Origin: an uncultured Flavobacteriales bacterium | Lineage (GTDB): Bacteria; Bacteroidota; Bacteroidia; Flavobacteriales_E; Vicingaceae | Assembly (NCBI GenBank): GCA_905479915.1 | Contig: CAJQOH010000012.1 | Span: 62,001-126,000 of the forward strand | Length of the DNA stretch: 64,000 nt | Direction: 5' to 3' | Part shown: in pieces, positions 1 to 64,000 of the stretch | Layout: each line of letters opens with the position of its first letter | Numbering within the stretch: the first letter of the stretch is position 1 | Notes under the pieces: model-generated | Databases searched by the model: none | The model's input: only the letters and a program-made list of their open reading frames with translations | What the model was told of the DNA's origin: nothing | Translations under genes and position numbers: made by a program

Positions 1-1
1 A

Positions 2-481
2 TGTTATCCTTGGACTTCTGGAAAAGTTGCTTTAATGGGAGATGCAGCTCATGCAACAGTTCCTTTTTATGGACAAGGCATGAATTCAGGAATGGAAGAT
101 TGTACTGTTATGTGGGAATTGATGCAAAAACACAATGAAGATTGGACAAAAGTTTTTGCTGAATACCAAGAAATTAGAAAACCTGACGGTGATGGGGTTC
201 AGGATTTATCATTACACAATTATTATGTAATGAGAGATTATGTTGGTGATCCAACGTTTTTATTGCAAAAGAAAATAGAAGCTCACTTTTCAGCCAAACA
301 CCCTGACAAATGGCTTCCTCTTTATAGCCAAGTAACTTTTAGTCATATTCGTTATTCTGTAGCCTGGGAAACAGGACAAAAACAAGATGCCATTATGAAA
401 AATGTAATGGCACAATTTGATAACATAGAAAACGTTTGGGATAGTATAGAGGTTGAACAAGCGATTCTATCTAAAATTTAA
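2..481 (+). CDS. kmo: Kynurenine 3-monooxygenase, C-terminal part (5' truncated by window edge)
   Basis: This is the last 159 residues of an FAD-dependent aromatic hydroxylase that converts L-kynurenine to 3-hydroxykynurenine in tryptophan breakdown, using NADPH and oxygen. The frame is open from base 2, so the gene begins outside the window. Near the visible start is the flavin-contacting motif GDAAHATVPFYGQGMNSG, followed by EDC. The segments KPDGDGVQDLSL, MRDYVGDPTFLLQKK and LYSQVTFSHIRYS follow the C-terminal half of kynurenine monooxygenases closely, which separates this protein from generic UbiH-type hydroxylases. The terminal membrane-anchor segment of the eukaryotic enzyme is not seen. 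The next gene starts 15 bases downstream on the same strand. Confidence 0.88.
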   Translation, partial: CYPWTSGKVALMGDAAHATVPFYGQGMNSGMEDCTVMWELMQKHNEDWTKVFAEYQEIRKPDGDGVQDLSLHNYYVMRDYVGDPTFLLQKKIEAHFSAKHPDKWLPLYSQVTFSHIRYSVAWETGQKQDAIMKNVMAQFDNIENVWDSIEVEQAILSKI

Positions 482-496
482 ATTTCCTAATTGACT

Positions 497-1336
497 ATGC
501 GATTCTTAAAATTTTCTACCATTGTATTAATTCTAATCCCTTTTATAGGGTTTACTCAAGCTTATAAACCCGGAAAAGGTAATGGCTTATACAGTACAGG
601 AAAAAATAATGTAGATAAAGGTTGGTACTTTGGATTAGGCCTAACCTACATGGCAGGATATAATAACGTTACTTCAGAAGTTACTGATAGCCTTAACACT
701 TCTATTCGAAACAAGTATATAGGAGATCCTTGTGGTAAAATTGGCGGATTTGCTGAAATTGGCAAATTCAAAATGAACGATAGAAAATTTATTAACTACA
801 TAGATTATGGCCTAGCATGGAAATGGTTTCGAGGTGGTGAAGACTATACCAATGAACTTTATGTAGATGACGTTTTAACCTCCACAACTACTTCGGAAGG
901 ATCTTATGGTGATCATTTAATTTCTGCACATTTTAATCTTGGGTATCGATTTGATGCTTCTGAAAATCTATTTTATGTTAATGGTTTAGGATTAAATGCT
1001 GATTACCACATATTAAAAGGAAGAACAGCAACGCCTCAAATACCAAATAATACTGATTATGTTAATGGCCCTGATGATTTTTTAGGAGAATTGCATTACT
1101 TCTTTGGTATAGGGTTTAAAACCAGTGGTCGATTGATTATTATGCCAATTGTAGAAACTCCAATTTTAGCTTTATTCCCTTTTAATCACATTAAATCAAC
1201 TCACCCCTATTTCAATTCAAGAGCTCGTCCTTTTTTATTGAGAGTACGATTTATGTTCTTAAAGAAAGGATCTAAATCTTGTCCGGCAGTATTTAATCCT
1301 ATGGGGATTGACCCTAATGGAAACGGACCAAAATAG
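497..1336 (+). CDS. Secreted protein of unknown function, probably outer-membrane barrel
   Basis: A 279-residue protein that I cannot assign to a named family. I start it at the ATG at 497; an in-frame TTG at 491 would add two residues. The first 22 residues (MRFLKFSTIVLILIPFIGFTQA) form a signal peptide. The rest alternates aromatic and polar residues, with segments such as GWYFGLGLTYMAGY, HFNLGYRF and GELHYFFGIGFKTSGRL, as expected for outer-membrane beta strands. The C-terminus is not a T9SS sorting domain. It lies just after the kynurenine monooxygenase gene and faces the PorP/SprF gene with 12 bases between their stops. The barrel fold is an inference from composition. Confidence 0.6.
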   Translation: MRFLKFSTIVLILIPFIGFTQAYKPGKGNGLYSTGKNNVDKGWYFGLGLTYMAGYNNVTSEVTDSLNTSIRNKYIGDPCGKIGGFAEIGKFKMNDRKFINYIDYGLAWKWFRGGEDYTNELYVDDVLTSTTTSEGSYGDHLISAHFNLGYRFDASENLFYVNGLGLNADYHILKGRTATPQIPNNTDYVNGPDDFLGELHYFFGIGFKTSGRLIIMPIVETPILALFPFNHIKSTHPYFNSRARPFLLRVRFMFLKKGSKSCPAVFNPMGIDPNGNGPK

Positions 1337-1348
1337 AACTATTCTTTC

Positions 1349-2359
1349 TTAAAACTTAGCACAAGGAACGAAGAACCTTTTACTTCTTCTTTTTTTCTTT
1401 TTACTCGCTACTTCATAAATCAAAGAAATTTCGTGAGAACCTGCGGAATTAAATCCTAAGCGAGAGACAGTTGCATCATAGCTATAACCAATATTTAAAT
1501 TGTAATCAATCACTTTATATCCTAAAATAATAGCTAAAGCATCATTATTGGCAACTCCCTTATATGATTTTAAACCAGGTATACCTCTATACCATACACC
1601 ATAAGTAAAAGGTTCTCTAGTATAATAAAGGCCTAAATCAAATTGATCAAATTTTTGTTGAGCTTTATAATGAACAACTGCATTTAAAAATGAAGTATTT
1701 AATGATTTTCTGCCTCCTTCAGATAAATCAAATTTATATCCTCCATGAGCTGAAAACTTCATAAACAAAGGGCTTTCATCACGTGTTAATGATTGATTAG
1801 GTTCATTTATATGATTAAAAGAGACTCCTGCCCAAAATTTCTGTGAATAAATCAACAACCCAGCAGTTATATCCATGTAACTTACATTATCAAATTCAAT
1901 ATCATCAGTAGTAAATCCACTCCCGCCTCTTGCCAATTGATCATTAAAAACCAATTTAGAAAAATCCAAACTTCTAGTAATATAATTAAACTTTAAACCA
2001 GGTTGAATAAGTATTTTCTTGTCTATTTTAAAATGGTAGGAATAAAGCAATCCTATCTCAGTACTACCTAAACCTCCAGTTCCTGCTTTTTCTTTTGCAA
2101 AAAGTAACCCTAACCCACTATTAAATTCGGTTAAATTATAATCATAAGCAAAAGTATAGTTTACGAAATGTCCAGGAATTGCGGTCCATTGATTACGATA
2201 ATTAGTTGCCAAACGATGCTCTATTGTTGCACCTGTAAATCCAGGGTTTAAATACAGTGGTGCTGCATTAAATTGAGTAAATTGCATATCCTGACTACTA
2301 CAGACAAAAGATATTGAAAGTATACATAAGGTTAGTATAACTTTCACTTTACTTATCAC
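1349..2359 (-). CDS. PorP/SprF family T9SS-associated outer-membrane protein
   Basis: A 336-residue member of the PorP/SprF family. These Bacteroidota outer-membrane proteins help export or anchor a partner surface adhesin carried in the same operon (SprF serves SprB in Flavobacterium gliding). A signal peptide (ISKVKVILTLCILSISFVCSSQ) leads into the family hallmark DMQFTQFNAAPLYLNPGFTGA, then RLATNYRNQWTAIPGHFVNY, and later LILGYKV- and SYDATVSRL-like barrel strands. The start is GTG and overlaps the end of the upstream PD40 gene by 11 bases, which indicates translational coupling. It is the last gene of a three-gene minus-strand operon after the PKD adhesin and the PD40 protein. The short basic tail (KKKKRRSKRFF) is common in the family. 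Confidence 0.9.
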   Translation of the reverse strand: MISKVKVILTLCILSISFVCSSQDMQFTQFNAAPLYLNPGFTGATIEHRLATNYRNQWTAIPGHFVNYTFAYDYNLTEFNSGLGLLFAKEKAGTGGLGSTEIGLLYSYHFKIDKKILIQPGLKFNYITRSLDFSKLVFNDQLARGGSGFTTDDIEFDNVSYMDITAGLLIYSQKFWAGVSFNHINEPNQSLTRDESPLFMKFSAHGGYKFDLSEGGRKSLNTSFLNAVVHYKAQQKFDQFDLGLYYTREPFTYGVWYRGIPGLKSYKGVANNDALAIILGYKVIDYNLNIGYSYDATVSRLGFNSAGSHEISLIYEVASKKKKRRSKRFFVPCAKF

Positions 2360-3902
2360 TTCCGTCCTTCTTTTCTAACACAAACTCAAAGCGTTCTTCG
2401 CTATTAATATCAAATTCTAATTCTGATGTATAAGAATGATGACTTGCTGACTCTATGATTATATTGTATGATTTTTCTGGATCAACTAACATTATAAATT
2501 TTCCAGTATTGTCATTTGACTTATAAATCCCACTTACTTTTTTAGATTCGTTTTCTATTAAGGTAATTTTAGCAGAAAGTGCTTCTTTACTTTTTTTAGA
2601 ATTTATCATCGCTTTTAAAACATATTGTTTCACATTTTCATCTTTCAACACAATTTTATAAATGTCTTGACCTCCGAAACCTTCTTCTCTTGAAGATGAA
2701 TAATACCCAACCTTTCCGCTTGCTGATAGTACAAAGAAAATATCGTCACCAACAGTATTAATAGGGTACTTTAAATTTTCTGGTGTAGACCATTTACGTT
2801 TTTCATAAACTGTTTTAAAAACATCGTAACCTCCCATATTTTCATGACCTTTAGAACTGTAATAAAGGGTTTTTTTATCCGTATGAATAAAAGGCGCATC
2901 TTCATCAAAAGGGGTATTAACAACCGGACCTAAATTAATTGCTTTACTCCATTTACCATTAGGTAACCTTAGCACTTTATATATATCTTTACCTCCAAAA
3001 CCTCCTGGTCTATCACTAGAAAAGTAAATGATTTTGTCATCTAGAGTTATGGAAGCACTCGTTTCTGTATATTCTGAATTAATATTGGATACCATTTTCA
3101 CTGGAGCTTCCCAATCATCTAAGCCCATCCTACTCTCATACAAGTTACCTGTTCTTAAATCTTCTGAGGGTCTAAAAAGAAACAATATTTGTCCGTCTGC
3201 AGATAACCCTACACAAGCATCATTTGTTTCAGTATTAATTCCTCCACCTAAAAGCTTAGGCGCTTCCCATGTATTATTTACTTTATTGGTTATGTATATG
3301 TCCTCAAAAGGGACTCCATTTGGATCTAATTTACCACCTGTACTTCCAGGTCTTCTAGATGTAAACAACATCATTCTTTCATCTGCAGATATTAATGGTA
3401 CATATTCTTGATGGTTTGTATTTATTGTAGGCCCTAAATTCTGAATAAGTACATCTCTTTTATCCAAAACTGCTTTCTCTGCATATTTTGTTTTTTCTAT
3501 TAACCTATTTATCTCTTCATTCGTTACCTCTTTGTTTCCCGAAATCAGTTTATAAGCATTGTAATAGTTTACCGCTTTTTTAAATTTCATACTAATATGC
3601 GCAATAAGAGCTTTATACCTAAACAACTCTAAACTAACTGCACTACTTGATTTTAGAAAATTTGATTCCGCTGCTTTATAATTTCTTACATTATAATTAC
3701 ACACACCCATATTAAAATTCAGCTCCTTGTCTTCTGAATTTTGGGTATATATTTCTTTATAAATCTTTAAAGCACCATAATAATCGCCTATTTCGTATTT
3801 TTTATTTGCACTATTAAAAGACTTTTTAAAATCTTTAGATTGTTCTTGTGTGTATGCAGAATTCGCAAACACCAAAAAAGCCATAATTATTAAACTCCTC
3901 AT
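2349..3902 (-). CDS. TPR and PD40 beta-propeller protein of a T9SS surface cassette
   Basis: A 517-residue exported protein. Residues 1-18 are a signal peptide. Residues of about 25-120 form TPR-like helices (YEIGDYYGALKIYKEIY; NFNMGVCNYNVRNYKAAESNF). Residues of about 160-420 carry PD40/TolB-type propeller blades, shown by repeated units such as IYFSSDRPGGFGGKDIY, LYYSSKGHENMGGYDVFK and GYYSSSREEGFGGQDIYK. The last 85 or so residues resemble a small carboxypeptidase-regulatory-like fold. Relatives in PKD/PorP cassettes usually end in an OmpA-like peptidoglycan-binding domain; here the reading frame stops without one. It lies 5 bases after the PKD adhesin gene and overlaps the PorP gene. I infer a periplasmic or outer-membrane scaffold role for the adhesin. 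Confidence 0.82.
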   Translation of the reverse strand: MRSLIIMAFLVFANSAYTQEQSKDFKKSFNSANKKYEIGDYYGALKIYKEIYTQNSEDKELNFNMGVCNYNVRNYKAAESNFLKSSSAVSLELFRYKALIAHISMKFKKAVNYYNAYKLISGNKEVTNEEINRLIEKTKYAEKAVLDKRDVLIQNLGPTINTNHQEYVPLISADERMMLFTSRRPGSTGGKLDPNGVPFEDIYITNKVNNTWEAPKLLGGGINTETNDACVGLSADGQILFLFRPSEDLRTGNLYESRMGLDDWEAPVKMVSNINSEYTETSASITLDDKIIYFSSDRPGGFGGKDIYKVLRLPNGKWSKAINLGPVVNTPFDEDAPFIHTDKKTLYYSSKGHENMGGYDVFKTVYEKRKWSTPENLKYPINTVGDDIFFVLSASGKVGYYSSSREEGFGGQDIYKIVLKDENVKQYVLKAMINSKKSKEALSAKITLIENESKKVSGIYKSNDNTGKFIMLVDPEKSYNIIIESASHHSYTSELEFDINSEERFEFVLEKKDGSDK

Positions 3903-3907
3903 CTTAA

Positions 3908-6900
3908 TTATCTTAATAATGTTATATCTCCTGTTAAAGATTCTGATCTACCATCAATATATAAAACATTTATTTTATAAATATAAACGTCTTGCTTACT
4001 TAACTCATTTCTATAATAGCCATCCCAACCAATATTAACATCAGTACTCACAAACAGAAGCTCTCCCCATTTATTAAAAATACTCATTTCATACTCATCT
4101 GCTCCAATTATTATAGGATGGAACACATCGTTATCTGTATCTCCATGAGAAAATAAACCTCCATTTCCACCAGTTGTACTAGGCGTAAAAGCATTAGGAA
4201 CAGATATATCACCCTTAGACAAAGCTTCTACAGCTGACGACAACGTAAATGTATCTATACAATTATTTGGTGTTGATGCAATTAGGGTAATATCGTAAAC
4301 ACCTACTTGTGTATAAAAGTGCTGAGGAAACTCATCAGTAGAAGTGTTTCCATCTCCAAAATCCCATAAATAAGTACTTGCAAAATTTGATAAGTTAAAC
4401 AGTAAAATTGGTTCATTCGGAATAAAGACAGTCGATGGTGTAACTGTAAAAAACGCACTTGGATTTTGATAAACTTCAATAATTAGTTGTTGAGTTTGAA
4501 TATCTTGTCCTCCAGAGCCAATAACAGTTAATGTTACCGTGTACACTCCTGGGTTATAATAAGTATATTTAGGTTCAAATTGTGTTGACACTCCACCGTC
4601 TCCAAAATCCCACAAATAAGTATCTCCATATTGAGAATTATTAGAGAACTGAACTTCTAATGGTCTACAACCTTGTGCCGGTCCTTGAAAACTTGCTATA
4701 GGAACTGGAGCAATTATAGTGATTGTTTCTATTGCAGTATCAGCACAATTTGCATTACTTACAATTAGCTCAATAGGATATACTCCCCAAGTTGAATAAA
4801 CATGATTGGCAGGATTCTGCGCATTTGATAAAGTACCATCACCATAATCCCAAGCATATTGCCATGTACCTAACGAAGAGGTATTTGTTACAGCAACAGT
4901 AGTACTTGGAAAGGTTTGTGTAGTTGGGAAAGGTGTAAAAGAAGCTACAGGTGTTGCATATACCGTAATTACTTTTTGAACAGTATCAAAACATCCAAAA
5001 ACAGATTCTATAATCAAAGTAGCTGTGTAATTTACATCCAAAGTAGTTAAATTGGTATACTGATGCGAAGGATGTTGAATATTCTCTAAAGGTGATCCAT
5101 CACCAAAATCCCAAGTAAAACGAACTGCCCCAACTGAAACATCCGTAAAATCAACATCAAAGGGACTACAACCTGCAGTATCTGAATTAAATAAAGCTGT
5201 AACTGCCGGATAAACATCTACATTTTGTATTACAGTATCCATACATCCTTTTGTTGTTTCAGCAATAAGAGAAATAGGATATGTTTGCTGAACCCCAGAT
5301 GTATTTTGATAGGTATGACCAAAATTGGAGACTAAAGTATCAAATGTAGTTCCATCTCCCATATCCCAATGATATATTGAACCTCCGGTAGAAGAGTTGG
5401 TTATATTTATAGGATGAGGATGGCATCCTGCTAAAGAATCTATTGAAAATTGAGCTGAGGGATTAGGAAAAACCAATACCTGACCATAGCTAGTATCAAC
5501 ACAGTTAAATGGTGATGTAGCAATTAATTGAATGGAATAAGTAACGTTATTTGTTGTTGAGTTAATATAGATATGACTTGGTGTTGGTCCAACTCCAAAA
5601 CTCCCGTCTCCAAATGTCCATTGATACTGTACAGCTCCAATAACAGATGGAAATACCACATTAATTGGACTACAACCTGAATCAGGATTGGTACTAAACC
5701 CGAACTGTGGTTCTGGATATACCAAGACACTATCAATAACTGTATCCGTACAACCATTTATACTTGTTGCAATTAACGTAACAAAATTGTTATCTATAAA
5801 CTGAGTTAAATTATTATAGGTATGTGAAGGGTTGATAGAATTGTCCAAAGGTGTTCCATCTCCAAAATCCCAAGTATAACTAACCGCTCCAGAAGAAGTG
5901 TTTGTAAAATTCACCATTAAAGGAGCACAGTCCAATACCGCATTATTGGTAAACGATGCTGATGGATTTGGATATACTGTAACTGCTTGATAGGTAGTAT
6001 CAACACATCCAAACAAAGTTGATGAAATTAATCTAACAGTAAATGTAGTATCTACTCCAAAATTATTAATGTATGTATGCGTTGGATTTGTTGCTGTTGA
6101 AGTATTTCCATCACCAAAATCCCAAGCAAAATTTACAGCATTAGCGGATGATGTATTGGTAAAAATAACTCCTAAAGGAGAACAACCAGCGTTATTGTTC
6201 AAAGTAAATCCTGCTGTTGGAGCAGTTTCAACGGTAACCACAACAGTATCTGAAGCAGAACAAAAAGCAGTACTAACATCTAACACAACATTTACTGTAC
6301 CACCTGTTAAATAAGTATGTGTAGGGTTTTGTTGAGTACTAGAATTACTATCTCCAAAATCCCAATTCCAATTGATAATAGGATCCCCAACTGAACTAGT
6401 AGATTGATCCACAAAAAAAGCAACTTCATTTTGACAAACACTTGTAGGTATAAAACTTGGAACTGGAGACTGAAAAACATCTATTTGCTGTGTTAAACTG
6501 TGAACACAACCATTGGCACTTGTTACATCCAATTGAACATTATAATTTCCTGGAGCATTATAAAATTGTGCTGGTGGATTTGGCAGATTACTAAAGTTTC
6601 CATTATCAAAATCCCACTGCCAAGTAACTACATCAACTGAAGAAAAATCTGTATAGGTTACAGTCATACTATCACAACCATTGTTGTTATCAAAGTTAAA
6701 ATTTGCTACAGGACTTGGTAACACATGTACCGGAATGCTAGCCGTATCAGTACAACTTGCCGTTCCCCCTCCAATAAACACCGCTAATTGTATTGTATAA
6801 TCTCCTGTAAAACTATAAGTATATGAAGTTCCTCCTGCTCCCATATTCTGCCATCCTGTTCCATCTCCAAAATTCCAAGAATACGTATTTGCTCCGCCTC

Positions 6901-7942
6901 CAGATAGATTATTAAAAGTAACTGTTTCTCCTTCACAAATTGTATCCTTACTAATAGTTAAAGCCGCTGTTGGTGGTGGAACAATTTGTATTGTTACAAA
7001 TGCAGTATCCAAACCACAAAAACTACTATCTACTAACATTGCAGTATAAGTTCCTATTCCTGGATATTCCATATTTATGGGTAAAGTTGGAGGCCATGCC
7101 GTCCAATCTAAAATAGAATCATATCCTAAGCCCCAATAATCTCCTAAATTCCAGTACTCATATCGTTGAGCAATATTTCCTTGAGCCAAACAATTTCTAT
7201 TTGTTGTATTTTGTAGAGTAACCATTGTATCAGGATAACACAATAATGTTGCCGAAGCTGTAATTGCTGCATCATCAATATCCCAAATCCTAATTGGATT
7301 GAAAGTAGCTACACTTGCGCCTCCTTGCAACGTATTACATACATTTTCTGCATCTAGAGTTACTTGCGTTACACAATTAACTGTACCTTGTAAATAAGTA
7401 TGCGTAATGGTTTGTCCTGCATTAGTACTATTGAATACTTGGGGAGGCGAACCATCTCCAAAATCCCAAGTAAAAACAGTATTAATAGAAACATCTGTAG
7501 AAGAATTAATAAAATCTAAACTTCCTGGAGCACATGTACTTGTTAATCCACCAAACGGTATTTGAATTGAAGCATTAGAAGGTTCTTCCATAATAACCGT
7601 TCCTACTACCACACAAGGAACATCAGGAAGCGTAATTGTAACTGTATAGTTAGCTACTGTTGCGGTATAATTATGAGCTATAGCTGTAGGTGTTACCCAC
7701 CCATTACCAACTGTGAAAGCTGAACCATCTCCCCAATCGATAGTATAATTGCCAATATTTAAATCAGCTATTAAATTAAGGTTATAATCCGTTCCAAAAC
7801 AACTCACCCATTGCGGTGTGCCATTAAGTATACCTTGAGAATCAAAAAACTGAGGACATTGTGCAACAGCCTCTCTATTCCCAATAAATAATAGCAGGCT
7901 AAGAAGTAATAAATGACCATAACGTTTCAACATCTTTAACAT
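3908..7942 (-). CDS. Multi-PKD-domain surface adhesin with gliding-motility (type B T9SS) C-terminal domain
   Basis: A 1344-residue secreted protein built from about 13-14 PKD domains. Each is marked by a WDFGDG-like turn and a following HTY strand (for example TWDFGDGSP, AWDFGDGNTS, HWDMGDGT, LWDFGDGG). A signal peptide occupies about residues 1-27 (LLLLSLLLFIG then AVAQ). The final 90 or so residues are the CHU_C / type B sorting domain, recognisable from VPNAFTP, a gap with DTDNDVF, YEMSIFNKWGELLF, GWDGYYRN and DVYIYKINV, ending in GDITLLR. This domain directs export through the type IX system to the cell surface. Cysteines recur about once per repeat. It heads the operon with the PD40 and PorP/SprF genes. 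SprB-like adhesion or gliding is the likely role, but the ligand is unknown. Confidence 0.9.
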   Translation of the reverse strand: MLKMLKRYGHLLLLSLLLFIGNREAVAQCPQFFDSQGILNGTPQWVSCFGTDYNLNLIADLNIGNYTIDWGDGSAFTVGNGWVTPTAIAHNYTATVANYTVTITLPDVPCVVVGTVIMEEPSNASIQIPFGGLTSTCAPGSLDFINSSTDVSINTVFTWDFGDGSPPQVFNSTNAGQTITHTYLQGTVNCVTQVTLDAENVCNTLQGGASVATFNPIRIWDIDDAAITASATLLCYPDTMVTLQNTTNRNCLAQGNIAQRYEYWNLGDYWGLGYDSILDWTAWPPTLPINMEYPGIGTYTAMLVDSSFCGLDTAFVTIQIVPPPTAALTISKDTICEGETVTFNNLSGGGANTYSWNFGDGTGWQNMGAGGTSYTYSFTGDYTIQLAVFIGGGTASCTDTASIPVHVLPSPVANFNFDNNNGCDSMTVTYTDFSSVDVVTWQWDFDNGNFSNLPNPPAQFYNAPGNYNVQLDVTSANGCVHSLTQQIDVFQSPVPSFIPTSVCQNEVAFFVDQSTSSVGDPIINWNWDFGDSNSSTQQNPTHTYLTGGTVNVVLDVSTAFCSASDTVVVTVETAPTAGFTLNNNAGCSPLGVIFTNTSSANAVNFAWDFGDGNTSTATNPTHTYINNFGVDTTFTVRLISSTLFGCVDTTYQAVTVYPNPSASFTNNAVLDCAPLMVNFTNTSSGAVSYTWDFGDGTPLDNSINPSHTYNNLTQFIDNNFVTLIATSINGCTDTVIDSVLVYPEPQFGFSTNPDSGCSPINVVFPSVIGAVQYQWTFGDGSFGVGPTPSHIYINSTTNNVTYSIQLIATSPFNCVDTSYGQVLVFPNPSAQFSIDSLAGCHPHPINITNSSTGGSIYHWDMGDGTTFDTLVSNFGHTYQNTSGVQQTYPISLIAETTKGCMDTVIQNVDVYPAVTALFNSDTAGCSPFDVDFTDVSVGAVRFTWDFGDGSPLENIQHPSHQYTNLTTLDVNYTATLIIESVFGCFDTVQKVITVYATPVASFTPFPTTQTFPSTTVAVTNTSSLGTWQYAWDYGDGTLSNAQNPANHVYSTWGVYPIELIVSNANCADTAIETITIIAPVPIASFQGPAQGCRPLEVQFSNNSQYGDTYLWDFGDGGVSTQFEPKYTYYNPGVYTVTLTVIGSGGQDIQTQQLIIEVYQNPSAFFTVTPSTVFIPNEPILLFNLSNFASTYLWDFGDGNTSTDEFPQHFYTQVGVYDITLIASTPNNCIDTFTLSSAVEALSKGDISVPNAFTPSTTGGNGGLFSHGDTDNDVFHPIIIGADEYEMSIFNKWGELLFVSTDVNIGWDGYYRNELSKQDVYIYKINVLYIDGRSESLTGDITLLR

Positions 7943-7959
7943 TACGTAAAAATGCTAAA

Positions 7960-7988
7960 AAAAGGTACAAAAACTAATTAATTTCAAA
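7960..7988 (-). promoter_or_regulatory. Candidate Bacteroidota sigma-A promoter for the PKD adhesin operon
   Basis: Read on the minus strand, TTTG at 7988-7985 is followed after 17 bases by TACCTTTT at 7967-7960. This fits the Bacteroidota -33 TTTG / -7 TAnnTTTG pattern in all but the last base. A transcript starting some 7 bases downstream would have a leader of about 10 bases before the ATG at 7942. Prediction from pattern only. Confidence 0.4.
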
Positions 7989-8056
7989 CAAACTTTAGTT
8001 ACAGCTTATTATTATTTATCTACCTTTACTTTTATCATTTTTAACACTTAAATTTT

Positions 8057-9805
8057 ATGAAAAAAATAGCTTTAATCCTTTTTTTAATTCCAACAATATT
8101 AATACATGCAAGTAATATTAGTTATGAAATTTCTACACCAGAACCTCATACACACTATTACAATGTAAAAATGACGGTAACCGATTATCAAAAAGATTAT
8201 TTTGATATTCAAATGCCAGTTTGGTCTCCAGGATCTTATTTAGTTAGAGAATTTGCTAAAAGTGTAGAAGGTTTAGAATCAAAAACCAACAATAAAACAA
8301 TTAAATCAGAAAAAATTAATAAAAACACATGGAGAATCCACTCCAATAAATCCAACAATGTAGTTATCAACTACAAAGTTTATGCTTTTGAATTAAGTGT
8401 TCGTACTAGTTTTGTAGATGCATCTCATGCTTATTTTAATGGAACAAGCATATTTATGTACATCAATGAATTAAAAAATACACCTCATGATTTAAAAATT
8501 ATCCCTTTTAAGGATTGGAAAAAGATAAGCACATCACTACCAAAAGTAGAAGGTAAAGAATTTCAATATCAAGCTCCAAACTATGATATTTTAGTTGATT
8601 CTCCAGTAGAAATTGGAAATCAAGAAACATTTGATTTTACTGCTTCTGGAGTAATTCATCATGTAGCGATGTATGGAAAAGGGAATTACGATATTGAAAA
8701 ACTAAAAGTTGATATGAGCAAAATAGTAAAAGCTTGTACTGATGTTTTTGGAGAAAACCCAAACAAAGAATACACATTTATCATTCACAATTTAACCAAT
8801 GGTAGTGGAGGTTTAGAGCATTTAAGCTCGACTACTCTTCAAGTTAATCGTTGGACTTATGAAGGAAGCAGATACAAAGGCTTCTTAAGCTTAGTTGCTC
8901 ATGAATACTTTCATTTATGGAATGTAAAAAGAGTAAGGCCTGTTGAGTTAGGACCTTTTGATTACAATAGTGAAAACTATACTAGTCTTTTATGGGTAAT
9001 GGAAGGTTTTACTAGTTATTATGATGAATTGTTATTGTATAGAGCTGGAGTTTATAGTGAGAAAGAGATTATTAATAAATTTCAAGGAACAATTAGCCGT
9101 ATTGAAAACCAACCAGGAAATAAAGTTCAACCAGTTGCTCATGCTAGTTTTGATGCTTGGATAAAAGCATATCGTCCAAATGAAAACAGTTACAATACTA
9201 CTGTATCTTACTACCCTAAAGGGGCTATTGTAGCAAATATGTTAGATCTAATGATTATCAATAGTACTAAAGGTAAAAAGAACTTAGATCAAGTAATGCA
9301 ATACTTGTACAGTGAGTTTTATAAAAAACAAGACAGAGGTTTTACAAGTAGTGAAATGAAAAGTGCTTTAGAGAAAGTTTCTGGTTTAAATATGGACGAC
9401 TTCTTTAAAAAGTATATCAATGGAACGGAAACATTTGATTATTCTACCTTATTTGGTTATGCTGGTTTAAGTGTTGAAACCACTGTAAACAAAGACCCTA
9501 GTTTAGGGATTTCAGAATCAAACAACAAAATTAGGAGAGTGAATAGAGGTTCTTCTGCCTACGTTGGAGGATTAAATGTAAATGATGAAATCTTAGCGAT
9601 TGACGGATACAGAGTAAATGGAAATATTAATGATTTTATTGATGCTAAAAAAGTAGGAGATAATGTTAAATTATTAATTAGTCGTGATAATATTATTCAA
9701 ACAATGACTTTCCCACTTCTAGAAAAAGGAACAACAAGCTACTTCATTTTTAATGATACGGATAAAAGAAACAACATTCATCAAAAATGGCTATCACAAA
9801 AATGA
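8057..9805 (+). CDS. M61-family (glycyl aminopeptidase-like) metallopeptidase with PDZ domain
   Basis: A 582-residue exported metallopeptidase. A signal peptide (about residues 1-18) precedes an N-terminal beta domain containing the family-typical PVWSPGSYLVREFAKSVEG. The zinc motif HEYFHLWNVKR starts at residue 282, and the third ligand lies in WVMEGFTSYYDE. A PDZ domain at about residues 480-560 (RGSSAYVGGLNVNDEILAIDG) fits the family layout. M61 enzymes cleave N-terminal residues, with a preference for glycine and alanine in the characterised member; the substrate here is unknown. The stop overlaps the start of the dihydrofolate reductase gene, so the two are probably co-transcribed. Length is normal for the family. 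Confidence 0.9.
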   Translation: MKKIALILFLIPTILIHASNISYEISTPEPHTHYYNVKMTVTDYQKDYFDIQMPVWSPGSYLVREFAKSVEGLESKTNNKTIKSEKINKNTWRIHSNKSNNVVINYKVYAFELSVRTSFVDASHAYFNGTSIFMYINELKNTPHDLKIIPFKDWKKISTSLPKVEGKEFQYQAPNYDILVDSPVEIGNQETFDFTASGVIHHVAMYGKGNYDIEKLKVDMSKIVKACTDVFGENPNKEYTFIIHNLTNGSGGLEHLSSTTLQVNRWTYEGSRYKGFLSLVAHEYFHLWNVKRVRPVELGPFDYNSENYTSLLWVMEGFTSYYDELLLYRAGVYSEKEIINKFQGTISRIENQPGNKVQPVAHASFDAWIKAYRPNENSYNTTVSYYPKGAIVANMLDLMIINSTKGKKNLDQVMQYLYSEFYKKQDRGFTSSEMKSALEKVSGLNMDDFFKKYINGTETFDYSTLFGYAGLSVETTVNKDPSLGISESNNKIRRVNRGSSAYVGGLNVNDEILAIDGYRVNGNINDFIDAKKVGDNVKLLISRDNIIQTMTFPLLEKGTTSYFIFNDTDKRNNIHQKWLSQK

Positions 9806-10305
9806 TCACTTCTTTAATAGTAGCTGTTGCTAAAAACAACGTAATTGGTAAGGACAATGATTTGATTTGGCATTTACCAAATGATATGAAGTTTTTCAGA
9901 AATACAACTTCAAATCATCATATAATTACTGGCAGAAAAAATTACATTTCTATTCCAGAAAAATATAGGCCATTAGCCAATAGAACTAATATTGTTTTAA
10001 CAAGACAATCTAACTTTAGTGAAGAAGGTTGTGTTGTTTCTAATTCTATAGAAGATGCTATCGCTTATGCTAAATCTAATAATGAAACGGAACTTTTTAT
10101 TATTGGTGGTGGTCAGATATATAAAGAAGCTTTAGAAAAAGATTTGATAGATAAAATGTATGTTACTCATGTAAATGAAACATTTGATGGGGATACTTTT
10201 TTTCCAGAAATTGACACGGAAAAATGGCAAAAAACCGCTGAAATAGGTAACCCTGCAGACGAAAAACATGCTCACTCCTATTCGTTTACTGTTTACGAAA
10301 AATAA
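9802..10305 (+). CDS. folA: Dihydrofolate reductase
   Basis: A 167-residue enzyme that reduces dihydrofolate to tetrahydrofolate with NADPH, needed for thymidylate, purine and methionine synthesis. I start it at the ATG at 9802, which forms an ATGA overlap with the M61 peptidase stop and gives MITSLIVAVAKNNVIG, matching other DHFR N-termini. An in-frame ATG at 9787 would add five residues with no homology. The catalytic acid is D28 in WHLPNDMKFF. The cofactor loops appear as HIITGRKNYISIP and LFIIGGGQIYKEAL, and the C-terminal pattern TFFPEID is present. GRKNYISI replaces the more usual GRxTxESI, a mild variation. The next gene follows after 11 bases. Confidence 0.93.
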   Translation: MITSLIVAVAKNNVIGKDNDLIWHLPNDMKFFRNTTSNHHIITGRKNYISIPEKYRPLANRTNIVLTRQSNFSEEGCVVSNSIEDAIAYAKSNNETELFIIGGGQIYKEALEKDLIDKMYVTHVNETFDGDTFFPEIDTEKWQKTAEIGNPADEKHAHSYSFTVYEK

Positions 10306-10316
10306 AATACAACATT

Positions 10317-11132
10317 ATGCTTACGATAAACCCAAAAGACATTGAAGTTCCTAAATTACATCACTACTTATTGGGTGCTGTTGGACCAAGACCAATTGCA
10401 TTTGCAAGTACGATAAGTGCAGACGGAACTCCAAACTTAAGTCCCTTTAGCTTTTTTAATGTGTTTAGTGCAAATCCTCCTATTATGATATTTTCTCCTG
10501 CTAGAAGTGGTAGAACCGGGGCAACTAAAAACACATTAGATAATGTTAAGGAGACTAGAGAAGTTGTTATTAATGTAGTGAATCATGACATTGTACAACA
10601 AATGTCATTATCAAGTTCTCCTTACGATTCTTCAATAGATGAATTTGTAAAGTCTGGGTTAACTCCTGTTCCTTCGGATGAAATCAAACCCTTTAGAGTT
10701 AAGGAATCTCCAGTACAATTTGAATGTAAAGTTAATGAGGTTGTAGAATTGGGTCAAAATGGTGGTGCTGGAAATCTAGTTATTTGTGAAGTTGTAAAAA
10801 TTCATATTAATGAAGCTGTTTTAGACGATAAAGGAATGATTGATCAGCATAAAATTGATTTGGTTAGCCGTATGGGTGGGAACTGGTATTGTAGAGCTGA
10901 TAAAAATTCTATGTTCGAAATTCAAAAACCCATCACCAGTATAGGGGTTGGTGTAGATCAAATACCTTCAGAAATCAGAAACAGTACAATATTATCTGGT
11001 AATGATTTAGGGCTTTTAGGAAGTATTGAAGCAATTCCTACTTATGAAGGAATTAATGATAATCATCAAGAAGCTAAAGATTTATTAGCTCAAGGAAAAG
11101 TTGAAGATGCCTGGAAGGTTTTACTTAAATAA
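10317..11132 (+). CDS. Flavin reductase-like (FMN-binding split-barrel) protein
   Basis: A 271-residue protein of the flavin reductase / DIM6-NTAB family, with an FMN-binding split barrel in the first 200 or so residues. The flavin-binding signature GAVGPRPIAFASTISADGTPNLSPFSFFN is followed by NPPIMIFSP and by the family segment SPVQFECKV. Members reduce flavins with NAD(P)H or use bound FMN as a cofactor; the real substrate cannot be told from sequence. The extra C-terminal 70 or so residues (after the SRMGGNWYCR segment) are common in Bacteroidota and Proteobacteria homologues. The gene sits between DHFR and the fatty-acid transporter and shares a TAATG junction with the latter, so the two are probably translationally coupled. 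Confidence 0.82.
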   Translation: MLTINPKDIEVPKLHHYLLGAVGPRPIAFASTISADGTPNLSPFSFFNVFSANPPIMIFSPARSGRTGATKNTLDNVKETREVVINVVNHDIVQQMSLSSSPYDSSIDEFVKSGLTPVPSDEIKPFRVKESPVQFECKVNEVVELGQNGGAGNLVICEVVKIHINEAVLDDKGMIDQHKIDLVSRMGGNWYCRADKNSMFEIQKPITSIGVGVDQIPSEIRNSTILSGNDLGLLGSIEAIPTYEGINDNHQEAKDLLAQGKVEDAWKVLLK

Positions 11133-12520
11133 TGAGCTTCACTGAAAGATATACGAAAGCATTTAAATACCTTTTACCAGCTCCGTTTACTATCGCAATT
11201 GGTTTAACCATTGTAACTTTTCTAATTGCTTTTTTTACTACTCGCCCAGAAAGCATAGGCGTTTCTGATTATTCTATTCAACTCATTAAATATTGGGAGG
11301 AAGGTATTTGGAGTTCTGGGTTATTAGTATTTGCCATGCAAATGATGTTAATGCTCGTTTTAGGACATGTTTTAGCTTTAACAAAACCTGTAAATTCTAT
11401 TATCAATATTGCAGTACGATTGTGTAACAACACTTCTAAAGCAGCTGCACTAGTCACTTTATTAACTGTTATAGTAAGTCTATTTAATTGGGGGTTAGGA
11501 TTAATATTCGGAGCAATATTTGCAAGAAAAGTAGCTGAACATGCTAGTGAATTAAAAATTAAATTAAACTACCCTCTTATAGGTGCTGCTGGTTATTCTG
11601 GTTTGATGGTATGGCATGGAGGTTTATCAGGATCATCACTGGCTAAAGTTGCAGAACCTGGTCATTTAAAAGAAATGATGATAGGAATCTTATCAGATAG
11701 TGAAATTGCATTACTTCCTGAAAAAATATCCTATTCGGAAACAGTCGGTTCTAACATGAACTTAGTAATTATGACTTTGCTTATTGTTATACTTCCTTTG
11801 GCAATGTATTGGATAGGAAAAAGAACTTCCTCCAGTTTAATTAATCTATCTAAAGATGATAATGAAGAAATAAAACACTCAACCGAAGGTGCCGAGAAAT
11901 TAGATCATTCACTTATTTTTTCTTTACTATTTGGGAGTATAATCCTATTCTATATCGGTTACAAAGTGGTAGTAGATTACAATTATGACTTACTCTTATT
12001 CTTTAATCCAAACAACATTAATTTATTATTATTCTCATTGGCAATTGTTTTGCATAAAAACATTTACAACTTTTTAAAAGCAATAGATAAAGCTATTGGT
12101 GGTGCTTCAGGAATTCTAATACAATTCCCTCTTTATTTTGGGATAATGGGAATTATGAAAAGTTCTGGATTGGTAACAGATATTTCAGCATTTTTTGTTC
12201 AAATTTCTAATGAAACAACATACCCAATCTTTACTTTTTTAAGTGCAGGATTAGTGAACATCTTTGTTCCAAGTGGTGGTGGTCAATGGGCTGTTCAAGG
12301 TCCAATAATAGTACAAGCTGCTAATGATTTAGGTATTTCTTTACCTAAAAGTATTATGGCCTTAGCTTATGGTGATCAATTAACCAATATGTTACAACCA
12401 TTTTGGGCTTTACCTCTTTTAGGAATTACAGGACTTAAGGCAAAAGAAATTCTACCCTATACGTTGTTCTTAATGTTGATTGGAGGTGGTATTTATTTAG
12501 CAGGATTACTCCTTTTTTAG
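11132..12520 (+). CDS. Short-chain fatty acid transporter, AtoE family
   Basis: A 462-residue inner-membrane protein with about 10-12 hydrophobic segments, matching the AtoE short-chain fatty-acid permease family. Supporting segments are FKYLLPAPFTIAIGLTIVTF at the N-terminus, NWGLGLIFGAIFARKVA, GYSGLMVWHGGLSGSSL, and near the C-terminus VNIFVPSGGGQWAVQGPIIVQAA and GDQLTNMLQPFWALPLLGITG. The GGGQW and LQPFWALP motifs are the most specific. It probably moves acetoacetate, butyrate or similar acids. The start codon overlaps the flavin reductase stop by one base. The convergent OppC-like gene ends only four bases away, with no terminator visible between them. Confidence 0.9.
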   Translation: MSFTERYTKAFKYLLPAPFTIAIGLTIVTFLIAFFTTRPESIGVSDYSIQLIKYWEEGIWSSGLLVFAMQMMLMLVLGHVLALTKPVNSIINIAVRLCNNTSKAAALVTLLTVIVSLFNWGLGLIFGAIFARKVAEHASELKIKLNYPLIGAAGYSGLMVWHGGLSGSSLAKVAEPGHLKEMMIGILSDSEIALLPEKISYSETVGSNMNLVIMTLLIVILPLAMYWIGKRTSSSLINLSKDDNEEIKHSTEGAEKLDHSLIFSLLFGSIILFYIGYKVVVDYNYDLLLFFNPNNINLLLFSLAIVLHKNIYNFLKAIDKAIGGASGILIQFPLYFGIMGIMKSSGLVTDISAFFVQISNETTYPIFTFLSAGLVNIFVPSGGGQWAVQGPIIVQAANDLGISLPKSIMALAYGDQLTNMLQPFWALPLLGITGLKAKEILPYTLFLMLIGGGIYLAGLLLF

Positions 12521-12524
12521 AAGT

Positions 12525-13760
12525 CTATACCGTTGGCATATCATCCACTGCTTTAGAGTCTAGAGAATCTCTAATACCATTCCCAACTAAAACAAAGGCT
12601 AATACCATCAATATAATAGCTACACCTGGTAAAATTGCTAAATAAGCTTTTCCAGTAATAATGTATCCCTTATGCTCTGCAATAATTTTTCCCCAAGTAG
12701 CTTGGGGTGGTTGAGCTCCAATACCCAAGAAACTCAATCCTGCTTCAATAAGAATTGCTGCTGCAAAATTAATAGCAGAGATAACAATTACAGGACCTAA
12801 TACATTTGGAATAATATGCTTAAAGATAATTCTAGCATTCGTAAACCCTAAAGCTCTACCTGCCTCTACAAATTCTTTTTCTCTTAAACTTAACATTTGT
12901 CCACGTACAACTCTAGCAACTTCTACCCACATAGTTAAGCCAACAGCAATAAATACTTGCCATGTTCCTTTACCTAAAGCCATAGTTATTGCAATTACGA
13001 GTAGTAATGTTGGTATTGACCAAACCACATTAATAAACCACATTACTAAATCATCTAACCATCCTCTAAAGTATCCTGCTAACGACCCAAGTGTAATTCC
13101 TATAATCAATGAGATAAAAACAGAAATAAACCCTACAAATAACGAAATCCATGTACCAGCCATTAAACGACTTAATAAATCCCTACCATACTTATCTGTG
13201 CCTAAAATGTATTTTTGAGAGACTATATTTTCTTCTTTTACTCTTGCTATTAAATCTGCAACTGCAACGTGTTGCTTTCCGCCATCAATTGTATAAAAGT
13301 CTAAAAAACCGTTTGATTCTGTAACATCATTATGATCTAAAGAATAAAGGATGTCTGCTATATTGTATTTTAATATTTGACCATTATTAACGTTGGCTCC
13401 TGTATATTTTTCTACAACAAGATTGTACCCTTCAAAACTATAGTCATAAATAGGAACTGTTACAAAATCATTCTCAACACCTTCACTGATGTAGTCCCAC
13501 GCACTTAATTCTTTCTCTTTCTGATTCTTAGTAACCTTAAGTATTTCTACAGAAAATCCTGGTTTCTTAGTTGTAATTTCTAATATCTGATCATTAGATT
13601 TTGGCGTACCATCTGGTCGTATTAAAGGACCTAAAATTGCAACTAAAACAGCACAACCAATAATAAAAAGACCAAATAAAGAAAGTTTATTCTTCTTTAA
13701 TCTATGCCAAGCAATTTGGGATAATGACTTTGATGCTATGTCTTTTTTTTCTTTATCCAT
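12525..13760 (-). CDS. OppC/DppC-type ABC transporter permease with enlarged extracytoplasmic segment
   Basis: An inner-membrane permease subunit of a peptide/nickel-type ABC importer, 411 residues from the ATG at 13760. An upstream in-frame TTG at 13784 is less likely. ATGGATAA overlaps the end of the glycosyltransferase gene. One membrane helix (LSLFGLFIIGCAVLVAILGP) is followed by about 130 residues before the standard permease core. The core starts at ILGTDKYGRDLLSRLMAG and has five more helices. The ATPase-contact EAA loop (EFVEAGRALGFTNARIIFKH then IPNV) is intact. Ordinary OppC proteins are near 300 residues; the extra length lies in the first loop. No OppA, OppB, OppD or OppF gene is in the window. 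Confidence 0.87.
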   Translation of the reverse strand: MDKEKKDIASKSLSQIAWHRLKKNKLSLFGLFIIGCAVLVAILGPLIRPDGTPKSNDQILEITTKKPGFSVEILKVTKNQKEKELSAWDYISEGVENDFVTVPIYDYSFEGYNLVVEKYTGANVNNGQILKYNIADILYSLDHNDVTESNGFLDFYTIDGGKQHVAVADLIARVKEENIVSQKYILGTDKYGRDLLSRLMAGTWISLFVGFISVFISLIIGITLGSLAGYFRGWLDDLVMWFINVVWSIPTLLLVIAITMALGKGTWQVFIAVGLTMWVEVARVVRGQMLSLREKEFVEAGRALGFTNARIIFKHIIPNVLGPVIVISAINFAAAILIEAGLSFLGIGAQPPQATWGKIIAEHKGYIITGKAYLAILPGVAIILMVLAFVLVGNGIRDSLDSKAVDDMPTV

Positions 13761-14877
13761 TATAACTTCTTCCTTTCCATTCAAATTTCATTGTAATTGA
13801 TGCTATCCAGACTATAACAATATAAACAGGATAAACTATCTGAACTGGAATAAAATATAACAACGCTTTGTTTCTATTATAGAAACTGGTCACCAAAAAT
13901 AATAATATAAAATCAATAAGCCATTTAGATCCTAATAAGATTATAAGAGTTAATCTATACTTTTCGACCAATGGTATTCCAAAAGAGATAAAAATCAATG
14001 ATAGATTTTGAATTAATACAATTAAACTGAAAAATAGCAATAGTTTACTTTTATAATACTTTGATTTTGAAGACCATCTTAAACGTTGATTTAAAAAATC
14101 AGATAACGTTTTCTCAGAAGCTGTTTCAACTATAAAATTATTTTTGAGTAAACCTTTAACTTTTTTGTTCGTTGATTTAAATTTTTCCAATAAAAAAACA
14201 TCATCTCCCGATGGGGTATCATATCTATCAAAACCATCTACAGCATCATAAGCACTTTTAGAATAAGCCAAGTTTGCTGCATTGTTTAATATTGGTCGTT
14301 TATAGTGTAGGGTTCCAAATTCAACACCTTGAATAGCCAGCATATCTAGCACCTGAAAATAATACAAAAAGCCTTTACTCCTCTTAAAAATAATAGGTCC
14401 TAATAACATATCTGTATCATCATTAAAGCTTGAAGAGATATTTTTTAACCAATTTTCTGAAACGATACAATCTCCGTCTGTAGTAGCAATTATATCATAA
14501 TTTGATTTTTCTATGCCATATTTTAACGCTTCTTTTTTTGATGTTTTTTCTGAAAGAGCATAACTGCTAACATTCAATTCTGAATCTTTAATAAATTCAT
14601 CAATTAACCTTTCGGTATTATCAGTTGAATGGTCATTAATTATAATTATTTCAAAATTATCCTTATCATAATTTTGATTTTGGAGAGAACTCAAACATTC
14701 AACAATGTTCTTTTCCTCATTTCTTACTGGAATTACAACTGAAATTTGATGATCTATATTTCTCTCTGACTGTTTCTTACTTGTCTTATCAATCTTTACA
14801 AATCCAACAATTACATAAGTGATAGCGCACACATAAACTATAGCAAATAGTATTAATATGGTTATTAAATAAATCAA
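13753..14877 (-). CDS. Membrane-bound family 2 glycosyltransferase
   Basis: A 374-residue glycosyltransferase with a GT-A fold. An N-terminal membrane helix (about residues 1-25) precedes the catalytic domain, which opens with ISVVIPVRNEEKNIVECLSSL. FEIIIINDHSTDNTERL follows, then the metal-binding region DIIATTDGDCIV and the acceptor-side motif DGFDRYDTPSGDDVFLLEKF with QRLRWSSKSKYY (a QxxRW-type motif). Three or four C-terminal helices (about residues 265-370) anchor it. Such enzymes add sugars to lipids or polysaccharides at the cytoplasmic face. The start is TTG at 14877, overlapping the upstream stop as TTGA, so it is coupled to the flippase-like gene before it and to the OppC gene after it. 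Confidence 0.88.
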   Translation of the reverse strand: MIYLITILILFAIVYVCAITYVIVGFVKIDKTSKKQSERNIDHQISVVIPVRNEEKNIVECLSSLQNQNYDKDNFEIIIINDHSTDNTERLIDEFIKDSELNVSSYALSEKTSKKEALKYGIEKSNYDIIATTDGDCIVSENWLKNISSSFNDDTDMLLGPIIFKRSKGFLYYFQVLDMLAIQGVEFGTLHYKRPILNNAANLAYSKSAYDAVDGFDRYDTPSGDDVFLLEKFKSTNKKVKGLLKNNFIVETASEKTLSDFLNQRLRWSSKSKYYKSKLLLFFSLIVLIQNLSLIFISFGIPLVEKYRLTLIILLGSKWLIDFILLFLVTSFYNRNKALLYFIPVQIVYPVYIVIVWIASITMKFEWKGRSYNG

Positions 14878-15824
14878 TCTTCTTTTAAAATTTTCAATTC
14901 ATTTAAATTAAACAATCCTAGTAATGCCGGTAATGCAACATTAATCATCCATAAAGTTATTGATGCCAACACAATTTGAATATCCATGTCAGACACTATT
15001 CCAAATACAAAAAGTGCTACAGACCCTCTTACTCCAATTTCTGAAATTAGTATTGTAGGAATGAATGAAGCTATCATAAAACAAACAGGAATTAAAAATA
15101 ATTCATCTATTCCAAGTAATGAGATATTAAAAGCCTTTAAAACTAGATAATACTGTAGCACAAAAACTACATACCTTAAAGCGCTCATAAGTAAAATGTT
15201 ACCAAGCTCTAAAATAGAAAATTCAGATAACGATTCAACTATTTTTTTTTCTCTTATAAATTTGATTTTATTGAAAACAAGATTGAGCTTATTTGTTCTA
15301 AAATAAACTAAAAAAAGTAACACTACTCCAATAGTTAAACCTATTATCCAACCAATAAAATTAATACTAGTAGCAAACATATCAGCGGTTAATATTAACC
15401 CCACAACACCAAAAAGCATTGTAATTAATAATTGACTAAAGCTAGAAACACCTGTTTTTAATACCAGCTGTTTAAATATTTTTTTATCTAACAACATCGC
15501 TCTTGCTGGAATTTCTCCAATTCTATTCGGAGTTAATAACCCAACTGTAATTCCTGTTATAGTTAACTTAAATGCTTTAACAATAGATACTACTTTATCA
15601 TTTCGAATCGTATACTTCCATTTAACAGCTTCTATTCCCCAATTTAAAAACAATAAAATAAATGCAAGAAAAAGAAAGGTATAATTAAGTCCTTTTTCAT
15701 CTAAATTATTCAGGTTTATTAAAAAACTACTTTCAACTCTAGTATAAATAAAGTATACTGCTATAATTCCAATGATAATTCTGAGGAGTAAATTGATATA
15801 TTTGTATAACTTATTACTTTTCAA
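14874..15824 (-). CDS. LPG-synthase-TM / AglD-like integral membrane protein
   Basis: A roughly 316-residue inner-membrane protein with about eight helices, of the lysylphosphatidylglycerol-synthase transmembrane-region family (UPF0104/AglD-like). Family-like segments are LLRIIIGIIAVYFIYTRV, NWGIEAVKWKYTIR, GITVGLLTPNRIGEIPARAMLL and FIPTILISEIGVRGSVALFV. Members act next to lipid-linked glycosylation or polar-lipid synthesis. The reading frame extends to a start at 15911, but that would run across the first 47 bases of ruvC. I prefer the TTG at 15824, placed just before the basic SNKLYKY stretch and the first helix; this start is uncertain. It overlaps the glycosyltransferase gene by four bases, suggesting a shared role in glycolipid or lipid-carrier chemistry. 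Confidence 0.72.
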   Translation of the reverse strand: MKSNKLYKYINLLLRIIIGIIAVYFIYTRVESSFLINLNNLDEKGLNYTFLFLAFILLFLNWGIEAVKWKYTIRNDKVVSIVKAFKLTITGITVGLLTPNRIGEIPARAMLLDKKIFKQLVLKTGVSSFSQLLITMLFGVVGLILTADMFATSINFIGWIIGLTIGVVLLFLVYFRTNKLNLVFNKIKFIREKKIVESLSEFSILELGNILLMSALRYVVFVLQYYLVLKAFNISLLGIDELFLIPVCFMIASFIPTILISEIGVRGSVALFVFGIVSDMDIQIVLASITLWMINVALPALLGLFNLNELKILKED

Positions 15825-15864
15825 AAAATAGTTTTTACAATTAATACGTTTAAGTTTTCTTATC

Positions 15865-16419
15865 GTGACTAAAGATAAAATAATATTAGGAATTGACCCC
15901 GGAACTAACATAATGGGGTACGGGATTCTTCATATTAAAAATAATAAAATGAGTTTAATTGCTATGGGATCAATAGAATTAAACAAATTAGATAATTATG
16001 CGTTAAAACTGAAAAAGATTTTTGAACGAACTATGTACTTAATAAATGAGTACAAACCTGACGAATTTGCTATAGAGGCTCCTTTTCTTGGAAAAAATCC
16101 TCAATCTATGCTGAAGTTAGGAAGAGCTCAAGGAGTTTCTATGGCTGCTGCTTTGTCCAAAGATATTCCAGTTAGTGAATATGCTCCAAAAAAAATCAAA
16201 CAATCTATAACAGGCAAAGGAACTGCCTCTAAAGAACAAGTTGCTGGAATGTTAAAAAACATTCTAAAGCTAAAGTCGTTACCTAAGCATTTGGATGCAA
16301 CTGATGGTCTAGCAGTTGCTGTTTGTCATCATTTTCAACTTGGAAAACCTGCTTCAGAGAAATCATATTCAGGATGGGATGCTTTTGTTAAACAAAACCC
16401 TAAAAGAACAAAATCTTAG
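15865..16419 (+). CDS. ruvC: Crossover junction endodeoxyribonuclease RuvC
   Basis: A 184-residue Holliday-junction resolvase that cuts recombination intermediates after RuvAB branch migration. The start is GTG at 15865. The acidic active site is visible: the first Asp in [16 protein letters not shown], the Glu in [23 protein letters not shown], and the C-terminal pair in [15 protein letters not shown]. Length is normal for Bacteroidota. The gene is divergent from the membrane-protein operon on its left, with about 40 bases between starts if the TTG start of that gene is right. Its stop overlaps the stop of the HIT-protein gene by four bases in a tail-to-tail arrangement. Confidence 0.95.
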
Positions 16420-16805
16420 TTTTTAAGAATACGTTCTTGAATTTCTGCGAATTCACTTTGTTCTAATTTTAACTTAGGTCTGGAAAAATTAATATCTTCA
16501 ACATTGTTAAGAGGAACCAAATGAATATGTGCATGAGGAACTTCTAACCCTATAACTGCAACACCAACTCTTTTGCATTCGATTGCTTTTTCAACTTTTC
16601 CTGAAATATTTTTTGCGAACTCCCACAATCGATTATAAGTATCTTGATCTAAGTCAAAAATATAATCCACCTGTTTCTTAGGAATAACCAGCGTATGGCC
16701 TTTAGCTAAAGGAAATACGTCTAAAAAAGCAATAAACTCTTCATTTTCTTCAATGATATAAGCTGGAATCTCACGATTTATAATCTTAGTAAAGATAGAA
16801 TCCAT
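16416..16805 (-). CDS. HIT family protein (histidine-triad nucleotide hydrolase)
   Basis: A 129-residue member of the HIT superfamily, small dimeric enzymes that hydrolyse nucleoside phosphoramidates or dinucleotides. The N-terminal [20 protein letters not shown] and the central [21 protein letters not shown] are family hallmarks, and the catalytic triad HAHIHLVPL lies near residue 95-105. Its ATG shares one base with the greA stop (TAATG), so the two genes are translationally coupled. This greA-hit pair is seen in other Bacteroidota, as far as I know. The physiological substrate is not inferable. Confidence 0.92.
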
Positions 16806-17278
16806 TATCTAGAGATTTCAATTATTTCAAATTTCATTATTCCTGTAGGAACTTTTACCTCTGCAATATCACCAACTGAAGTTCCTAATAATCCTTCTCC
16901 AATAGGAGAGTTAACAGAAATTTTCTTTTGTTTTAAATCTGCTTCTTTTTCTGAAACTAAAGTGTATTCCATAGTAGCTCCATTTGCTACATTTTTAATT
17001 TTAACTTTAGACAGTATTAATGCTTTTGAAGTATCTAATTGAGATTCATCTACAATTCTAGCAGTAGACAACGCTGTTTCTAATTTAGATATCTTCAATT
17101 CTAACAACCCTTGAGCTTCTTTAGCAGCATCGTATTCAGCATTCTCAGATAAATCTCCTTTATCTCTAGCTTCAGCAATTTGTGCAGAAATCTTAGCTCT
17201 TTCTACATTTTTCATTTGATCCAACTCTGCATTGAGTTTTTTCAAACCTTCTTCTGTATAATAGTTAACTTGTGACAT
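16805..17278 (-). CDS. greA: Transcription elongation factor GreA
   Basis: A 157-residue factor that rescues backtracked RNA polymerase by stimulating transcript cleavage. The N-terminal coiled coil contains the acidic tip and the family signature IAEARDKGDLSENAEYDAAKEAQ, with the DLSENAEY motif that carries the cleavage-active acidic residues. The C-terminal FKBP-like domain includes TLVSEKEADLKQKKISVNSPIGEGLLG. Length is normal. It is followed directly by the HIT gene and preceded by a hairpin that probably ends the upstream TonB operon. Confidence 0.96.
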   Translation of the reverse strand: MSQVNYYTEEGLKKLNAELDQMKNVERAKISAQIAEARDKGDLSENAEYDAAKEAQGLLELKISKLETALSTARIVDESQLDTSKALILSKVKIKNVANGATMEYTLVSEKEADLKQKKISVNSPIGEGLLGTSVGDIAEVKVPTGIMKFEIIEISR

Positions 17279-17304
17279 AACTTGTTGTGTATTTAAAATC
17301 GAAA

Positions 17305-17331
17305 AAGAGAACTCTGTTATAGAATTCTCTT
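17305..17331 (-). terminator. Hairpin followed by T-run after the PorV-like gene
   Basis: Arms AAGAGAACTCT (17305-17315) and AGAATTCTCTT (17321-17331) pair with one non-Watson-Crick position around a five-base loop. On the minus strand the hairpin is followed by TTTTTCG. It lies between the stop of the PorV-like gene and the start of greA, so it most likely ends the TonB receptor operon. Confidence 0.5.
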
Positions 17332-17359
17332 CACTTTATAGGATATGTTTAATCCTTTT

Positions 17360-18451
17360 TTATAAGTCTATACTCAGTCCAATACTGTGTGTTCCTGAAA
17401 AGTTTTCAGTCATTTGATATGCATAATGTATACCTAAAGTAGTTCCTTTTTTACCTAGTGGTGCAACAAAAGAAGCTCCGAAAGTTGGTCCTGTATAAGC
17501 TGAAGTTATTTTTTCTGAACTAAACCATGTGTTTTGTTCTAAAACATAACCACCTCTTAATTGGAACATGCTTCTAAAAGAATATTCGAAACCAAGTCTA
17601 TATTGATCTTTAGTAAATGAATTAGAAGTGAAATTTCCTGCTAAAGTAAGTTTATGATCTGCAGAAATTTTCTTGCTTGTTGAATCTATTGTTGGAGAAA
17701 TATAAAAGTCATAAGATGCTCCAATATTCAATAATGAAGGCAATTGAAATGATGCTGCTCTATGATCTTGAGTAGACTGAATATCAAATCCAGCATTGTC
17801 ATTTTCTTCATCAAAAGAAAGTCCTGCACCAGAAGCTTTCATTGTAGGGCCAACATTTTTTAAAGCAATACCAAATTTAATTTGATCATTATCTCCTGTT
17901 ACGTAACGAATTCCAGCATCAAACGCATATCCTTTTGTAGAGACATTTGCTATTGACTCAGTAATTAATTTAAGGCTTAATCCACCAGATATACTGTTAG
18001 AGAAAGTCTTTGCATAACCAATATCTAAATTTGTAAATTTAGGTGCAAACGTACTTCCATCACCTTCTGGCAAATCTACAGTTGTTCTTGCAACATCTCC
18101 AAAATTCATAGTCATTAATGATATCCCTATAACTCCAGATTCTCCAACACGTTGAGCAAGTCCAAAAGAACTAATTCCTACATCACTTCCAGAAAGGTAT
18201 CTTTTATGGTTCACTAATAGCTCTGTTTTTCTAGTATAAGCCATACCTGCAATATTCATTGACATTGCTTCTAGACCAATTATTGATGCTGTATTTGCAC
18301 CTCCCCAACCAACACTTTTTGTCCATGGGTTAATTAACAGTTGAGATGCACCTGCTTCACCTGCTCTATCTTCATTACCTGCTATAACATTGATAGAATA
18401 ACCAAATGCCATTAGTAATATTATTGATAATTTAAACTTTTTCATATTCAT
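17360..18451 (-). CDS. PorV/PorQ-type outer-membrane barrel protein
   Basis: A 363-residue outer-membrane protein of the PorV/PorQ group. Members are FadL-like barrels in Bacteroidota; PorV itself ferries T9SS cargo to the sortase complex. After a signal peptide (about residues 1-25) comes GEAGASQLLINPWTKSVGWGGANTASIIG and then EAMSMNIAGMAYTRKTELLVNHKRYL, both typical of the group. Paired strands such as SISGGLSLKLITESIANVS and RGGYVLEQN follow, and the protein ends in an aromatic-alternating strand (HSIGLSIDL). Either ATG at 18451 or at 18445 could be the start. It is the last gene of an operon with a 1360-residue cargo protein and a TonB receptor. That context suggests a dedicated export partner for the cargo, which is an inference. 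Confidence 0.8.
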   Translation of the reverse strand: MNMKKFKLSIILLMAFGYSINVIAGNEDRAGEAGASQLLINPWTKSVGWGGANTASIIGLEAMSMNIAGMAYTRKTELLVNHKRYLSGSDVGISSFGLAQRVGESGVIGISLMTMNFGDVARTTVDLPEGDGSTFAPKFTNLDIGYAKTFSNSISGGLSLKLITESIANVSTKGYAFDAGIRYVTGDNDQIKFGIALKNVGPTMKASGAGLSFDEENDNAGFDIQSTQDHRAASFQLPSLLNIGASYDFYISPTIDSTSKKISADHKLTLAGNFTSNSFTKDQYRLGFEYSFRSMFQLRGGYVLEQNTWFSSEKITSAYTGPTFGASFVAPLGKKGTTLGIHYAYQMTENFSGTHSIGLSIDL

Positions 18452-18479
18452 CTATATTGTAATTATTCAATAACTAATT

Positions 18480-21400
18480 TTATAAATTATTTAAATCTGT
18501 TGGTTTAAGAATACCATACCATTTCAATGTTCTTTCTCCAATGTCTGGAACATCAACATGTATTAAGTAAACTCCACTTGCAACAGGTACGTTTACATGA
18601 TTTTTCAGATCCCAATCCAAACTCGTTTTACTATCATCTTTCTGGAACCTTCTCATTAATGTTCCTCCTACATTGTAAATAGATATAGTACAAATCTCTG
18701 GAAGGTTTGTCAATTTAATTCTATTGTCCAGCTTTCCTGTTTCATACTCCGAATAAGCATAATAAGGATTTGGAACCACATTGATTAATGCTAGAGCAGA
18801 ATCCATTGCTGTAGTATTTCCTAACTCTACCTCTAAACCAGTCATATCAAATTGATAGAAAGGTAATCCAGCATTTACTGTAGATGCTGTTGCGAAACTT
18901 TCGTAAGGTTTATCTACTCTCAATTTAACTTTAGCATCAGTCTCGAATAATGAATGACCTGTCGCTAACAATGGTATTCCTGCCCACATACATGTTTGCA
19001 TTGCAAGCATTTTATCAATATCTAAGCTTTGCATCTCTCCATATAAATAATCACATTCGTCATAAGTAGGGAAAGCTCCTCCACTTCTAAATACATACAC
19101 ATAATGCTTACCTCCCCAGATTGATTCAAAGTTAGCTCCTGCAAAACTAGTTGAAGTAGGGTTCCACATCATATCTCTTCCATTTTCACTTGCCAACCAG
19201 CTATCCTCAGCAAAAGCAACATTCAATCGTTCTCCTGTTTCAACGTTAATAGCATAACCTGGGAACCATCCTCTTCCAGTTCCAGTTCCATCATCTACTC
19301 CATTCTTATCTACACTATTTGCTTCTCTAAGCTCTAAATGTTTTGCACCACCTTCTGCCAAAGCAACATCATTTCTTGCCTCAAAAACCATACATCTACT
19401 CCATTTACTTCGATCACTTGTGAAAACAATATCTACTGAAGCTAAATCAGCTAATTCTCCTGTACCACCTTGTTTAACTGCAGCACCATTAAATATAGGT
19501 AATCCAACTGCATCTTGCATTGTTCTACCATTACTAGCCGTACCTGATCTATAATAAGAGACTAATCGGTATGGAGACCATGTTCCTTCTACGAATCCTT
19601 CAAAATCTTGTTTAGGATCTTCAAATGCACCGTCATCGTAATCGTTATAAGGACTCACTACTGTTCCAACATCATATACTGCTTCTCCTGAACGAATCCA
19701 ATTCCAATCAGATTCTTGGTCTTGATCTTGAATTCCTGTTAACCAAGCTAATGATGAATCAGCAAACTCTATTTCAGAAGAAATTACACCACTTCCAGCT
19801 TCTTTATCAATTCCTGGGTTAATAACTTGCTTTATCGTAACAGAAATTCCTTCATCAACAAATAATTGCTCATTTTCTATAGCTATGGATTGATCAGAAT
19901 CAATAGTCAAATCTCCGTTTGTTAATGGTTCTGGAATATGCAACTTCCATAATGCATCACTCAAATCACTAGGTGTTAAAGAATCTATAAATTGTACTTT
20001 ATACACTCCTGCTTTAACCATTAATGGATCTATTACTTTAACTTGTATTGGACCTTTTCCTTTTTTATAAGTAGGATGATCCATAAAGTTATTTGAAACA
20101 ATTACATTTTCTGATTCAGCTGTTAAATCTAATTCAAGACCACCATTACCTTGTCCTTCTAATCTAGTAATTTGAGGCTCATCTCCATAAGCAGAATTAG
20201 CAACTGTACCTCCATTCTCTGGAGTAGGATTATGAGGTATAGCAGAGAAAGAACGTATACCTTGCCCACCTCCTAACTTTCTACTTCCTATATAAGGTAA
20301 TTTTTGACCGTCTAACTTTAATGGATCATTTCCATCATATTTTTTGTACTCATTGTAACCATAAGCAATAGCAATATAATAGTACGTTTTATGATTTACT
20401 AACCTTGTATCTTCTGTAGCAAACTTATCTTCTATAATTCTAAAAGAGTGTTTGATTCCTAAATCCTCCCCTTTTACCATTTCTTGAGGGATGTTTGCAT
20501 TTAAGCTTTCATCAAAAGTATGATTTACCAATTGCTTAACATCATCTTTGATATCAACTTGAGCAACCAACCTTGAAACATCTGGATTATCTAACTCTGA
20601 AACCGTAATCAACCCATTTTTTACTTGATAAATTTGATATCCTTGAAATTTATAAAACTTTAATGTATCCTTTTCAGCATCAGTACCTTGATAAACACCA
20701 TCTAAAGTATCTGGAATTGCAATAAAAGGATTCAATTGGTTATACGTTTCATTATAGTTGTTAGATACTTTTCTATTGCTTAAATAAAGAATTAATTCTC
20801 TATCCATTTCTTGGAAAGTTAAATCTGGAGCATCAGGTCCTTCAGCAACTTTAAAACAGTTATCAAACAATGCTTGTGCTTTATCATCAGCAACCTGAAG
20901 TGAAGCAATAGATGCAGTATTATCTCCAGAAACTGCTCTGGCGTAAACAACACCAACTGTTAAATCGTTAACTGCTCCTGGTTCTAATGTAAATGGTCCA
21001 GCAGATTGCAAGAACCTTCTATCACCTTGTGGGTTAGGACTCCCTCCAACTGCATTAAATTCCGACCAATTTGCAGGAGAAGCTGTAACACCTTTAGTAC
21101 TCCAAAATAAAGGGTCTGAATCTCCAGGGAATAATAAATCTGCTAAGATAGTTCCTCCACTTGATGCTGAGTTTCCATTTCCTCCCCAAACCATTTGAGC
21201 TCCACCGTTTCTCCATCTACCTCTTAAATAATTGTAATGATCTAATGCAGTTGAAGGATCTCCATCTCCATTAAATTGTCCACTACCTATACTGTAGTAA
21301 ACAAATTTACGCATTCCATATCTTTCGTTATCCACAATGCTATCTCCATATCCTATTCCTAAACCTGGATAAGGGATACCATTAGCAGATAATGCTAAAG

Positions 21401-22562
21401 CAGCATCATACACCAATGGATTGTCAACACCATCATTATCTGCATAAGGTCCTTCAAAAAAGTCTACCCCAATAGCTGGAGGTGTTGTTCCGTAACCTGT
21501 AGCACTACCAGTACCTTCATCATCAGCATCCCCATTGTAACAATAACCTAAACCTCTTTGAGCATCACAACCTACATAATCATCACTAGCTCCACCCAAA
21601 TCAGCATCTACCCATTGTCCAAAATAAGTCTCTGTTAATGTAAATGTTGACCTATTAATCATTTCATAATTGTAAAAAGTCATGTCATTTATTTCATCAT
21701 TGGTAGCAAAAGCAAATGCTTGACCTCTAATTTCCATACCAATAGAAGGACCTTGTGATTCTGAGTGTGTATTTCCTTTATCATTGAAAACAAACCAAAT
21801 TGTAGTATCACCAAATAATCGTACATCTCTAGTTGTTCTACAATCAATATCTCCCAATAAATCATATTTTGGGTAATCACCAGCTGTAGGGTCATAAAAA
21901 TCATCTCCATCTACATCATAAAATGGTGCTAAATGCCAATCCTGTCCTAAACTTTGATCTCCATGTGCTGGCCAATCTAAAATTTCTTGTGGAATCGCGT
22001 AACCAGGGTAATCTTCCTGTTGCGTGGTCGTCCCATTAATAGCATCATCTACACCTGCTTGATGCCAAGCAACAAATTGATCTACTTGTGCACGAGAAAC
22101 ACCATAAAATTTATCATAATCACCACAAGTTTTAGGAGTTACTTCAGCAGTAACCAAATCTAAAGGCCCAGGCCAAAAATCATCTCCATCACCTCTAAAA
22201 GTTACCGCAGCAATTTTTAATTGACCATTTACATCTTGTCCTCCCATCCATAATGCTCCAGCAAAAATTGCTGTCAACTTAGGATCTGTACTAATAGATC
22301 GTCTAGGAACTTCATATTCTGCAAGAGTTCCCGGTCTATCTTGCCACATACTTCCTCCTGTATTCTCCAATCGAGCTCTAACATTATTTAGTACAATCTC
22401 AGATACAGCAACAGCTGTAGCACATCCTGCAGCTTTAGACGCTGTAGATACACTAGTTTTATTACTATTTGTTACATTTCTACGAGAATAACCATTCGAC
22501 ATAGTTAATATCGCAACTAAAAATAATACAACTTTACTCTTCTTACTCATCGCGTTTCGCAT
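18480..22562 (-). CDS. Large secreted protein with T9SS type A-like C-terminal domain
   Basis: A 1360-residue exported protein. The likely start is the ATG at 22562 or the in-frame ATG four codons later; a signal peptide lies in SKKSKVVLFLVAILTMSNGYS. The long middle has no domain I can name: it is rich in Asp, Gly, Asn and aromatic residues, with acidic stretches such as DVDGDDFYDPTAGDYPKYD that look calcium-binding. The C-terminal 90 residues resemble a type A sorting domain (ALINVVPNPYYAYSEYE; CTISIYNVGGTLMRRFQ; VASGVYLIHVDV) but run on to a short tail, WYGILKPTDLNNL. It lies between a TonB receptor and a PorV-like barrel, 22 bases after the receptor gene. Presumably a cell-surface or secreted protein whose export or retention uses its neighbours. 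Confidence 0.78.
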   Translation of the reverse strand: MRNAMSKKSKVVLFLVAILTMSNGYSRRNVTNSNKTSVSTASKAAGCATAVAVSEIVLNNVRARLENTGGSMWQDRPGTLAEYEVPRRSISTDPKLTAIFAGALWMGGQDVNGQLKIAAVTFRGDGDDFWPGPLDLVTAEVTPKTCGDYDKFYGVSRAQVDQFVAWHQAGVDDAINGTTTQQEDYPGYAIPQEILDWPAHGDQSLGQDWHLAPFYDVDGDDFYDPTAGDYPKYDLLGDIDCRTTRDVRLFGDTTIWFVFNDKGNTHSESQGPSIGMEIRGQAFAFATNDEINDMTFYNYEMINRSTFTLTETYFGQWVDADLGGASDDYVGCDAQRGLGYCYNGDADDEGTGSATGYGTTPPAIGVDFFEGPYADNDGVDNPLVYDAALALSANGIPYPGLGIGYGDSIVDNERYGMRKFVYYSIGSGQFNGDGDPSTALDHYNYLRGRWRNGGAQMVWGGNGNSASSGGTILADLLFPGDSDPLFWSTKGVTASPANWSEFNAVGGSPNPQGDRRFLQSAGPFTLEPGAVNDLTVGVVYARAVSGDNTASIASLQVADDKAQALFDNCFKVAEGPDAPDLTFQEMDRELILYLSNRKVSNNYNETYNQLNPFIAIPDTLDGVYQGTDAEKDTLKFYKFQGYQIYQVKNGLITVSELDNPDVSRLVAQVDIKDDVKQLVNHTFDESLNANIPQEMVKGEDLGIKHSFRIIEDKFATEDTRLVNHKTYYYIAIAYGYNEYKKYDGNDPLKLDGQKLPYIGSRKLGGGQGIRSFSAIPHNPTPENGGTVANSAYGDEPQITRLEGQGNGGLELDLTAESENVIVSNNFMDHPTYKKGKGPIQVKVIDPLMVKAGVYKVQFIDSLTPSDLSDALWKLHIPEPLTNGDLTIDSDQSIAIENEQLFVDEGISVTIKQVINPGIDKEAGSGVISSEIEFADSSLAWLTGIQDQDQESDWNWIRSGEAVYDVGTVVSPYNDYDDGAFEDPKQDFEGFVEGTWSPYRLVSYYRSGTASNGRTMQDAVGLPIFNGAAVKQGGTGELADLASVDIVFTSDRSKWSRCMVFEARNDVALAEGGAKHLELREANSVDKNGVDDGTGTGRGWFPGYAINVETGERLNVAFAEDSWLASENGRDMMWNPTSTSFAGANFESIWGGKHYVYVFRSGGAFPTYDECDYLYGEMQSLDIDKMLAMQTCMWAGIPLLATGHSLFETDAKVKLRVDKPYESFATASTVNAGLPFYQFDMTGLEVELGNTTAMDSALALINVVPNPYYAYSEYETGKLDNRIKLTNLPEICTISIYNVGGTLMRRFQKDDSKTSLDWDLKNHVNVPVASGVYLIHVDVPDIGERTLKWYGILKPTDLNNL

Positions 22563-22584
22563 AATCTTTTCTTAAATATTTTTA

Positions 22585-25500
22585 TTAAAAGTTTAATTGT
22601 AATCCCAATCTTAATCTTCTAGGTAGTGCATAAAACCTACCATTATTTACTTTAGTAGAGTACAAATCTCTAAATGAATCTTCAGATATTTGTCCATTAA
22701 TATATGATTGTTGGTAAGATGCAGCTAAGAATCCATCATCTTCAGCATTTCCTGTTGCGGCATAAACGGCAACTACATTCCTAGCATTCAATAAATTTAA
22801 AGCTTGAATATAAACATTTAAGCTTGCTTCCTTTTTATCATCATCTTCTCCTTTACCCCACTTAAGGTCAATAGTTCTATCTATTTTCATATCAAAAGTA
22901 GTTGTAAAAGGTAACCTTGATCCATTCAATTGACCTTCTATAGGAGATGCTAAGTTTGTACTAGAAAGAACACCACTACCATTCACACTAGAACGTTTTG
23001 TATAAGGAGTTCCCGAACCAGATCTCATAACTAAATTTATCCCTGTATTTTGTAAGATATCTTTGCCAAACATTACAGGACCATTATAGTTCTTTTTAGA
23101 TCCATATCTATAATCCATAGTTAACTGAATTCTATGTCTTTGATCAGTATTTAAAGGAATTAACGTTCTTAAATTTCCATTCCCTGAAGAAACTAAACCT
23201 GCAGATGTAGTAGTACTAGAACCTGTACCATCAGCAAACTGTAAGGTATAACTTGCATTCATAGAAATGTTACCTCTTGTTCTTAAATCATAAGTTACTG
23301 TAAGTCCTTTAATCGTTCCAAAATCTCTGTTATCATAAGTGAAATAATTACCAGGATAAGCACCTACAACTTGTGTAGATTGAACTTGATCTCTTAACTC
23401 CCTATAGAAAGCAGCTGTTTTCAACGATGAATAATTATTTAATTTTTGTTGAAACCCAAGTTCATAATCAATGGTTTGTTCAGCTCTTAAGTTAGGGTTA
23501 TTAATATAATTACCCCCTCTATTGTCAAACAACAAGTAACTAATTAAATCTAACCTGTTACTGCTCTCTGGTCTTTGAGTTAATACATCGTAATGAGCGA
23601 AAAACAACGCTTCATCAGAAATAGGGAAAGAGAATGCAATCCTTGGAGAGATATTTACTTGTGGTTCATAATCTTTAAAAGACTCACCACTTAAATCATC
23701 AACAGCAGTTTCATCTCCAGGGTTTAATAACCAAGGTTGGATTTTACCAGCTTGTTGCAATACTGAAGGATCTGATATTTCTTCTCCATCTGCATTGTAA
23801 AACACATCTCCATTTCTATATCCAACAACATTATTCACATCAGGATTATTCGCATCTGTAACGTATACAACATAATCATCACCAATATTAGATGGTAAAT
23901 TTGGTATTGCATCTTCTGATTGAATCTCAGCAACCGTTTTAACAGGGTATAAAGAGTATGGATCCTTTAAGACTGACTGATTTGCATCATATCTGTCTAT
24001 ACGAATACCTACATTAAATATTAAATCATCGAAAGCAAATTTATCTTGTATAAATCCAGCCATATAGATAGGTTTAAATCCTGGTGCTTTTCTTGTCTTA
24101 TTACCATTTTCATCAATATCGTTAAAGAAATCATCTAAACTTGGATTTCCAGATAATTTTTTACCTGTATGGTCATAACCTGCATAATTTACGACACCAC
24201 CACCACCTGCGTCAATCAATAAATTGTCTGCTGTAAACATGTCAATTTCCCACACGTCAGGTCCATAAGAATCAAAATCAATCCAGTCAAGACCTTGTTC
24301 AGCAAGACCTAATGAAGCTCTTAATTTTTTATCAAATGTTTTATGATTGTCTCCATCGTAGAATTGATCAAATGTATAAGTATACAAAGGACCTCCTCCT
24401 GGGCCACAATTAGAACAAAACAAGGTAGAATCGTACATTCCAACTCGAGTATCTCTATTAAGAAGATGTGAGTTTGTTAATTCTCTTCCTACTCTCCATA
24501 AATCAGCTGGATTAGAAAGATTATAAAAACGATCTACTCTTTGCTCATATTCAAACCCTAATTTAATCGAATGGTTTCCAACTGTAGCACTTCCTTGAGC
24601 AGAAACTCTAAACTGAGATTGATTATTTTGACTATAATTATTACTTACTGCACCCATACCTGAATAAAGACCATATATAGAACCTCCTGATATCCCATTA
24701 ATTAAAGCTCCTCCTGTAACTACACTGTTCATATTATCAGTACGATCAAAAGTACCATTTCCAAATACATCATAGTAATTAGAAGTATAATTTGCCAAAA
24801 TTGGGTTAATTTCAGAACGCTCAAAATCATACGCCAAAGTATTAATACTTGACAAATTCCCATTAACATCATTACCAAGTGTACCATCTGCATTAATAGG
24901 TTTAAAAGCATCTACAGAATAAACTGTTTCTCTTGTAGTTGTAAACCTACCAATGTATCCATAGTTGTTAAAGTTATCTTTATGCTGTTCACTTTGTCTT
25001 ATATTTTTAATGTTCGTATAATCAACTTGAAAAGTAATGAAAGCATCTTTTACCAGAGAAGGGTTCTCTTTATCCATTGAATTGGCAAATCGCTGTGTAA
25101 ACCTACCAAAAATTCTATACTGGCGATCAATTGCTTGTTGATTGTTTTGAGAATTAAAAAGTGAAAACACTCTACTGTACTGATTACGGTTGTTATAGTC
25201 AAACGAACCACCAATAGACACATTAGTTGTTTTAGATGTTGTAATATCTACTTTACCAGATAAGTTAATCGACTTAGCAGCAACATTTAATCTAAACGGA
25301 GATTCTTCAAGATCTGATGACCTAACAAGAGCTGCAGCAGGAATTACACCACCTACATCCGATAAATTTTGAAGTAAAGGTGTTTCATTCAATTCTGCCA
25401 TTTTTTCATTATTCACTCTAAAGTTAGTACCACTAACGGTAGGTCTAGGATCAACCTCATGCTTAGCCTCTCCAGACAAGAAGAAACCAACTATTGCATC

Positions 25501-26340
25501 TTTTTTATTTCCTGCAGAATCTTTTTTTGTTAACAATGGACCAGAAAGACTAAATGCAAATAAATTATGTCCGAACTTATCCAATCCAATAGCGTCATCA
25601 CCTGTTTTAAATCCAGAAGTAACATATTCAATTCCTCCAAACAACTCTTTAGAAGCTCCTTTAGTTGTAATGTTTACAATCCCACCAGTAACATCGCCAA
25701 ATTGAGCAGGCAAACCACCTGTTATAACAGCAACTTGTTCAATAGCAGACTTAGGTAAATTTGAATTTCCTCTTACTTTAATTCCATCTATATAAGTATC
25801 AGTTCCACTACTTCTAGAACCTCTAATACTTAAAGAACCTCCACCATCATCTTGAGAATAAACCCCACCAACTGTTCCGGCAATAGATGAAGCAGAACGA
25901 CCAGCCATTCTTTGAATGTTTTCTGCAGTTACAATTCCACCAGAAGAAGTTTGATCGGCAGAAATTAAAGGTATCTCATATTCTATAACAACAAACTCTT
26001 CTAAGTTTTCAGCACCAGAAGATGCTTTAATGTCTGGAACAAATGTTATTTTTCCACCATTAACAACTACATCTGCAACTTTTATTGGTTGATACCCAAC
26101 ATAAGTAGCTTCAACATTATATTTACCAGGGGTTAATGCATTAAATGTGAATTTCCCATCAAAATCAGTCATGGTTCCAGCAATCTGAGAACCTCCTTTC
26201 ATTAATACAACATTAGCAAATGGTAATGGTTCACCATTATCCTTATCAAGCATTTTTCCTTTGATTGTTCCACCTGATTGTGCAAACGCAAAAGAAACTG
26301 TAAATAACACAGATACTAAAACAGCTAGTTTTTTTAACAT
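22585..26340 (-). CDS. TonB-dependent outer-membrane receptor with CarboxypepD-like N-terminal domain
   Basis: A 1251-residue TonB-dependent receptor. I start it at the ATG at 26340; a TTG two codons upstream is less likely. Residues 1-21 are a signal peptide (MLKKLAVLVSVLFTVSFAFA). Residues of about 22-110 form the carboxypeptidase regulatory-like domain (GTIKGKMLDKDNGEPLPFAN; YNVEATYVGYQPI), followed by a plug domain at about 120-235 (SLSIRGSRSSGTDTYIDGIKVRG; QFGDVTGGIVNITTKG). A 22-strand-type barrel follows and ends in the outer-membrane signature RLRLGLQLNF. No SusD-like gene is adjacent, so this is not a standard polysaccharide utilisation pair; the partner is instead a large T9SS cargo. 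The ligand cannot be inferred. Confidence 0.92.
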   Translation of the reverse strand: MLKKLAVLVSVLFTVSFAFAQSGGTIKGKMLDKDNGEPLPFANVVLMKGGSQIAGTMTDFDGKFTFNALTPGKYNVEATYVGYQPIKVADVVVNGGKITFVPDIKASSGAENLEEFVVIEYEIPLISADQTSSGGIVTAENIQRMAGRSASSIAGTVGGVYSQDDGGGSLSIRGSRSSGTDTYIDGIKVRGNSNLPKSAIEQVAVITGGLPAQFGDVTGGIVNITTKGASKELFGGIEYVTSGFKTGDDAIGLDKFGHNLFAFSLSGPLLTKKDSAGNKKDAIVGFFLSGEAKHEVDPRPTVSGTNFRVNNEKMAELNETPLLQNLSDVGGVIPAAALVRSSDLEESPFRLNVAAKSINLSGKVDITTSKTTNVSIGGSFDYNNRNQYSRVFSLFNSQNNQQAIDRQYRIFGRFTQRFANSMDKENPSLVKDAFITFQVDYTNIKNIRQSEQHKDNFNNYGYIGRFTTTRETVYSVDAFKPINADGTLGNDVNGNLSSINTLAYDFERSEINPILANYTSNYYDVFGNGTFDRTDNMNSVVTGGALINGISGGSIYGLYSGMGAVSNNYSQNNQSQFRVSAQGSATVGNHSIKLGFEYEQRVDRFYNLSNPADLWRVGRELTNSHLLNRDTRVGMYDSTLFCSNCGPGGGPLYTYTFDQFYDGDNHKTFDKKLRASLGLAEQGLDWIDFDSYGPDVWEIDMFTADNLLIDAGGGGVVNYAGYDHTGKKLSGNPSLDDFFNDIDENGNKTRKAPGFKPIYMAGFIQDKFAFDDLIFNVGIRIDRYDANQSVLKDPYSLYPVKTVAEIQSEDAIPNLPSNIGDDYVVYVTDANNPDVNNVVGYRNGDVFYNADGEEISDPSVLQQAGKIQPWLLNPGDETAVDDLSGESFKDYEPQVNISPRIAFSFPISDEALFFAHYDVLTQRPESSNRLDLISYLLFDNRGGNYINNPNLRAEQTIDYELGFQQKLNNYSSLKTAAFYRELRDQVQSTQVVGAYPGNYFTYDNRDFGTIKGLTVTYDLRTRGNISMNASYTLQFADGTGSSTTTSAGLVSSGNGNLRTLIPLNTDQRHRIQLTMDYRYGSKKNYNGPVMFGKDILQNTGINLVMRSGSGTPYTKRSSVNGSGVLSSTNLASPIEGQLNGSRLPFTTTFDMKIDRTIDLKWGKGEDDDKKEASLNVYIQALNLLNARNVVAVYAATGNAEDDGFLAASYQQSYINGQISEDSFRDLYSTKVNNGRFYALPRRLRLGLQLNF

Positions 26341-26540
26341 ATTCAAAAATTTAATTTTTTTCGTGCAAATAAAGAGGCGTAAAGATATATAATATAAATC
26401 TTGGAAACCAAATTATTCTCAGTAAAAGTATCAATAGATTTTAAGTTTTACACGAAGAATTTTGTAAACGGTTAAATTTGAGCACCAAAGGAACTCAAAA
26501 CACAAAATAAAAGGAAAGAAAATTTTAGATTTTTTAGGAA

Positions 26541-27053
26541 TTAATTTCCACCACCAGAAGTAGGTTCTCCAACTTCACCATTACCATTGCCATTGCCCAG
26601 AGAGCCATCTCCAACACCAATAATAGGATCATTAGAAGATCCAACACCATCACCATCATTAAAGCCACCTCTTCTAGGACCAGGATTACCACCAGTACTT
26701 CCTACCCCATCATCGTCTTCATTATCATCGCCACCAATAATAGCTGAACCACCTTTACCAGTTACTGAACCAGTACCAGTTCCATCATCATCTTCATTAT
26801 CATCGCCACCGATTATATCCGAATCTCCATTACCAGTAACCGAACCATTCCCATCACCGGAACCATCTCCATTAGTACCACCATTACCTCCACCCTTTCT
26901 TAATCTCATAACAGGTTGATCATCTTGTCCAGATGAAACTGTTGTATTATCAAAATGAGGAATAGGACCTTCTTCTTTACGACAAGAAACACTTACCAAC
27001 ATTAAAAATGCTAGTAAATAAATTAGGTTATATTTCTTATAAGATCGAATCAT
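26541..27053 (-). CDS. Gly/Asp-rich repeat lipoprotein of unknown function
   Basis: A 170-residue predicted lipoprotein. The ATG at 27053 gives a basic N-region (MIRSYKKYN) and the lipobox LVSVSC, with C acylated; a TTG three codons upstream is less likely. After a short linker the protein is almost only Gly, Asp, Asn, Ser and Thr. It includes two copies of a 25-residue unit with core IIGGDDNEDDD, encoded by a 75-base direct repeat. The acidic Asp/Asn runs could bind calcium. It has no family that I recognise. Its C-terminal half is disordered in character, so it may be a flexible surface tether. It lies alone between the TonB operon and lpxK. Confidence 0.6.
   Translation of the reverse strand: MIRSYKKYNLIYLLAFLMLVSVSCRKEEGPIPHFDNTTVSSGQDDQPVMRLRKGGGNGGTNGDGSGDGNGSVTGNGDSDIIGGDDNEDDDGTGTGSVTGKGGSAIIGGDDNEDDDGVGSTGGNPGPRRGGFNDGDGVGSSNDPIIGVGDGSLGNGNGNGEVGEPTSGGGN
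26707..26856 (-). repeat. Tandem 75-base direct repeat inside the Gly/Asp-rich lipoprotein gene
   Basis: Two adjacent copies of a 75-base unit: the block starting CCATCATCGTCTTC at 26707 recurs as CCATCATCATCTTC at 26782, with a few substitutions. The period is 25 codons, so changes in copy number would keep the frame and alter only protein length. Confidence 0.75.
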
Positions 27054-27203
27054 TATGTACAAATGTATGAATTTTAATTTAAATGGAACTTATATCCTAT
27101 GTTAAATTATCGTAAATAACACCCTTTTATTGCATTACGTCTTAAAATTATTTTAATATACCTATTATATAACTTATCACTTGTTTATTTTTACAGCTCA
27201 ATT

Positions 27204-28271
27204 ATGAATACAACATTTCGTATAGTTCTAATGCCATTCTCCATAATTTATGGTACTATCCTATTCCTTAGAAATAAATGCTATGATTGGGGAATTTTTA
27301 AATCAACTCGATTTAACTTCCCTACAATTGTTGTAGGCAACCTAACTCTTGGAGGAACTGGAAAGACCCCCCATATAGAATACTTAGTACGCCTATTACA
27401 AGTAAAACATAAAACAGCAACACTAAGTAGAGGCTACAAAAGAACAAGTAAAGGATTTGTTATAGCAAATTTAAATTCTACTATCAATGAAATTGGTGAC
27501 GAACCCCTGCAATACAAGTTGAAATTTAAAGACCTAGTTGTTGCTGTTGATGAAAAAAGAGTTAATGGTATAAAAAAAATAAAAGAAGCACATCCAGACA
27601 CTCAAACTATATTATTAGATGATGCATACCAACACCGATCCTTAAAGGCTGGGTTGAATATTTTAATTACAGAAAAAGATAGACTATATAATAAGGACTA
27701 CGTAATTCCTTCTGGAAGATTACGTGAATTCTCATCAGGAAGTGATAGAGCTGATATTATCATAGTCTCTAAAACAAATAAAAACCTATCATCATCTGAC
27801 AAAAAAGAGATAATCAATCAATTAAATCCTCAAGACTACCAAACAGTTTATTTCTCTTTCATTAAATATGGTGAAATAACTCCATTTAAAGGTACAACCA
27901 ATAAAGTAAGTAATGATTTCATCCAAAATGATGTTTTGTTATTAACCGGTATTGCAAAACCCCAACCTCTGGTTTCAAAAATTAAAGATGAATACAATTC
28001 CGTAAAACACCTTGCATTTTCTGATCATCACCATTTCAACTCATCAGATATTGCACGTATAAAAAAACAATATTATAACATTAAAGGAAACAATAAGATA
28101 ATTATCACAACAGAAAAAGACATCATGAGGTTATCGTTACCTTCTATTATAGAACAACTTCAAGATATACCTATTTTCTATATACCTATTGAAGTTTGTT
28201 TTCACGATAATAAAAATCATGAATTTGACAATAAAATATTAAATTATGTTACGGCAAATTCAAGAGACTAA
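27204..28271 (+). CDS. lpxK: Tetraacyldisaccharide 4'-kinase LpxK
   Basis: A 355-residue inner-membrane-associated kinase that phosphorylates the 4' position of the lipid A precursor. An N-terminal hydrophobic segment (about residues 8-25) precedes the P-loop region PTIVVGNLTLGGTGKTPH at about residue 42. Then come LSRGYKRTSKGFVIAN, GDEPLQYKLKF and ILLDDAYQHRSLKAGLNILI, all standard LpxK landmarks. Length matches the family. The last 26 bases overlap the purine nucleoside phosphorylase gene. It opens a plus-strand cluster that ends with lpxH, the enzyme two steps earlier in the same pathway. Confidence 0.94.
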   Translation: MNTTFRIVLMPFSIIYGTILFLRNKCYDWGIFKSTRFNFPTIVVGNLTLGGTGKTPHIEYLVRLLQVKHKTATLSRGYKRTSKGFVIANLNSTINEIGDEPLQYKLKFKDLVVAVDEKRVNGIKKIKEAHPDTQTILLDDAYQHRSLKAGLNILITEKDRLYNKDYVIPSGRLREFSSGSDRADIIIVSKTNKNLSSSDKKEIINQLNPQDYQTVYFSFIKYGEITPFKGTTNKVSNDFIQNDVLLLTGIAKPQPLVSKIKDEYNSVKHLAFSDHHHFNSSDIARIKKQYYNIKGNNKIIITTEKDIMRLSLPSIIEQLQDIPIFYIPIEVCFHDNKNHEFDNKILNYVTANSRD

Positions 28272-29070
28272 AAACTTTCTGAATAGCAAAACAACTACAA
28301 AACCTTTTGCAGGTATTGTTTTAGGCACTGGTTTAGGAAATTTATCTACAGAAATTAAAAACAAAACTGCAATACCCTATAGTGAAATTCCAAACTTCCC
28401 AATTTCTACGGTTGAAGGTCATAATGGAGAATTGATTTTTGGAACATTAAACAATGTTCCCGTTGTTGCGATGCAAGGTCGTTTCCATTATTACGAAGGT
28501 TATTCTCTTCAAGAGTGCACCTTCCCTATTAGAGTTTTAAAAGCACTTGGCATTAAAAACTTATTTCTAAGCAATGCTAGTGGTGGTGTAAATGATAACT
28601 TTAAAATTGGTGATATTATGCTAATCACAGATCATATCAATTTACTACCCGACAACCCTCTAATTGGAAAAAACATTACAGAATTAGGCCCTAGATTTCC
28701 TGATATGAGTGAACCTTATGACAAAACACTAAGGTCTCAAGTTATCAATATTGCTTCGGCTAACAATATTAAAATTCAACAAGGTGTTTATGCGGCTTTA
28801 TCAGGTCCAACTTTTGAAACTCCTGCTGAATACAAATACATGAAAACTATTGGTGCAGACACAGTTGGTATGAGCACTGTTCCTGAAGTTATTGTTGCTC
28901 GACATATGAATTTACCATGCATGGCAATATCTATAATTACCGATTTAGGTATTGAAGGAAAAATTGTTGAAATTAGCCACCAAGAAGTTCAGGAGGTTGC
29001 TAAAACTGCTGAACCAAAAATGACTTTAATAATTAAAGAGTTATTGACTACTATTTATACTAAAAACTAA
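28246..29070 (+). CDS. Purine nucleoside phosphorylase (PNP-I)
   Basis: A 274-residue enzyme that splits inosine, guanosine and related nucleosides with phosphate, for purine salvage. Segments typical of the trimeric PNP family are FAGIVLGTGLGNL, VEGHNGELIFGTLNNVPVV, MQGRFHYYEGYSLQECTFPI, LFLSNASGGVNDNFKIGD and VGMSTVPEVIVARHMNLPC. The ATG at 28246 lies inside the end of lpxK, so the genes are probably co-translated. The DLG and glutamate residues of the purine pocket (GPTFETPAEYKY) are present. Substrate preference between inosine and methylthioadenosine is less certain, but the SNASGG segment favours PNP. Confidence 0.93.
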   Translation: MLRQIQETKNFLNSKTTTKPFAGIVLGTGLGNLSTEIKNKTAIPYSEIPNFPISTVEGHNGELIFGTLNNVPVVAMQGRFHYYEGYSLQECTFPIRVLKALGIKNLFLSNASGGVNDNFKIGDIMLITDHINLLPDNPLIGKNITELGPRFPDMSEPYDKTLRSQVINIASANNIKIQQGVYAALSGPTFETPAEYKYMKTIGADTVGMSTVPEVIVARHMNLPCMAISIITDLGIEGKIVEISHQEVQEVAKTAEPKMTLIIKELLTTIYTKN

Positions 29071-29085
29071 ACCCTATTTAATAAA

Positions 29086-30210
29086 ATGAAACAACTTTCT
29101 ATATTAACGATAATTGTTATCCTACTCTCTTCTTGTGGTGAACAAGCTAACTTAGCTAACAGTTCTGTTTTAGGAAATTTAACCAACATTGAGGAAGGGA
29201 CTCAAATTTATTTAGACTTCTTAACGCCTACTCAAGTCATTACAAAAGATACCTCTACAATTGATGGTAATGGTAATTATTATTTTAATTCAAAAATTGA
29301 GCAATTGGGCTATTACAGATTAAGAATTAATAATGAAAATTTTATCAACCTCGTATTTGATGTGAATGACAAACCTATAATAAATGGTGACGGAAGTAAT
29401 TTAATGGATTCTTATACTATTGAAGGCTCTACTGAATCTAATAAATTAAAAACATTTCAAGATGCCTATAAAGCCAACAATTGGATACAAGATTCTCTTG
29501 GTGCTGTTTATGAAAACAATCGAAATGATCCAGAGCTGTTCAGAAACCTACAAATAGCTAAATTTTCATCCATCTCAAAAATGAAACAAGTATACGTAGA
29601 TATAATTGATGAAAATCCTGGTTCCTTAGTAAGTTTAGCTGCTGTTCAACAACTTGATGCTAAAGTAGCAAGTGATCTATATAGAAAAGTAGATCATGCC
29701 CTAGGGAAAACCATACCTAACGATCCGTGGTTTATTGGTTTTCATGAAAAATTAGAAAGTATGGTCAGTTTATATGTTGGTGAACCTGCTCCAGATTTCA
29801 CTTTAAATGACCCTGACGGAAATCCAATCTCTCTTTCATCTTTAAAAGGAAAAGTAGTATTGGTTGATTTCTGGGCTTCTTGGTGCAGACCTTGTAGAGC
29901 TGAAAACCCTAACGTTGTTAAACTTTATAATAAATATAAGAGTAAAGGTTTCGATGTACTTAGTGTTTCTTTAGATGGAATGCCTAGACAACAAAATGCG
30001 AAACAAGATTGGCTCACTGCTATTGAGAAGGATGGTTTAATTTGGAAAAACCACGTGAGTGATTTAAAAGGTTGGCAATCAAGTGTTGTAACTCAATTTA
30101 ACATTGAAGGAATACCTTTTACAGTTCTTATAGATAAGGAAGGCCTAATTAGTGGAATAAACTTAAGAGGACCTGAATTAGAAAGTAAACTAGCTAATGT
30201 TTTTAAGTAA
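29086..30210 (+). CDS. TlpA-family thiol-disulfide oxidoreductase lipoprotein (DUF4369-type N-terminus)
   Basis: A 374-residue lipoprotein with lipobox ILLSSCG near residue 18. Residues of about 25-215 resemble the DUF4369-type domain common in Bacteroidota (LGNLTNIEEGTQIYLDFL; YRLRINNENFINLVFD). Residues of about 235-374 form a thioredoxin fold with the redox motif WASWCRPCRAENP and the cis-proline region EGIPFTVLIDKEG. The orientation at the membrane implies thiol chemistry in the periplasm, perhaps reduction or resolution of disulfides in exported proteins. It lies 15 bases after the PNP gene and 3 bases before the M1 peptidase gene, so it is part of the same transcription unit. Confidence 0.9.
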   Translation: MKQLSILTIIVILLSSCGEQANLANSSVLGNLTNIEEGTQIYLDFLTPTQVITKDTSTIDGNGNYYFNSKIEQLGYYRLRINNENFINLVFDVNDKPIINGDGSNLMDSYTIEGSTESNKLKTFQDAYKANNWIQDSLGAVYENNRNDPELFRNLQIAKFSSISKMKQVYVDIIDENPGSLVSLAAVQQLDAKVASDLYRKVDHALGKTIPNDPWFIGFHEKLESMVSLYVGEPAPDFTLNDPDGNPISLSSLKGKVVLVDFWASWCRPCRAENPNVVKLYNKYKSKGFDVLSVSLDGMPRQQNAKQDWLTAIEKDGLIWKNHVSDLKGWQSSVVTQFNIEGIPFTVLIDKEGLISGINLRGPELESKLANVFK

Positions 30211-30213
30211 GTT

Positions 30214-33200
30214 TTGAAAAAGATTCTTTTAATATCGGGTATCTTAATACTAGCTTCAACTTGTTTTTCACAGACTGAGAGCGCTTACTTTCAGCAAAAA
30301 GTAGATTTCAGTATCAACGTAGAATTAGATGATGAGAATCATGAGTTAGTAGGTTTTGAAAAAATAAGTTACACCAATAACTCCACAAAAACACTTCAAT
30401 CCATTTACTTTCATATTTGGCCCAACGCATATAGAAAATACAATTCGGCCCTAGGTAAACAACAACTTGAAGACCACAATACAACACTATATTATGCCAA
30501 GGATAATATCCTAGGATACATTGATAGCTTAGACTTTAAAGTTGGTAATGAAAAATTACAATGGGATTACACAAAAGATAATAAAGATATTTGCATCGTC
30601 TATTTGCTTGATCCATTAAGACCAGGGCAAACGGTAGAAATAACAACTCCTTTTGTTGTTAAAATTCCTAAAGGAATTATCTCAAGATTAGGACACCTGG
30701 GGCAATCTTATCAGATTACACAATGGTACCCAAAACCTGCTGTTTTTGATAACGATGGCTGGCACCCCATGCCTTACTTAGATCAAGGGGAGTTTTATTC
30801 TGAATATGGGACTTTTGATGTTTACATTACACTACCAAAGAACTATGTAGTTGGCGCTACTGGTGATTTAATAAACGGAGAAAAAGAAATCCAATGGCTA
30901 ACAAATAAAGCCTTAAAAACTGAAAAGTTGATTACTGATGGCGCTTTAGATTATGCTTATGATTTAAAAGATGGAATGAATTTTCCTGCTTCAAATGATA
31001 CCACAAAAACACTTCACTACCACCAAGAAAAAGTGCACGATTTTGCATGGTTTGCTGATAAAAGGTATCATGTCTTAAAAGGAGAAGTAGAATTACCCCA
31101 TAGTAAAGAAAAGGTAACTACTTGGTCTATGTTCACAAACAATGAAGCTGATATTTGGAAAAATAGTATTGAATATTTAAATGATGCTACCTATTACTAT
31201 TCTCTTTGGAATGGAGATTATCCTTACAAACATGTTACCGCTGTAGATGGCAGTATAAGTGCTGGTGGAGGAATGGAATATCCAAATGTTACTGTTATTG
31301 GAGAATCATATGACGCTTTTACACTAGAAACCACAATAATGCATGAAGTTGGTCACAATTGGTTTTATGGAATTTTTGGAACAAACGAACGTGATCATGG
31401 GTGGATGGATGAAGGCTTAAATTCAATGAATGAAAATAGGTATATCGAAAAAAAATACCCAAATAGAAAATTAATAGGCAGAGATTCTTTACCAAAAAGC
31501 AATCCTATAAATTGGTTTGATATTGGTCATTATAAGCACAAAGCATCGTATTACACTGGCTATTTGATCAATGCTAGAAAAAATAAAGATCAAGCCATTA
31601 GGGAAAAATCAGCCAATCATACTTCATTTAATTACGGTAGTATTATTTATGGTAAAACTGCCATTGTTTTTGATTATTTAATGGCTTATTTAGGTGAAGA
31701 AGTTTATGATAAATGCATGCATCGCTATTTTGATGAATGGAAATTTAAACATCCTCAACCAGAGGATTTACGTGGAATTTTTGAAGAAGAAACAGGTAAA
31801 GATTTGAGCTGGTTTTTTAATGACATTATTAATACAACTAGTAAGATTGATTATAAAATTGCAAGATCAAAGAAGGATACTACAAACCCAGATAATGTTT
31901 TATTAAAAATTAGAAATAAAGGAAAAATACATGGCCCCTTCTCTATTTCAGGAATTAAGGATGATAAAATTATAAGTACACAATGGTATGAGCCTATTGG
32001 CAAATCAAAGTTTGTCCCATTTAAAAGAGGAGATTTTGACAGCTATCGAATCGATGCTCAACTAGATATTCCTGAAGTTAAACGTAAAAACAACACCTTA
32101 AAAGCTCAAGGTCTTTTAAAAACAACTGAACCACTTCGTTTCCAATTCTTAGGAAGCTTAGAAAACCCAGATAAAACACAATTGTTCTTCACTCCTATTG
32201 CTGGATGGAACATGAATGATAAAGGAATGCTGGGAATGGCATTTTACAATTCAGTAATTCCTTCAAAAAAGTTTGAATATGTAATTGCACCACTTTATTC
32301 TTTTAATACAGGAAATGTTAATGGCTACCTTAATGCGTTCTATCATATTTTCCCTAAATCTCTATTTCAAGAGATTAGAATAGGAAGTAGCGCTTCTTCT
32401 TTTTCCTATTTAAGATTTAACACCAATCAGAATAGTACAGGAAGGGAAGTTCTAGAATATTACAAAATTGCTCCTTCAATAAAGTTCACCTTCAAAAAGA
32501 AAAGAGAGAGACAATATAACACTGCCTTTTTCTCTATAAAAAGTAATTCTATAGCTGAAGAAAAAGCAAATTATAGCAACCAAATTTATACTGTTGAATT
32601 AGAAAATTATTATGTCAATCAATTTACGCTAGGTGTAAAGAGCAAACATCCTATTAATCCTTTTGATGTAACTGCGCAATTACAACAAGCCAAAGAATTC
32701 ATTAAATTAGATTTAACAGCAAATTATCATTTTGCTTATCGAAAAAAAGGAACTGGTTTAGATGTTCGATTTTTTGTTGGACGATTTTTAAATAATAATG
32801 ATATTAACCAGAATAGGAATTTCAATTACCAATTGAGTGGGAACTCTGATTATTTATATGAACAAATCTTCTTAGCAAGAAACACAACTTACAACAATGG
32901 ACGTGCACTTACACAACAGTTTGGTGTTACTGATGGTGGATTTAAAAATCTTGCCTCACCTCAATCAAAAGGTAGAGGTGTTTCGGGCAATAGTTGGCTT
33001 AATGCCATCAACATAAAAAGTAACATTCTTACTAGAACAGTTAGTGTTTATGCAGATTTTGGAATGGTTGGTTTTATTGATAGAGATCCTCAGGGGAATG
33101 AAGTTGACGGAGTTTCTGAGATAGCATACAATACGGGTTTAGCTTTAAACGTTATTCCAGATGTTTTTGAAATTTATTTTCCTATTAAGATGTCCAGCGA

Positions 33201-33294
33201 ATTCAATCAATTAAATTACGGAGAAAAGATTAGATTTACACTAAATTTAAACACACTCAACCCTTTTAAAAAGGTAAGAGAATTTGAACTATAA
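30214..33294 (+). CDS. M1-family zinc metallopeptidase with long C-terminal region
   Basis: A 1026-residue exported aminopeptidase-like protein. The start is TTG at 30214, three bases after the previous stop; a signal peptide follows (KKILLISGILILASTCFSQ). The M1 N-terminal beta domain includes QITQWYPKPAVFDNDGWHP and the substrate-binding GGGMEYPNVTVIG. The gluzincin site is complete: HEVGH at residues 377-381 and the third ligand in WMDEGL, with E400 nineteen residues after H381. After about residue 560 comes a large region (to 1026) with many aromatic, alternating segments that could form an outer-membrane barrel, ending near an Arg-rich strand. Ordinary M1 enzymes are shorter. It overlaps lpxH by one base. 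Confidence 0.9.
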   Translation: MKKILLISGILILASTCFSQTESAYFQQKVDFSINVELDDENHELVGFEKISYTNNSTKTLQSIYFHIWPNAYRKYNSALGKQQLEDHNTTLYYAKDNILGYIDSLDFKVGNEKLQWDYTKDNKDICIVYLLDPLRPGQTVEITTPFVVKIPKGIISRLGHLGQSYQITQWYPKPAVFDNDGWHPMPYLDQGEFYSEYGTFDVYITLPKNYVVGATGDLINGEKEIQWLTNKALKTEKLITDGALDYAYDLKDGMNFPASNDTTKTLHYHQEKVHDFAWFADKRYHVLKGEVELPHSKEKVTTWSMFTNNEADIWKNSIEYLNDATYYYSLWNGDYPYKHVTAVDGSISAGGGMEYPNVTVIGESYDAFTLETTIMHEVGHNWFYGIFGTNERDHGWMDEGLNSMNENRYIEKKYPNRKLIGRDSLPKSNPINWFDIGHYKHKASYYTGYLINARKNKDQAIREKSANHTSFNYGSIIYGKTAIVFDYLMAYLGEEVYDKCMHRYFDEWKFKHPQPEDLRGIFEEETGKDLSWFFNDIINTTSKIDYKIARSKKDTTNPDNVLLKIRNKGKIHGPFSISGIKDDKIISTQWYEPIGKSKFVPFKRGDFDSYRIDAQLDIPEVKRKNNTLKAQGLLKTTEPLRFQFLGSLENPDKTQLFFTPIAGWNMNDKGMLGMAFYNSVIPSKKFEYVIAPLYSFNTGNVNGYLNAFYHIFPKSLFQEIRIGSSASSFSYLRFNTNQNSTGREVLEYYKIAPSIKFTFKKKRERQYNTAFFSIKSNSIAEEKANYSNQIYTVELENYYVNQFTLGVKSKHPINPFDVTAQLQQAKEFIKLDLTANYHFAYRKKGTGLDVRFFVGRFLNNNDINQNRNFNYQLSGNSDYLYEQIFLARNTTYNNGRALTQQFGVTDGGFKNLASPQSKGRGVSGNSWLNAINIKSNILTRTVSVYADFGMVGFIDRDPQGNEVDGVSEIAYNTGLALNVIPDVFEIYFPIKMSSEFNQLNYGEKIRFTLNLNTLNPFKKVREFEL

Positions 33295-34052
33295 TGACTT
33301 CATCACTTCATAAAAACATCTATTTCGCATCTGATTTTCATTTAGGAGCTCCTAACCATGAAGAAAGTTTAAAGCGTGAGAAGCTAATTGTTAAATGGCT
33401 AGATGAAATAAAAAATGATGCTCAAGAAATCTATTTGGTTGGTGATATTTTTGACTTTTGGTTTGAATACAAAACTGTTATACCTAGAGGTTTTGTAAGA
33501 TTACAAGGAAAAATTGCTGAATTAACCGATAACGGAATTCCTATTCATGTTTTTACCGGAAATCATGACATGTGGATCTTTGATTACCTCCCTAAAGAAC
33601 TAGGTATAACACTACATAGAGAAAACATTACCAAGGAGTATAATGGCAAAAAGTTTTTAATTGGACATGGTGATGGTTTGGGTCCTGGAGACTACAAATA
33701 CAAAATGTTAAAAGGTTTTTTTGCTAGTAAATTTTGCCAGTGGTTATTTGCCCGAGTGCACCCTAACTTAGGTATTGGTATTGCCAATGCTTGGAGCAGG
33801 AAAAGTAGAAAAACCAATATTACTTACGATGAAGTTTTTCATGGAGAGGATAAAGAACAATTGATCATTTATTGCAATGATTATATTAAAAAGGATCCTT
33901 CTATCGATTATTTTGTTTTCGGACACAGACACCTCCCTTTAGAAATAGAAATCGGTGAAAAATCCAAATACATTAATCTTGGCGAATGGATTAAGTACAA
34001 TTCTTACGCTGTTTTTGATGGTGAAAAATTGGAGCTGAAAGAGTACAGATAA
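33294..34052 (+). CDS. lpxH: UDP-2,3-diacylglucosamine pyrophosphatase LpxH-like
   Basis: A 252-residue calcineurin-like phosphoesterase of the LpxH type. It cleaves UDP-2,3-diacylglucosamine to lipid X in lipid A synthesis. All metal-binding blocks are visible in order: FASDFHLGAPN, LVGDIFDFWFEY, FTGNHDMWIFDYL, IGHGDGLGPGDYKYK and FGHRHLPLE. The LGP and GHRH blocks and the Trp-rich GDIFDFWF fit LpxH rather than a generic phosphoesterase. Its start codon shares one base with the M1 peptidase stop (TAATG). With lpxK at the other end of this cluster, two lipid A enzymes bracket the group. Confidence 0.9.
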   Translation: MTSSLHKNIYFASDFHLGAPNHEESLKREKLIVKWLDEIKNDAQEIYLVGDIFDFWFEYKTVIPRGFVRLQGKIAELTDNGIPIHVFTGNHDMWIFDYLPKELGITLHRENITKEYNGKKFLIGHGDGLGPGDYKYKMLKGFFASKFCQWLFARVHPNLGIGIANAWSRKSRKTNITYDEVFHGEDKEQLIIYCNDYIKKDPSIDYFVFGHRHLPLEIEIGEKSKYINLGEWIKYNSYAVFDGEKLELKEYR

Positions 34053-34188
34053 TTTACAATAGTGATCTATTTTGGTAAAACATACCCTTTACCATTAAAA
34101 CCTGACCATTAAATAAAAAAGTAAATACTTTACTACCTATTCTATAATTTTATAGTAGATTCGTAATCACCTTAAAAATTGATTTCGT

Positions 34189-35685
34189 ATGCACAATTTA
34201 ACAGTCTTAATCCTATCTATATTTATAACAACTGCATGTCTTGCACAAACCAGTTCAAATGTTACTTTGAGTTCGAAAGAAAAAAAAGAACGATTTAATC
34301 GACACCTTTTTATCGAAGATGGATACGCTTATTCATTATTTGAAGAAAGAACAGGTAAAACTACTCTTCAAAGAATAAATAAAGATCTCTCTACAACTGA
34401 AAAAATTATAATTACGTTACCGGGAGAATATAAGAAGGAAAGACGTTGGAATATTTTACCTCTAAAAAATAGTATTGCATTATTTTATTTGGCTATGGAT
34501 AAAAAAACACGAAATGCTGCAATAAAGTGCATTCATTTTAACAAAGTCAATTTTACTATAAGTTCTAATATTTCTACAGTAAAAGAATTTTCGAACTGCG
34601 ATTATGGATTAATTAATAACAACCATTCAATTAAACTATCAGATGATGCTTCAAAAGTTCTAATAACATACCTCTATAGAAGTACAAGGAAAGATGATAT
34701 AGAATTTCATATAGATGTGAGGGATATTGAATTAAAACCAGTCTGGAATCTTGAAATCAAGGAAAAATCTCTTGAAGACTATGATCATCTATTCTATAAC
34801 TCCAATTCTTACATTGCAAATAGCGGCAAAGTAATTCTTGAAAAACAAAAAAAGGTAGGCGAAGAAACACAAACAGCATTCCTGCTCTATTCAGCTGATT
34901 CAAAAGAAAATTACAGAGAAATCACTCCTGATCATGGAGAATATTCAATACATGCTAAATATGATGAATTATATTGGAAGGGCAACGAATTAATCATGGG
35001 AGGCACCTATATAAAAAAAGGAGAATACAGCAGAACATTTCTTGGTTATTTTGGAATGGGTATGAATATAGAAAATGAAAAAATATCATGGGCCTTTGGC
35101 GCTCCGTTTGAAACAGACTTCTTACTATCAGATTTGTGGACTTCAATTTCGAAGCAGAAAGAGAACAAAGAGGAAGGAAACATTGCAGTAGCTTTTTCAC
35201 CTCAATATGAAGGTATTTATACTGATAAAGAATACGCCTTATTATTATTTTCCGAATATTCTTTAGGCCGAGCTGTGGGCAACCTGATTGTATATCGATA
35301 CTCTAAAATAACAGGAAAACTAATAAATAAATTTAAGGTTAGGCATTTTCGTTCATATCCTGATGGAATATGGAGACTTGAATTTAAAACTGGTATGATT
35401 AAAAGTCACGTGTGTGTTCTATTTGAAGACGAGACAAATCTATACAATTATGAAACAAAAACACAAGAACAGATTCGTGAGAATAATAAAGAAGTTATGG
35501 CAATGATTAAAATTCCATTCAAAGGAACAGGAAAAGAACACACAAGAGACTTATTATGGTATAAAAAAGATGTAGGAGAAGGAAAAATGTACCCTACCAA
35601 ACATGCAATCTATGATGATAACGGTTCTTTTTTTTACTTTGATGCTGGGTCATTACAACAAATGGGATACATAAAGTTTAAATAA
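34189..35685 (+). CDS. Secreted protein of unknown function
   Basis: A 498-residue protein with a signal peptide (MHNLTVLILSIFITTACLAQ). The cleavage site could be read either as an ordinary signal or, through TAC, as a weak lipobox; I favour the former. No domain is recognised. The body is Lys-, Glu- and Tyr-rich, with recurring beta-like segments (LIVYRYSKITGKLINKFKVR, LFEERTGKTTLQRINKD) that could be propeller blades, but I cannot show this. It has 136 bases of upstream sequence and no operon partner on its strand, and converges with the HHH protein gene 37 bases away. It has no sorting domain. Confidence 0.55.
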   Translation: MHNLTVLILSIFITTACLAQTSSNVTLSSKEKKERFNRHLFIEDGYAYSLFEERTGKTTLQRINKDLSTTEKIIITLPGEYKKERRWNILPLKNSIALFYLAMDKKTRNAAIKCIHFNKVNFTISSNISTVKEFSNCDYGLINNNHSIKLSDDASKVLITYLYRSTRKDDIEFHIDVRDIELKPVWNLEIKEKSLEDYDHLFYNSNSYIANSGKVILEKQKKVGEETQTAFLLYSADSKENYREITPDHGEYSIHAKYDELYWKGNELIMGGTYIKKGEYSRTFLGYFGMGMNIENEKISWAFGAPFETDFLLSDLWTSISKQKENKEEGNIAVAFSPQYEGIYTDKEYALLLFSEYSLGRAVGNLIVYRYSKITGKLINKFKVRHFRSYPDGIWRLEFKTGMIKSHVCVLFEDETNLYNYETKTQEQIRENNKEVMAMIKIPFKGTGKEHTRDLLWYKKDVGEGKMYPTKHAIYDDNGSFFYFDAGSLQQMGYIKFK

Positions 35686-35722
35686 ATTCTATTTTCAAAA
35701 TACATTTAACCAAACAAAATGA

Positions 35723-37861
35723 TCAAAACCTCAACCTGAGCTGAGCTTTAACCTCTTGTTTATGGTTACCTTGTATTTCTTCTAATCCAGAGCTAATTAC
35801 ATTTATATTATCATAATAGGTTAATCCATAACGCAACCAAACATCAACACCCCTTACTATACTGTATTTTACAGTTAAATAAGTTCTTACTCCCCTGTTG
35901 TAATAAGCTGGAATAGAATAAGCATACAACACATCGTTTTCATAAGCATAGACCCTACTATTATAGGACTCGGTATCAAACAATCCATATCTAAAAGAAA
36001 AAGAAAAAGGGCTCTGTTTTGCCTTATAAACAACATCTTGAAATAGCAAGTAGCCTGTTTCAAACGGAGATTCTTCTTTTTCATAATTAACCAACTCTAC
36101 CCTTCCTTTTAATTTAATTGATTCTGAAACTTTATAAGAATAGTTAAAACGATAATTGGTCTGTTTCTCATGAACCAGATAATTAATTCCTTCAGTTAAA
36201 TCAATGGCTGTATTTTCTAATTTATCTCGTTCACGTATACGAATGTACATTTCCATTTTTTTAGATGCCTTATAGGTTAGCTGAGCCAAATATTGATGTC
36301 CTCTTGAAGGAGCATCAACTCCATATTTCAACCATGGAAAAGTAAATTGATCAAAGTAAGCATATAAAGTGATTTTTTTAATTGGCTTTACTACAACCCC
36401 CATATACAAACCTTCTTCATTCTGATTGGTAGATCCTTCACCTATTCCTACACTAGATATTGGTTGGAAATTTCGTTGATAATTTCTGTATAAAACCGCT
36501 ACTGACAATTTAGGGTCTAACGCAATTAATGCTCCAGAAACAAAAGCATTACCAGCATTTAAACTTTTAGAGAACTCTCCAAATATGTTAACATTTTTGT
36601 AAATCCAATTGTAATCAACACCCAAATTGGTTTGTTTATTACTAGCATTGCTAAACTGACTGTAAGCTCTTAAATTGGGGCTAAAATCACCATCCAACTT
36701 ACTTGTAACTCCTGTTAAGCCAATATTTAACCTTCTGGTTTTATAAGCCAAATGCCCTCCTATTTTTTGTTGAGTTACTACATCTTTACTTTCTAACTCA
36801 TTAAAAGTTCTATGCAACCCTGATTGTTGAAGAGATGTTACCACCAATTGCTCATTATTTCCAGATAAACTATCCATATCATTAATCGTTGCATCTATCT
36901 TATTACTGGAATAAAAAGCTGTTATATTGAATTTCCCCAATTCAAAAGTTGCTCCTCCCCCTCTTAAAAATCGATTTTCATCTACAGAGTTATAAGGGGT
37001 TAAACCCTGAGCACTTCGTTTTATTAGCATGATGTCTGCAGATTTTCCAAAAGCTCTTCCAGACCAATAGGTTAACCCTTGCCCAAACTGCGCTTGATAA
37101 TCACCGATAGCCAACTGTTTTATTCTACCCCTATTTCGAATGAATAAATGTGCAGAATAAAAATCAAAACCATTTTTTTGAGAACCTTTAAAAAATTCTT
37201 CTCCAGCGTCTTTTTCTGCAGTAAAACCAAGGCTTAAATGCCTCCCATATTTATATCTATACCTAGAATAAATTTTAGGTTCACTCCCTCTATATCTCGA
37301 ATTTGGACTAGCTGCCAAAGCAGAATCTGCTATAGGAAGATAGCCTTCTTTTTGCTCCAATGTAGTTTGATAACGAAGAAAAAAAATATTTTCTCCATTC
37401 TTTAATAATTCTTTAAAAGACAGTTGAGCATCATCCACGTCTGAAGAAATTTTTATAAAAGGAATTAACAATTTAATCGCATCTAAATCAAATCCTTCAA
37501 CAGTTTGTAGTTCTTCTAAAGCCATTAATTTACCATTCTTTTCTATGTGAACTAATAGATTATTTACTTGAATACTATTGAGCATACCTAACCCTTCTAG
37601 ATCGTTTAAATCTGCTCTATTTATATTTAATGGGTGATCATAATAATGTGAAAGCTGATCAAATAGATTAGTATAGTCAACATTAGATTCTTCTGTATCT
37701 TCAACTAAGTATTCTATCCTGTTTTCAATAACCTTAGTCTTTTCTTCTTCTTTTGATTGAGAGATAGAAAGAATTGGAGCTAGTAGTAAAATGAAAACAA
37801 GATTTTTTGAAATAACTTTACAACCGTCATTACAAACAAAGTGAAGCAATCTTAGTGTCAT
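35723..37861 (-). CDS. Helix-hairpin-helix and barrel-like outer-membrane protein
   Basis: An exported protein whose N-terminal region holds two ComEA-like helix-hairpin-helix units (NINRADLNDLEGLGMLNSIQ and LEELQTVEGFDLDAIKLLI). They are followed by about 550 residues of barrel-like strands (LSLGFTAEKDAGEEFFKG; LRGGGATFELGKFNITAFY) that end in EVKAQLRLRF. Homologues are common in Bacteroidota; the role is unknown, despite the DNA-uptake fold of the HHH part. The start is unclear. The frame runs back to an ATG at 37933 that overlaps the previous stop as TAATG, but residues 14-37 of that version are translated from a palindromic repeat. Here I use the next in-frame ATG, at 37861, which lies inside the repeat. 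The signal peptide is VISKNLVFILLLAPILSISQ. Confidence 0.7.
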   Translation of the reverse strand: MTLRLLHFVCNDGCKVISKNLVFILLLAPILSISQSKEEEKTKVIENRIEYLVEDTEESNVDYTNLFDQLSHYYDHPLNINRADLNDLEGLGMLNSIQVNNLLVHIEKNGKLMALEELQTVEGFDLDAIKLLIPFIKISSDVDDAQLSFKELLKNGENIFFLRYQTTLEQKEGYLPIADSALAASPNSRYRGSEPKIYSRYRYKYGRHLSLGFTAEKDAGEEFFKGSQKNGFDFYSAHLFIRNRGRIKQLAIGDYQAQFGQGLTYWSGRAFGKSADIMLIKRSAQGLTPYNSVDENRFLRGGGATFELGKFNITAFYSSNKIDATINDMDSLSGNNEQLVVTSLQQSGLHRTFNELESKDVVTQQKIGGHLAYKTRRLNIGLTGVTSKLDGDFSPNLRAYSQFSNASNKQTNLGVDYNWIYKNVNIFGEFSKSLNAGNAFVSGALIALDPKLSVAVLYRNYQRNFQPISSVGIGEGSTNQNEEGLYMGVVVKPIKKITLYAYFDQFTFPWLKYGVDAPSRGHQYLAQLTYKASKKMEMYIRIRERDKLENTAIDLTEGINYLVHEKQTNYRFNYSYKVSESIKLKGRVELVNYEKEESPFETGYLLFQDVVYKAKQSPFSFSFRYGLFDTESYNSRVYAYENDVLYAYSIPAYYNRGVRTYLTVKYSIVRGVDVWLRYGLTYYDNINVISSGLEEIQGNHKQEVKAQLRLRF

Positions 37862-37894
37862 AAAAATGAGATTGTTTCGTGTCTCGCAATAACG
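37825..37894 (-). repeat. Imperfect palindromic repeat element at the 5' end of the HHH protein gene
   Basis: About 70 bases. The arm at 37825 (CGTCATTACAAACAAAGTGA then AGCAATCTT) is roughly the reverse complement of the arm ending at 37894, which on the minus strand reads CGTTATTGCGAGACACGAAA then CAATCT. The arms match apart from a few substitutions and one gap around a short centre. The sequence family (GTCATTGCGAG…GAAGCAATC) resembles a dispersed extragenic palindrome that I recall from many Bacteroidota and other genomes. No second copy is seen in this window. Confidence 0.75.
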
Positions 37895-37932
37895 ACCAAA
37901 TTGAAAGCGGTTTATCTCAACTAAAAATCTCA

Positions 37933-38790
37933 TTAAATACTCAACGTACTTTTCTTTTTAGACTTCTTCTTTTTGGAATAAATAATGGAAATACCTGGAG
38001 TTACCCCCAGTGTTTGATGAAATGACGAGGATATATCAACTTTAAAGTCTTTTAATTGCATTCCAAAACCAAATGCATATTTTGATGGATTAGTAGAAAT
38101 ACCTCCTCTTAAATAAAGAATTTCAGACACATGATATTCCAAGCCAGTATTAAAAACTGGATCAAAATCTATATCTTTTTCGGTGGATACAACTAACATT
38201 ACTTTATCAGAAAAACGGTAATCCAATCCCAACTTCATAATAGTTGGAATACGTTCATTATTATAATCAGCCAAACTAGCTCTGTTAGGATTATACACAT
38301 GAACTCCCAATGAAAGTTCATTATTTAATTTGGTAATTAACCCTAAAGCTCCAGTTACAGCAGTATTACTACCATATTCTTTTGTAAGTTTTGTATTCAA
38401 ATAATTAATTTGAACTCCTAAAGAAAATTTATCTCCAAATCGCATCCCGTAGGATAATCCAGCTTTAGTTTCGTTATACAATTCAAACCCAAAAGAAGTA
38501 ACACTTAATCCCAACGCACCTCTTTTTACTGGAAAAACAAAAGCCCCTGCTTTATAGCTTGTTTCCTTTAATAAAAACCGATTTTCATAATAAATTCCTC
38601 CCGAAAAGTCTTCTATAAAACCTAAACCTGCTTGGTTATTATTAGTCGACCATACATCTGAAAGTGTCACGTTATAACCTCCCATTCCTCCAGAACGAGC
38701 TCCAATTATATCATTCCCTATTTGTGCTTGAAGTGGCTGAGAAAAGATTACTATTTGACAAAAAATTATGAATTTACAATACCTATTCAC
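37933..38790 (-). CDS. PorV/PorQ-like outer-membrane protein
   Basis: A 285-residue outer-membrane protein. The start is GTG at 38790, overlapping the PaaY-like stop as GTGAATAG. A signal peptide is present (residues 1-22, ending QPLQAQ), then GNDIIGARSGGMGGYNVTLSDVWSTNNNQAGLGF, which is the N-terminal signature of the PorV/PorQ-type barrel group. Typical strands follow (RGALGLSVTSFGFELYNE, YGMRFGDKFSLGVQINYLN, ILYLRGGISTNPSKYAFGFGM), and the protein ends in a Lys-rich tail (KKKKSKKKSTLSI). PorQ and PorV take part in T9SS export. This one is tied to a gamma-carbonic-anhydrase-like gene before it and the HHH protein after it, so a T9SS role is an inference. Confidence 0.72.
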   Translation of the reverse strand: MNRYCKFIIFCQIVIFSQPLQAQIGNDIIGARSGGMGGYNVTLSDVWSTNNNQAGLGFIEDFSGGIYYENRFLLKETSYKAGAFVFPVKRGALGLSVTSFGFELYNETKAGLSYGMRFGDKFSLGVQINYLNTKLTKEYGSNTAVTGALGLITKLNNELSLGVHVYNPNRASLADYNNERIPTIMKLGLDYRFSDKVMLVVSTEKDIDFDPVFNTGLEYHVSEILYLRGGISTNPSKYAFGFGMQLKDFKVDISSSFHQTLGVTPGISIIYSKKKKSKKKSTLSI

Positions 38791-39382
38791 CTTTAATCTT
38801 ATTCCAAGTAGTATACATTGTTTCTTGTTTAGGTCTACCCGATTCTTCTTCCCTTAATGGCTCACATTCCTTTAACGTATCGTAACAATCTTTCGGTAAT
38901 TGCTGATATAGCTGGGTTCCTTTTGTTTTCCAGGCTATCATATCATCACTTACTTCTTTTATAATTTTTGCTGGATTACCAACTAACAGGCTTCGTTTAG
39001 GCACTTCCATTTTTGCAGGAACAAAGCACAATGCACCAACAATGCATTCATCTCCCATTACTACATCATCCATTATCACACTGTTCATTCCTATTAGGCA
39101 ATTTTTACCTATAGTACCTCCATGAATAATTGCTCCATGCCCAATATGAGCACCTTCTTTCAATGTAACTGTAGTTCCCGGAAACATGTGCACCGTACAG
39201 TTCTCTTGCACATTACAGCCATCCTCAATAACTATCTTACCCCAATCGCCACGGATTGCTGCTCCTGGTCCAATATAAACATTAGCACCAATGATTACAT
39301 TTCCAGTAACTGCTGCTTGAGGATGAATAAATGCTGTTTGATGAATTATAGGCTTAAACCCATTGTACTCGTAAATTGCCAT
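38783..39382 (-). CDS. PaaY-like hexapeptide-repeat protein (gamma-carbonic anhydrase family)
   Basis: A 199-residue left-handed beta-helix protein. Hexapeptide repeats run from about residue 15 to 140 (AAVTGNVIIGANVYIGPGAAIRGDWGKIVI, HIGHGAIIHGGTIGKNCLIG). The metal-binding histidines of the gamma-carbonic anhydrase fold sit in TVHMFPG and HIGHGAIIHG. The N-terminal MAIYEYNGFKPIIHQTAFIHP and the C-terminal extension past PAKIIKEVSDDMIAWKTKG are those of PaaY, a thioesterase of the phenylacetate pathway. Other phenylacetate-type genes lie 6-15 kb to the right, which supports this reading. A housekeeping ferripyochelin-binding-like role is the alternative. It follows the OstA-like gene by nine bases. 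Confidence 0.8.
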   Translation of the reverse strand: MAIYEYNGFKPIIHQTAFIHPQAAVTGNVIIGANVYIGPGAAIRGDWGKIVIEDGCNVQENCTVHMFPGTTVTLKEGAHIGHGAIIHGGTIGKNCLIGMNSVIMDDVVMGDECIVGALCFVPAKMEVPKRSLLVGNPAKIIKEVSDDMIAWKTKGTQLYQQLPKDCYDTLKECEPLREEESGRPKQETMYTTWNKIKGE

Positions 39383-39391
39383 ATATTTAAT

Positions 39392-40942
39392 TTATTGGAT
39401 AAAGATATCAAACATATCGTTTGGTCGTTCCAATATTCGCCAATTAAACCCTTTAAGAATAACATCTTTAGGGGATACGTCTTTTAAAGGACTCATAAGT
39501 CCTTCTGGCGCTTTAATAAATGTAATAGTACTAATTTCATTATCCTTTAGGAAGATGAGCATATCTTCTCCGCTCATCTTATTTACGCCTATATACTTAC
39601 CATCTTCATCAATGGCATAGTAAATTGTTTCAGAATTATCTTTCACATCAATTTTTCGAATTTCCTGTTCTTGAAAATAAGCCACTAAACTATCTCCTTT
39701 AATTTGATTGAAATTGTCAGTTAAAGAATCTGCTCGAGATATAATAAATGATTTCTCATTTACAAACATTCTATCCACCTTATTATCAGTCATTAGGATG
39801 TAAATAAATGTTCCAGTGATTTGATTTTCTTTTGACCAAATAATAGGATCATAATAAAAATTAATGGTAGAATCAGAGAAATCGTAAACAATAGAATCTG
39901 CTTTTCCTTGCATATCACTTTTATAAAATTTAGCATGATTATAAGCCAACATTGTTCTTACTGTATCTCCTTTTATTTTAGCACTATCTATTTCATTTAT
40001 TAATGAATCGTAAACCACAAATTGCGTAGAAACAATAAAAGTATCTGCATGCATAAACAATGTATCTCCATCTGTAATCTGCTGCATCAATGCTTCTTGA
40101 GTGATCATGGCGCTATCATTTTTTTCGAATAAATGCGCTACATCTCCCTGTAAAATTATATTTTCAATAGTATCAGTAATAATAGCGTTGCAAAGAATCT
40201 CTCCATAACCTTCATTTCTATCATAAAACAAGGTATCGCCTTCAATTCTTTTTTGTTCTGAAAAGATATAAGCGTTCTGATAGAATTTTGACTTATTAGT
40301 TATGGTATTGTACCAACCATCTTCAGTATAAATAAAGTTATTACTACTTGTAATAGTTGTTGGTCCTAAAAAATTAACTATTTCTGCTGAAGAATGATAG
40401 TTTAAAGTATCTGCTTCAATTTTATATTCCGGATTTATTAAAACTACATCTTCCTTAAAATAAAACGACTTTGCATTGGAGTAATAGTAGCCCTGTTCAC
40501 TTGTAAGGGTATTGTTTTCTTTTTGATTAATCATTGTTCCTCCACCGAAATAATAGGCAACATTGTTCATTCTATCATAATCTAAGGAGTTGGTCGTTAG
40601 TGTTACATCGTTGTTTATCAAACGAATATTCCCTCTAAGAATTGCCACTTTAGTATTACCGTTGTATTTTAATGAATCTCCATACAAACGCAATGAATCT
40701 CCCTGAGTGATTCTAACGTTGTTATAGGCATCCATTGTATTCGTACTGGAGTAAATGTATGCGCTATCGCAAAACATTAAAGCATCGTCATGTTTTAATT
40801 GAACATCCCCTATTAATCGTTTTACTTTTTCTCCGTTTAACTCTTCATATTCAAGAGTCCTGGCATTTAGTATTTCAATTTTTGATGTTTCTTGAGCATA
40901 AGAGTTGAAAGTAAAAAGTAAAAAGTAAAAAGTAATAAACAC
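39392..40942 (-). CDS. OstA/LptA-like domain protein
   Basis: An exported protein of about 516 residues with OstA/LptA-type repeats, the fold used in lipopolysaccharide transport. Repeated strand units are RLIGDVQLKHDDALMFCDSA, TKVAILRGNIRLINNDVTLTT, SFYFKEDVVLINPEYKIEAD and ENIILQGDVAHLFEKND. I use the GTG at 40942, which gives a short hydrophobic segment ending in NSYAQ. A TTG at 41035 would add 31 residues, but those codons lie over a terminator-like hairpin. The true start is therefore uncertain. It lies downstream of purA and upstream of the PaaY-like gene. Bacteroidota homologues of this length are usually annotated as OstA-like; I infer a link to outer-membrane assembly. Confidence 0.72.
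   Translation of the reverse strand: MFITFYFLLFTFNSYAQETSKIEILNARTLEYEELNGEKVKRLIGDVQLKHDDALMFCDSAYIYSSTNTMDAYNNVRITQGDSLRLYGDSLKYNGNTKVAILRGNIRLINNDVTLTTNSLDYDRMNNVAYYFGGGTMINQKENNTLTSEQGYYYSNAKSFYFKEDVVLINPEYKIEADTLNYHSSAEIVNFLGPTTITSSNNFIYTEDGWYNTITNKSKFYQNAYIFSEQKRIEGDTLFYDRNEGYGEILCNAIITDTIENIILQGDVAHLFEKNDSAMITQEALMQQITDGDTLFMHADTFIVSTQFVVYDSLINEIDSAKIKGDTVRTMLAYNHAKFYKSDMQGKADSIVYDFSDSTINFYYDPIIWSKENQITGTFIYILMTDNKVDRMFVNEKSFIISRADSLTDNFNQIKGDSLVAYFQEQEIRKIDVKDNSETIYYAIDEDGKYIGVNKMSGEDMLIFLKDNEISTITFIKAPEGLMSPLKDVSPKDVILKGFNWRILERPNDMFDIFIQ
40911..40934. repeat. Heptanucleotide tandem repeat (GTAAAAA) near the start of the OstA-like gene
   Basis: Three full GTAAAAA units and a partial fourth. 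On the coding strand this reads as TTTTTAC repeated in the signal-peptide codons. A gain or loss of one seven-base unit would shift the reading frame. Confidence 0.7.
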
Positions 40943-40983
40943 TGTAAATAAACCTCTTAACCATCCATTAAGGGGGGATGCAA

Positions 40984-41009
40984 AAAGTCCTCTCTTCCGA
41001 GAGGACTTT
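40984..41009 (-). terminator. Perfect 11-bp hairpin after purA
   Basis: AAAGTCCTCTC (40984-40994) and GAGAGGACTTT (40999-41009) pair without mismatch around the four-base loop TTCC. Read on the minus strand the stem is followed by TTTTTG. It lies just after the purA stop (41047), so an intrinsic terminator or a mobile repeat of that form is the simplest reading. If so, the OstA-like gene would have its own promoter or depend on read-through. Confidence 0.5.
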
Positions 41010-41046
41010 AACTTTATAACTTTTAAACTTTCCAACTTTATAACGA

Positions 41047-42330
41047 TTACGCCATTACATTTTCTCTCATTAGGGTCTGTTTTCTATCTGGCCCAACAGA
41101 AACAATTGTTATAGGAACGTTTAATTCTCCTTCTAAGTATTCAATGTAATCAATAAATTCTTTTGGTGCATCCGCCATATCAGATAAGCCAGTTAAATCA
41201 GTATTCCAACCTTTAATTTTTTTGTAAACTGGTTTAATATTTAATGCGTTAATATCATATGGAAAGTAGTCATACATTTCTCCATCAATATCATAATGCG
41301 TACAAACTTCAATTTCATCAAATGAATCTAACACATCTGCTTTCATCATTGACAATTGAGTTGCTCCATTAATCATTATAGCATATTTCAATGCTGGTAA
41401 ATCAATCCAACCACATCTTCTGTCTCTACCAGTTGTAGCTCCAAACTCGTGACCTATTTGTCTTATGTTTTCTCCTACTTCATTGTCCAGTTCTGAAGGA
41501 AATGGTCCTGAACCAACTCTAGTACAATATGCTTTAAAGATTCCGATAACCTCTCCAACTCTATTTGGTGCAACTCCTAAACCTGTACAAGTACCAGCAG
41601 TAACTGTATTTGATGATGTTACAAAAGGATAAGTTCCAAAATCAACATCCAACATAGTACCCTGAGCTCCTTCAGCTAAAACAGTTTGTCCATTTGCCAT
41701 TGCATTATTTATATAATGCTCGCTATCAATTAAGGTGAATTTTGACATAAACTCCATTGCTTCAAACCACTTCGTCTCTAATTCTGCCAATAACTCAGCG
41801 TAATCGTAGTCTCCTAGTATTGCTTTATGTTTTCCTTGTAGGGCATCGTATTTTTCTCTGAAATTGGTTGTTTTAGAATCTCCCATTCTTAAACCATTTC
41901 TTCCAGTCTTATCCATATACGTTGGTCCAATTCCTTTTAAAGTAGAACCAATTTTGTTCTTTCCTTTTTGCTCTTCAGAATATTTATCTAATATTTTGTG
42001 GGTAGGAACAATTAAATGAGCCTTTTTAGAGATTACTAATTTTGAAGCTACATCAATACCAACAGCTTCTAATTTATCAATTTCATCTTTGATAATAATC
42101 GGGTCAATTACAACACCATTGCCAATAACATTAATCGTTTCATCTCTAAAAATTCCTGAAGGAATCGTATGTAAAACATATTTTTTATCATCAAAAATCA
42201 GGGTATGTCCAGCATTAGGACCTCCTTGAAATCTTGCAATAATATCGTACTTTGGAGTAACAACATCTACAATTTTACCTTTTCCTTCGTCTCCCCATTG
42301 AAGACCTAATAATACATCTACTTTATTCAT
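41047..42330 (-). CDS. purA: Adenylosuccinate synthetase
   Basis: A 427-residue enzyme that joins IMP and aspartate using GTP, the first committed step to AMP. The N-terminal GTP/IMP loop GLQWGDEGKGKIVDVV (about residues 9-24) with catalytic D and H (GPNAGHTLIF) is complete. Other family blocks are GVVIDP, STLKGIGPTYMDKTGRNGLR, AEGAQGTMLDVDFGTYPFVTSSN, TTGRDRRCGWIDLPALKYA and VSVGPDRKQTL. Length is normal. The gene lies six bases after the STAS gene, in a run Fur-STAS-PurA. (p)ppGpp is a known inhibitor of PurA in E. coli, and a Rel/SpoT gene lies just upstream. Confidence 0.97.
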   Translation of the reverse strand: MNKVDVLLGLQWGDEGKGKIVDVVTPKYDIIARFQGGPNAGHTLIFDDKKYVLHTIPSGIFRDETINVIGNGVVIDPIIIKDEIDKLEAVGIDVASKLVISKKAHLIVPTHKILDKYSEEQKGKNKIGSTLKGIGPTYMDKTGRNGLRMGDSKTTNFREKYDALQGKHKAILGDYDYAELLAELETKWFEAMEFMSKFTLIDSEHYINNAMANGQTVLAEGAQGTMLDVDFGTYPFVTSSNTVTAGTCTGLGVAPNRVGEVIGIFKAYCTRVGSGPFPSELDNEVGENIRQIGHEFGATTGRDRRCGWIDLPALKYAIMINGATQLSMMKADVLDSFDEIEVCTHYDIDGEMYDYFPYDINALNIKPVYKKIKGWNTDLTGLSDMADAPKEFIDYIEYLEGELNVPITIVSVGPDRKQTLMRENVMA

Positions 42331-42335
42331 CTTAA

Positions 42336-42680
42336 TTATATCAAAATTTTCTTTGCATCTTGAACTGTTTGTTCAATGTTAAAAATGCTGTTTAATTTAG
42401 TGATTACTAATAATTGATTTATTTTTTCTGGAATATCGGTTATAATAACCTCTCCTCCTTTATTTCTTGTTTGAGTAAAAATATTTATCAGAATACTTAA
42501 ACCTGTACTGTTCATGTATTCCATATCAGCTAAACTGATTATTAACTTTTTAACCTCTTCATTTCTGTAATGCTCAAGATCATCCAACAAAGGTTGAATT
42601 TGAATTTTGGTCATCAAGTTTCCTTTTAAGGAAATTAGGAGGATAGAATCATCTGTTTTTACTTCATAAGAAAAACTCAT
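42336..42680 (-). CDS. STAS-domain protein (anti-sigma factor antagonist-like)
   Basis: A 114-residue single-domain STAS protein of the SpoIIAA/RsbV type. The fold pattern is visible in ISLKGNLMTKIQIQPLLDDL, VKKLIISLADMEYMNSTGLS and GGEVIITDIPEKINQLL. The serine that is phosphorylated in RsbV-like regulators is present at S58 in MNSTGLS. Such proteins switch partner kinases or sigma regulators by phosphorylation. No cognate anti-sigma kinase is in the window, so the partner is unknown. It lies 2 bases after the Fur gene and 6 bases before purA, and is probably co-transcribed with both. Confidence 0.86.
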   Translation of the reverse strand: MSFSYEVKTDDSILLISLKGNLMTKIQIQPLLDDLEHYRNEEVKKLIISLADMEYMNSTGLSILINIFTQTRNKGGEVIITDIPEKINQLLVITKLNSIFNIEQTVQDAKKILI

Positions 42681-42682
42681 AA

Positions 42683-43126
42683 CTAACTGTTTTCGTTTTT
42701 AAGTCCATAAAAATTTAATGAATGATGCATGATTTTAACATCAAACATTTCTTCTAAAGTGGCTTTAATGTTTTGAATTCTAGGGTCACAAAATTCGATA
42801 ACCTCACCATTACTCAAAATAATATGGTCATGCTGTTTAGATCCATAAGATCTTTCAAACTGAGCCATACTGTTACCAAATTGATGTTTCCTCACCAACT
42901 TTGCATCAATCAACAACTCTATGGTATTGTAAAGCGTTGCTCTACTAACTCGATACTTCTTATTTTTCATAGAAAGATATAAATCTTCTACAAAAAAATG
43001 ATCATCATTAGAATAAATTTCTTGGAGTATAGCGTAGCGTTCCGGAGTTTTACGGTGTCCGTTTTCTTCTAAATAAGTGGTGAAAATATTTTTCACCTTT
43101 TCCTGAAGTTCCTCTCCTGTACTCAT
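42683..43126 (-). CDS. Fur-family transcriptional regulator
   Basis: A 147-residue metal-responsive regulator. The winged-helix DNA-binding region includes [29 protein letters not shown] and the recognition helix [20 protein letters not shown]. The dimer and metal domain begins with [34 protein letters not shown]. The CxxC zinc pair that follows HDHI in E. coli Fur is absent here (LSNGE in place of C-x-x-C), leaving one cysteine in the segment; this loss may affect structural zinc binding. It could be Fur, PerR or Zur in function, and I cannot choose. It starts the compact group Fur-STAS-PurA, with 144 bases of upstream sequence that probably hold the promoter. Confidence 0.88.
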
Positions 43127-43270
43127 TAGGGTTGTTAAAAGGTAAAATTAGATATTAAAAAGAAATAGAAAACAAATGTTAATGCTTTGTTGAAAAGTTA
43201 TTTAGGAGTAATAAATGAGGATTTAAGAAGTAAGAAATTAAGTATACTCTCACTGAAGAATAGCTTTAAA

Positions 43271-45484
43271 TTAACTATCTATTTTTTCAATTTTTTGAAC
43301 GCCTTTAACCTTATTTAAATTGGCTATCAAATTAGTTAAATGTGATGTATCTTGAACCATCACCATTACACGTCCTTCAAAAATTCCATCATGACTATCA
43401 AAACTAATAGATCTCATATCCACACTCAACTCATTAGAGATAACTTGAGTAATACCATTAACAATCCCCATATCATCAATTCCGATAATTTTTAAACCGG
43501 TTAAGAAGGCCACATCATTTTCATCTATCCAACTTGCTTTAATAATTCGATAAGCGTAATTAGACATCAATTGAACCGTATTTGGACAGGCTGTTTTATG
43601 AATTTTAATCCCCTCTGTAACGGTTATAAAACCATACACTTCATTTCCTGGTATCGGATTACAACAACTCGCTAATTTATAGTCCAACTTCTCCATGTTA
43701 TCACCAATTACTAAAACTGGCTTCTTCATTGGTGCTGTTTGTGTTGGTTTTCTTTGCCCAAACAACGTTTTAACCCTTTTCGGAATAATTGTACGTTTAG
43801 GCTGTAAAACACCTTTTCTAACTTCTAATCCTTTTAATTTTCCTAAATCTATACTCTCAATAGCAACCTGATAATAAAGTTCTAATTCTGATTTTACTTT
43901 AAAATAAGATTGCAACTCTTTCAGGCTAATGTTCTCATGCGAAATTTTAAGTTTTTTAAACTCTTTCTCTAAAAGGACTTTCCCTTTTTTAGCAACTTCT
44001 CGCTTTTCGTCTTTTAAGGATGATTTTATTCTTGTTTTTGCTCGATGTGTTTGAACAAAATTTAACCAGTCTTCTTTAGGTTTTTGATTTTTAGAAGTTA
44101 GTACCTCAACTTGATCTCCACTGTTTAATTGATGACTTAATGGCACCAACTTATCATTAACTTTAATTCCCAAACAGTTTACCCCAACTTGCGTATGTAC
44201 TGCAAAAGCAAAATCCAATCCGGTAGCACCAACAGGTAAACTTTTCATATCACCATTAGGAGTAAAAACATAAATTTCATCCGTAAACAGATTTAATTTA
44301 AAATCATCAATCAAGTCTAATGCATTTTCCTCATTACTCTCTAACAATTCTCGTACTTGATTAATCCATACATCAAATTGACTCGCTGCTCCGCCCTCTT
44401 TATATTTCCAATGAGCTGCAAATCCTTTTTCTGCAATCTCATCCATTCTTCGTGTTCTAATCTGAACCTCAACCCATTTACCTGTAGGACTCATTACAGT
44501 GGTGTGTAAAGATTCATAACCATTTGCTTTAGGTGCAGAAATCCAATCCCTTAATCGATCAATATTTGGTTGATAAAAATCTGTAACAACAGAATAAACC
44601 TGCCAACAGTCAGATTTCTCATTCATTTCCTCTTCAGAATCAATAATAATTCGAATTGCAAACAAGTCATAAACCTCTTCAAATGGAACGTTTTGTTTGA
44701 CCATTTTTTTCCATATGGAATGAATCGATTTTGATCTTCCTTTGATCTCAAACTCCATCCCTCTTTCGTCCAATATTTTCTTTATTGGAGAAGAGAATTT
44801 TCTAATAAATCTTTTCCTAACCTCTTCGGTTTTTTTCAATTTACTTTGAACCTCTTCAAAACCTTCAGGTTCTTGACATTGCAAGGATAAATCTTCTAGT
44901 TCTGATTTGATTGAATGCAATCCTAAACGATGTGCCAAAGGAGCATACAAAAACAAGGTTTCTGAAGCTATTTTCAATTGCTTGTCTCTTCTCATAGAAC
45001 CAATGGTTCTCATATTATGCAATCGATCAGCAAGCTTTATTAAAATAACCCTAACATCTTCCGAAAGGGTCAATAAGATCTTCTTAAAATTTTCGGCTTG
45101 AATGGATTTATTGTTATCAACTACTCCAGATATCTTAGTTAAACCGTCTATAATTAGAGCTTCTTTATTTCCAAAATCTCTAGAAATATCTTCTAATGTG
45201 ATATCGGTATCCTCAACAGTATCATGCAACAGTGCACAGATTATTGAAGTTGCTCCTAAACCAATTTCTTCGGCACAAATTCTTGCTACAGCAATAGGGT
45301 GAAAAATGTATGGCTCACCAGATTTTCTTCTATCATTTTTATGAGCTTCAACAGCAACATCAAAAGCTTTACGCATTCGCTTTTTTGTTACAGCATCTTT
45401 TTTAGCATGTTTTGCTGCTCTAAGCATACTTGAGTATGCCTTTAAAATATCTTGTTTCTCTTGCTCTAAATCGATTTCTGCCAT
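43271..45484 (-). CDS. Bifunctional (p)ppGpp synthetase/hydrolase, RelA/SpoT family
   Basis: A 737-residue stringent-response enzyme. In order: an HD hydrolase domain (about residues 45-190, with GEPYIFHPIAVARI and ALLHDTVEDTDI), a synthetase domain (about 240-360, with YDLFAIRIIID and ANGYESLHTTVMSPTGKWVEVQIRT), a TGS domain (about 395-460, with DEIYVFTPNGDMKSLPVGAT), a zinc-finger-like stretch (ASCCNPIPGNEVYGFIT) and a C-terminal ACT domain. Both catalytic halves look intact, so it probably both makes and degrades (p)ppGpp. It follows the thiolase gene by nine bases and precedes the Fur gene by 144 bases. Confidence 0.96.
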   Translation of the reverse strand: MAEIDLEQEKQDILKAYSSMLRAAKHAKKDAVTKKRMRKAFDVAVEAHKNDRRKSGEPYIFHPIAVARICAEEIGLGATSIICALLHDTVEDTDITLEDISRDFGNKEALIIDGLTKISGVVDNNKSIQAENFKKILLTLSEDVRVILIKLADRLHNMRTIGSMRRDKQLKIASETLFLYAPLAHRLGLHSIKSELEDLSLQCQEPEGFEEVQSKLKKTEEVRKRFIRKFSSPIKKILDERGMEFEIKGRSKSIHSIWKKMVKQNVPFEEVYDLFAIRIIIDSEEEMNEKSDCWQVYSVVTDFYQPNIDRLRDWISAPKANGYESLHTTVMSPTGKWVEVQIRTRRMDEIAEKGFAAHWKYKEGGAASQFDVWINQVRELLESNEENALDLIDDFKLNLFTDEIYVFTPNGDMKSLPVGATGLDFAFAVHTQVGVNCLGIKVNDKLVPLSHQLNSGDQVEVLTSKNQKPKEDWLNFVQTHRAKTRIKSSLKDEKREVAKKGKVLLEKEFKKLKISHENISLKELQSYFKVKSELELYYQVAIESIDLGKLKGLEVRKGVLQPKRTIIPKRVKTLFGQRKPTQTAPMKKPVLVIGDNMEKLDYKLASCCNPIPGNEVYGFITVTEGIKIHKTACPNTVQLMSNYAYRIIKASWIDENDVAFLTGLKIIGIDDMGIVNGITQVISNELSVDMRSISFDSHDGIFEGRVMVMVQDTSHLTNLIANLNKVKGVQKIEKIDS

Positions 45485-45493
45485 ATAAAAATA

Positions 45494-46702
45494 CTATACG
45501 CGTTCTATAATAGTTGCATAACCTTGTCCAACACCTATACACATGGTTACTAAAGCATATTTTTTATTTGTTTTCTGCAATTCAATAGCAGCAGTTTGCA
45601 AAATTCTTGAGCCTGTTACGCCTAATGGATGACCAATTGCAATTGCTCCACCATTTGGATTAATTCTTGGATCATTATCTGCCAATCCCATTTTACGAGT
45701 ACAAGCCAAAGCTTGAGCTGCGAATGCTTCATTCAACTCTATGATATCCATATCATCCATAGTTAAACCAGCTCTTTTCAATGCCTTTTCAGAAGCATAA
45801 ACAGGTCCTATTCCCATAACTCTTGGTTCTACTCCTGCAATAGCACTAGAAACTATTCTAGCAATTGGTTTCAGGCCATACTTATTTGCTCCTTCTTCAG
45901 ATGCAATTAACATTGCAGCTGCGCCATCATTTAATCCTGAAGAGTTACCGGCAGTAACACTTCCTCCTTCTTTCTTAAAAGCGGCTCTTAACTTCCCTAA
46001 AACTTCTAAAGAACTGTTTGGTTTGATAAATTCATCTTTATCAAAAATTAAATCATCTTTTTTACGTTGAGGAATATGAACTGCTACAATTTCCTCTGCT
46101 AATCTTCCATTATTTTGTGCCGCAGTAGCTTTCATTTGACTCCAATACGCAAATTGATCTTGATCTTCTCTACTAATACCATACTGGGCAACTAAATTCT
46201 CAGCAGTCACACCCATTCCATCAGTTCCGTATAAATCATCCATTTTAGGATTGATAAATCTCCATCCAAAACTTGAATCATACATCTTAGAATCGGTACC
46301 AAAAGCTCTCGCTGATTTAGAAACTACATATGGTCCTCTCGACATGTTTTCTACACCTCCAGTAACATAGATCTCACCATCTCCTAACTTAATTGCTCTA
46401 GAAGCATTAATCGCAGATGCCATTCCTGAAGAACACAATCTGTTTATAGTCTCTCCTCCAACTTGCCAAGGTAAACCAGCCAATAAACCGCTCATACGAG
46501 CAACATTTCTATTGTCCTCACCAGCTTGATTTGCACAACCAAACAACACATCTTCAATTTCTTCCTGAATTACACTTGGGTTTCTTTTTAACAATTCTCG
46601 AATAGGAATTGCTCCTAAGTCATCTGTTCTTACTGCTGACAATGTTCCTCCAAAGTTTCCTATTGGAGTTCTAATAGCATCTATAATATAAGCTTCTTTC
46701 AT
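45494..46702 (-). CDS. Thiolase, probable 3-oxoadipyl-CoA thiolase
   Basis: A 402-residue thiolase. The nucleophile is C90 in NRLCSSGMASA, and the catalytic histidine and second cysteine are in NGGAIAIGHPLGVTG and CIGVGQG. The segment VLFGCANQAGEDNRNVARMSGLLAGLPW is characteristic of 3-oxoadipyl-CoA thiolases (PaaJ/PcaF), which split 3-oxoadipyl-CoA to succinyl-CoA and acetyl-CoA. Phenylacetate-type genes close by (PaaI, PaaH, PaaG and PaaY homologues) support this. A general acetyl-CoA acetyltransferase is the alternative. It is nine bases upstream of the Rel/SpoT gene. Confidence 0.87.
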   Translation of the reverse strand: MKEAYIIDAIRTPIGNFGGTLSAVRTDDLGAIPIRELLKRNPSVIQEEIEDVLFGCANQAGEDNRNVARMSGLLAGLPWQVGGETINRLCSSGMASAINASRAIKLGDGEIYVTGGVENMSRGPYVVSKSARAFGTDSKMYDSSFGWRFINPKMDDLYGTDGMGVTAENLVAQYGISREDQDQFAYWSQMKATAAQNNGRLAEEIVAVHIPQRKKDDLIFDKDEFIKPNSSLEVLGKLRAAFKKEGGSVTAGNSSGLNDGAAAMLIASEEGANKYGLKPIARIVSSAIAGVEPRVMGIGPVYASEKALKRAGLTMDDMDIIELNEAFAAQALACTRKMGLADNDPRINPNGGAIAIGHPLGVTGSRILQTAAIELQKTNKKYALVTMCIGVGQGYATIIERV

Positions 46703-46766
46703 TTATCTCTTTATTATCTTATTAATACCTTATGAAACAAACTAAACGTTTATCTCACAATTATGT

Positions 46767-47186
46767 TTATTCCCAATCTTTACTAGTTCTATAAACAGTG
46801 CCTTTAAATAAAGCCACTATCTCTTCTTTCTGATTGGCAATTGTTATTTCGTAAATCGCAATTTTATTTGAAATTGACTTTTCTACTGCTTTTGCTATAA
46901 TCTCATCTCCAACAACACAAGACTTTGTATGTGAAATTGATGTTTCTACAGAAACACTTTTTCTACCGTGAGAATTAGAAGCAAATGCCAAAGCACTATC
47001 TGCTAAACTATACGTTATCCCTCCATGAGCAATTTTAAATCCATTGGTCATTTCTTCCCTAACAATCAATTTCAATTCGCAAGAACCTTCACTTACCTCA
47101 ACAATTTCAATACCCAACCACTTACTAAAGGCATCACCTTCATACATCTGATTTACTATTTTATTTGCAAGAATACTTGGCTCCAT
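46767..47186 (-). CDS. PaaI-like hotdog-fold thioesterase
   Basis: A 139-residue thioesterase, using the ATG at 47186. The reading frame extends 52 codons further upstream, but those residues have no homology and would not fit the size of the family. The hotdog signature is clear: KWLGIEIVEVSEGSCELKL, NGFKIAHGGITYSLADSALAFASN, SVETSISHTKSC and VALFKGTVYRTSKDW. PaaI hydrolyses stalled phenylacetyl-CoA-type thioesters. It precedes the probable 3-oxoadipyl-CoA thiolase gene by 64 bases on the same strand. Confidence 0.87.
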   Translation of the reverse strand: MEPSILANKIVNQMYEGDAFSKWLGIEIVEVSEGSCELKLIVREEMTNGFKIAHGGITYSLADSALAFASNSHGRKSVSVETSISHTKSCVVGDEIIAKAVEKSISNKIAIYEITIANQKEEIVALFKGTVYRTSKDWE

Positions 47187-47386
47187 ACCTAAACATTTTA
47201 AGTATCCAAATTTAGTAAATATTAGTTCTTTATATTTTATCCTTGAAAAAAACATAAAATAAGATGTGCTGTTCATATAATGTAATAATAAATAACACGA
47301 TGTACCCCTCTTGTCCCCCTTAAAATTATTGATACAACTCAATATTTAAGTTAAGTTTACAATCAAATTACAAATTTGAAAAAAAC

Positions 47387-50300
47387 ATGAAAAAACTACT
47401 AACCACAGCTATTTTATTATTCTTTACAATAAGCTTAACAATAGCACAAGACACAACTATTGTTCAAACTTTAGATTTTACTGATATCACCAAAAGAAGG
47501 GGATGGTATGTATTTCCTAAGGATACTAGTTATCAAAAAGTTTTAATGTATTACACTTTAAAGTGTGATGCCGCTACCACTCGAGATCAATATGCATGTG
47601 GAGAATGGGATTATACTACTTACACTAATTTATATCAACATGAAAATGTAGGAAGTTCTAGATATTTAATCAATGGATCTTATCCTGATACAATAAACTA
47701 TCTTACAAACCCAACTTACACTTATTATGAACAACAACAGTATTTTATTGTTTATGATAACGTTATTTCTGAAGCAGACTACAATTTAGGAGCTGGTACA
47801 ACCCCTGTAACGCATACTCTTGATGCTTCTTATGCGAACAATAAAGCACAGTACTTATGGACCGCAGCAGAACTTTCTACAGCTGGATTAACAGCTGGGA
47901 ATATTGATAAATTAAAATTTGACATTACTGCTTTAGGGGGTAATTTAAATTATTTAGCGCTTAATATGAAGCATACTGCTCTAACTACATTAAGCACTTC
48001 ATCATATGAAACAACTGGTCTAACAGAAGTATTTAAAATGAATTCCTCTTTTTCTTCTATTGGATTAGATTCTATTAATCTAACAACACCTTTTAACTGG
48101 GATGGTACTTCAAACATTGTTATCGATTTTAGTTTCAGTAATTCAGCAAATGGAACTGGGTACACACTTAATGGGGATGCTGCTGCATCTAATATGGGAG
48201 TTCATTCAACACAAGATGATGGTTACTTAAAGTTTGAATGGGGAGACTATGTAACTGTTCCTGCAGGTGCGTTTGCAAATATTAGTAATGAGGTTACTAT
48301 TTCTTTCTGGCAATATGGAGATTCTCTTAAACAACCTCAAAACAGCTATATTTTTGAAGGAAAGGACGCCAATGGTTACAGAGTTCTGAATAGCCACTTA
48401 CCATGGAGCAATAGTAATGTTTATTGGGATGCTGGAAATTCAGGAACCAATAGCAATGATAGAATAAATACAGTTGCTAACTTCAGTGATTTTGCAGGAC
48501 AATGGAACCATTGGGTATTTACAAAAAATAGTACTACTGGTGATATGAAAATTTATTTGAATGGAACATTATTTCATAGTGGAACAGGAAATACAAGAAC
48601 TATGGCTGGTATTAACGAATTTAAAATTGCTGGTAGAGCTGGATCTGGAAACTATGGAAGGTATGATGGTTCTATTAACAACTTTGAGATTTGGAATAAA
48701 GAATTAGATCAAACTACTATTCAAAATTGGATGAATAAAGATATTGATGCTACACACCCTTTTTATTCAAACTTACAAGCTTACTATAAGTTTGATGATA
48801 TGACAGGAACATCTGCCACAGATGCAACTGGAAATGGTCATACAGGATCCTTAATAGGGTTACCTTCATGGAACTATTTAAAAGGAAATGAATTACACAG
48901 AAATCTAACGGAAACAATGGAAAGACCAAATATAGTGCTTACACAAGGCTCTTATCTAACACATATAGATTCTGTAACTGTAACAGATTCTGTTGCAAAT
49001 TCTCAGGTTAGTATTATTCAATATTCTACTAGTATAGATACTAGTGTTACAGGATTAACATTAACCTCAATAGATACAACTTATGGTTGGGAGTCTGGTT
49101 GGGTTTACACCTTCAATGAATATGGAGATACAGTGAATTCTACTTTTGTTAACCATACGAATCAACTTTTAAATAACTACAAATCAACTACTTTTCAAAT
49201 ACAAAACTATGTAACCCCATATGGTATTGGATTAGATTTAGGTCCTGATGGATTTAGATGGGTTTATGATGTAACTGATTATCAACGATTATTACACGAT
49301 ACTGTTGAACTTTCTGCAGGAAATCAACAAGAGTTAATTGATTTAAAATTTGTGATGATTAAAGGTACGCCACCTAGAGATGTTCTTAAAATAGAACAAG
49401 TTTGGCTTGGGGATTATCAACATTCAAACATTGCTAATGATGTTTCAATGCCAGCAGTAGATATTGATTTAGATCCTGCAGCTTCTTCATTTAGAATAAA
49501 AACAAGAACAAGTGGGCATTGGTTCGGTGGATTTGAAAACTGTGCTGAATTTTGCCCTAAATTACATCATGTGGATGTAGATGGAACAATGCGTTTTCAA
49601 TGGAACAATTGGAAATCAGACTGTGCTGAAAACCCTGTTATTGCTCAAGGAGGAACTTGGGTTTACGATAGAGCAGGATGGTGTCCAGGAACATTTACAG
49701 ATACTTATAATCATGAGTTAACACCTTATGTAACTCCTGGAACAACATTCTCTTTAAACTATGGAATGGAAACTACAGCCGGAGGTATGGAAGGGAATTA
49801 TAGAACTAGTGTTCAACTTGTATCATATGGAGCTAACAATTTTAACCTTGATGCAAGAATTGAAGATATCATTTCGCCTAATGACTGGGAATTCCACAAT
49901 AGAGTAAACCCTATATGTGCAGACCCAAAAATCTTAATTCAAAATACTGGAACGACTACACTAACATCTTTAACAATTACATATAATGTTCTTGGAGGAT
50001 CAACAGAGACATATAACTGGACAGGTAGTTTAGAATTTATGGAGAAAGAAGAGGTAATACTACCTATTACGAATCAAGCTTTTTGGGCTACTAGTGCGTC
50101 AACAAATGTATTTGAAGTTAGCGTTAGTTCTCCTAATGGTGGTACTGATGAAAACCCAGATAATGACCATGCTTCTTCTACTTTTGAAAAACCAGATGTT
50201 TACAATGGTAAGTTTGTATTTAGAATTCAAACCAATGCTGCGGGGCATGAAAATTCATACACAATAAAAGATGATCAAGGAAATATAATTCTTTCTAGAG

Positions 50301-50803
50301 GAACTATGGCTTCAAATACTACATACAATGATACACTTGATTTATCTAATGGTTGTTATGTGTTAGAGTTTTTAGATTCTGACGAAGATGGTTTGAGTTT
50401 CTTTGCTAACAATGATGGTAATGGAAATTTAAGGTTTCAATGGATAGCCCCAGCAACACCTTTCATCCATAATTTCAATACTAAATTTGGAAGCTTCATT
50501 AAGTATAATTTTGAAGTAACTAGAGAGGTAGGAGTTAAAACGTATGATAGGTATGAAAATGTAGAGGTTTATCCTAACCCTAGTAATGACATTTTCAATT
50601 TAAGTATTACTGGCTTTGGAAGTGAAACTGTTAATGTTGGTATTTACAATGCTATTGGAGAAGTTTTACACTCCGAATCAAATACATCTGTAGATGGGTT
50701 AATTAAAACGTCATTTGATTTAAGTGATTCACCAAATGGAATCTACTTTGTACGTGTATTCTCAAACAACTCGTATACTGTAAAACAAATTATCAAAAAC
50801 TAA
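47387..50803 (+). CDS. Secreted PNGase F-like protein with LamG-like insert and T9SS type A sorting domain
   Basis: A 1138-residue exported protein. After a signal peptide (about residues 1-20) comes a PNGase F N-domain-like part (MYYTLKCDAATTRD; CGEWDYTTYT). Residues of about 130-265 form another beta domain (TAAELSTAGLTAGNIDKLKF), and about 270-445 a LamG/concanavalin-like domain (GDYVTVPAGAFANISNEVTI; WNHWVFTKN; GSINNFEIWNKELD). Residues of about 640-810 match the catalytic region of peptide-N-glycosidase F (KTRTSGHWFGGFENCAEFC, FQWNNWKSDC, GGTWVYDRAGWCPGTFTDTY). The C-terminus is a type A T9SS domain (VEVYPNPSNDIFNLSITG; SDSPNGIYFVRVFS). Activity on N-glycans is a family inference; I have not mapped each catalytic residue. 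It stands alone on the plus strand. Confidence 0.83.
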   Translation: MKKLLTTAILLFFTISLTIAQDTTIVQTLDFTDITKRRGWYVFPKDTSYQKVLMYYTLKCDAATTRDQYACGEWDYTTYTNLYQHENVGSSRYLINGSYPDTINYLTNPTYTYYEQQQYFIVYDNVISEADYNLGAGTTPVTHTLDASYANNKAQYLWTAAELSTAGLTAGNIDKLKFDITALGGNLNYLALNMKHTALTTLSTSSYETTGLTEVFKMNSSFSSIGLDSINLTTPFNWDGTSNIVIDFSFSNSANGTGYTLNGDAAASNMGVHSTQDDGYLKFEWGDYVTVPAGAFANISNEVTISFWQYGDSLKQPQNSYIFEGKDANGYRVLNSHLPWSNSNVYWDAGNSGTNSNDRINTVANFSDFAGQWNHWVFTKNSTTGDMKIYLNGTLFHSGTGNTRTMAGINEFKIAGRAGSGNYGRYDGSINNFEIWNKELDQTTIQNWMNKDIDATHPFYSNLQAYYKFDDMTGTSATDATGNGHTGSLIGLPSWNYLKGNELHRNLTETMERPNIVLTQGSYLTHIDSVTVTDSVANSQVSIIQYSTSIDTSVTGLTLTSIDTTYGWESGWVYTFNEYGDTVNSTFVNHTNQLLNNYKSTTFQIQNYVTPYGIGLDLGPDGFRWVYDVTDYQRLLHDTVELSAGNQQELIDLKFVMIKGTPPRDVLKIEQVWLGDYQHSNIANDVSMPAVDIDLDPAASSFRIKTRTSGHWFGGFENCAEFCPKLHHVDVDGTMRFQWNNWKSDCAENPVIAQGGTWVYDRAGWCPGTFTDTYNHELTPYVTPGTTFSLNYGMETTAGGMEGNYRTSVQLVSYGANNFNLDARIEDIISPNDWEFHNRVNPICADPKILIQNTGTTTLTSLTITYNVLGGSTETYNWTGSLEFMEKEEVILPITNQAFWATSASTNVFEVSVSSPNGGTDENPDNDHASSTFEKPDVYNGKFVFRIQTNAAGHENSYTIKDDQGNIILSRGTMASNTTYNDTLDLSNGCYVLEFLDSDEDGLSFFANNDGNGNLRFQWIAPATPFIHNFNTKFGSFIKYNFEVTREVGVKTYDRYENVEVYPNPSNDIFNLSITGFGSETVNVGIYNAIGEVLHSESNTSVDGLIKTSFDLSDSPNGIYFVRVFSNNSYTVKQIIKN

Positions 50804-50820
50804 CACAAGTATATATCACA

Positions 50821-50857
50821 AAAAAAGCCATCCTCAAACAAAGGATGGCTTTTTTTA
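50821..50857. terminator. Bidirectional intrinsic terminator
   Basis: AAAAAGCCATCCT and AGGATGGCTTTTT form a long perfect stem around a short loop (CAAACA-type), with A-runs before and T-runs after. It lies between the convergent PNGase F-like gene (stop 50803) and the 3-hydroxyacyl-CoA dehydrogenase gene (stop 50871), and can serve both strands. Confidence 0.88.
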
Positions 50858-50870
50858 TTTTCTAAAATTC

Positions 50871-52028
50871 CTAATAGAAGGTTTTATTATCTCGAACTAA
50901 TCTTCTTAGTAATACACTTGGTCTGTATCTATCATCACCATATTCTGCATGTAAAAACTCTAACCTTAGCAATACTTCTTCTAATCCAATTTCATCAGCC
51001 CACTCTAATAATCCACAAGGATAGTTAACACCTTTGGTCATTGCTAGATCAATATCTTCTTTTGTAGCAATATTTAAAAACAAAGCATCCGCAGCTTCAT
51101 TAATTAACATTACTACAATTCTATTTACTATTTCAGCTCCCAATTCTTCATCTTTATTTGGTGCTGGTTTTTCTGCTCCCTCAGCATAATCAAAATAACC
51201 TCTACCCGATTTTCTTCCATACCAACCAGCCTCAGAATGTCTTTTCTGTGTAAAAGAAGGTCTATACCTTGGATCGTAATAAAAGGCAGCAAATACAGTC
51301 TCTGTTACCGTATAATTAATGTCATTACCTATGTAATCCATTAATGTAAAAGGTCCCATTCTAAAACCTCCCAATTCTGTCATTGCCCAATCAATAGTAG
51401 CAAAATCTGCAATACCTTCTTCGTATATTTTTAAAGCTTCCCCATAAAACGGACGAGCAACTCTATTTACAATAAACCCTGGGGTATCTTTTGTTAAAAC
51501 CGTTACTTTTTTCCAATTATCAATTAATTGACGGGAAGCATTTTTAGTTGCTTCAGAAGTTTGTACAGCAGGAATAATCTCTACCAATGGCATCAAAGGA
51601 GCCGGATTAAAAAAGTGAATACCAATTACTCTTTCTGCTTTTTTACATGCAGAGGCAATTGAGGCAATTGACAATGATGAGGTATTACTTGCTAAAATAC
51701 AGTCAGCAGAAACAATAGTTTCTAACTGAGCAAATACCTTTTGTTTAATATCGATATTCTCAACAATTGCCTCTATAATAATTCCACAATCCTTAAAATC
51801 TTGAACACTTGTAGAAAAAGTTATTCTTGCTAACACATCATCAGCAATCAACTTTCCTTTCTCTTCTAACCTATTTAATATTTTTACCAATTTAGTTTTA
51901 GAACTCCCTAAAACCTCTTCATTTAAATCTACTAAAACTACCTGGTGCTCTTGAGTTGCTGCAATCTGAGCAATCCCTGACCCCATTGATCCTGCACCTA
52001 AAACTCCTACTATTGTTTGTTTATTCAT
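50871..52028 (-). CDS. 3-hydroxyacyl-CoA dehydrogenase, PaaH-like
   Basis: A 385-residue NAD-dependent dehydrogenase. The Rossmann motif GVLGAGSMGSGIAQIAA is at about residues 8-24, and the catalytic region has ASNTSSLSI and GIHFFNPAPLMPLVEIIPA. The helical domain follows (TPGFIVNRVARPFYGEAL; GPFTLMDYIGNDINYTVTE). A second partial copy of the C-terminal domain follows (RIVVMLINEAADALFLNIAT, KGVNYPCGLLEWADEIG), a layout seen in PaaH-type enzymes that oxidise 3-hydroxyadipyl-CoA. Its start overlaps the preceding outer-membrane-protein gene by eight bases, so the two are coupled. A general fatty-acid role is possible. Confidence 0.88.
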   Translation of the reverse strand: MNKQTIVGVLGAGSMGSGIAQIAATQEHQVVLVDLNEEVLGSSKTKLVKILNRLEEKGKLIADDVLARITFSTSVQDFKDCGIIIEAIVENIDIKQKVFAQLETIVSADCILASNTSSLSIASIASACKKAERVIGIHFFNPAPLMPLVEIIPAVQTSEATKNASRQLIDNWKKVTVLTKDTPGFIVNRVARPFYGEALKIYEEGIADFATIDWAMTELGGFRMGPFTLMDYIGNDINYTVTETVFAAFYYDPRYRPSFTQKRHSEAGWYGRKSGRGYFDYAEGAEKPAPNKDEELGAEIVNRIVVMLINEAADALFLNIATKEDIDLAMTKGVNYPCGLLEWADEIGLEEVLLRLEFLHAEYGDDRYRPSVLLRRLVRDNKTFY

Positions 52029-52836
52029 TTGATTTCTTCTTAAAATATTTTAATACTAATCCTCCATTAACCCCAAACCCTTGAGACACATTTCTTCCTA
52101 CCAATACATAAGAAGCGCCAACATAAGCACCTAAATGTTTGAAAATTGGCTTATAAAACGTTCCTCCTATTTTATGGTAACTTACCCCCAATTGTCTAAA
52201 TGTTGCTGGAGTTGGTGTTCCTCTATAATCAAGGCCTCCAATTCCATGCTGAAAATCATACCATACGTCAAAATAATATTTTGATTTTGCTAACCCAGTT
52301 TTTATAGTTAATGGAATTGAATTGGGTACAGGATCACCTTTATATGAATACCCTGTTTGTCCTGTAAAGAAAATACCATTTTTAGCAAAATGATGCACAA
52401 CTAATCTTCCGTCTACCGTCTTTGCTTTTTGACCAATTGCATTTCCTCCTTCTGTTTGATAATCCCCTACATTTGAAGAAAAACCTCCGGCTAGACTAAT
52501 TGTCCATCTTTTTTTATCGTAAACTTTATGCTTTAAAAAAATTGAATAATCTTGAAAATCACTCTCTACTCCGTTAACATCAACATAGGGTAATGATACA
52601 TTAACATCAAGTTTATCTGTAATACCATAAGCTAAAAAAGTATTATAAATTGTAACCGTTCTTTGTAAAGCCACCTTATTGGTACCAGCAAAATAATTAG
52701 GGTTAGATTCATACCCTCCACCAAGTACAAGGTCGAGATTTCCTTTTCCTTTAAAAAAACCATCTACTCTTCCTTGTGCAATCCCCTCAAAAGAATAGAT
52801 TCCTAACAAGCAAAACAATATGAATTTTATTTTCAT
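52021..52836 (-). CDS. Outer-membrane barrel-like protein between PaaG and PaaH genes
   Basis: A 271-residue exported protein. I start at the ATG at 52836; a TTG codon just before it is less likely. A signal peptide is present (KIKFILFCLLGIYSFEGIAQ). Beta-strand segments follow throughout (GNLDLVLGGGYESNPNYF; ITDKLDVNVSLPYVDVNG; WTISLAGGFSSNVGDYQTEG; YFDVWYDFQHG; HLGAYVGASYVLVGRNV). The pattern resembles the phenol meta-pathway and alphaproteobacterial transporter-like barrels, but the match is loose. Its overlap with the PaaH gene and its position 48 bases after the PaaG gene suggest a role in aromatic or fatty-acid uptake; this is only an inference. Confidence 0.6.
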   Translation of the reverse strand: MKIKFILFCLLGIYSFEGIAQGRVDGFFKGKGNLDLVLGGGYESNPNYFAGTNKVALQRTVTIYNTFLAYGITDKLDVNVSLPYVDVNGVESDFQDYSIFLKHKVYDKKRWTISLAGGFSSNVGDYQTEGGNAIGQKAKTVDGRLVVHHFAKNGIFFTGQTGYSYKGDPVPNSIPLTIKTGLAKSKYYFDVWYDFQHGIGGLDYRGTPTPATFRQLGVSYHKIGGTFYKPIFKHLGAYVGASYVLVGRNVSQGFGVNGGLVLKYFKKKSNE

Positions 52837-52883
52837 CAAAACAATAAATTAACTACTTGATAATTACTCGCAGGCATTGCCTA

Positions 52884-53654
52884 CTATTCTCCTTTAAATT
52901 CAGGTTTTCTTTTCTCTAAGAAAGCATTCACTCCCTCTTGGTAATCGTAAGTCTGACCTGCTTCAGTTTGTACTTCATTTTCTCTAATCAACTGCCTGGT
53001 TAAATCATTGTTATATGATTCATTCAACAAACGCTTCGTTAAACCTATACCCTTAGTTGGCATTTTAGCCAATTTTTGTGCAACTCCAAAAGCAACTTCT
53101 TGCAGTTCTTCATCAGCCACAGCTTTATAGATCATTCCCATTTGTACAGCTTCTTCAGCCATTACTTTATCTCCTAAAAACATTAGTGCTGCAGCTTTTT
53201 GCATACCAATTAAACGTGGCAGGTAATATGTACCTCCACTATCTGGTATTAAACCAATTTTACTAAATGCTTGAATAAAAGCAACAGAACTACCAGCAAT
53301 AGTAATATCACAAGCCAATGCTAAATTTGCCCCTGCTCCTGCCGCAACACCATTTACTCCGCATACAATTGGCTTTTCAATCTTTCTTAAACGGTCAATT
53401 ATCGGGTTATAATGTTCTTCAACAATTTTATCCAATTGAGTTTGTTCTGGATCAATTGCTTCAGCTAAATCCTGTCCAGCACAAAAAGCTTTTCCAGTAC
53501 CTGTAAGATATATAGATCTAACTTCGTTGTTTGATTCACACTCATCTAATCGAGCTTGTAAATCAAATGCCATTTGTCTTACAAAACTGTTAAACTTATC
53601 AGGCCTATTAAGCGTAATAATTCCTACTCCGCTTTCTATTTTAAAATCTATCAT
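52884..53654 (-). CDS. Enoyl-CoA hydratase/isomerase, PaaG-like
   Basis: A 256-residue crotonase-fold enzyme. The oxyanion-hole regions appear as GKAFCAGQDLAEAID and VNGVAAGAGANLALACDI. The segment AFSKIGLIPDSGGTYYLPRLIG carries Asp in place of one of the two glutamates of true hydratases. That is the pattern of PaaG, which isomerises ring-epoxyphenylacetyl-CoA to the oxepin and later shifts a double bond. The C-terminal FLEKRKPEFKGE is typical. It precedes the outer-membrane-protein and PaaH genes in the same direction, and follows accC with a repeat-rich gap. Confidence 0.86.
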   Translation of the reverse strand: MIDFKIESGVGIITLNRPDKFNSFVRQMAFDLQARLDECESNNEVRSIYLTGTGKAFCAGQDLAEAIDPEQTQLDKIVEEHYNPIIDRLRKIEKPIVCGVNGVAAGAGANLALACDITIAGSSVAFIQAFSKIGLIPDSGGTYYLPRLIGMQKAAALMFLGDKVMAEEAVQMGMIYKAVADEELQEVAFGVAQKLAKMPTKGIGLTKRLLNESYNNDLTRQLIRENEVQTEAGQTYDYQEGVNAFLEKRKPEFKGE

Positions 53655-53670
53655 TTTAGTACATGGTTTT

Positions 53671-53729
53671 TAGTGTATGATTTATGGGATAAGTTTTTCA
53701 AAACACTAAACACCATAAACTAAACACTA
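53671..53729. repeat. Imperfect inverted repeat between accC and the PaaG-like gene
   Basis: The arm TAGTGTATGATTTATGG (53671-53687) is an imperfect reverse complement of CCATAAACTAAACACTA (53713-53729), 14 of 17 positions matching. The 25-base loop also contains a copy of ACTAAACA. It may be a terminator for accC or a relic of a short repeat family. Confidence 0.5.
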
Positions 53730-53731
53730 TT

Positions 53732-55210
53732 TTACATTCTGTTAATTTTCCACTTAGAGATGGTGTTTTCTGACTCAACTACCACTTTATTTGCTGCTCC
53801 TTCCTCATACAATCTTGCTGCAAAAAGTGCTGCGATTTTTTCTCCTTCAGGGTCTGAATTTTGTAATTTTTCTGGAGTAAAATGCTTTGTCACAAAATGA
53901 GTATCGAATTCTCCACTAATAAAAGCTTCATGTTGCATTGCGTATTTACAAAAAGACATTGTAGTTTCTAAACCGCTAATTTGATAATCATCAATTGCTC
54001 TTATCATTCTTTGTCTTGCCTCTTCTCTATCTTTACCATGAGTAATCAATTTGGAAATCATCGGATCATAATAAATTGGAATATCCATTCCTTCTTCAAA
54101 ACCATCATCCACTCTAACTCCCATACCTTCTGGTCTAACATAGGTATTTAACGTACCAATATCAGGCAAAAAGTTGTTCATAGGATCTTCAGCATAAACT
54201 CTTACTTCAAAAGAATGCCCATTAATTTGAACCTCATCTTGAGTAAAACTCAACTTTTCTCCTCTAGCAATATTTATTTGCTCTTTTACTAAATCAATTC
54301 CTGTTATCATTTCTGTAACAGGATGCTCAACTTGTAAACGAGTATTCATTTCTAAGAAATAGAAATCCTTATTGTTCTCTAATAAAAATTCTACAGTACC
54401 AGCACCAACATAATCACAAGAACGGGCAACATCTACTGCACATTTACCCATTGCTTCTCTAATTTCTGGAGTTAAAACAGCAGATGGAGCTTCTTCAATT
54501 ACTTTTTGATGTCTCCTTTGAATAGAACATTCACGTTCAAATAAATAAACTATATTTCCATGGCTATCTGCAATAATTTGTATTTCAATATGACGTGGAG
54601 AACCTACATATTTTTCAATAAAAACGGCTCCATTACCAAATGATGAAACTGCTTCACTAACAGCTCTATCCATCTGCTCTTCAAATTCATCAGCATTATC
54701 AACAACTCTCATTCCTTTACCACCACCACCACCAGCAGCTTTAATTAAAATTGGAAAACCAATTCCTTTAGCAATTTCTTTTGCTGCTGCAATATCTTCA
54801 ATAGCTTCATCTGTTCCTGGAACCATTGGAATATTATAACTCTTTACCGTATCTTTTGCCTTCAACTTATCTCCCATTAACTCCATAGCTTCTGGAGATG
54901 GCCCAATAAAAGTAATTCCTGCTTGAGTTATTTTTCGTGTAGCATCAGCATTCTCAGATAAAAATCCATATCCTGGATGTAATCCATCTACATCTAAATC
55001 TTTACACACTTGGATAATCTTATCTACTTGTAAATAAGATTCATTTGATGGAGGAGGTCCAACACAAACTGCTTCATCAGCATATTTCACAAAAGGTGCT
55101 TCTCGATCAGCTTCAGAAAAAATTGCTACTGTTTTTACTCCCATTTCTCTTGCTGTGCGCATAACACGTAAAGCAATCTCTCCTCTATTGGCAATAAGTA
55201 TTTTATTCAT
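53732..55210 (-). CDS. accC: Biotin carboxylase subunit of an acyl-CoA carboxylase
   Basis: A 492-residue ATP-grasp enzyme that carboxylates biotin, the first half-reaction of acetyl- or propionyl-CoA carboxylase. The N-terminal MNKILIANRGEIALRVMRTA and the biotin carboxylase blocks HPGYGFLSENAD, IKAAGGGGGKGMRVV, ECSIQRRHQKVIEEAPS, VEFLLENNKDFYFLEMNTRLQVEHPVTE and EVRVYAEDP are complete. The C-terminal tail of about 50 residues after CKYAMQHEAFISGEFDTHFV fits propionyl-CoA-type as well as acetyl-CoA-type subunits. No biotin-carrier or carboxyltransferase gene is adjacent, so the complex it belongs to is not settled here. It lies upstream of the PaaG-like gene. Confidence 0.93.
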   Translation of the reverse strand: MNKILIANRGEIALRVMRTAREMGVKTVAIFSEADREAPFVKYADEAVCVGPPPSNESYLQVDKIIQVCKDLDVDGLHPGYGFLSENADATRKITQAGITFIGPSPEAMELMGDKLKAKDTVKSYNIPMVPGTDEAIEDIAAAKEIAKGIGFPILIKAAGGGGGKGMRVVDNADEFEEQMDRAVSEAVSSFGNGAVFIEKYVGSPRHIEIQIIADSHGNIVYLFERECSIQRRHQKVIEEAPSAVLTPEIREAMGKCAVDVARSCDYVGAGTVEFLLENNKDFYFLEMNTRLQVEHPVTEMITGIDLVKEQINIARGEKLSFTQDEVQINGHSFEVRVYAEDPMNNFLPDIGTLNTYVRPEGMGVRVDDGFEEGMDIPIYYDPMISKLITHGKDREEARQRMIRAIDDYQISGLETTMSFCKYAMQHEAFISGEFDTHFVTKHFTPEKLQNSDPEGEKIAALFAARLYEEGAANKVVVESENTISKWKINRM

Positions 55211-55305
55211 ACGATATCCTAAATAATTTGAAGGTTAAAATTAATAATTGTAGTACACTATTCACAGATATATTAAATAATAATACCAATGTAAATTAGT
55301 TTTCA

Positions 55306-55313
55306 TACTTTTG
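55306..55313 (+). promoter_or_regulatory. Candidate -7 promoter element for the BatA-type gene
   Basis: TACTTTTG is an exact match to TAnnTTTG, the Bacteroidota -7 element. It ends 7 bases before the ATG at 55321, so a transcript from it would be nearly leaderless. No clear TTTG lies at the -33 distance, so this is a pattern-only call. Confidence 0.4.
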
Positions 55314-55320
55314 GGCTTTA

Positions 55321-57345
55321 ATGAAGTTTGCTTATCCAGAGTTCCTCTACGCATTATTCGCAATAGCGATCCCCATTATCATTCATTTATTTAACTTCAA
55401 AAAGTTTAAAAAAATTTACTTTTCTAATGTAGAATTTTTAAAAGAAGTTCAACAAGAAACTCAGGCTAAATCAAAAATTAAACACCTACTAATTTTACTT
55501 AGCAGAATATTCGCAATCATATTCTTAGTTTTTGCTTTTGCTCAACCCTTTATCCCAGTATCAAATAATGATGTTGCCAATCAAAACAATATTATTGGAA
55601 TTTATATCGACAATTCATTCAGTATGGAGAGTACTGGAGAGAAAGGCTCTTTATTAAATGAAGCCAAAAGCAAAGCGATTGATTTAGTTAATTCGTATAG
55701 AGCTACAGATAAATTTGTTTTAATCACCAATAATTTCAACACCGGAGATCAACGCATATTAAGTAATGAAGAGACTATTGATAAAATTGAAAGAATTAAC
55801 ATTTCAACAAGTAGTAGAAAACTCTCTAAAATTTACTCAAGAAATAGAGATGCGATAAACTCTTCTGAGATGCAGAATAAATCTTTTTACATACTTTCTG
55901 ATTTTCAAAAGTCTACAACAGATTTTCAAAATATTGAATCAGATTCACTTATCAACAACTACCTCATTCCTATAAAAGCTTCTGAAACTAGCAACATTTA
56001 TATCGATAGCTGCTGGTTTAATTCTCCAACCCATTTAATTAATCAAAGTGAGGCTCTGAACGTTCGTATAAAAAACAATTCAGAAAACAACCTAGAAAAC
56101 ATTCCTGTTAAACTTTACATCAACAATCAGAACATTGTTCCCGCAAGTTTCTCTGTAAAAGCAAATGATGAAACCATTGTCACATTAAATTATAGAAATA
56201 AAACCAATGGAATTCAACAAGGTAGAATTGAATTAAAAGATCATCCCATTACAATGGATGATGCTTTTTACTTTTCTTATAACATTTCGGAGAAAATTAA
56301 CATCTTAGGAATTGGAGAAAATGAACCTGCATTAAATTCAATTTACAACACAGATAGTGTCTTTAAGTATTCCAATTTTGATAGCAAACAATTGGATTAT
56401 GCCTTAATAAAAAGTAGCAACTTGGTAATCATGCACAACATAGAAATTGTTAATTCTGGATTATCCAATGCCACTAAAGCATTTATAGACAATGGCGGAA
56501 GCTTACTAATTTTCCCTTCAAACAAAATTGATTTTGATAGCTATAGAGAGTTTTTAAGTTTACTAGGCACTAACTATTACACGTCCATTGACACCAATAA
56601 AAACAATGTACGAGAAATCAATTTGAATCACCCCATTTACAATAATGTATTTGAGGGAACTCCTACAGGAAATCTAAACTTACCTGTTGTATCTTCACAC
56701 TATCAACTTTCTAAAGGAACAACTACTTATAAAAACAATGTTTTAACTTTAAAAAATGGAAATCCATTTTTAATTGAATACAAAATTGGAAAAGGAACCA
56801 TTTACTTAAGTGCTGTTAGCTTAGACAAACAAAAAAGCAACTTCACCAACCATGCTTTATTTGTGCCAACACTTTACAACATAGCACTTTTAAGTCAAAC
56901 CAACTACCCGCTATTTCATACAATAGGAACTAACTCAACTATTGATGTGAACAGGATTACGACTAAAGAAAATGTCTATCACATAAAAAACAATACCTTA
57001 GACATTATACCACGAGTGAGAAATACAAACAATAACACAACGGTTTTTATTAATTCTGAAATTAAAACTGCTAACAATTACTTTTTAGAAAGTTCGGTTT
57101 CAAAAATTGGACTAGCCTACAACTACAATCGATCTGAATCTTACTTGAGTTATCTTTCATCTGATGAAATTGATAAAGAAATTCAACTGAGTGGAATAAA
57201 TGCTGAATACATAGACTTAACAAACAGCACAATTCAATCTGCCTTAACCGATTTAAATATTGGAAAAAAATATTGGAAATATTGTATTATTTTAGCTTTG
57301 CTTTTTTTGGCAGCTGAAATAGTTTTAATAAAAATATTCAAATGA
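55321..57345 (+). CDS. BatA-domain protein with central von Willebrand-like region
   Basis: A 674-residue membrane protein. The first 80 residues match the BatA/aerotolerance N-terminal region: MKFAYPEFLYALFAIAIPIIIHLFNFKKFKKIYFSNVEFL, with a second helix in LLILLSRIFAIIFLVFAFAQPFIP. A von Willebrand A-like fold follows (IIGIYIDNSFSMEST, with a DxSxS-type metal site). The long middle has no clear family beyond a DUF4159-like or glutamine-amidotransferase-like section (FIDNGGSLLIFPSNKIDF). One helix is at the C-terminus (YWKYCIILALLFLAAEIVLI). Relatives are usually annotated as BatA-domain proteins of unknown role. The stop overlaps the dihydroorotase start as ATGA. Confidence 0.85.
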   Translation: MKFAYPEFLYALFAIAIPIIIHLFNFKKFKKIYFSNVEFLKEVQQETQAKSKIKHLLILLSRIFAIIFLVFAFAQPFIPVSNNDVANQNNIIGIYIDNSFSMESTGEKGSLLNEAKSKAIDLVNSYRATDKFVLITNNFNTGDQRILSNEETIDKIERINISTSSRKLSKIYSRNRDAINSSEMQNKSFYILSDFQKSTTDFQNIESDSLINNYLIPIKASETSNIYIDSCWFNSPTHLINQSEALNVRIKNNSENNLENIPVKLYINNQNIVPASFSVKANDETIVTLNYRNKTNGIQQGRIELKDHPITMDDAFYFSYNISEKINILGIGENEPALNSIYNTDSVFKYSNFDSKQLDYALIKSSNLVIMHNIEIVNSGLSNATKAFIDNGGSLLIFPSNKIDFDSYREFLSLLGTNYYTSIDTNKNNVREINLNHPIYNNVFEGTPTGNLNLPVVSSHYQLSKGTTTYKNNVLTLKNGNPFLIEYKIGKGTIYLSAVSLDKQKSNFTNHALFVPTLYNIALLSQTNYPLFHTIGTNSTIDVNRITTKENVYHIKNNTLDIIPRVRNTNNNTTVFINSEIKTANNYFLESSVSKIGLAYNYNRSESYLSYLSSDEIDKEIQLSGINAEYIDLTNSTIQSALTDLNIGKKYWKYCIILALLFLAAEIVLIKIFK

Positions 57346-58604
57346 ACGCTTTAATTAAATCTGCAAAAATAATTGACAGCAATTCTAAATTAAATGGAAA
57401 AACTGTTGACATCCTTATAGAAAAAGGAATAATTATTAAAATTGGATCAAAACTTAAGAACCCTAAAAACATTCAGGAAATAAGTTTTCCAGACCTACAT
57501 ATTTCTGCGGGATGGTTCGATATGAGAGCTAACTTTTGTGATCCAGGACATGAATATAAAGAAGATTTAAATTCAGGGTTAAAAGCTGCTGCTAAAGGAG
57601 GTTTTACTGGTGTTATGGTAATGCCAGATACAACTCCTTCAACCAGCACAAAAAGCGGAATTGAATACATCATTAACAAAACAAAAGCAAACATTGTAGA
57701 TGCATACCCTGCAGGAAGTTTATCTCACAACTGTGAAGGAAAAGAGATCGCAGAGATGTACGACATGCACACTGCAGGTGCAATTGCTTTTACAGACAAC
57801 AAAAAAAGCGTTTCAAAATCAAGTCTATTAAACAAAGCTCTCCTTTACAGTCAATCTTTTAAGGGATTAATCATTAACTTCCCTAACGACAAAGAGCTCA
57901 ACAATAACGGCCAAATAAATGAGGGTGTTGTCAGTACAGAATTAGGTTTAAAAGGAATTCCTGCTTTAGCGGAAGAGTTAATTGTTAGTAGGGATATTTT
58001 CTTAGCGGAATACTGTAACTCAAAAATTCACTTATCAAATATCACCACTAAAAAATCTGTTGAACTAATTAAAGCTGCTAAGAAAAAAGGAATCAATATT
58101 ACTGCAGATGTTAATTCTTATCACCTACTACTTGACGAGACTGAACTACTTAATTTTGATAACCATTACAAGGTAAATCCTCCGCTAAGAACCAAAGGAG
58201 ATATTAAAGCTTTAATCGCAGGGTTAAAAGACGGAACAATAGATGCAATTTGTTCAGACCATACTCCAGAAGACATAGAAAATAAACAATGTGAATTTGA
58301 TCATGCTGCATTCGGAATGATCAACCTACAAACCTCCTTCTCTGCAGCCAATACAGCCATAAATGGGAAAATGGAATTGGTAGATTATATTGCAAAAATA
58401 ACTTCTTCTCCAAGAGAGATTTTAGGATTAGAACAAATAGAAATTAAAGAAGGAACAAAAGCAAACCTTACACTTTTTAGTCCAAATGAGAAATGGAGTC
58501 TGAAAAAAGAAGAGATCATTTCTAAATCTAAAAACACCCCTTTTATCGATAAAGAACTAACAGGAAAGGTTTATGGAATAATCAATAACAACCAACTTGT
58601 TTAA
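57342..58604 (+). CDS. Dihydroorotase-like amidohydrolase without the N-terminal HxH metal motif
   Basis: A 420-residue amidohydrolase-superfamily protein of the dihydroorotase type, the third step of pyrimidine synthesis. Family blocks present are KLNGKTVDILIEKGIIIKIG, GLKAAAKGGFTGVMVMPDTTPSTST, AIAFTDNKKS, LPALAEEL-like GIPALAEELIVSRDI, DAICSDHTPEDIENKQCEF and HAAFGMINLQTSFSAANTA. The zinc-binding HxH that normally reads DxHVHLREPG is replaced by WFDMRANFCDPGHEY, with neither histidine. This matches a non-catalytic or divergent class known in Bacteroidota and in PyrC'-type proteins. Whether it is active is uncertain. It overlaps the BatA-domain gene and converges with the lipase gene with 1 base between stops. 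Confidence 0.82.
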   Translation: MNALIKSAKIIDSNSKLNGKTVDILIEKGIIIKIGSKLKNPKNIQEISFPDLHISAGWFDMRANFCDPGHEYKEDLNSGLKAAAKGGFTGVMVMPDTTPSTSTKSGIEYIINKTKANIVDAYPAGSLSHNCEGKEIAEMYDMHTAGAIAFTDNKKSVSKSSLLNKALLYSQSFKGLIINFPNDKELNNNGQINEGVVSTELGLKGIPALAEELIVSRDIFLAEYCNSKIHLSNITTKKSVELIKAAKKKGINITADVNSYHLLLDETELLNFDNHYKVNPPLRTKGDIKALIAGLKDGTIDAICSDHTPEDIENKQCEFDHAAFGMINLQTSFSAANTAINGKMELVDYIAKITSSPREILGLEQIEIKEGTKANLTLFSPNEKWSLKKEEIISKSKNTPFIDKELTGKVYGIINNNQLV

Positions 58605-58605
58605 C

Positions 58606-59802
58606 TTACAAGTTCTCTGGCAGATATTTTAATTCAAGGTTATCATACTCTTTAGGATAAAACTTTTTAAGAAATCCTGTATAGTAGTTATATGTTTTAT
58701 GTTGAAACAAAGTAGGTTCACTTTTGTAAACTGATTCATCTTCAAATACTCCTTGATCATTCATCTTATGGTATTCAGTCAAAGAGTCATTCTTTAAAAT
58801 TTCAGGATCTTTTAAAATTTTAGGATATACAAATGGCATTAATTCTATTCTATTTCCCATTTCCGCATAATCTTCACCCTCAAGGTAATTTGGCATCTTT
58901 ATCTCTCCTACCTTTTTAGATATTTCTTTTAAAGCTGATTCCGAAGTGTAATTAACTAATCCATCAATAGTACTTCCAAACATTTTACCCAAAGTTCCTA
59001 TTGCTGCATCTTTAGCACTGTATGATTTATCAAAAATTAATTTAGATAAACTTTCTGTTGTTGGCATTTTTTTATGCTCGTTTTGCGACAATGGCATTCG
59101 AGGAATAAAATCTTTTACATTAACAATACTATAGCTTGTTCCTTTTTCAAAACTGCTAGTATAAGCTTCAACAAATACCTTATTCCCTACTTTAGGATGA
59201 GCAAAAGCATAAGTCTTAAATTTATTCTTTTCTGAAATAACATCTTTGGGTAAATTTTCTAAATAAGCTCTCAATAAAATAGCCAATGCTCCTCCTTGAC
59301 TATGACCTGTGATGGTAATATCATAAATACCATCATAATTTAAACTCTTTATATTATTGATTACATCTTTAGCCAAAAATGCAATTCCCAATGCATATCC
59401 AGCGTGAACACCTGCATCTTCATTAGAAGTAAAATTATAATCAAAGGCTTCTTGCTCTATTTTAATTTGACCTTTTGCAGGAACCATGGCTGAATAAATA
59501 TTCTCCATCCAGCTAATTTTCTTGGTAGTAGAACCTCTAAGGTTAATTACAGCTTTTGTTTTAGTTTGATAGATCTGATATTTATTATCCATACCAAAAA
59601 CACCAGATGTAAACCTCTTTGTATAGCCTTTTGGAATAATACCTTTATCAGACTTATACAATTCTAAAAAAGTAAAGCTATTGCAAATAGCTACCATGTC
59701 TTTAGCCTCATTTGTATTTTCTTGAGAATAGAACTGTGCAGAACTATTCAATGAAAAAAATACGATAAAAACGAAAGTAATATATTTTATTGATTTACTC
59801 AT
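58606..59802 (-). CDS. Secreted class 3 lipase-like protein
   Basis: A 398-residue exported alpha/beta-hydrolase. A signal peptide occupies residues 1-22 (YITFVFIVFFSLNSSAQ). The class 3 lipase pattern is clear: AVINLRGST, then YDITITGHSQGGALAILLRAYL with the nucleophile serine in GHSQGG, then TYAFAHPKVGNKVFVEAY and VNVKDFIPRMPLSQN with the acidic and possible His residues. Substrates are probably triacylglycerols or other lipid esters, based on family. The 120-residue C-terminal part is unassigned. It is the last gene of a minus-strand group with a lipoprotein, mnmA and a YwqK-type gene. Confidence 0.85.
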   Translation of the reverse strand: MSKSIKYITFVFIVFFSLNSSAQFYSQENTNEAKDMVAICNSFTFLELYKSDKGIIPKGYTKRFTSGVFGMDNKYQIYQTKTKAVINLRGSTTKKISWMENIYSAMVPAKGQIKIEQEAFDYNFTSNEDAGVHAGYALGIAFLAKDVINNIKSLNYDGIYDITITGHSQGGALAILLRAYLENLPKDVISEKNKFKTYAFAHPKVGNKVFVEAYTSSFEKGTSYSIVNVKDFIPRMPLSQNEHKKMPTTESLSKLIFDKSYSAKDAAIGTLGKMFGSTIDGLVNYTSESALKEISKKVGEIKMPNYLEGEDYAEMGNRIELMPFVYPKILKDPEILKNDSLTEYHKMNDQGVFEDESVYKSEPTLFQHKTYNYYTGFLKKFYPKEYDNLELKYLPENL

Positions 59803-59852
59803 ATGCTATATTATAAACCAAAATTAGACCAAAATATTATTCTCCCAAAAAA

Positions 59853-60527
59853 TTAACCTCCGTAAGAAGACAAAGTCATGGTCACATCATATCCTAAAAA
59901 TGGTCCAGAAAAACTACCTCTAGATAAACTCAAACTTCTTTTATAGACCATACCAATCCCTCTGGCATACTTCTCTTCAAATAATTCTGGAGTAAGTAAC
60001 TTCTCAGGACTATCGTACTGTAACACCGTTAAAACACTTCCTAAGGCTATTCCTCCTATTGTCTCTGATTGATTAATTGCAGTAAAGATATATTCTTGTT
60101 CAGAATTATTATTCATCGCATTTCCATTCCACGTTTTATCAAGCTTAACAGGAAATATTAATTTAACATATTTAATATTTTCTTCAGTTTTTTGAAAGTT
60201 AGTAGCTGTTATCTTACTACTCCAAACATCTAATAAATTCCAAGCTAAAGTATCATGATCCTTTCGGTAACGAATAATTTTAAATGCTTCTTCACCTTCT
60301 AAATCAGTAAATTTAGAATCTACAACTTCTTTAATTTGATATGAAGCCGTATCAATAGTTCCAGTAAAATCATTATGAGTAAGAGAATCTACATCATAAA
60401 CAACGTATTTCCCTACCTCTAAACCTGCATAATCGTATGCAATTTCAGTTGCTGTAATTTCCTCATCTTTAGAACAAGAAAATAAAATTACGGTAATAAC
60501 AGATATGAGGGAAAATACTTTTCTCAT
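59853..60527 (-). CDS. Lipoprotein of unknown function
   Basis: A 224-residue predicted lipoprotein. The lipobox is VILFSCSKDEE with the acylated cysteine near residue 18. The mature part begins with AYDYAGLEVGKYVVYDVDSLTHNDFTG and contains EEAFKIIRYRKD, LIFPVKLDKTWNGNAMNN and GIGMVYKRSLSLSRGS. A similar domain occurs in other Bacteroidota lipoproteins of unknown function. I do not recognise a family name. The gene lies 50 bases upstream of the lipase gene and 32 bases downstream of mnmA. Confidence 0.7.
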   Translation of the reverse strand: MRKVFSLISVITVILFSCSKDEEITATEIAYDYAGLEVGKYVVYDVDSLTHNDFTGTIDTASYQIKEVVDSKFTDLEGEEAFKIIRYRKDHDTLAWNLLDVWSSKITATNFQKTEENIKYVKLIFPVKLDKTWNGNAMNNNSEQEYIFTAINQSETIGGIALGSVLTVLQYDSPEKLLTPELFEEKYARGIGMVYKRSLSLSRGSFSGPFLGYDVTMTLSSYGG

Positions 60528-60559
60528 AGGTTAAAAATACGGAAAAATAGAAGAATCAA

Positions 60560-61654
60560 TTATTCATTATCGATAAAACCACCACCAATCAAATCATTCC
60601 CATCATAGAATACGGCAGATTGACCTGGAGCTACACCTTGAACATCTTCGAAAAAATCAATTTTAATTCGACCATCTTCAGTCGTAGAAATAGAACTATT
60701 TGCTCCTTTATCTTTGTAACGGATTTTACTCAATGCTTCCATCTCATTTTTCAAATCTTTGTATTTAATAAAGTTAGGATCACGTACAAAAACTGTTTTT
60801 TTATTCAAGTCTTCTTTTGTTCCAAGCACTACTGTATTGGATTCTGGATTTATCTTAATTACATAACGCGGATCACCAAAGGCAACTTCTAAACCTCTAC
60901 GTTGACCAATAGTATAAAAAGGGTAACCCTGATGTTTCCCTATCACACTCTCGTCCATATTCAAGAAATCTCCACCTTTAACTTTCTCTTCCAAACCTTT
61001 TACCCTACGTTTTAAAAACCCTCTATAGTCATTATCAGGAACGAAACAAATTTCAAAACTTTCACCTTTTTTAGAAAGTTCTTCATAACCTCTATCTAGT
61101 GCCATTTTTCGAATAGCAGGTTTAGAATATCCTCCTAAAGGAAACATTGTTCTAGCCAAACTTTCTTGACTCAATCCCCAAAGTACATAGGATTGATCTT
61201 TATTTTCATCCAACCCTTTAGAAATAACATAACGATCATTTTCTTGTCTTACCTGAGCATAATGACCTGTAGCTATAAACTCACAACCTAACTGATCAGC
61301 TCTTCTTAATAAAGCATCCCATTTAATATGAGTATTACATAAAACACAAGGGTTAGGAGTTCTTCCTGCAACATACTCATCAACAAAATTATCAATGATT
61401 GCATCTCCAAATTCTTCTCTTATATCTAAAATAATGTGGTGAAAACCCATTTCAACAGCAAGTTGTCTAGCATCGTTAATATCATCTAAACTACAACACC
61501 CTGTTGTTTTTCTGGTTCCACCAGATGAAGCATAATCCCAAGTTTTCATGGTTAAACCAATTACTTCATAACCTTCATCATGTAATAACATTGCTGCAAC
61601 AGAACTATCAATTCCACCACTCATAGCCACTAAAACTTTTCCTTTACTACTCAT
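60560..61654 (-). CDS. mnmA: tRNA 2-thiouridylase MnmA
   Basis: A 364-residue enzyme that places sulfur at U34 of tRNAs for Lys, Glu and Gln. The PP-loop is VLVAMSGGIDSSVAAMLL (about residues 7-24), with GLTMKTWDY after it. The first catalytic cysteine region is GRTPNPCVLCNTHIKWDALL, and the second is FEICFVPDNDYRGFL. Other MnmA landmarks include IATGHYAQV, DENKDQSYVLWGLSQESL and HQGYPFYTIGQRRGLEV. The C-terminal barrel is complete (GVAPGQSAVFYDGNDLIGGG). Length is normal. It is ten bases after the YwqK-type gene. Confidence 0.95.
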   Translation of the reverse strand: MSSKGKVLVAMSGGIDSSVAAMLLHDEGYEVIGLTMKTWDYASSGGTRKTTGCCSLDDINDARQLAVEMGFHHIILDIREEFGDAIIDNFVDEYVAGRTPNPCVLCNTHIKWDALLRRADQLGCEFIATGHYAQVRQENDRYVISKGLDENKDQSYVLWGLSQESLARTMFPLGGYSKPAIRKMALDRGYEELSKKGESFEICFVPDNDYRGFLKRRVKGLEEKVKGGDFLNMDESVIGKHQGYPFYTIGQRRGLEVAFGDPRYVIKINPESNTVVLGTKEDLNKKTVFVRDPNFIKYKDLKNEMEALSKIRYKDKGANSSISTTEDGRIKIDFFEDVQGVAPGQSAVFYDGNDLIGGGFIDNE

Positions 61655-61663
61655 TATTCAAAT

Positions 61664-62422
61664 CTATCTTGGCATTCCGAAGCTTTCTGGATTTAGAAAA
61701 TCTTCATTTATTGGTTCTTGGTCTTCTGGTTTGATGTACTTATCATCTTCATTTTTATAAACCTTCTTACCATTATTATACTCTTCTTTCTTTTTAACAG
61801 CCTTACCGTCATCCTCAAAATAAACCCAAATTCCATTTCTTAAACTATGATAATAATAGCCTGAAATTGATCTTACACCTAAAGAATTATAATAAACTGC
61901 TTTCCCCTCTAGAGCTCCTTTTTCATATGTTGCAGTCATTTTTTTCTTTCCATCTTCCCAATACTTATTCCAAGAACCTTGTTCAAAATCATCCTTATAC
62001 TCTTTTTCTTCAGCAACTTTCCCACTCTGATAAAAGGTTTTGGAAATCCTATTTCTCAATCCTTTAACATAATAATCTGAAGCAATTTTATAGCCATCCA
62101 AATCATAATACACCCAAGTACTATCCTTTTTTTGATTCACAAATTTACCTACAGCTTTTGGTCCACCTTCTTTATGATAGGTTATCGAATAACTACCATT
62201 TTTTGTATGGGTCATTTTTGATTGTATTTTTCCAGTATTATAGTAATAGGTAAACTCCCCTATTGGTTGATCATTTTTAAAACTACCAACATAACGTAAC
62301 GCACCATTTTCATGATACTTCTTCCACTCGCCCTGCTTACCTTTTGCATCTGTTTTATTCCCTTCTTGGGAAAAAACAGCTTGACTAAACAATACAATTA
62401 TGACTACAAATACGTTTTTCAT
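61664..62422 (-). CDS. YwqK/MORN-like repeat protein, secreted
   Basis: A 252-residue exported repeat protein. A signal peptide (about residues 1-18) precedes repeated units of about 22-24 residues with the pattern G-x-W-x-x-Y/F-x-x-[DEN]-G (GEWKKYHENGALRYVGSFKN; STWVYYDLDGYKIASDYYV; GSWNKYWEDGKKKMTATYE; GIWVYFEDDGKAVKKKEEY). This is the MORN-like YwqK group, often labelled toxin-antitoxin YwqK antitoxin, but that label has little functional basis here. The role is unknown. No toxin gene is adjacent. Confidence 0.82.
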   Translation of the reverse strand: MKNVFVVIIVLFSQAVFSQEGNKTDAKGKQGEWKKYHENGALRYVGSFKNDQPIGEFTYYYNTGKIQSKMTHTKNGSYSITYHKEGGPKAVGKFVNQKKDSTWVYYDLDGYKIASDYYVKGLRNRISKTFYQSGKVAEEKEYKDDFEQGSWNKYWEDGKKKMTATYEKGALEGKAVYYNSLGVRSISGYYYHSLRNGIWVYFEDDGKAVKKKEEYNNGKKVYKNEDDKYIKPEDQEPINEDFLNPESFGMPR

Positions 62423-62447
62423 ACTAGCTACAAAATTAGTGAATTAC

Positions 62448-62462
62448 TGTTCGTTACGAACA
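62448..62462. promoter_or_regulatory. Perfect 15-base inverted repeat, candidate operator
   Basis: TGTTCGTTACGAACA is a perfect palindrome (7-base arms around a central T) in the 230-base divergent gap between the YwqK-type gene and the peptidase gene. It begins 26 bases upstream of the YwqK-type ATG. Its symmetry is typical of a dimeric repressor site, but no regulator is identified. Confidence 0.35.
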
Positions 62463-62652
62463 ATTATTATACCTTAAATGTTACTAAACGAAATAATCTA
62501 GACTTTTATTGAACCGTAAATCCAGAAATAACTAATCGACTGATTTATAAGACTCAAGGACTATAGGAAAATTCTGGTCTAAATTTATTGGAAAATTCAC
62601 TTAATTTATTTTCTTTTGTGACCCTTAATAAATTTAAGCTAAAATACTATCT

Positions 62653-64000
62653 ATGAAATTTACAAAATATTTAATGTTAACTGCTACAGTAAGTACTCTA
62701 CTTTATTCATGTGGAGGAGATGCTAAGCATAAAGAACAAACAGAAGAAGTTGTTTCAACTGAAACTGATAATAAAGCTTGGTATACTGAAGAATATACTA
62801 CAAAAGATGAAGATGGATTTAGATGGAAAACTGAACGTTTTTCTGACATTAAAATTGTTAAGTATCAAATAAATGGATTTGATAAATTAACGTTAAACCA
62901 AAAGCAATTGGTTTACTTTTTATCTCAGGCAGGGTATGCTGGTAGAGATATTATCTGGGATCAAAACTACCGTCATAACTTAACAATAAGAAGAGCTTTA
63001 GAAAACATTATAACTAATTATAGTGGTGATAAAGCTTCTGACGATTGGACTAAATTTATGGTTTATACCAAAAGAGTTTGGTTTGCAAATGGTATTCACC
63101 ACCATTATTCAATGGATAAATTTGAGCCTGCTTTTTCTAAAGAATATTTCGCTTCTTTAATGGCCGATACTAAAACTGAATTAGCTGATGATATTATCGA
63201 AGTAATTTTTAACCCAGAAATTGACAACAAAAAAGTAAGTTTAGATGCTTCTAAAGATATGCTATTAGCTTCTGCATCAAATTTTTACGGGCCAGATGTA
63301 ACTCAAAAAGAAGCTGAAGATTTTTACGCTGCTAAAATGGATAAATCAGATGCGACTCCTATTTCTTACGGTTTAAATTCTCAATTGGTTAAAACTGAAA
63401 ATGGTTTAGAAGAAAGAGTATGGAAATCAGGTGGAATGTATGGTGAAGCAATTGATCAAATTACAATGTGGCTAGGAAAAGCTGTAGAGGTTGCTGAAAA
63501 TACTGCTCAAGCAGATGCATTAAAATTATTAATTGAATATTACAACACAGGAGATTTAAAAACTTGGGATGCTTATAACATTGCTTGGGTAAAAGCTACT
63601 GAAGGAGATATTGATTACATCAACTCATTTATTGAAGTTTATAATGATCCTTTAGGATATAGAGGTTCTTATGAAACTGTAATTCAAATGAATGACTTTG
63701 AAGCTTCAGAAAGAATGGCTGTTGTTGCAAACAACGCTCAATGGTTTGAGGATAACTCAACTATTATGGATGAGCACAAAAAGAAAAAAGTTGTTGGTGT
63801 AACTTACAAAGTTGTTGAAGTTGCGGCTGAATCTGGAGATGCTTCTCCATCTACTCCAATTGGAGTGAATTTACCAAATGCAAACTGGATTAGAGCAACT
63901 CATGGTTCTAAATCTGTTAGTTTAGGAAGTGTAATTAATGGTTACAGCAAAGCAGGAAGTTCAGGAATGTTAGATGAATTCTGCTACACTGCTAAAGAAA
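62653..64000 (+). CDS. Dipeptidyl-peptidase III (M49)-type lipoprotein, 3' truncated by window edge
   Basis: The first 449 residues of a protein that runs off the window. The start ATG at 62653 is followed by a lipobox (STLLYSCGGD, Cys near residue 20). The body matches the dipeptidyl-peptidase III family: DGFRWKTERFSDIKIVKYQINGF, KQLVYFLSQAGYAGRDIIWDQNYRHNL, VWFANGIHHHYS and DPLGYRGSYETVIQ. Members remove dipeptides from peptide N-termini with a zinc ion. The metal motif (HExxxH plus a Glu) would lie beyond the visible end, so activity cannot be judged here. The lipid anchor places it in the periplasm or outer membrane, unlike the cytosolic eukaryotic enzyme. Confidence 0.88.
   Translation, partial: MKFTKYLMLTATVSTLLYSCGGDAKHKEQTEEVVSTETDNKAWYTEEYTTKDEDGFRWKTERFSDIKIVKYQINGFDKLTLNQKQLVYFLSQAGYAGRDIIWDQNYRHNLTIRRALENIITNYSGDKASDDWTKFMVYTKRVWFANGIHHHYSMDKFEPAFSKEYFASLMADTKTELADDIIEVIFNPEIDNKKVSLDASKDMLLASASNFYGPDVTQKEAEDFYAAKMDKSDATPISYGLNSQLVKTENGLEERVWKSGGMYGEAIDQITMWLGKAVEVAENTAQADALKLLIEYYNTGDLKTWDAYNIAWVKATEGDIDYINSFIEVYNDPLGYRGSYETVIQMNDFEASERMAVVANNAQWFEDNSTIMDEHKKKKVVGVTYKVVEVAAESGDASPSTPIGVNLPNANWIRATHGSKSVSLGSVINGYSKAGSSGMLDEFCYTAKE

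What the first reader, a model, noticed from the sequence alone, without database searches (positions are those of the whole stretch)
37825..37894. Palindromic repeat has entered the coding region of the HHH outer-membrane protein
The imperfect palindrome makes up codons 14-37 of the frame that begins at 37933. That frame has the tidiest start, an ATG overlapping the previous stop as TAATG. The repeat keeps the frame open, adds a stretch like RYCETRNNLIFMTLRLLHF, and places an internal ATG (37861) ahead of the signal peptide. A repeat that is normally extragenic and here is translated, or now supplies the start codon, resembles the Rickettsia palindromic elements that insert in frame in genes.
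Basis: partly seen in the sequence, partly recalled or inferred. Interest (0 to 1): 0.6.

Follow-up and report, generated by a model that had tools for sequence, protein, structure and literature searches.

The report
Translated palindromic repeat in signal peptide
A short mobile palindromic DNA repeat that normally sits between genes has landed, still in reading frame, inside the export signal of an outer-membrane protein, and related bacteria show the same kind of in-frame invasion at the same spot and in several other genes.

Summary
Window 37825-37894 (- strand) is a 70-bp head-to-head pair of CGTC-tagged REP units and forms codons 14-37 of a 736-aa HHH_3-like protein read from its TAATG start. 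A strict pattern finds 14 such elements in the own genome, 11 of them outside any ORF of 80 aa or more. The start codon overlapping the upstream stop is kept in 12 of 14 genomes of the genus. The stretch between it and the signal-peptide core carries REP sequence in 8 of 14 (7 clear, G011 weaker), of at least two types and in different frames, each open and in register. None of 13 loci outside the genus scored as well. After the repeat the own gene has no ATG, GTG or TTG before the mature protein, so at least part of the repeat must be translated. The repeat-borne ATG (37861) is not conserved. The same happens elsewhere in the genus: an EPSP synthase loop (5 of 13 orthologues, own included) and signal peptides of two lipoproteins. 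It works like the Rickettsia palindromic elements. Translated REPs are known, so this is a new variant: Flavobacteriales, with recurrent capture by signal peptides. Translation is inferred, not measured.

The parts
37825..37894 (-). Head-to-head dimer of CGTC-tagged REP units, read as codons 14-37
37869..37894 (-). First REP half, CGTTATTGCGAGACACGAAACAATCT
   Evidence: C12:99869-99894
37825..37852 (+). Second REP half in opposite orientation, CGTCATTACAAACAAAGTGAAGCAATCT
37859..37861 (-). In-frame ATG (codon 25) in the spacer between the two halves; absent in G001
35723..37933 (-). Host gene: 736-aa protein with a sub-threshold HHH_3 match and a weak ComEA-like match; start codon overlaps the upstream stop (TAATG)
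37760..37801 (-). Signal-peptide hydrophobic core LVFILLLAPILSIS, followed by Gln 59, invariant in the 12 sequences aligned
   Evidence: core assigned by eye
37933..38790 (-). Upstream gene, PorV/PorQ-like (67.5 bits, under the family cut-off of 90), whose stop overlaps the start
38783..39382 (-). Hexapeptide-repeat protein (best NCBIfam match PaaY, 240.6 bits, under its cut-off of 319.6) preceding the PorV-like gene

Best explanation
A CGTC-type REP dimer, a short and probably non-autonomous mobile palindrome dispersed in this Flavobacteriales genome, came to lie between the translationally coupled start codon and the hydrophobic core of the signal peptide of an outer-membrane-like protein. 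It stayed because a signal-peptide n-region tolerates almost any in-frame filler. The upstream stop and this start overlap (TAATG), ribosomes read through the repeat, and the REP-derived residues are removed with the signal peptide. Across the genus the same slot, other signal peptides and a loop of EPSP synthase hold REPs of more than one type, in frame and free of stops. Shown from sequence: repeat identity, recurrence, frame, openness, and absence of a start codon between repeat and mature protein. Inferred: actual translation, cleavage of the extension, outer-membrane location, and the mobilising enzyme (unknown).
For: Repeat dispersed in the own genome and the genus (reversed-pattern controls 0 in every genome). 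In 12 of 14 genus genomes an in-frame ATG overlaps the upstream stop; G007 has it 3 nt later, G012 lacks it. REP sequence between start and core in 8 of 14: equalled by 0 of 300 shuffles in G000, G001, G002, G004, G006, G010, G013 and by 2 of 300 in G011; in 13 outside-genus loci the best were 3 (G035), 4 (G024) and 7 (G025) of 300. Eight different extension lengths (31 to 82 aa) among the 13 with the ATG, all in frame; shuffles of the same stretch stay open in 0 to 11%. In the own gene the only later ATG/GTG/TTG codons, 25 and 29, lie inside the repeat. Parallel cases: EPSP synthase loop in 5 of 13 complete orthologues, just before the conserved DHRMAM motif, so that motif can only be reached by reading through the repeat; lipoprotein signal peptides in 3 of 14 and 3 of 13 orthologues. 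The EPSP synthase model has mean pLDDT 87.5 and its only stretch of 3 or more residues under 50 is 350-370, inside the REP insert 348-374.
Against: No ribosome profiling, proteomics or transcript data. The start could be codon 25 or 29, which would make only part of the repeat coding. The REP peptide is not conserved: first-arm differences from the consensus (RYCETRNNL against RHCEERSNL) all change amino acids, so nothing suggests that the peptide has a function of its own. Long extensions are not a mark of REPs: G003, G007, G008, G009 (43-53 aa) and the out-group G035 (68 aa) have them without a clear REP. The 14 genomes are not independent and the gene tree leaves the number of insertions open. 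The margin between G011 (2 of 300) and the best out-groups (3 and 4 of 300) is thin. The dimers are not stop-poor by nature: 10 of 60 frames open against 13.3 expected in shuffles.
Confidence: 0.85

Rival explanations
1. The repeat acts in the mRNA as a hairpin that tunes expression between the PorV-like gene and the HHH gene; translation starts downstream and the open frame is accidental. Di Nocera et al. explain many REPs at ORF starts this way.
For: Many N-terminal REPs were judged possibly non-coding and regulatory (PMC3733652, section 15). The hairpin is somewhat better than shuffles.
Against: No start codon lies between repeat and mature protein in the own gene; G010 has none after codon 2 and G004 only a TTG inside the hydrophobic core; eight extension lengths, all in frame. 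The EPSP synthase insert lies mid-gene and cannot be untranslated.
Confidence: 0.08
2. The repeat donated a new start codon (ATG at 37861), so the protein begins inside the repeat.
For: The ATG is in frame and gives a plausible signal peptide with a 20-residue n-region. In a different gene of G001 a REP-borne ATG looks like the start (by eye).
Against: G001, with a CGTC dimer at the same site of this gene, has no ATG there; the TAATG start is kept in 12 of 14 genomes.
Confidence: 0.07
3. Old inherited N-terminal extension whose likeness to REPs is chance, or a misassembly of the draft genome.
For: The window genome is a draft of 74 contigs; extensions without clear REPs exist.
Against: Copies elsewhere at E 9.2e-8 and 1.1e-6, shuffle tests, separate genomes with different REPs at the same site. 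A 70-bp repeat is shorter than a usual read (general knowledge).
Confidence: 0.02

Closest known systems
CGTC-tagged REP superfamily (Di Nocera et al. 2013, PMC3733652)
   Same: CGTC tag followed by AT, short stem-loop, head-to-head dimers, dispersed mostly between genes, some inside ORFs, no dedicated transposase known; Bacteroidetes named among five host phyla.
   Different: Unpaired tail here is CT/CTC rather than the usual CCA. In the text I read, Bacteroidetes occurs once, as a host phylum, and 'signal peptide' not at all; its supplement of intragenic REPs was not seen.
Rickettsia palindromic elements (RPE; RPE-4 and RPE-6 are CGTC REPs per PMC3733652)
   Same: Palindromic repeats inserted in frame in genes of otherwise intact proteins.
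   Different: Host is an uncultured Flavobacteriales with a 3.6-Mb genome, dimers measured here are 60-105 bp, most copies stay outside genes (2 of 63 CGTC-pattern elements of G010 in ORFs of 100 aa or more), and signal peptides recur as hosts.
GTAG REPs and REPINs linked to RAYT transposases
   Same: Short palindromes, often paired, presumed non-autonomous mobile DNA.
   Different: No GTAG tag; no REP word near the four Y1_Tnp matches of the own genome.
Enterobacterial repeat units with ORFs, found inside genes (PMC2759123; search listing only)
   Same: Small mobile repeats reported inside genes.
   Different: Other sequence families and hosts; the paper was not read.

Membership tests
CGTC-tagged REP superfamily | CGTC (or TGTC/CCTC) at one end next to a stem that starts with AT | tested here: met
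   Consensus of 10 own-genome elements begins CGTCATTGCGAG and ends CGCAATGACG; the window copy has CGTT on one side and CGTC on the other
CGTC-tagged REP superfamily | Dispersed, multicopy, mainly head-to-head dimers | tested here: met
   14 elements in the own genome, 9 fitting a dimer pattern; 63 pattern elements in G010, dimers not counted there
CGTC-tagged REP superfamily | Unpaired tail, mostly CCA | tested here: not met
   Tail is CT or CTC; the paper says most, not all, fit CCA, so this bars assignment to a published family rather than to the superfamily
CGTC-tagged REP superfamily | Stem of 8-9 bp, loop of 4-5 bp, one of four published families | tested here: inconclusive
   Arms vary from 24 to about 50 nt with swapped inner segments; Figure 2 of the paper could not be seen
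Rickettsia palindromic elements | In-frame insertion in genes for otherwise intact conserved proteins | tested here: met
   HHH protein and EPSP synthase
Rickettsia palindromic elements | Sequence family of a published RPE | not tested
   RPE sequences were not fetched; the link is only the CGTC tag as stated in PMC3733652
Rickettsia palindromic elements | Translated product seen in vivo | not testable with these tools
   Needs proteomics
GTAG REP / RAYT | GTAG tag and a RAYT gene flanked by the repeat | tested here: not met
   Tag is CGTC; no REP words (one mismatch allowed) in the fetched flanks, about 1.5 kb or to the contig end, of the four Y1_Tnp matches

The most novel reading that the evidence does not exclude
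In this genus REPs do not just land in genes but return to existing REP sites, coding ones included, through REP-to-REP replacement. A translated slot is thus refreshed with new REPs in frame, and signal peptides serve as landing pads where mobile palindromes become new n- or h-regions. Pointing to this: different REP types occupy one slot in different species; REPs are nested in REPs; and in EPSP synthase, codons with the same amino acid keep their third base in 78 of 86 comparisons in the REP but 163 of 285 in the flanks (ten non-independent pairs of five species). The last point is weakened because decayed copies would not have been recognised as REPs.
Probability: 0.25. Interest if true: 0.8.

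Novelty: new variant of a known kind. Interest (0 to 1): 0.6.

Why it matters
It gives a comparative case, outside the Rickettsiales, of mobile palindromic DNA becoming protein. Sister species with and without repeats at the same site let one test which protein positions tolerate it. It points to signal peptides as a refuge, where the insert would be discarded after export. It raises a testable question: whether translated REPs are replaced in place by other REPs. For annotation it warns that start-site callers may trim such genes wrongly.

Tried and rejected
Rejected: REP-supplied start codon in this gene (not conserved). Rejected: REP-flanked RAYT genes as the source; none of the four Y1_Tnp matches has REP words in the flanks held, which does not exclude action in trans. 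Rejected: the idea that these REPs are built without stops so as to be translatable; 10 of 60 frames open against 13.3 in shuffles. Rejected: known RNA family; no Rfam match at gathering scores in 37500-38300. Led nowhere: relatives of the gene in viral contigs (none); a whole-window repeat list, whose displayed rows do not show the repeat; a search with L146, a propeller-repeat protein with very many matches and no clear orthologues.

Results against or beside my reading: loose REP words ahead of the gene also hit 3 of 93 rows outside the genus (L109, L117, L132) against 8 of 17 rows inside it, which are 7 of 14 genomes after removing duplicate records; by my own estimate the 3 are no more than chance. 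Scores of 3 to 6 of 300 shuffles in G012 and G007, and 3, 4 and 7 of 300 in out-groups G035, G024 and G025, were not counted as REPs. A first comparison of EPSP synthase REP arms with flanks was faulty: the flank of G001 was two codons out of register, and the arms had been picked by their conserved letters.

Literature: seven searches, one of them for the literal 12-mer CGTCATTGCGAG (one unrelated paper). Judged by titles and abstract starts, none listed a paper on translated REPs in Flavobacteriales or in signal peptides. Only open-licence PMC text was searched, and the supplement of PMC3733652 that lists intragenic REPs was not available. PMC3733652: parts 1-2 of 8 of the text, section 15 and found passages read. 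PMC10969869: passages only. All other papers: search listing only.

Full report
What is there. The finding's coordinates and reading are exact. On the minus strand the gene 37933-35723 starts with an ATG that overlaps the stop of the gene before it (TAATG), and window 37825-37894 forms codons 14-37. The element is two REP units head to head: CGTTATTGCGAGACACGAAACAATCT, a spacer holding the ATG at 37861, and the reverse of CGTCATTACAAACAAAGTGAAGCAATCT. The host protein has a weak HHH_3 match (23.9 bits, cut-off 27) and a weak ComEA match (19.6 bits, cut-off 152.35); the gene before it is PorV/PorQ-like (67.5 bits, cut-off 90).

It is a dispersed repeat. A DNA search of the own genome (3.57 Mb, 74 contigs) found two more places at E 9.2e-8 and 1.1e-6. 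A pattern for one arm found 17 half-copies, control 0, which merge by position to 14 elements. Of these, 11 lie outside any ORF of 80 aa or more; the other three are the HHH gene, EPSP synthase, and a doubtful TTG-started reading ahead of a lipoyl-ligase gene. In the 14 held genomes of the genus the CGTC pattern is found in 12 (own 15, G010 75, G002 46, G001 31 half-copies) and a second REP type, GTCATNCTGAGC..TCGAAG, in 12 (own 6, G002 59, G001 19), all controls 0.

Relatives at this gene. The protein is found in 57 of 60 genomes searched, own included. In the 14 genomes of the genus, 12 have an in-frame ATG overlapping the upstream stop, G007 has one 3 nt later and G012 has none. In the 13 with the ATG the distance to a conserved residue takes eight values (31, 43, 47, 53, 54, 69, 81, 82 aa), all in frame. 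If length were free, seven changes would all be in frame with probability (1/3)^7, about 5e-4, before asking for absence of stops and ignoring relatedness (my arithmetic). Alignment to REP consensus is equalled by 0 of 300 shuffles in seven genomes (own, G001, G002, G004, G006, G010, G013) and 2 of 300 in G011. The CGTC dimer is in the own genome and G001; the second type or its variants in the other six. G006 has several units in a row, and the copy in G002 (G002:C23:13837-13857) is letter for letter a variant that appears 8 times among that genome's 59 listed matches (counted by eye). In 13 loci outside the genus the best scores were equalled by 3 (G035), 4 (G024) and 7 (G025) of 300; I count none. 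The REPs in G002 and G004 are read in different frames (DVMLSLSK against DCHPER).

Where translation must begin. In the own gene the only ATG, GTG or TTG codons after the start and before the mature part are codons 25 and 29, both inside the repeat. In G010 there is none after codon 2, and in G004 only a TTG inside the hydrophobic core. So whichever of these starts is used, REP-derived codons are translated if the protein is made.

How many insertions. The gene tree pairs the own genome with G010 (96/93) and G001 with G009 (91/95), so the two CGTC dimers are not in sister genomes. This leaves two independent insertions, or one old insertion later lost or replaced. The genus itself is not recovered as one group in this single-gene tree, so I do not lean on it.

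The same in other genes. (1) EPSP synthase (aroA): the own genome has an 80-bp dimer in frame as residues 348-374, shortly before TYDDHRMAMAF. The dimer is in the same loop, orientation and frame in G010, G007, G001 and G006, i.e. 5 of 13 complete orthologues (a 14th, G008, is cut off before the site). By eye, G002 has a different palindrome and G009 a single-arm remnant (AAGCAATCT) in the same loop. The alignment to a solved EPSP synthase places its gap within the insert, and the predicted model is confident except for 350-370. (2) A lipoprotein (L240 family): REP-derived residues such as EIASFFAMT make up part of the hydrophobic core just before the lipobox in G010, G001 and G013, 3 of 14 orthologues; the start codon of this gene is uncertain (TTG in most), and in G001 an ATG inside a REP is the likeliest start, by eye. 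(3) A second lipoprotein (L171 family): REP in the n-region in G004, G010 and G011, 3 of 13 orthologues, in two different frames; the own orthologue (MMTVFNVTIRFEAFLLLK) looks like a decayed relative of the G010 case, by eye, with no REP word found. (4) SpoIIE-type phosphatases in G007 (two REP clusters) and G005, and a CHU_C protein in G009. Still, coding copies are a minority: 13 of 75 sampled loci lie in ORFs of 80 aa or more, some of these probably chance ORFs and some loci being two halves of one element. In the census of exact CGTC-pattern copies in G010, 2 of 63 elements lie in ORFs of 100 aa or more; that census does not see decayed copies or the second type, such as those in G010's own HHH and L171-family genes.

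An oddity. In the five EPSP synthases with the dimer, codons that keep their amino acid also keep their third base in 78 of 86 comparisons within nine REP codons, against 163 of 285 in 33 flanking codons (ten non-independent pairs). The spacer between the arms has drifted (by eye). Either the REPs arrived separately at one position, or they are homogenised by other REPs of the genome, or the DNA palindrome is itself under selection; or the effect is partly one of recognition, because decayed copies would not be called REPs. In the window gene, by contrast, the first arm has drifted and all its changes from consensus alter amino acids.

Mechanism offered. Insertion by an unknown route (no REP words near the four Y1_Tnp matches), then a sieve: only in-frame, stop-free inserts at positions that tolerate filler persist. 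A signal-peptide n-region is such a position, because it needs little beyond charge and is cut off after export (general knowledge); a disordered enzyme loop is another. The sieve, not a special coding design of the repeat, explains the open frames.

Against what is known. CGTC-tagged REPs, their head-to-head dimers, their presence in Bacteroidetes, and REPs inside ORFs are described in PMC3733652, which also identifies Rickettsia RPE-4 and RPE-6 as CGTC REPs, notes that different REPs in two Xanthomonas recB genes lie at about the same site, and warns that REPs at ORF starts may be untranslated. PMC10969869 summarises in-frame RPEs. What the searches named did not list is translated REPs in Flavobacteriales or repeated capture by signal peptides. 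Hence: new variant of a known kind.

Noticed in passing
L012/L195 (G000:C23:142005-143276): Own-genome EPSP synthase carries an in-frame REP dimer at residues 348-374; the same loop is occupied in 4 more species.
   Followed up: yes
L266 (G001:C524), L240-family lipoprotein: The TTG start seen in most relatives is out of frame here, and an in-frame ATG inside a second-type REP looks like the new start codon.
   Followed up: partly
EPSP synthase orthologues of G001, G002, G004, G009, residues about 58-62 of the own protein: A second insertion of about 20 residues (e.g. VRADNDEDKTSLLDVDNYQQT in G002) at one site in four species; not recognisably REP-derived.
   Followed up: no
L020 / L003 (G000:C71:10750-10830) and G007:C181:5553-5651: A second-type REP nested inside an arm of a CGTC REP, suggesting that REPs insert into REPs.
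   Followed up: partly
G010 contigs C19, C34, C49, C90, C104, C118, C120, C123: Pairs of CGTC half-copies in the same orientation some 200-550 bp apart recur, as if framing a larger repeat unit; several G010 contigs also begin about 100-200 bp from a long-arm REP variant.
   Followed up: no
window 4314-7748: Nine to ten spaced repeats read on the minus strand as a motif like FDWGDGT (PKD-like, recalled).
   Followed up: no
window 26707-26856: Tandem pair of 75-bp repeats, 80% alike, encoding Asp-rich units on the minus strand (by eye).
   Followed up: no
L148 (G007:C181): A SpoIIE-type phosphatase with two separate REP clusters in one reading frame.
   Followed up: no
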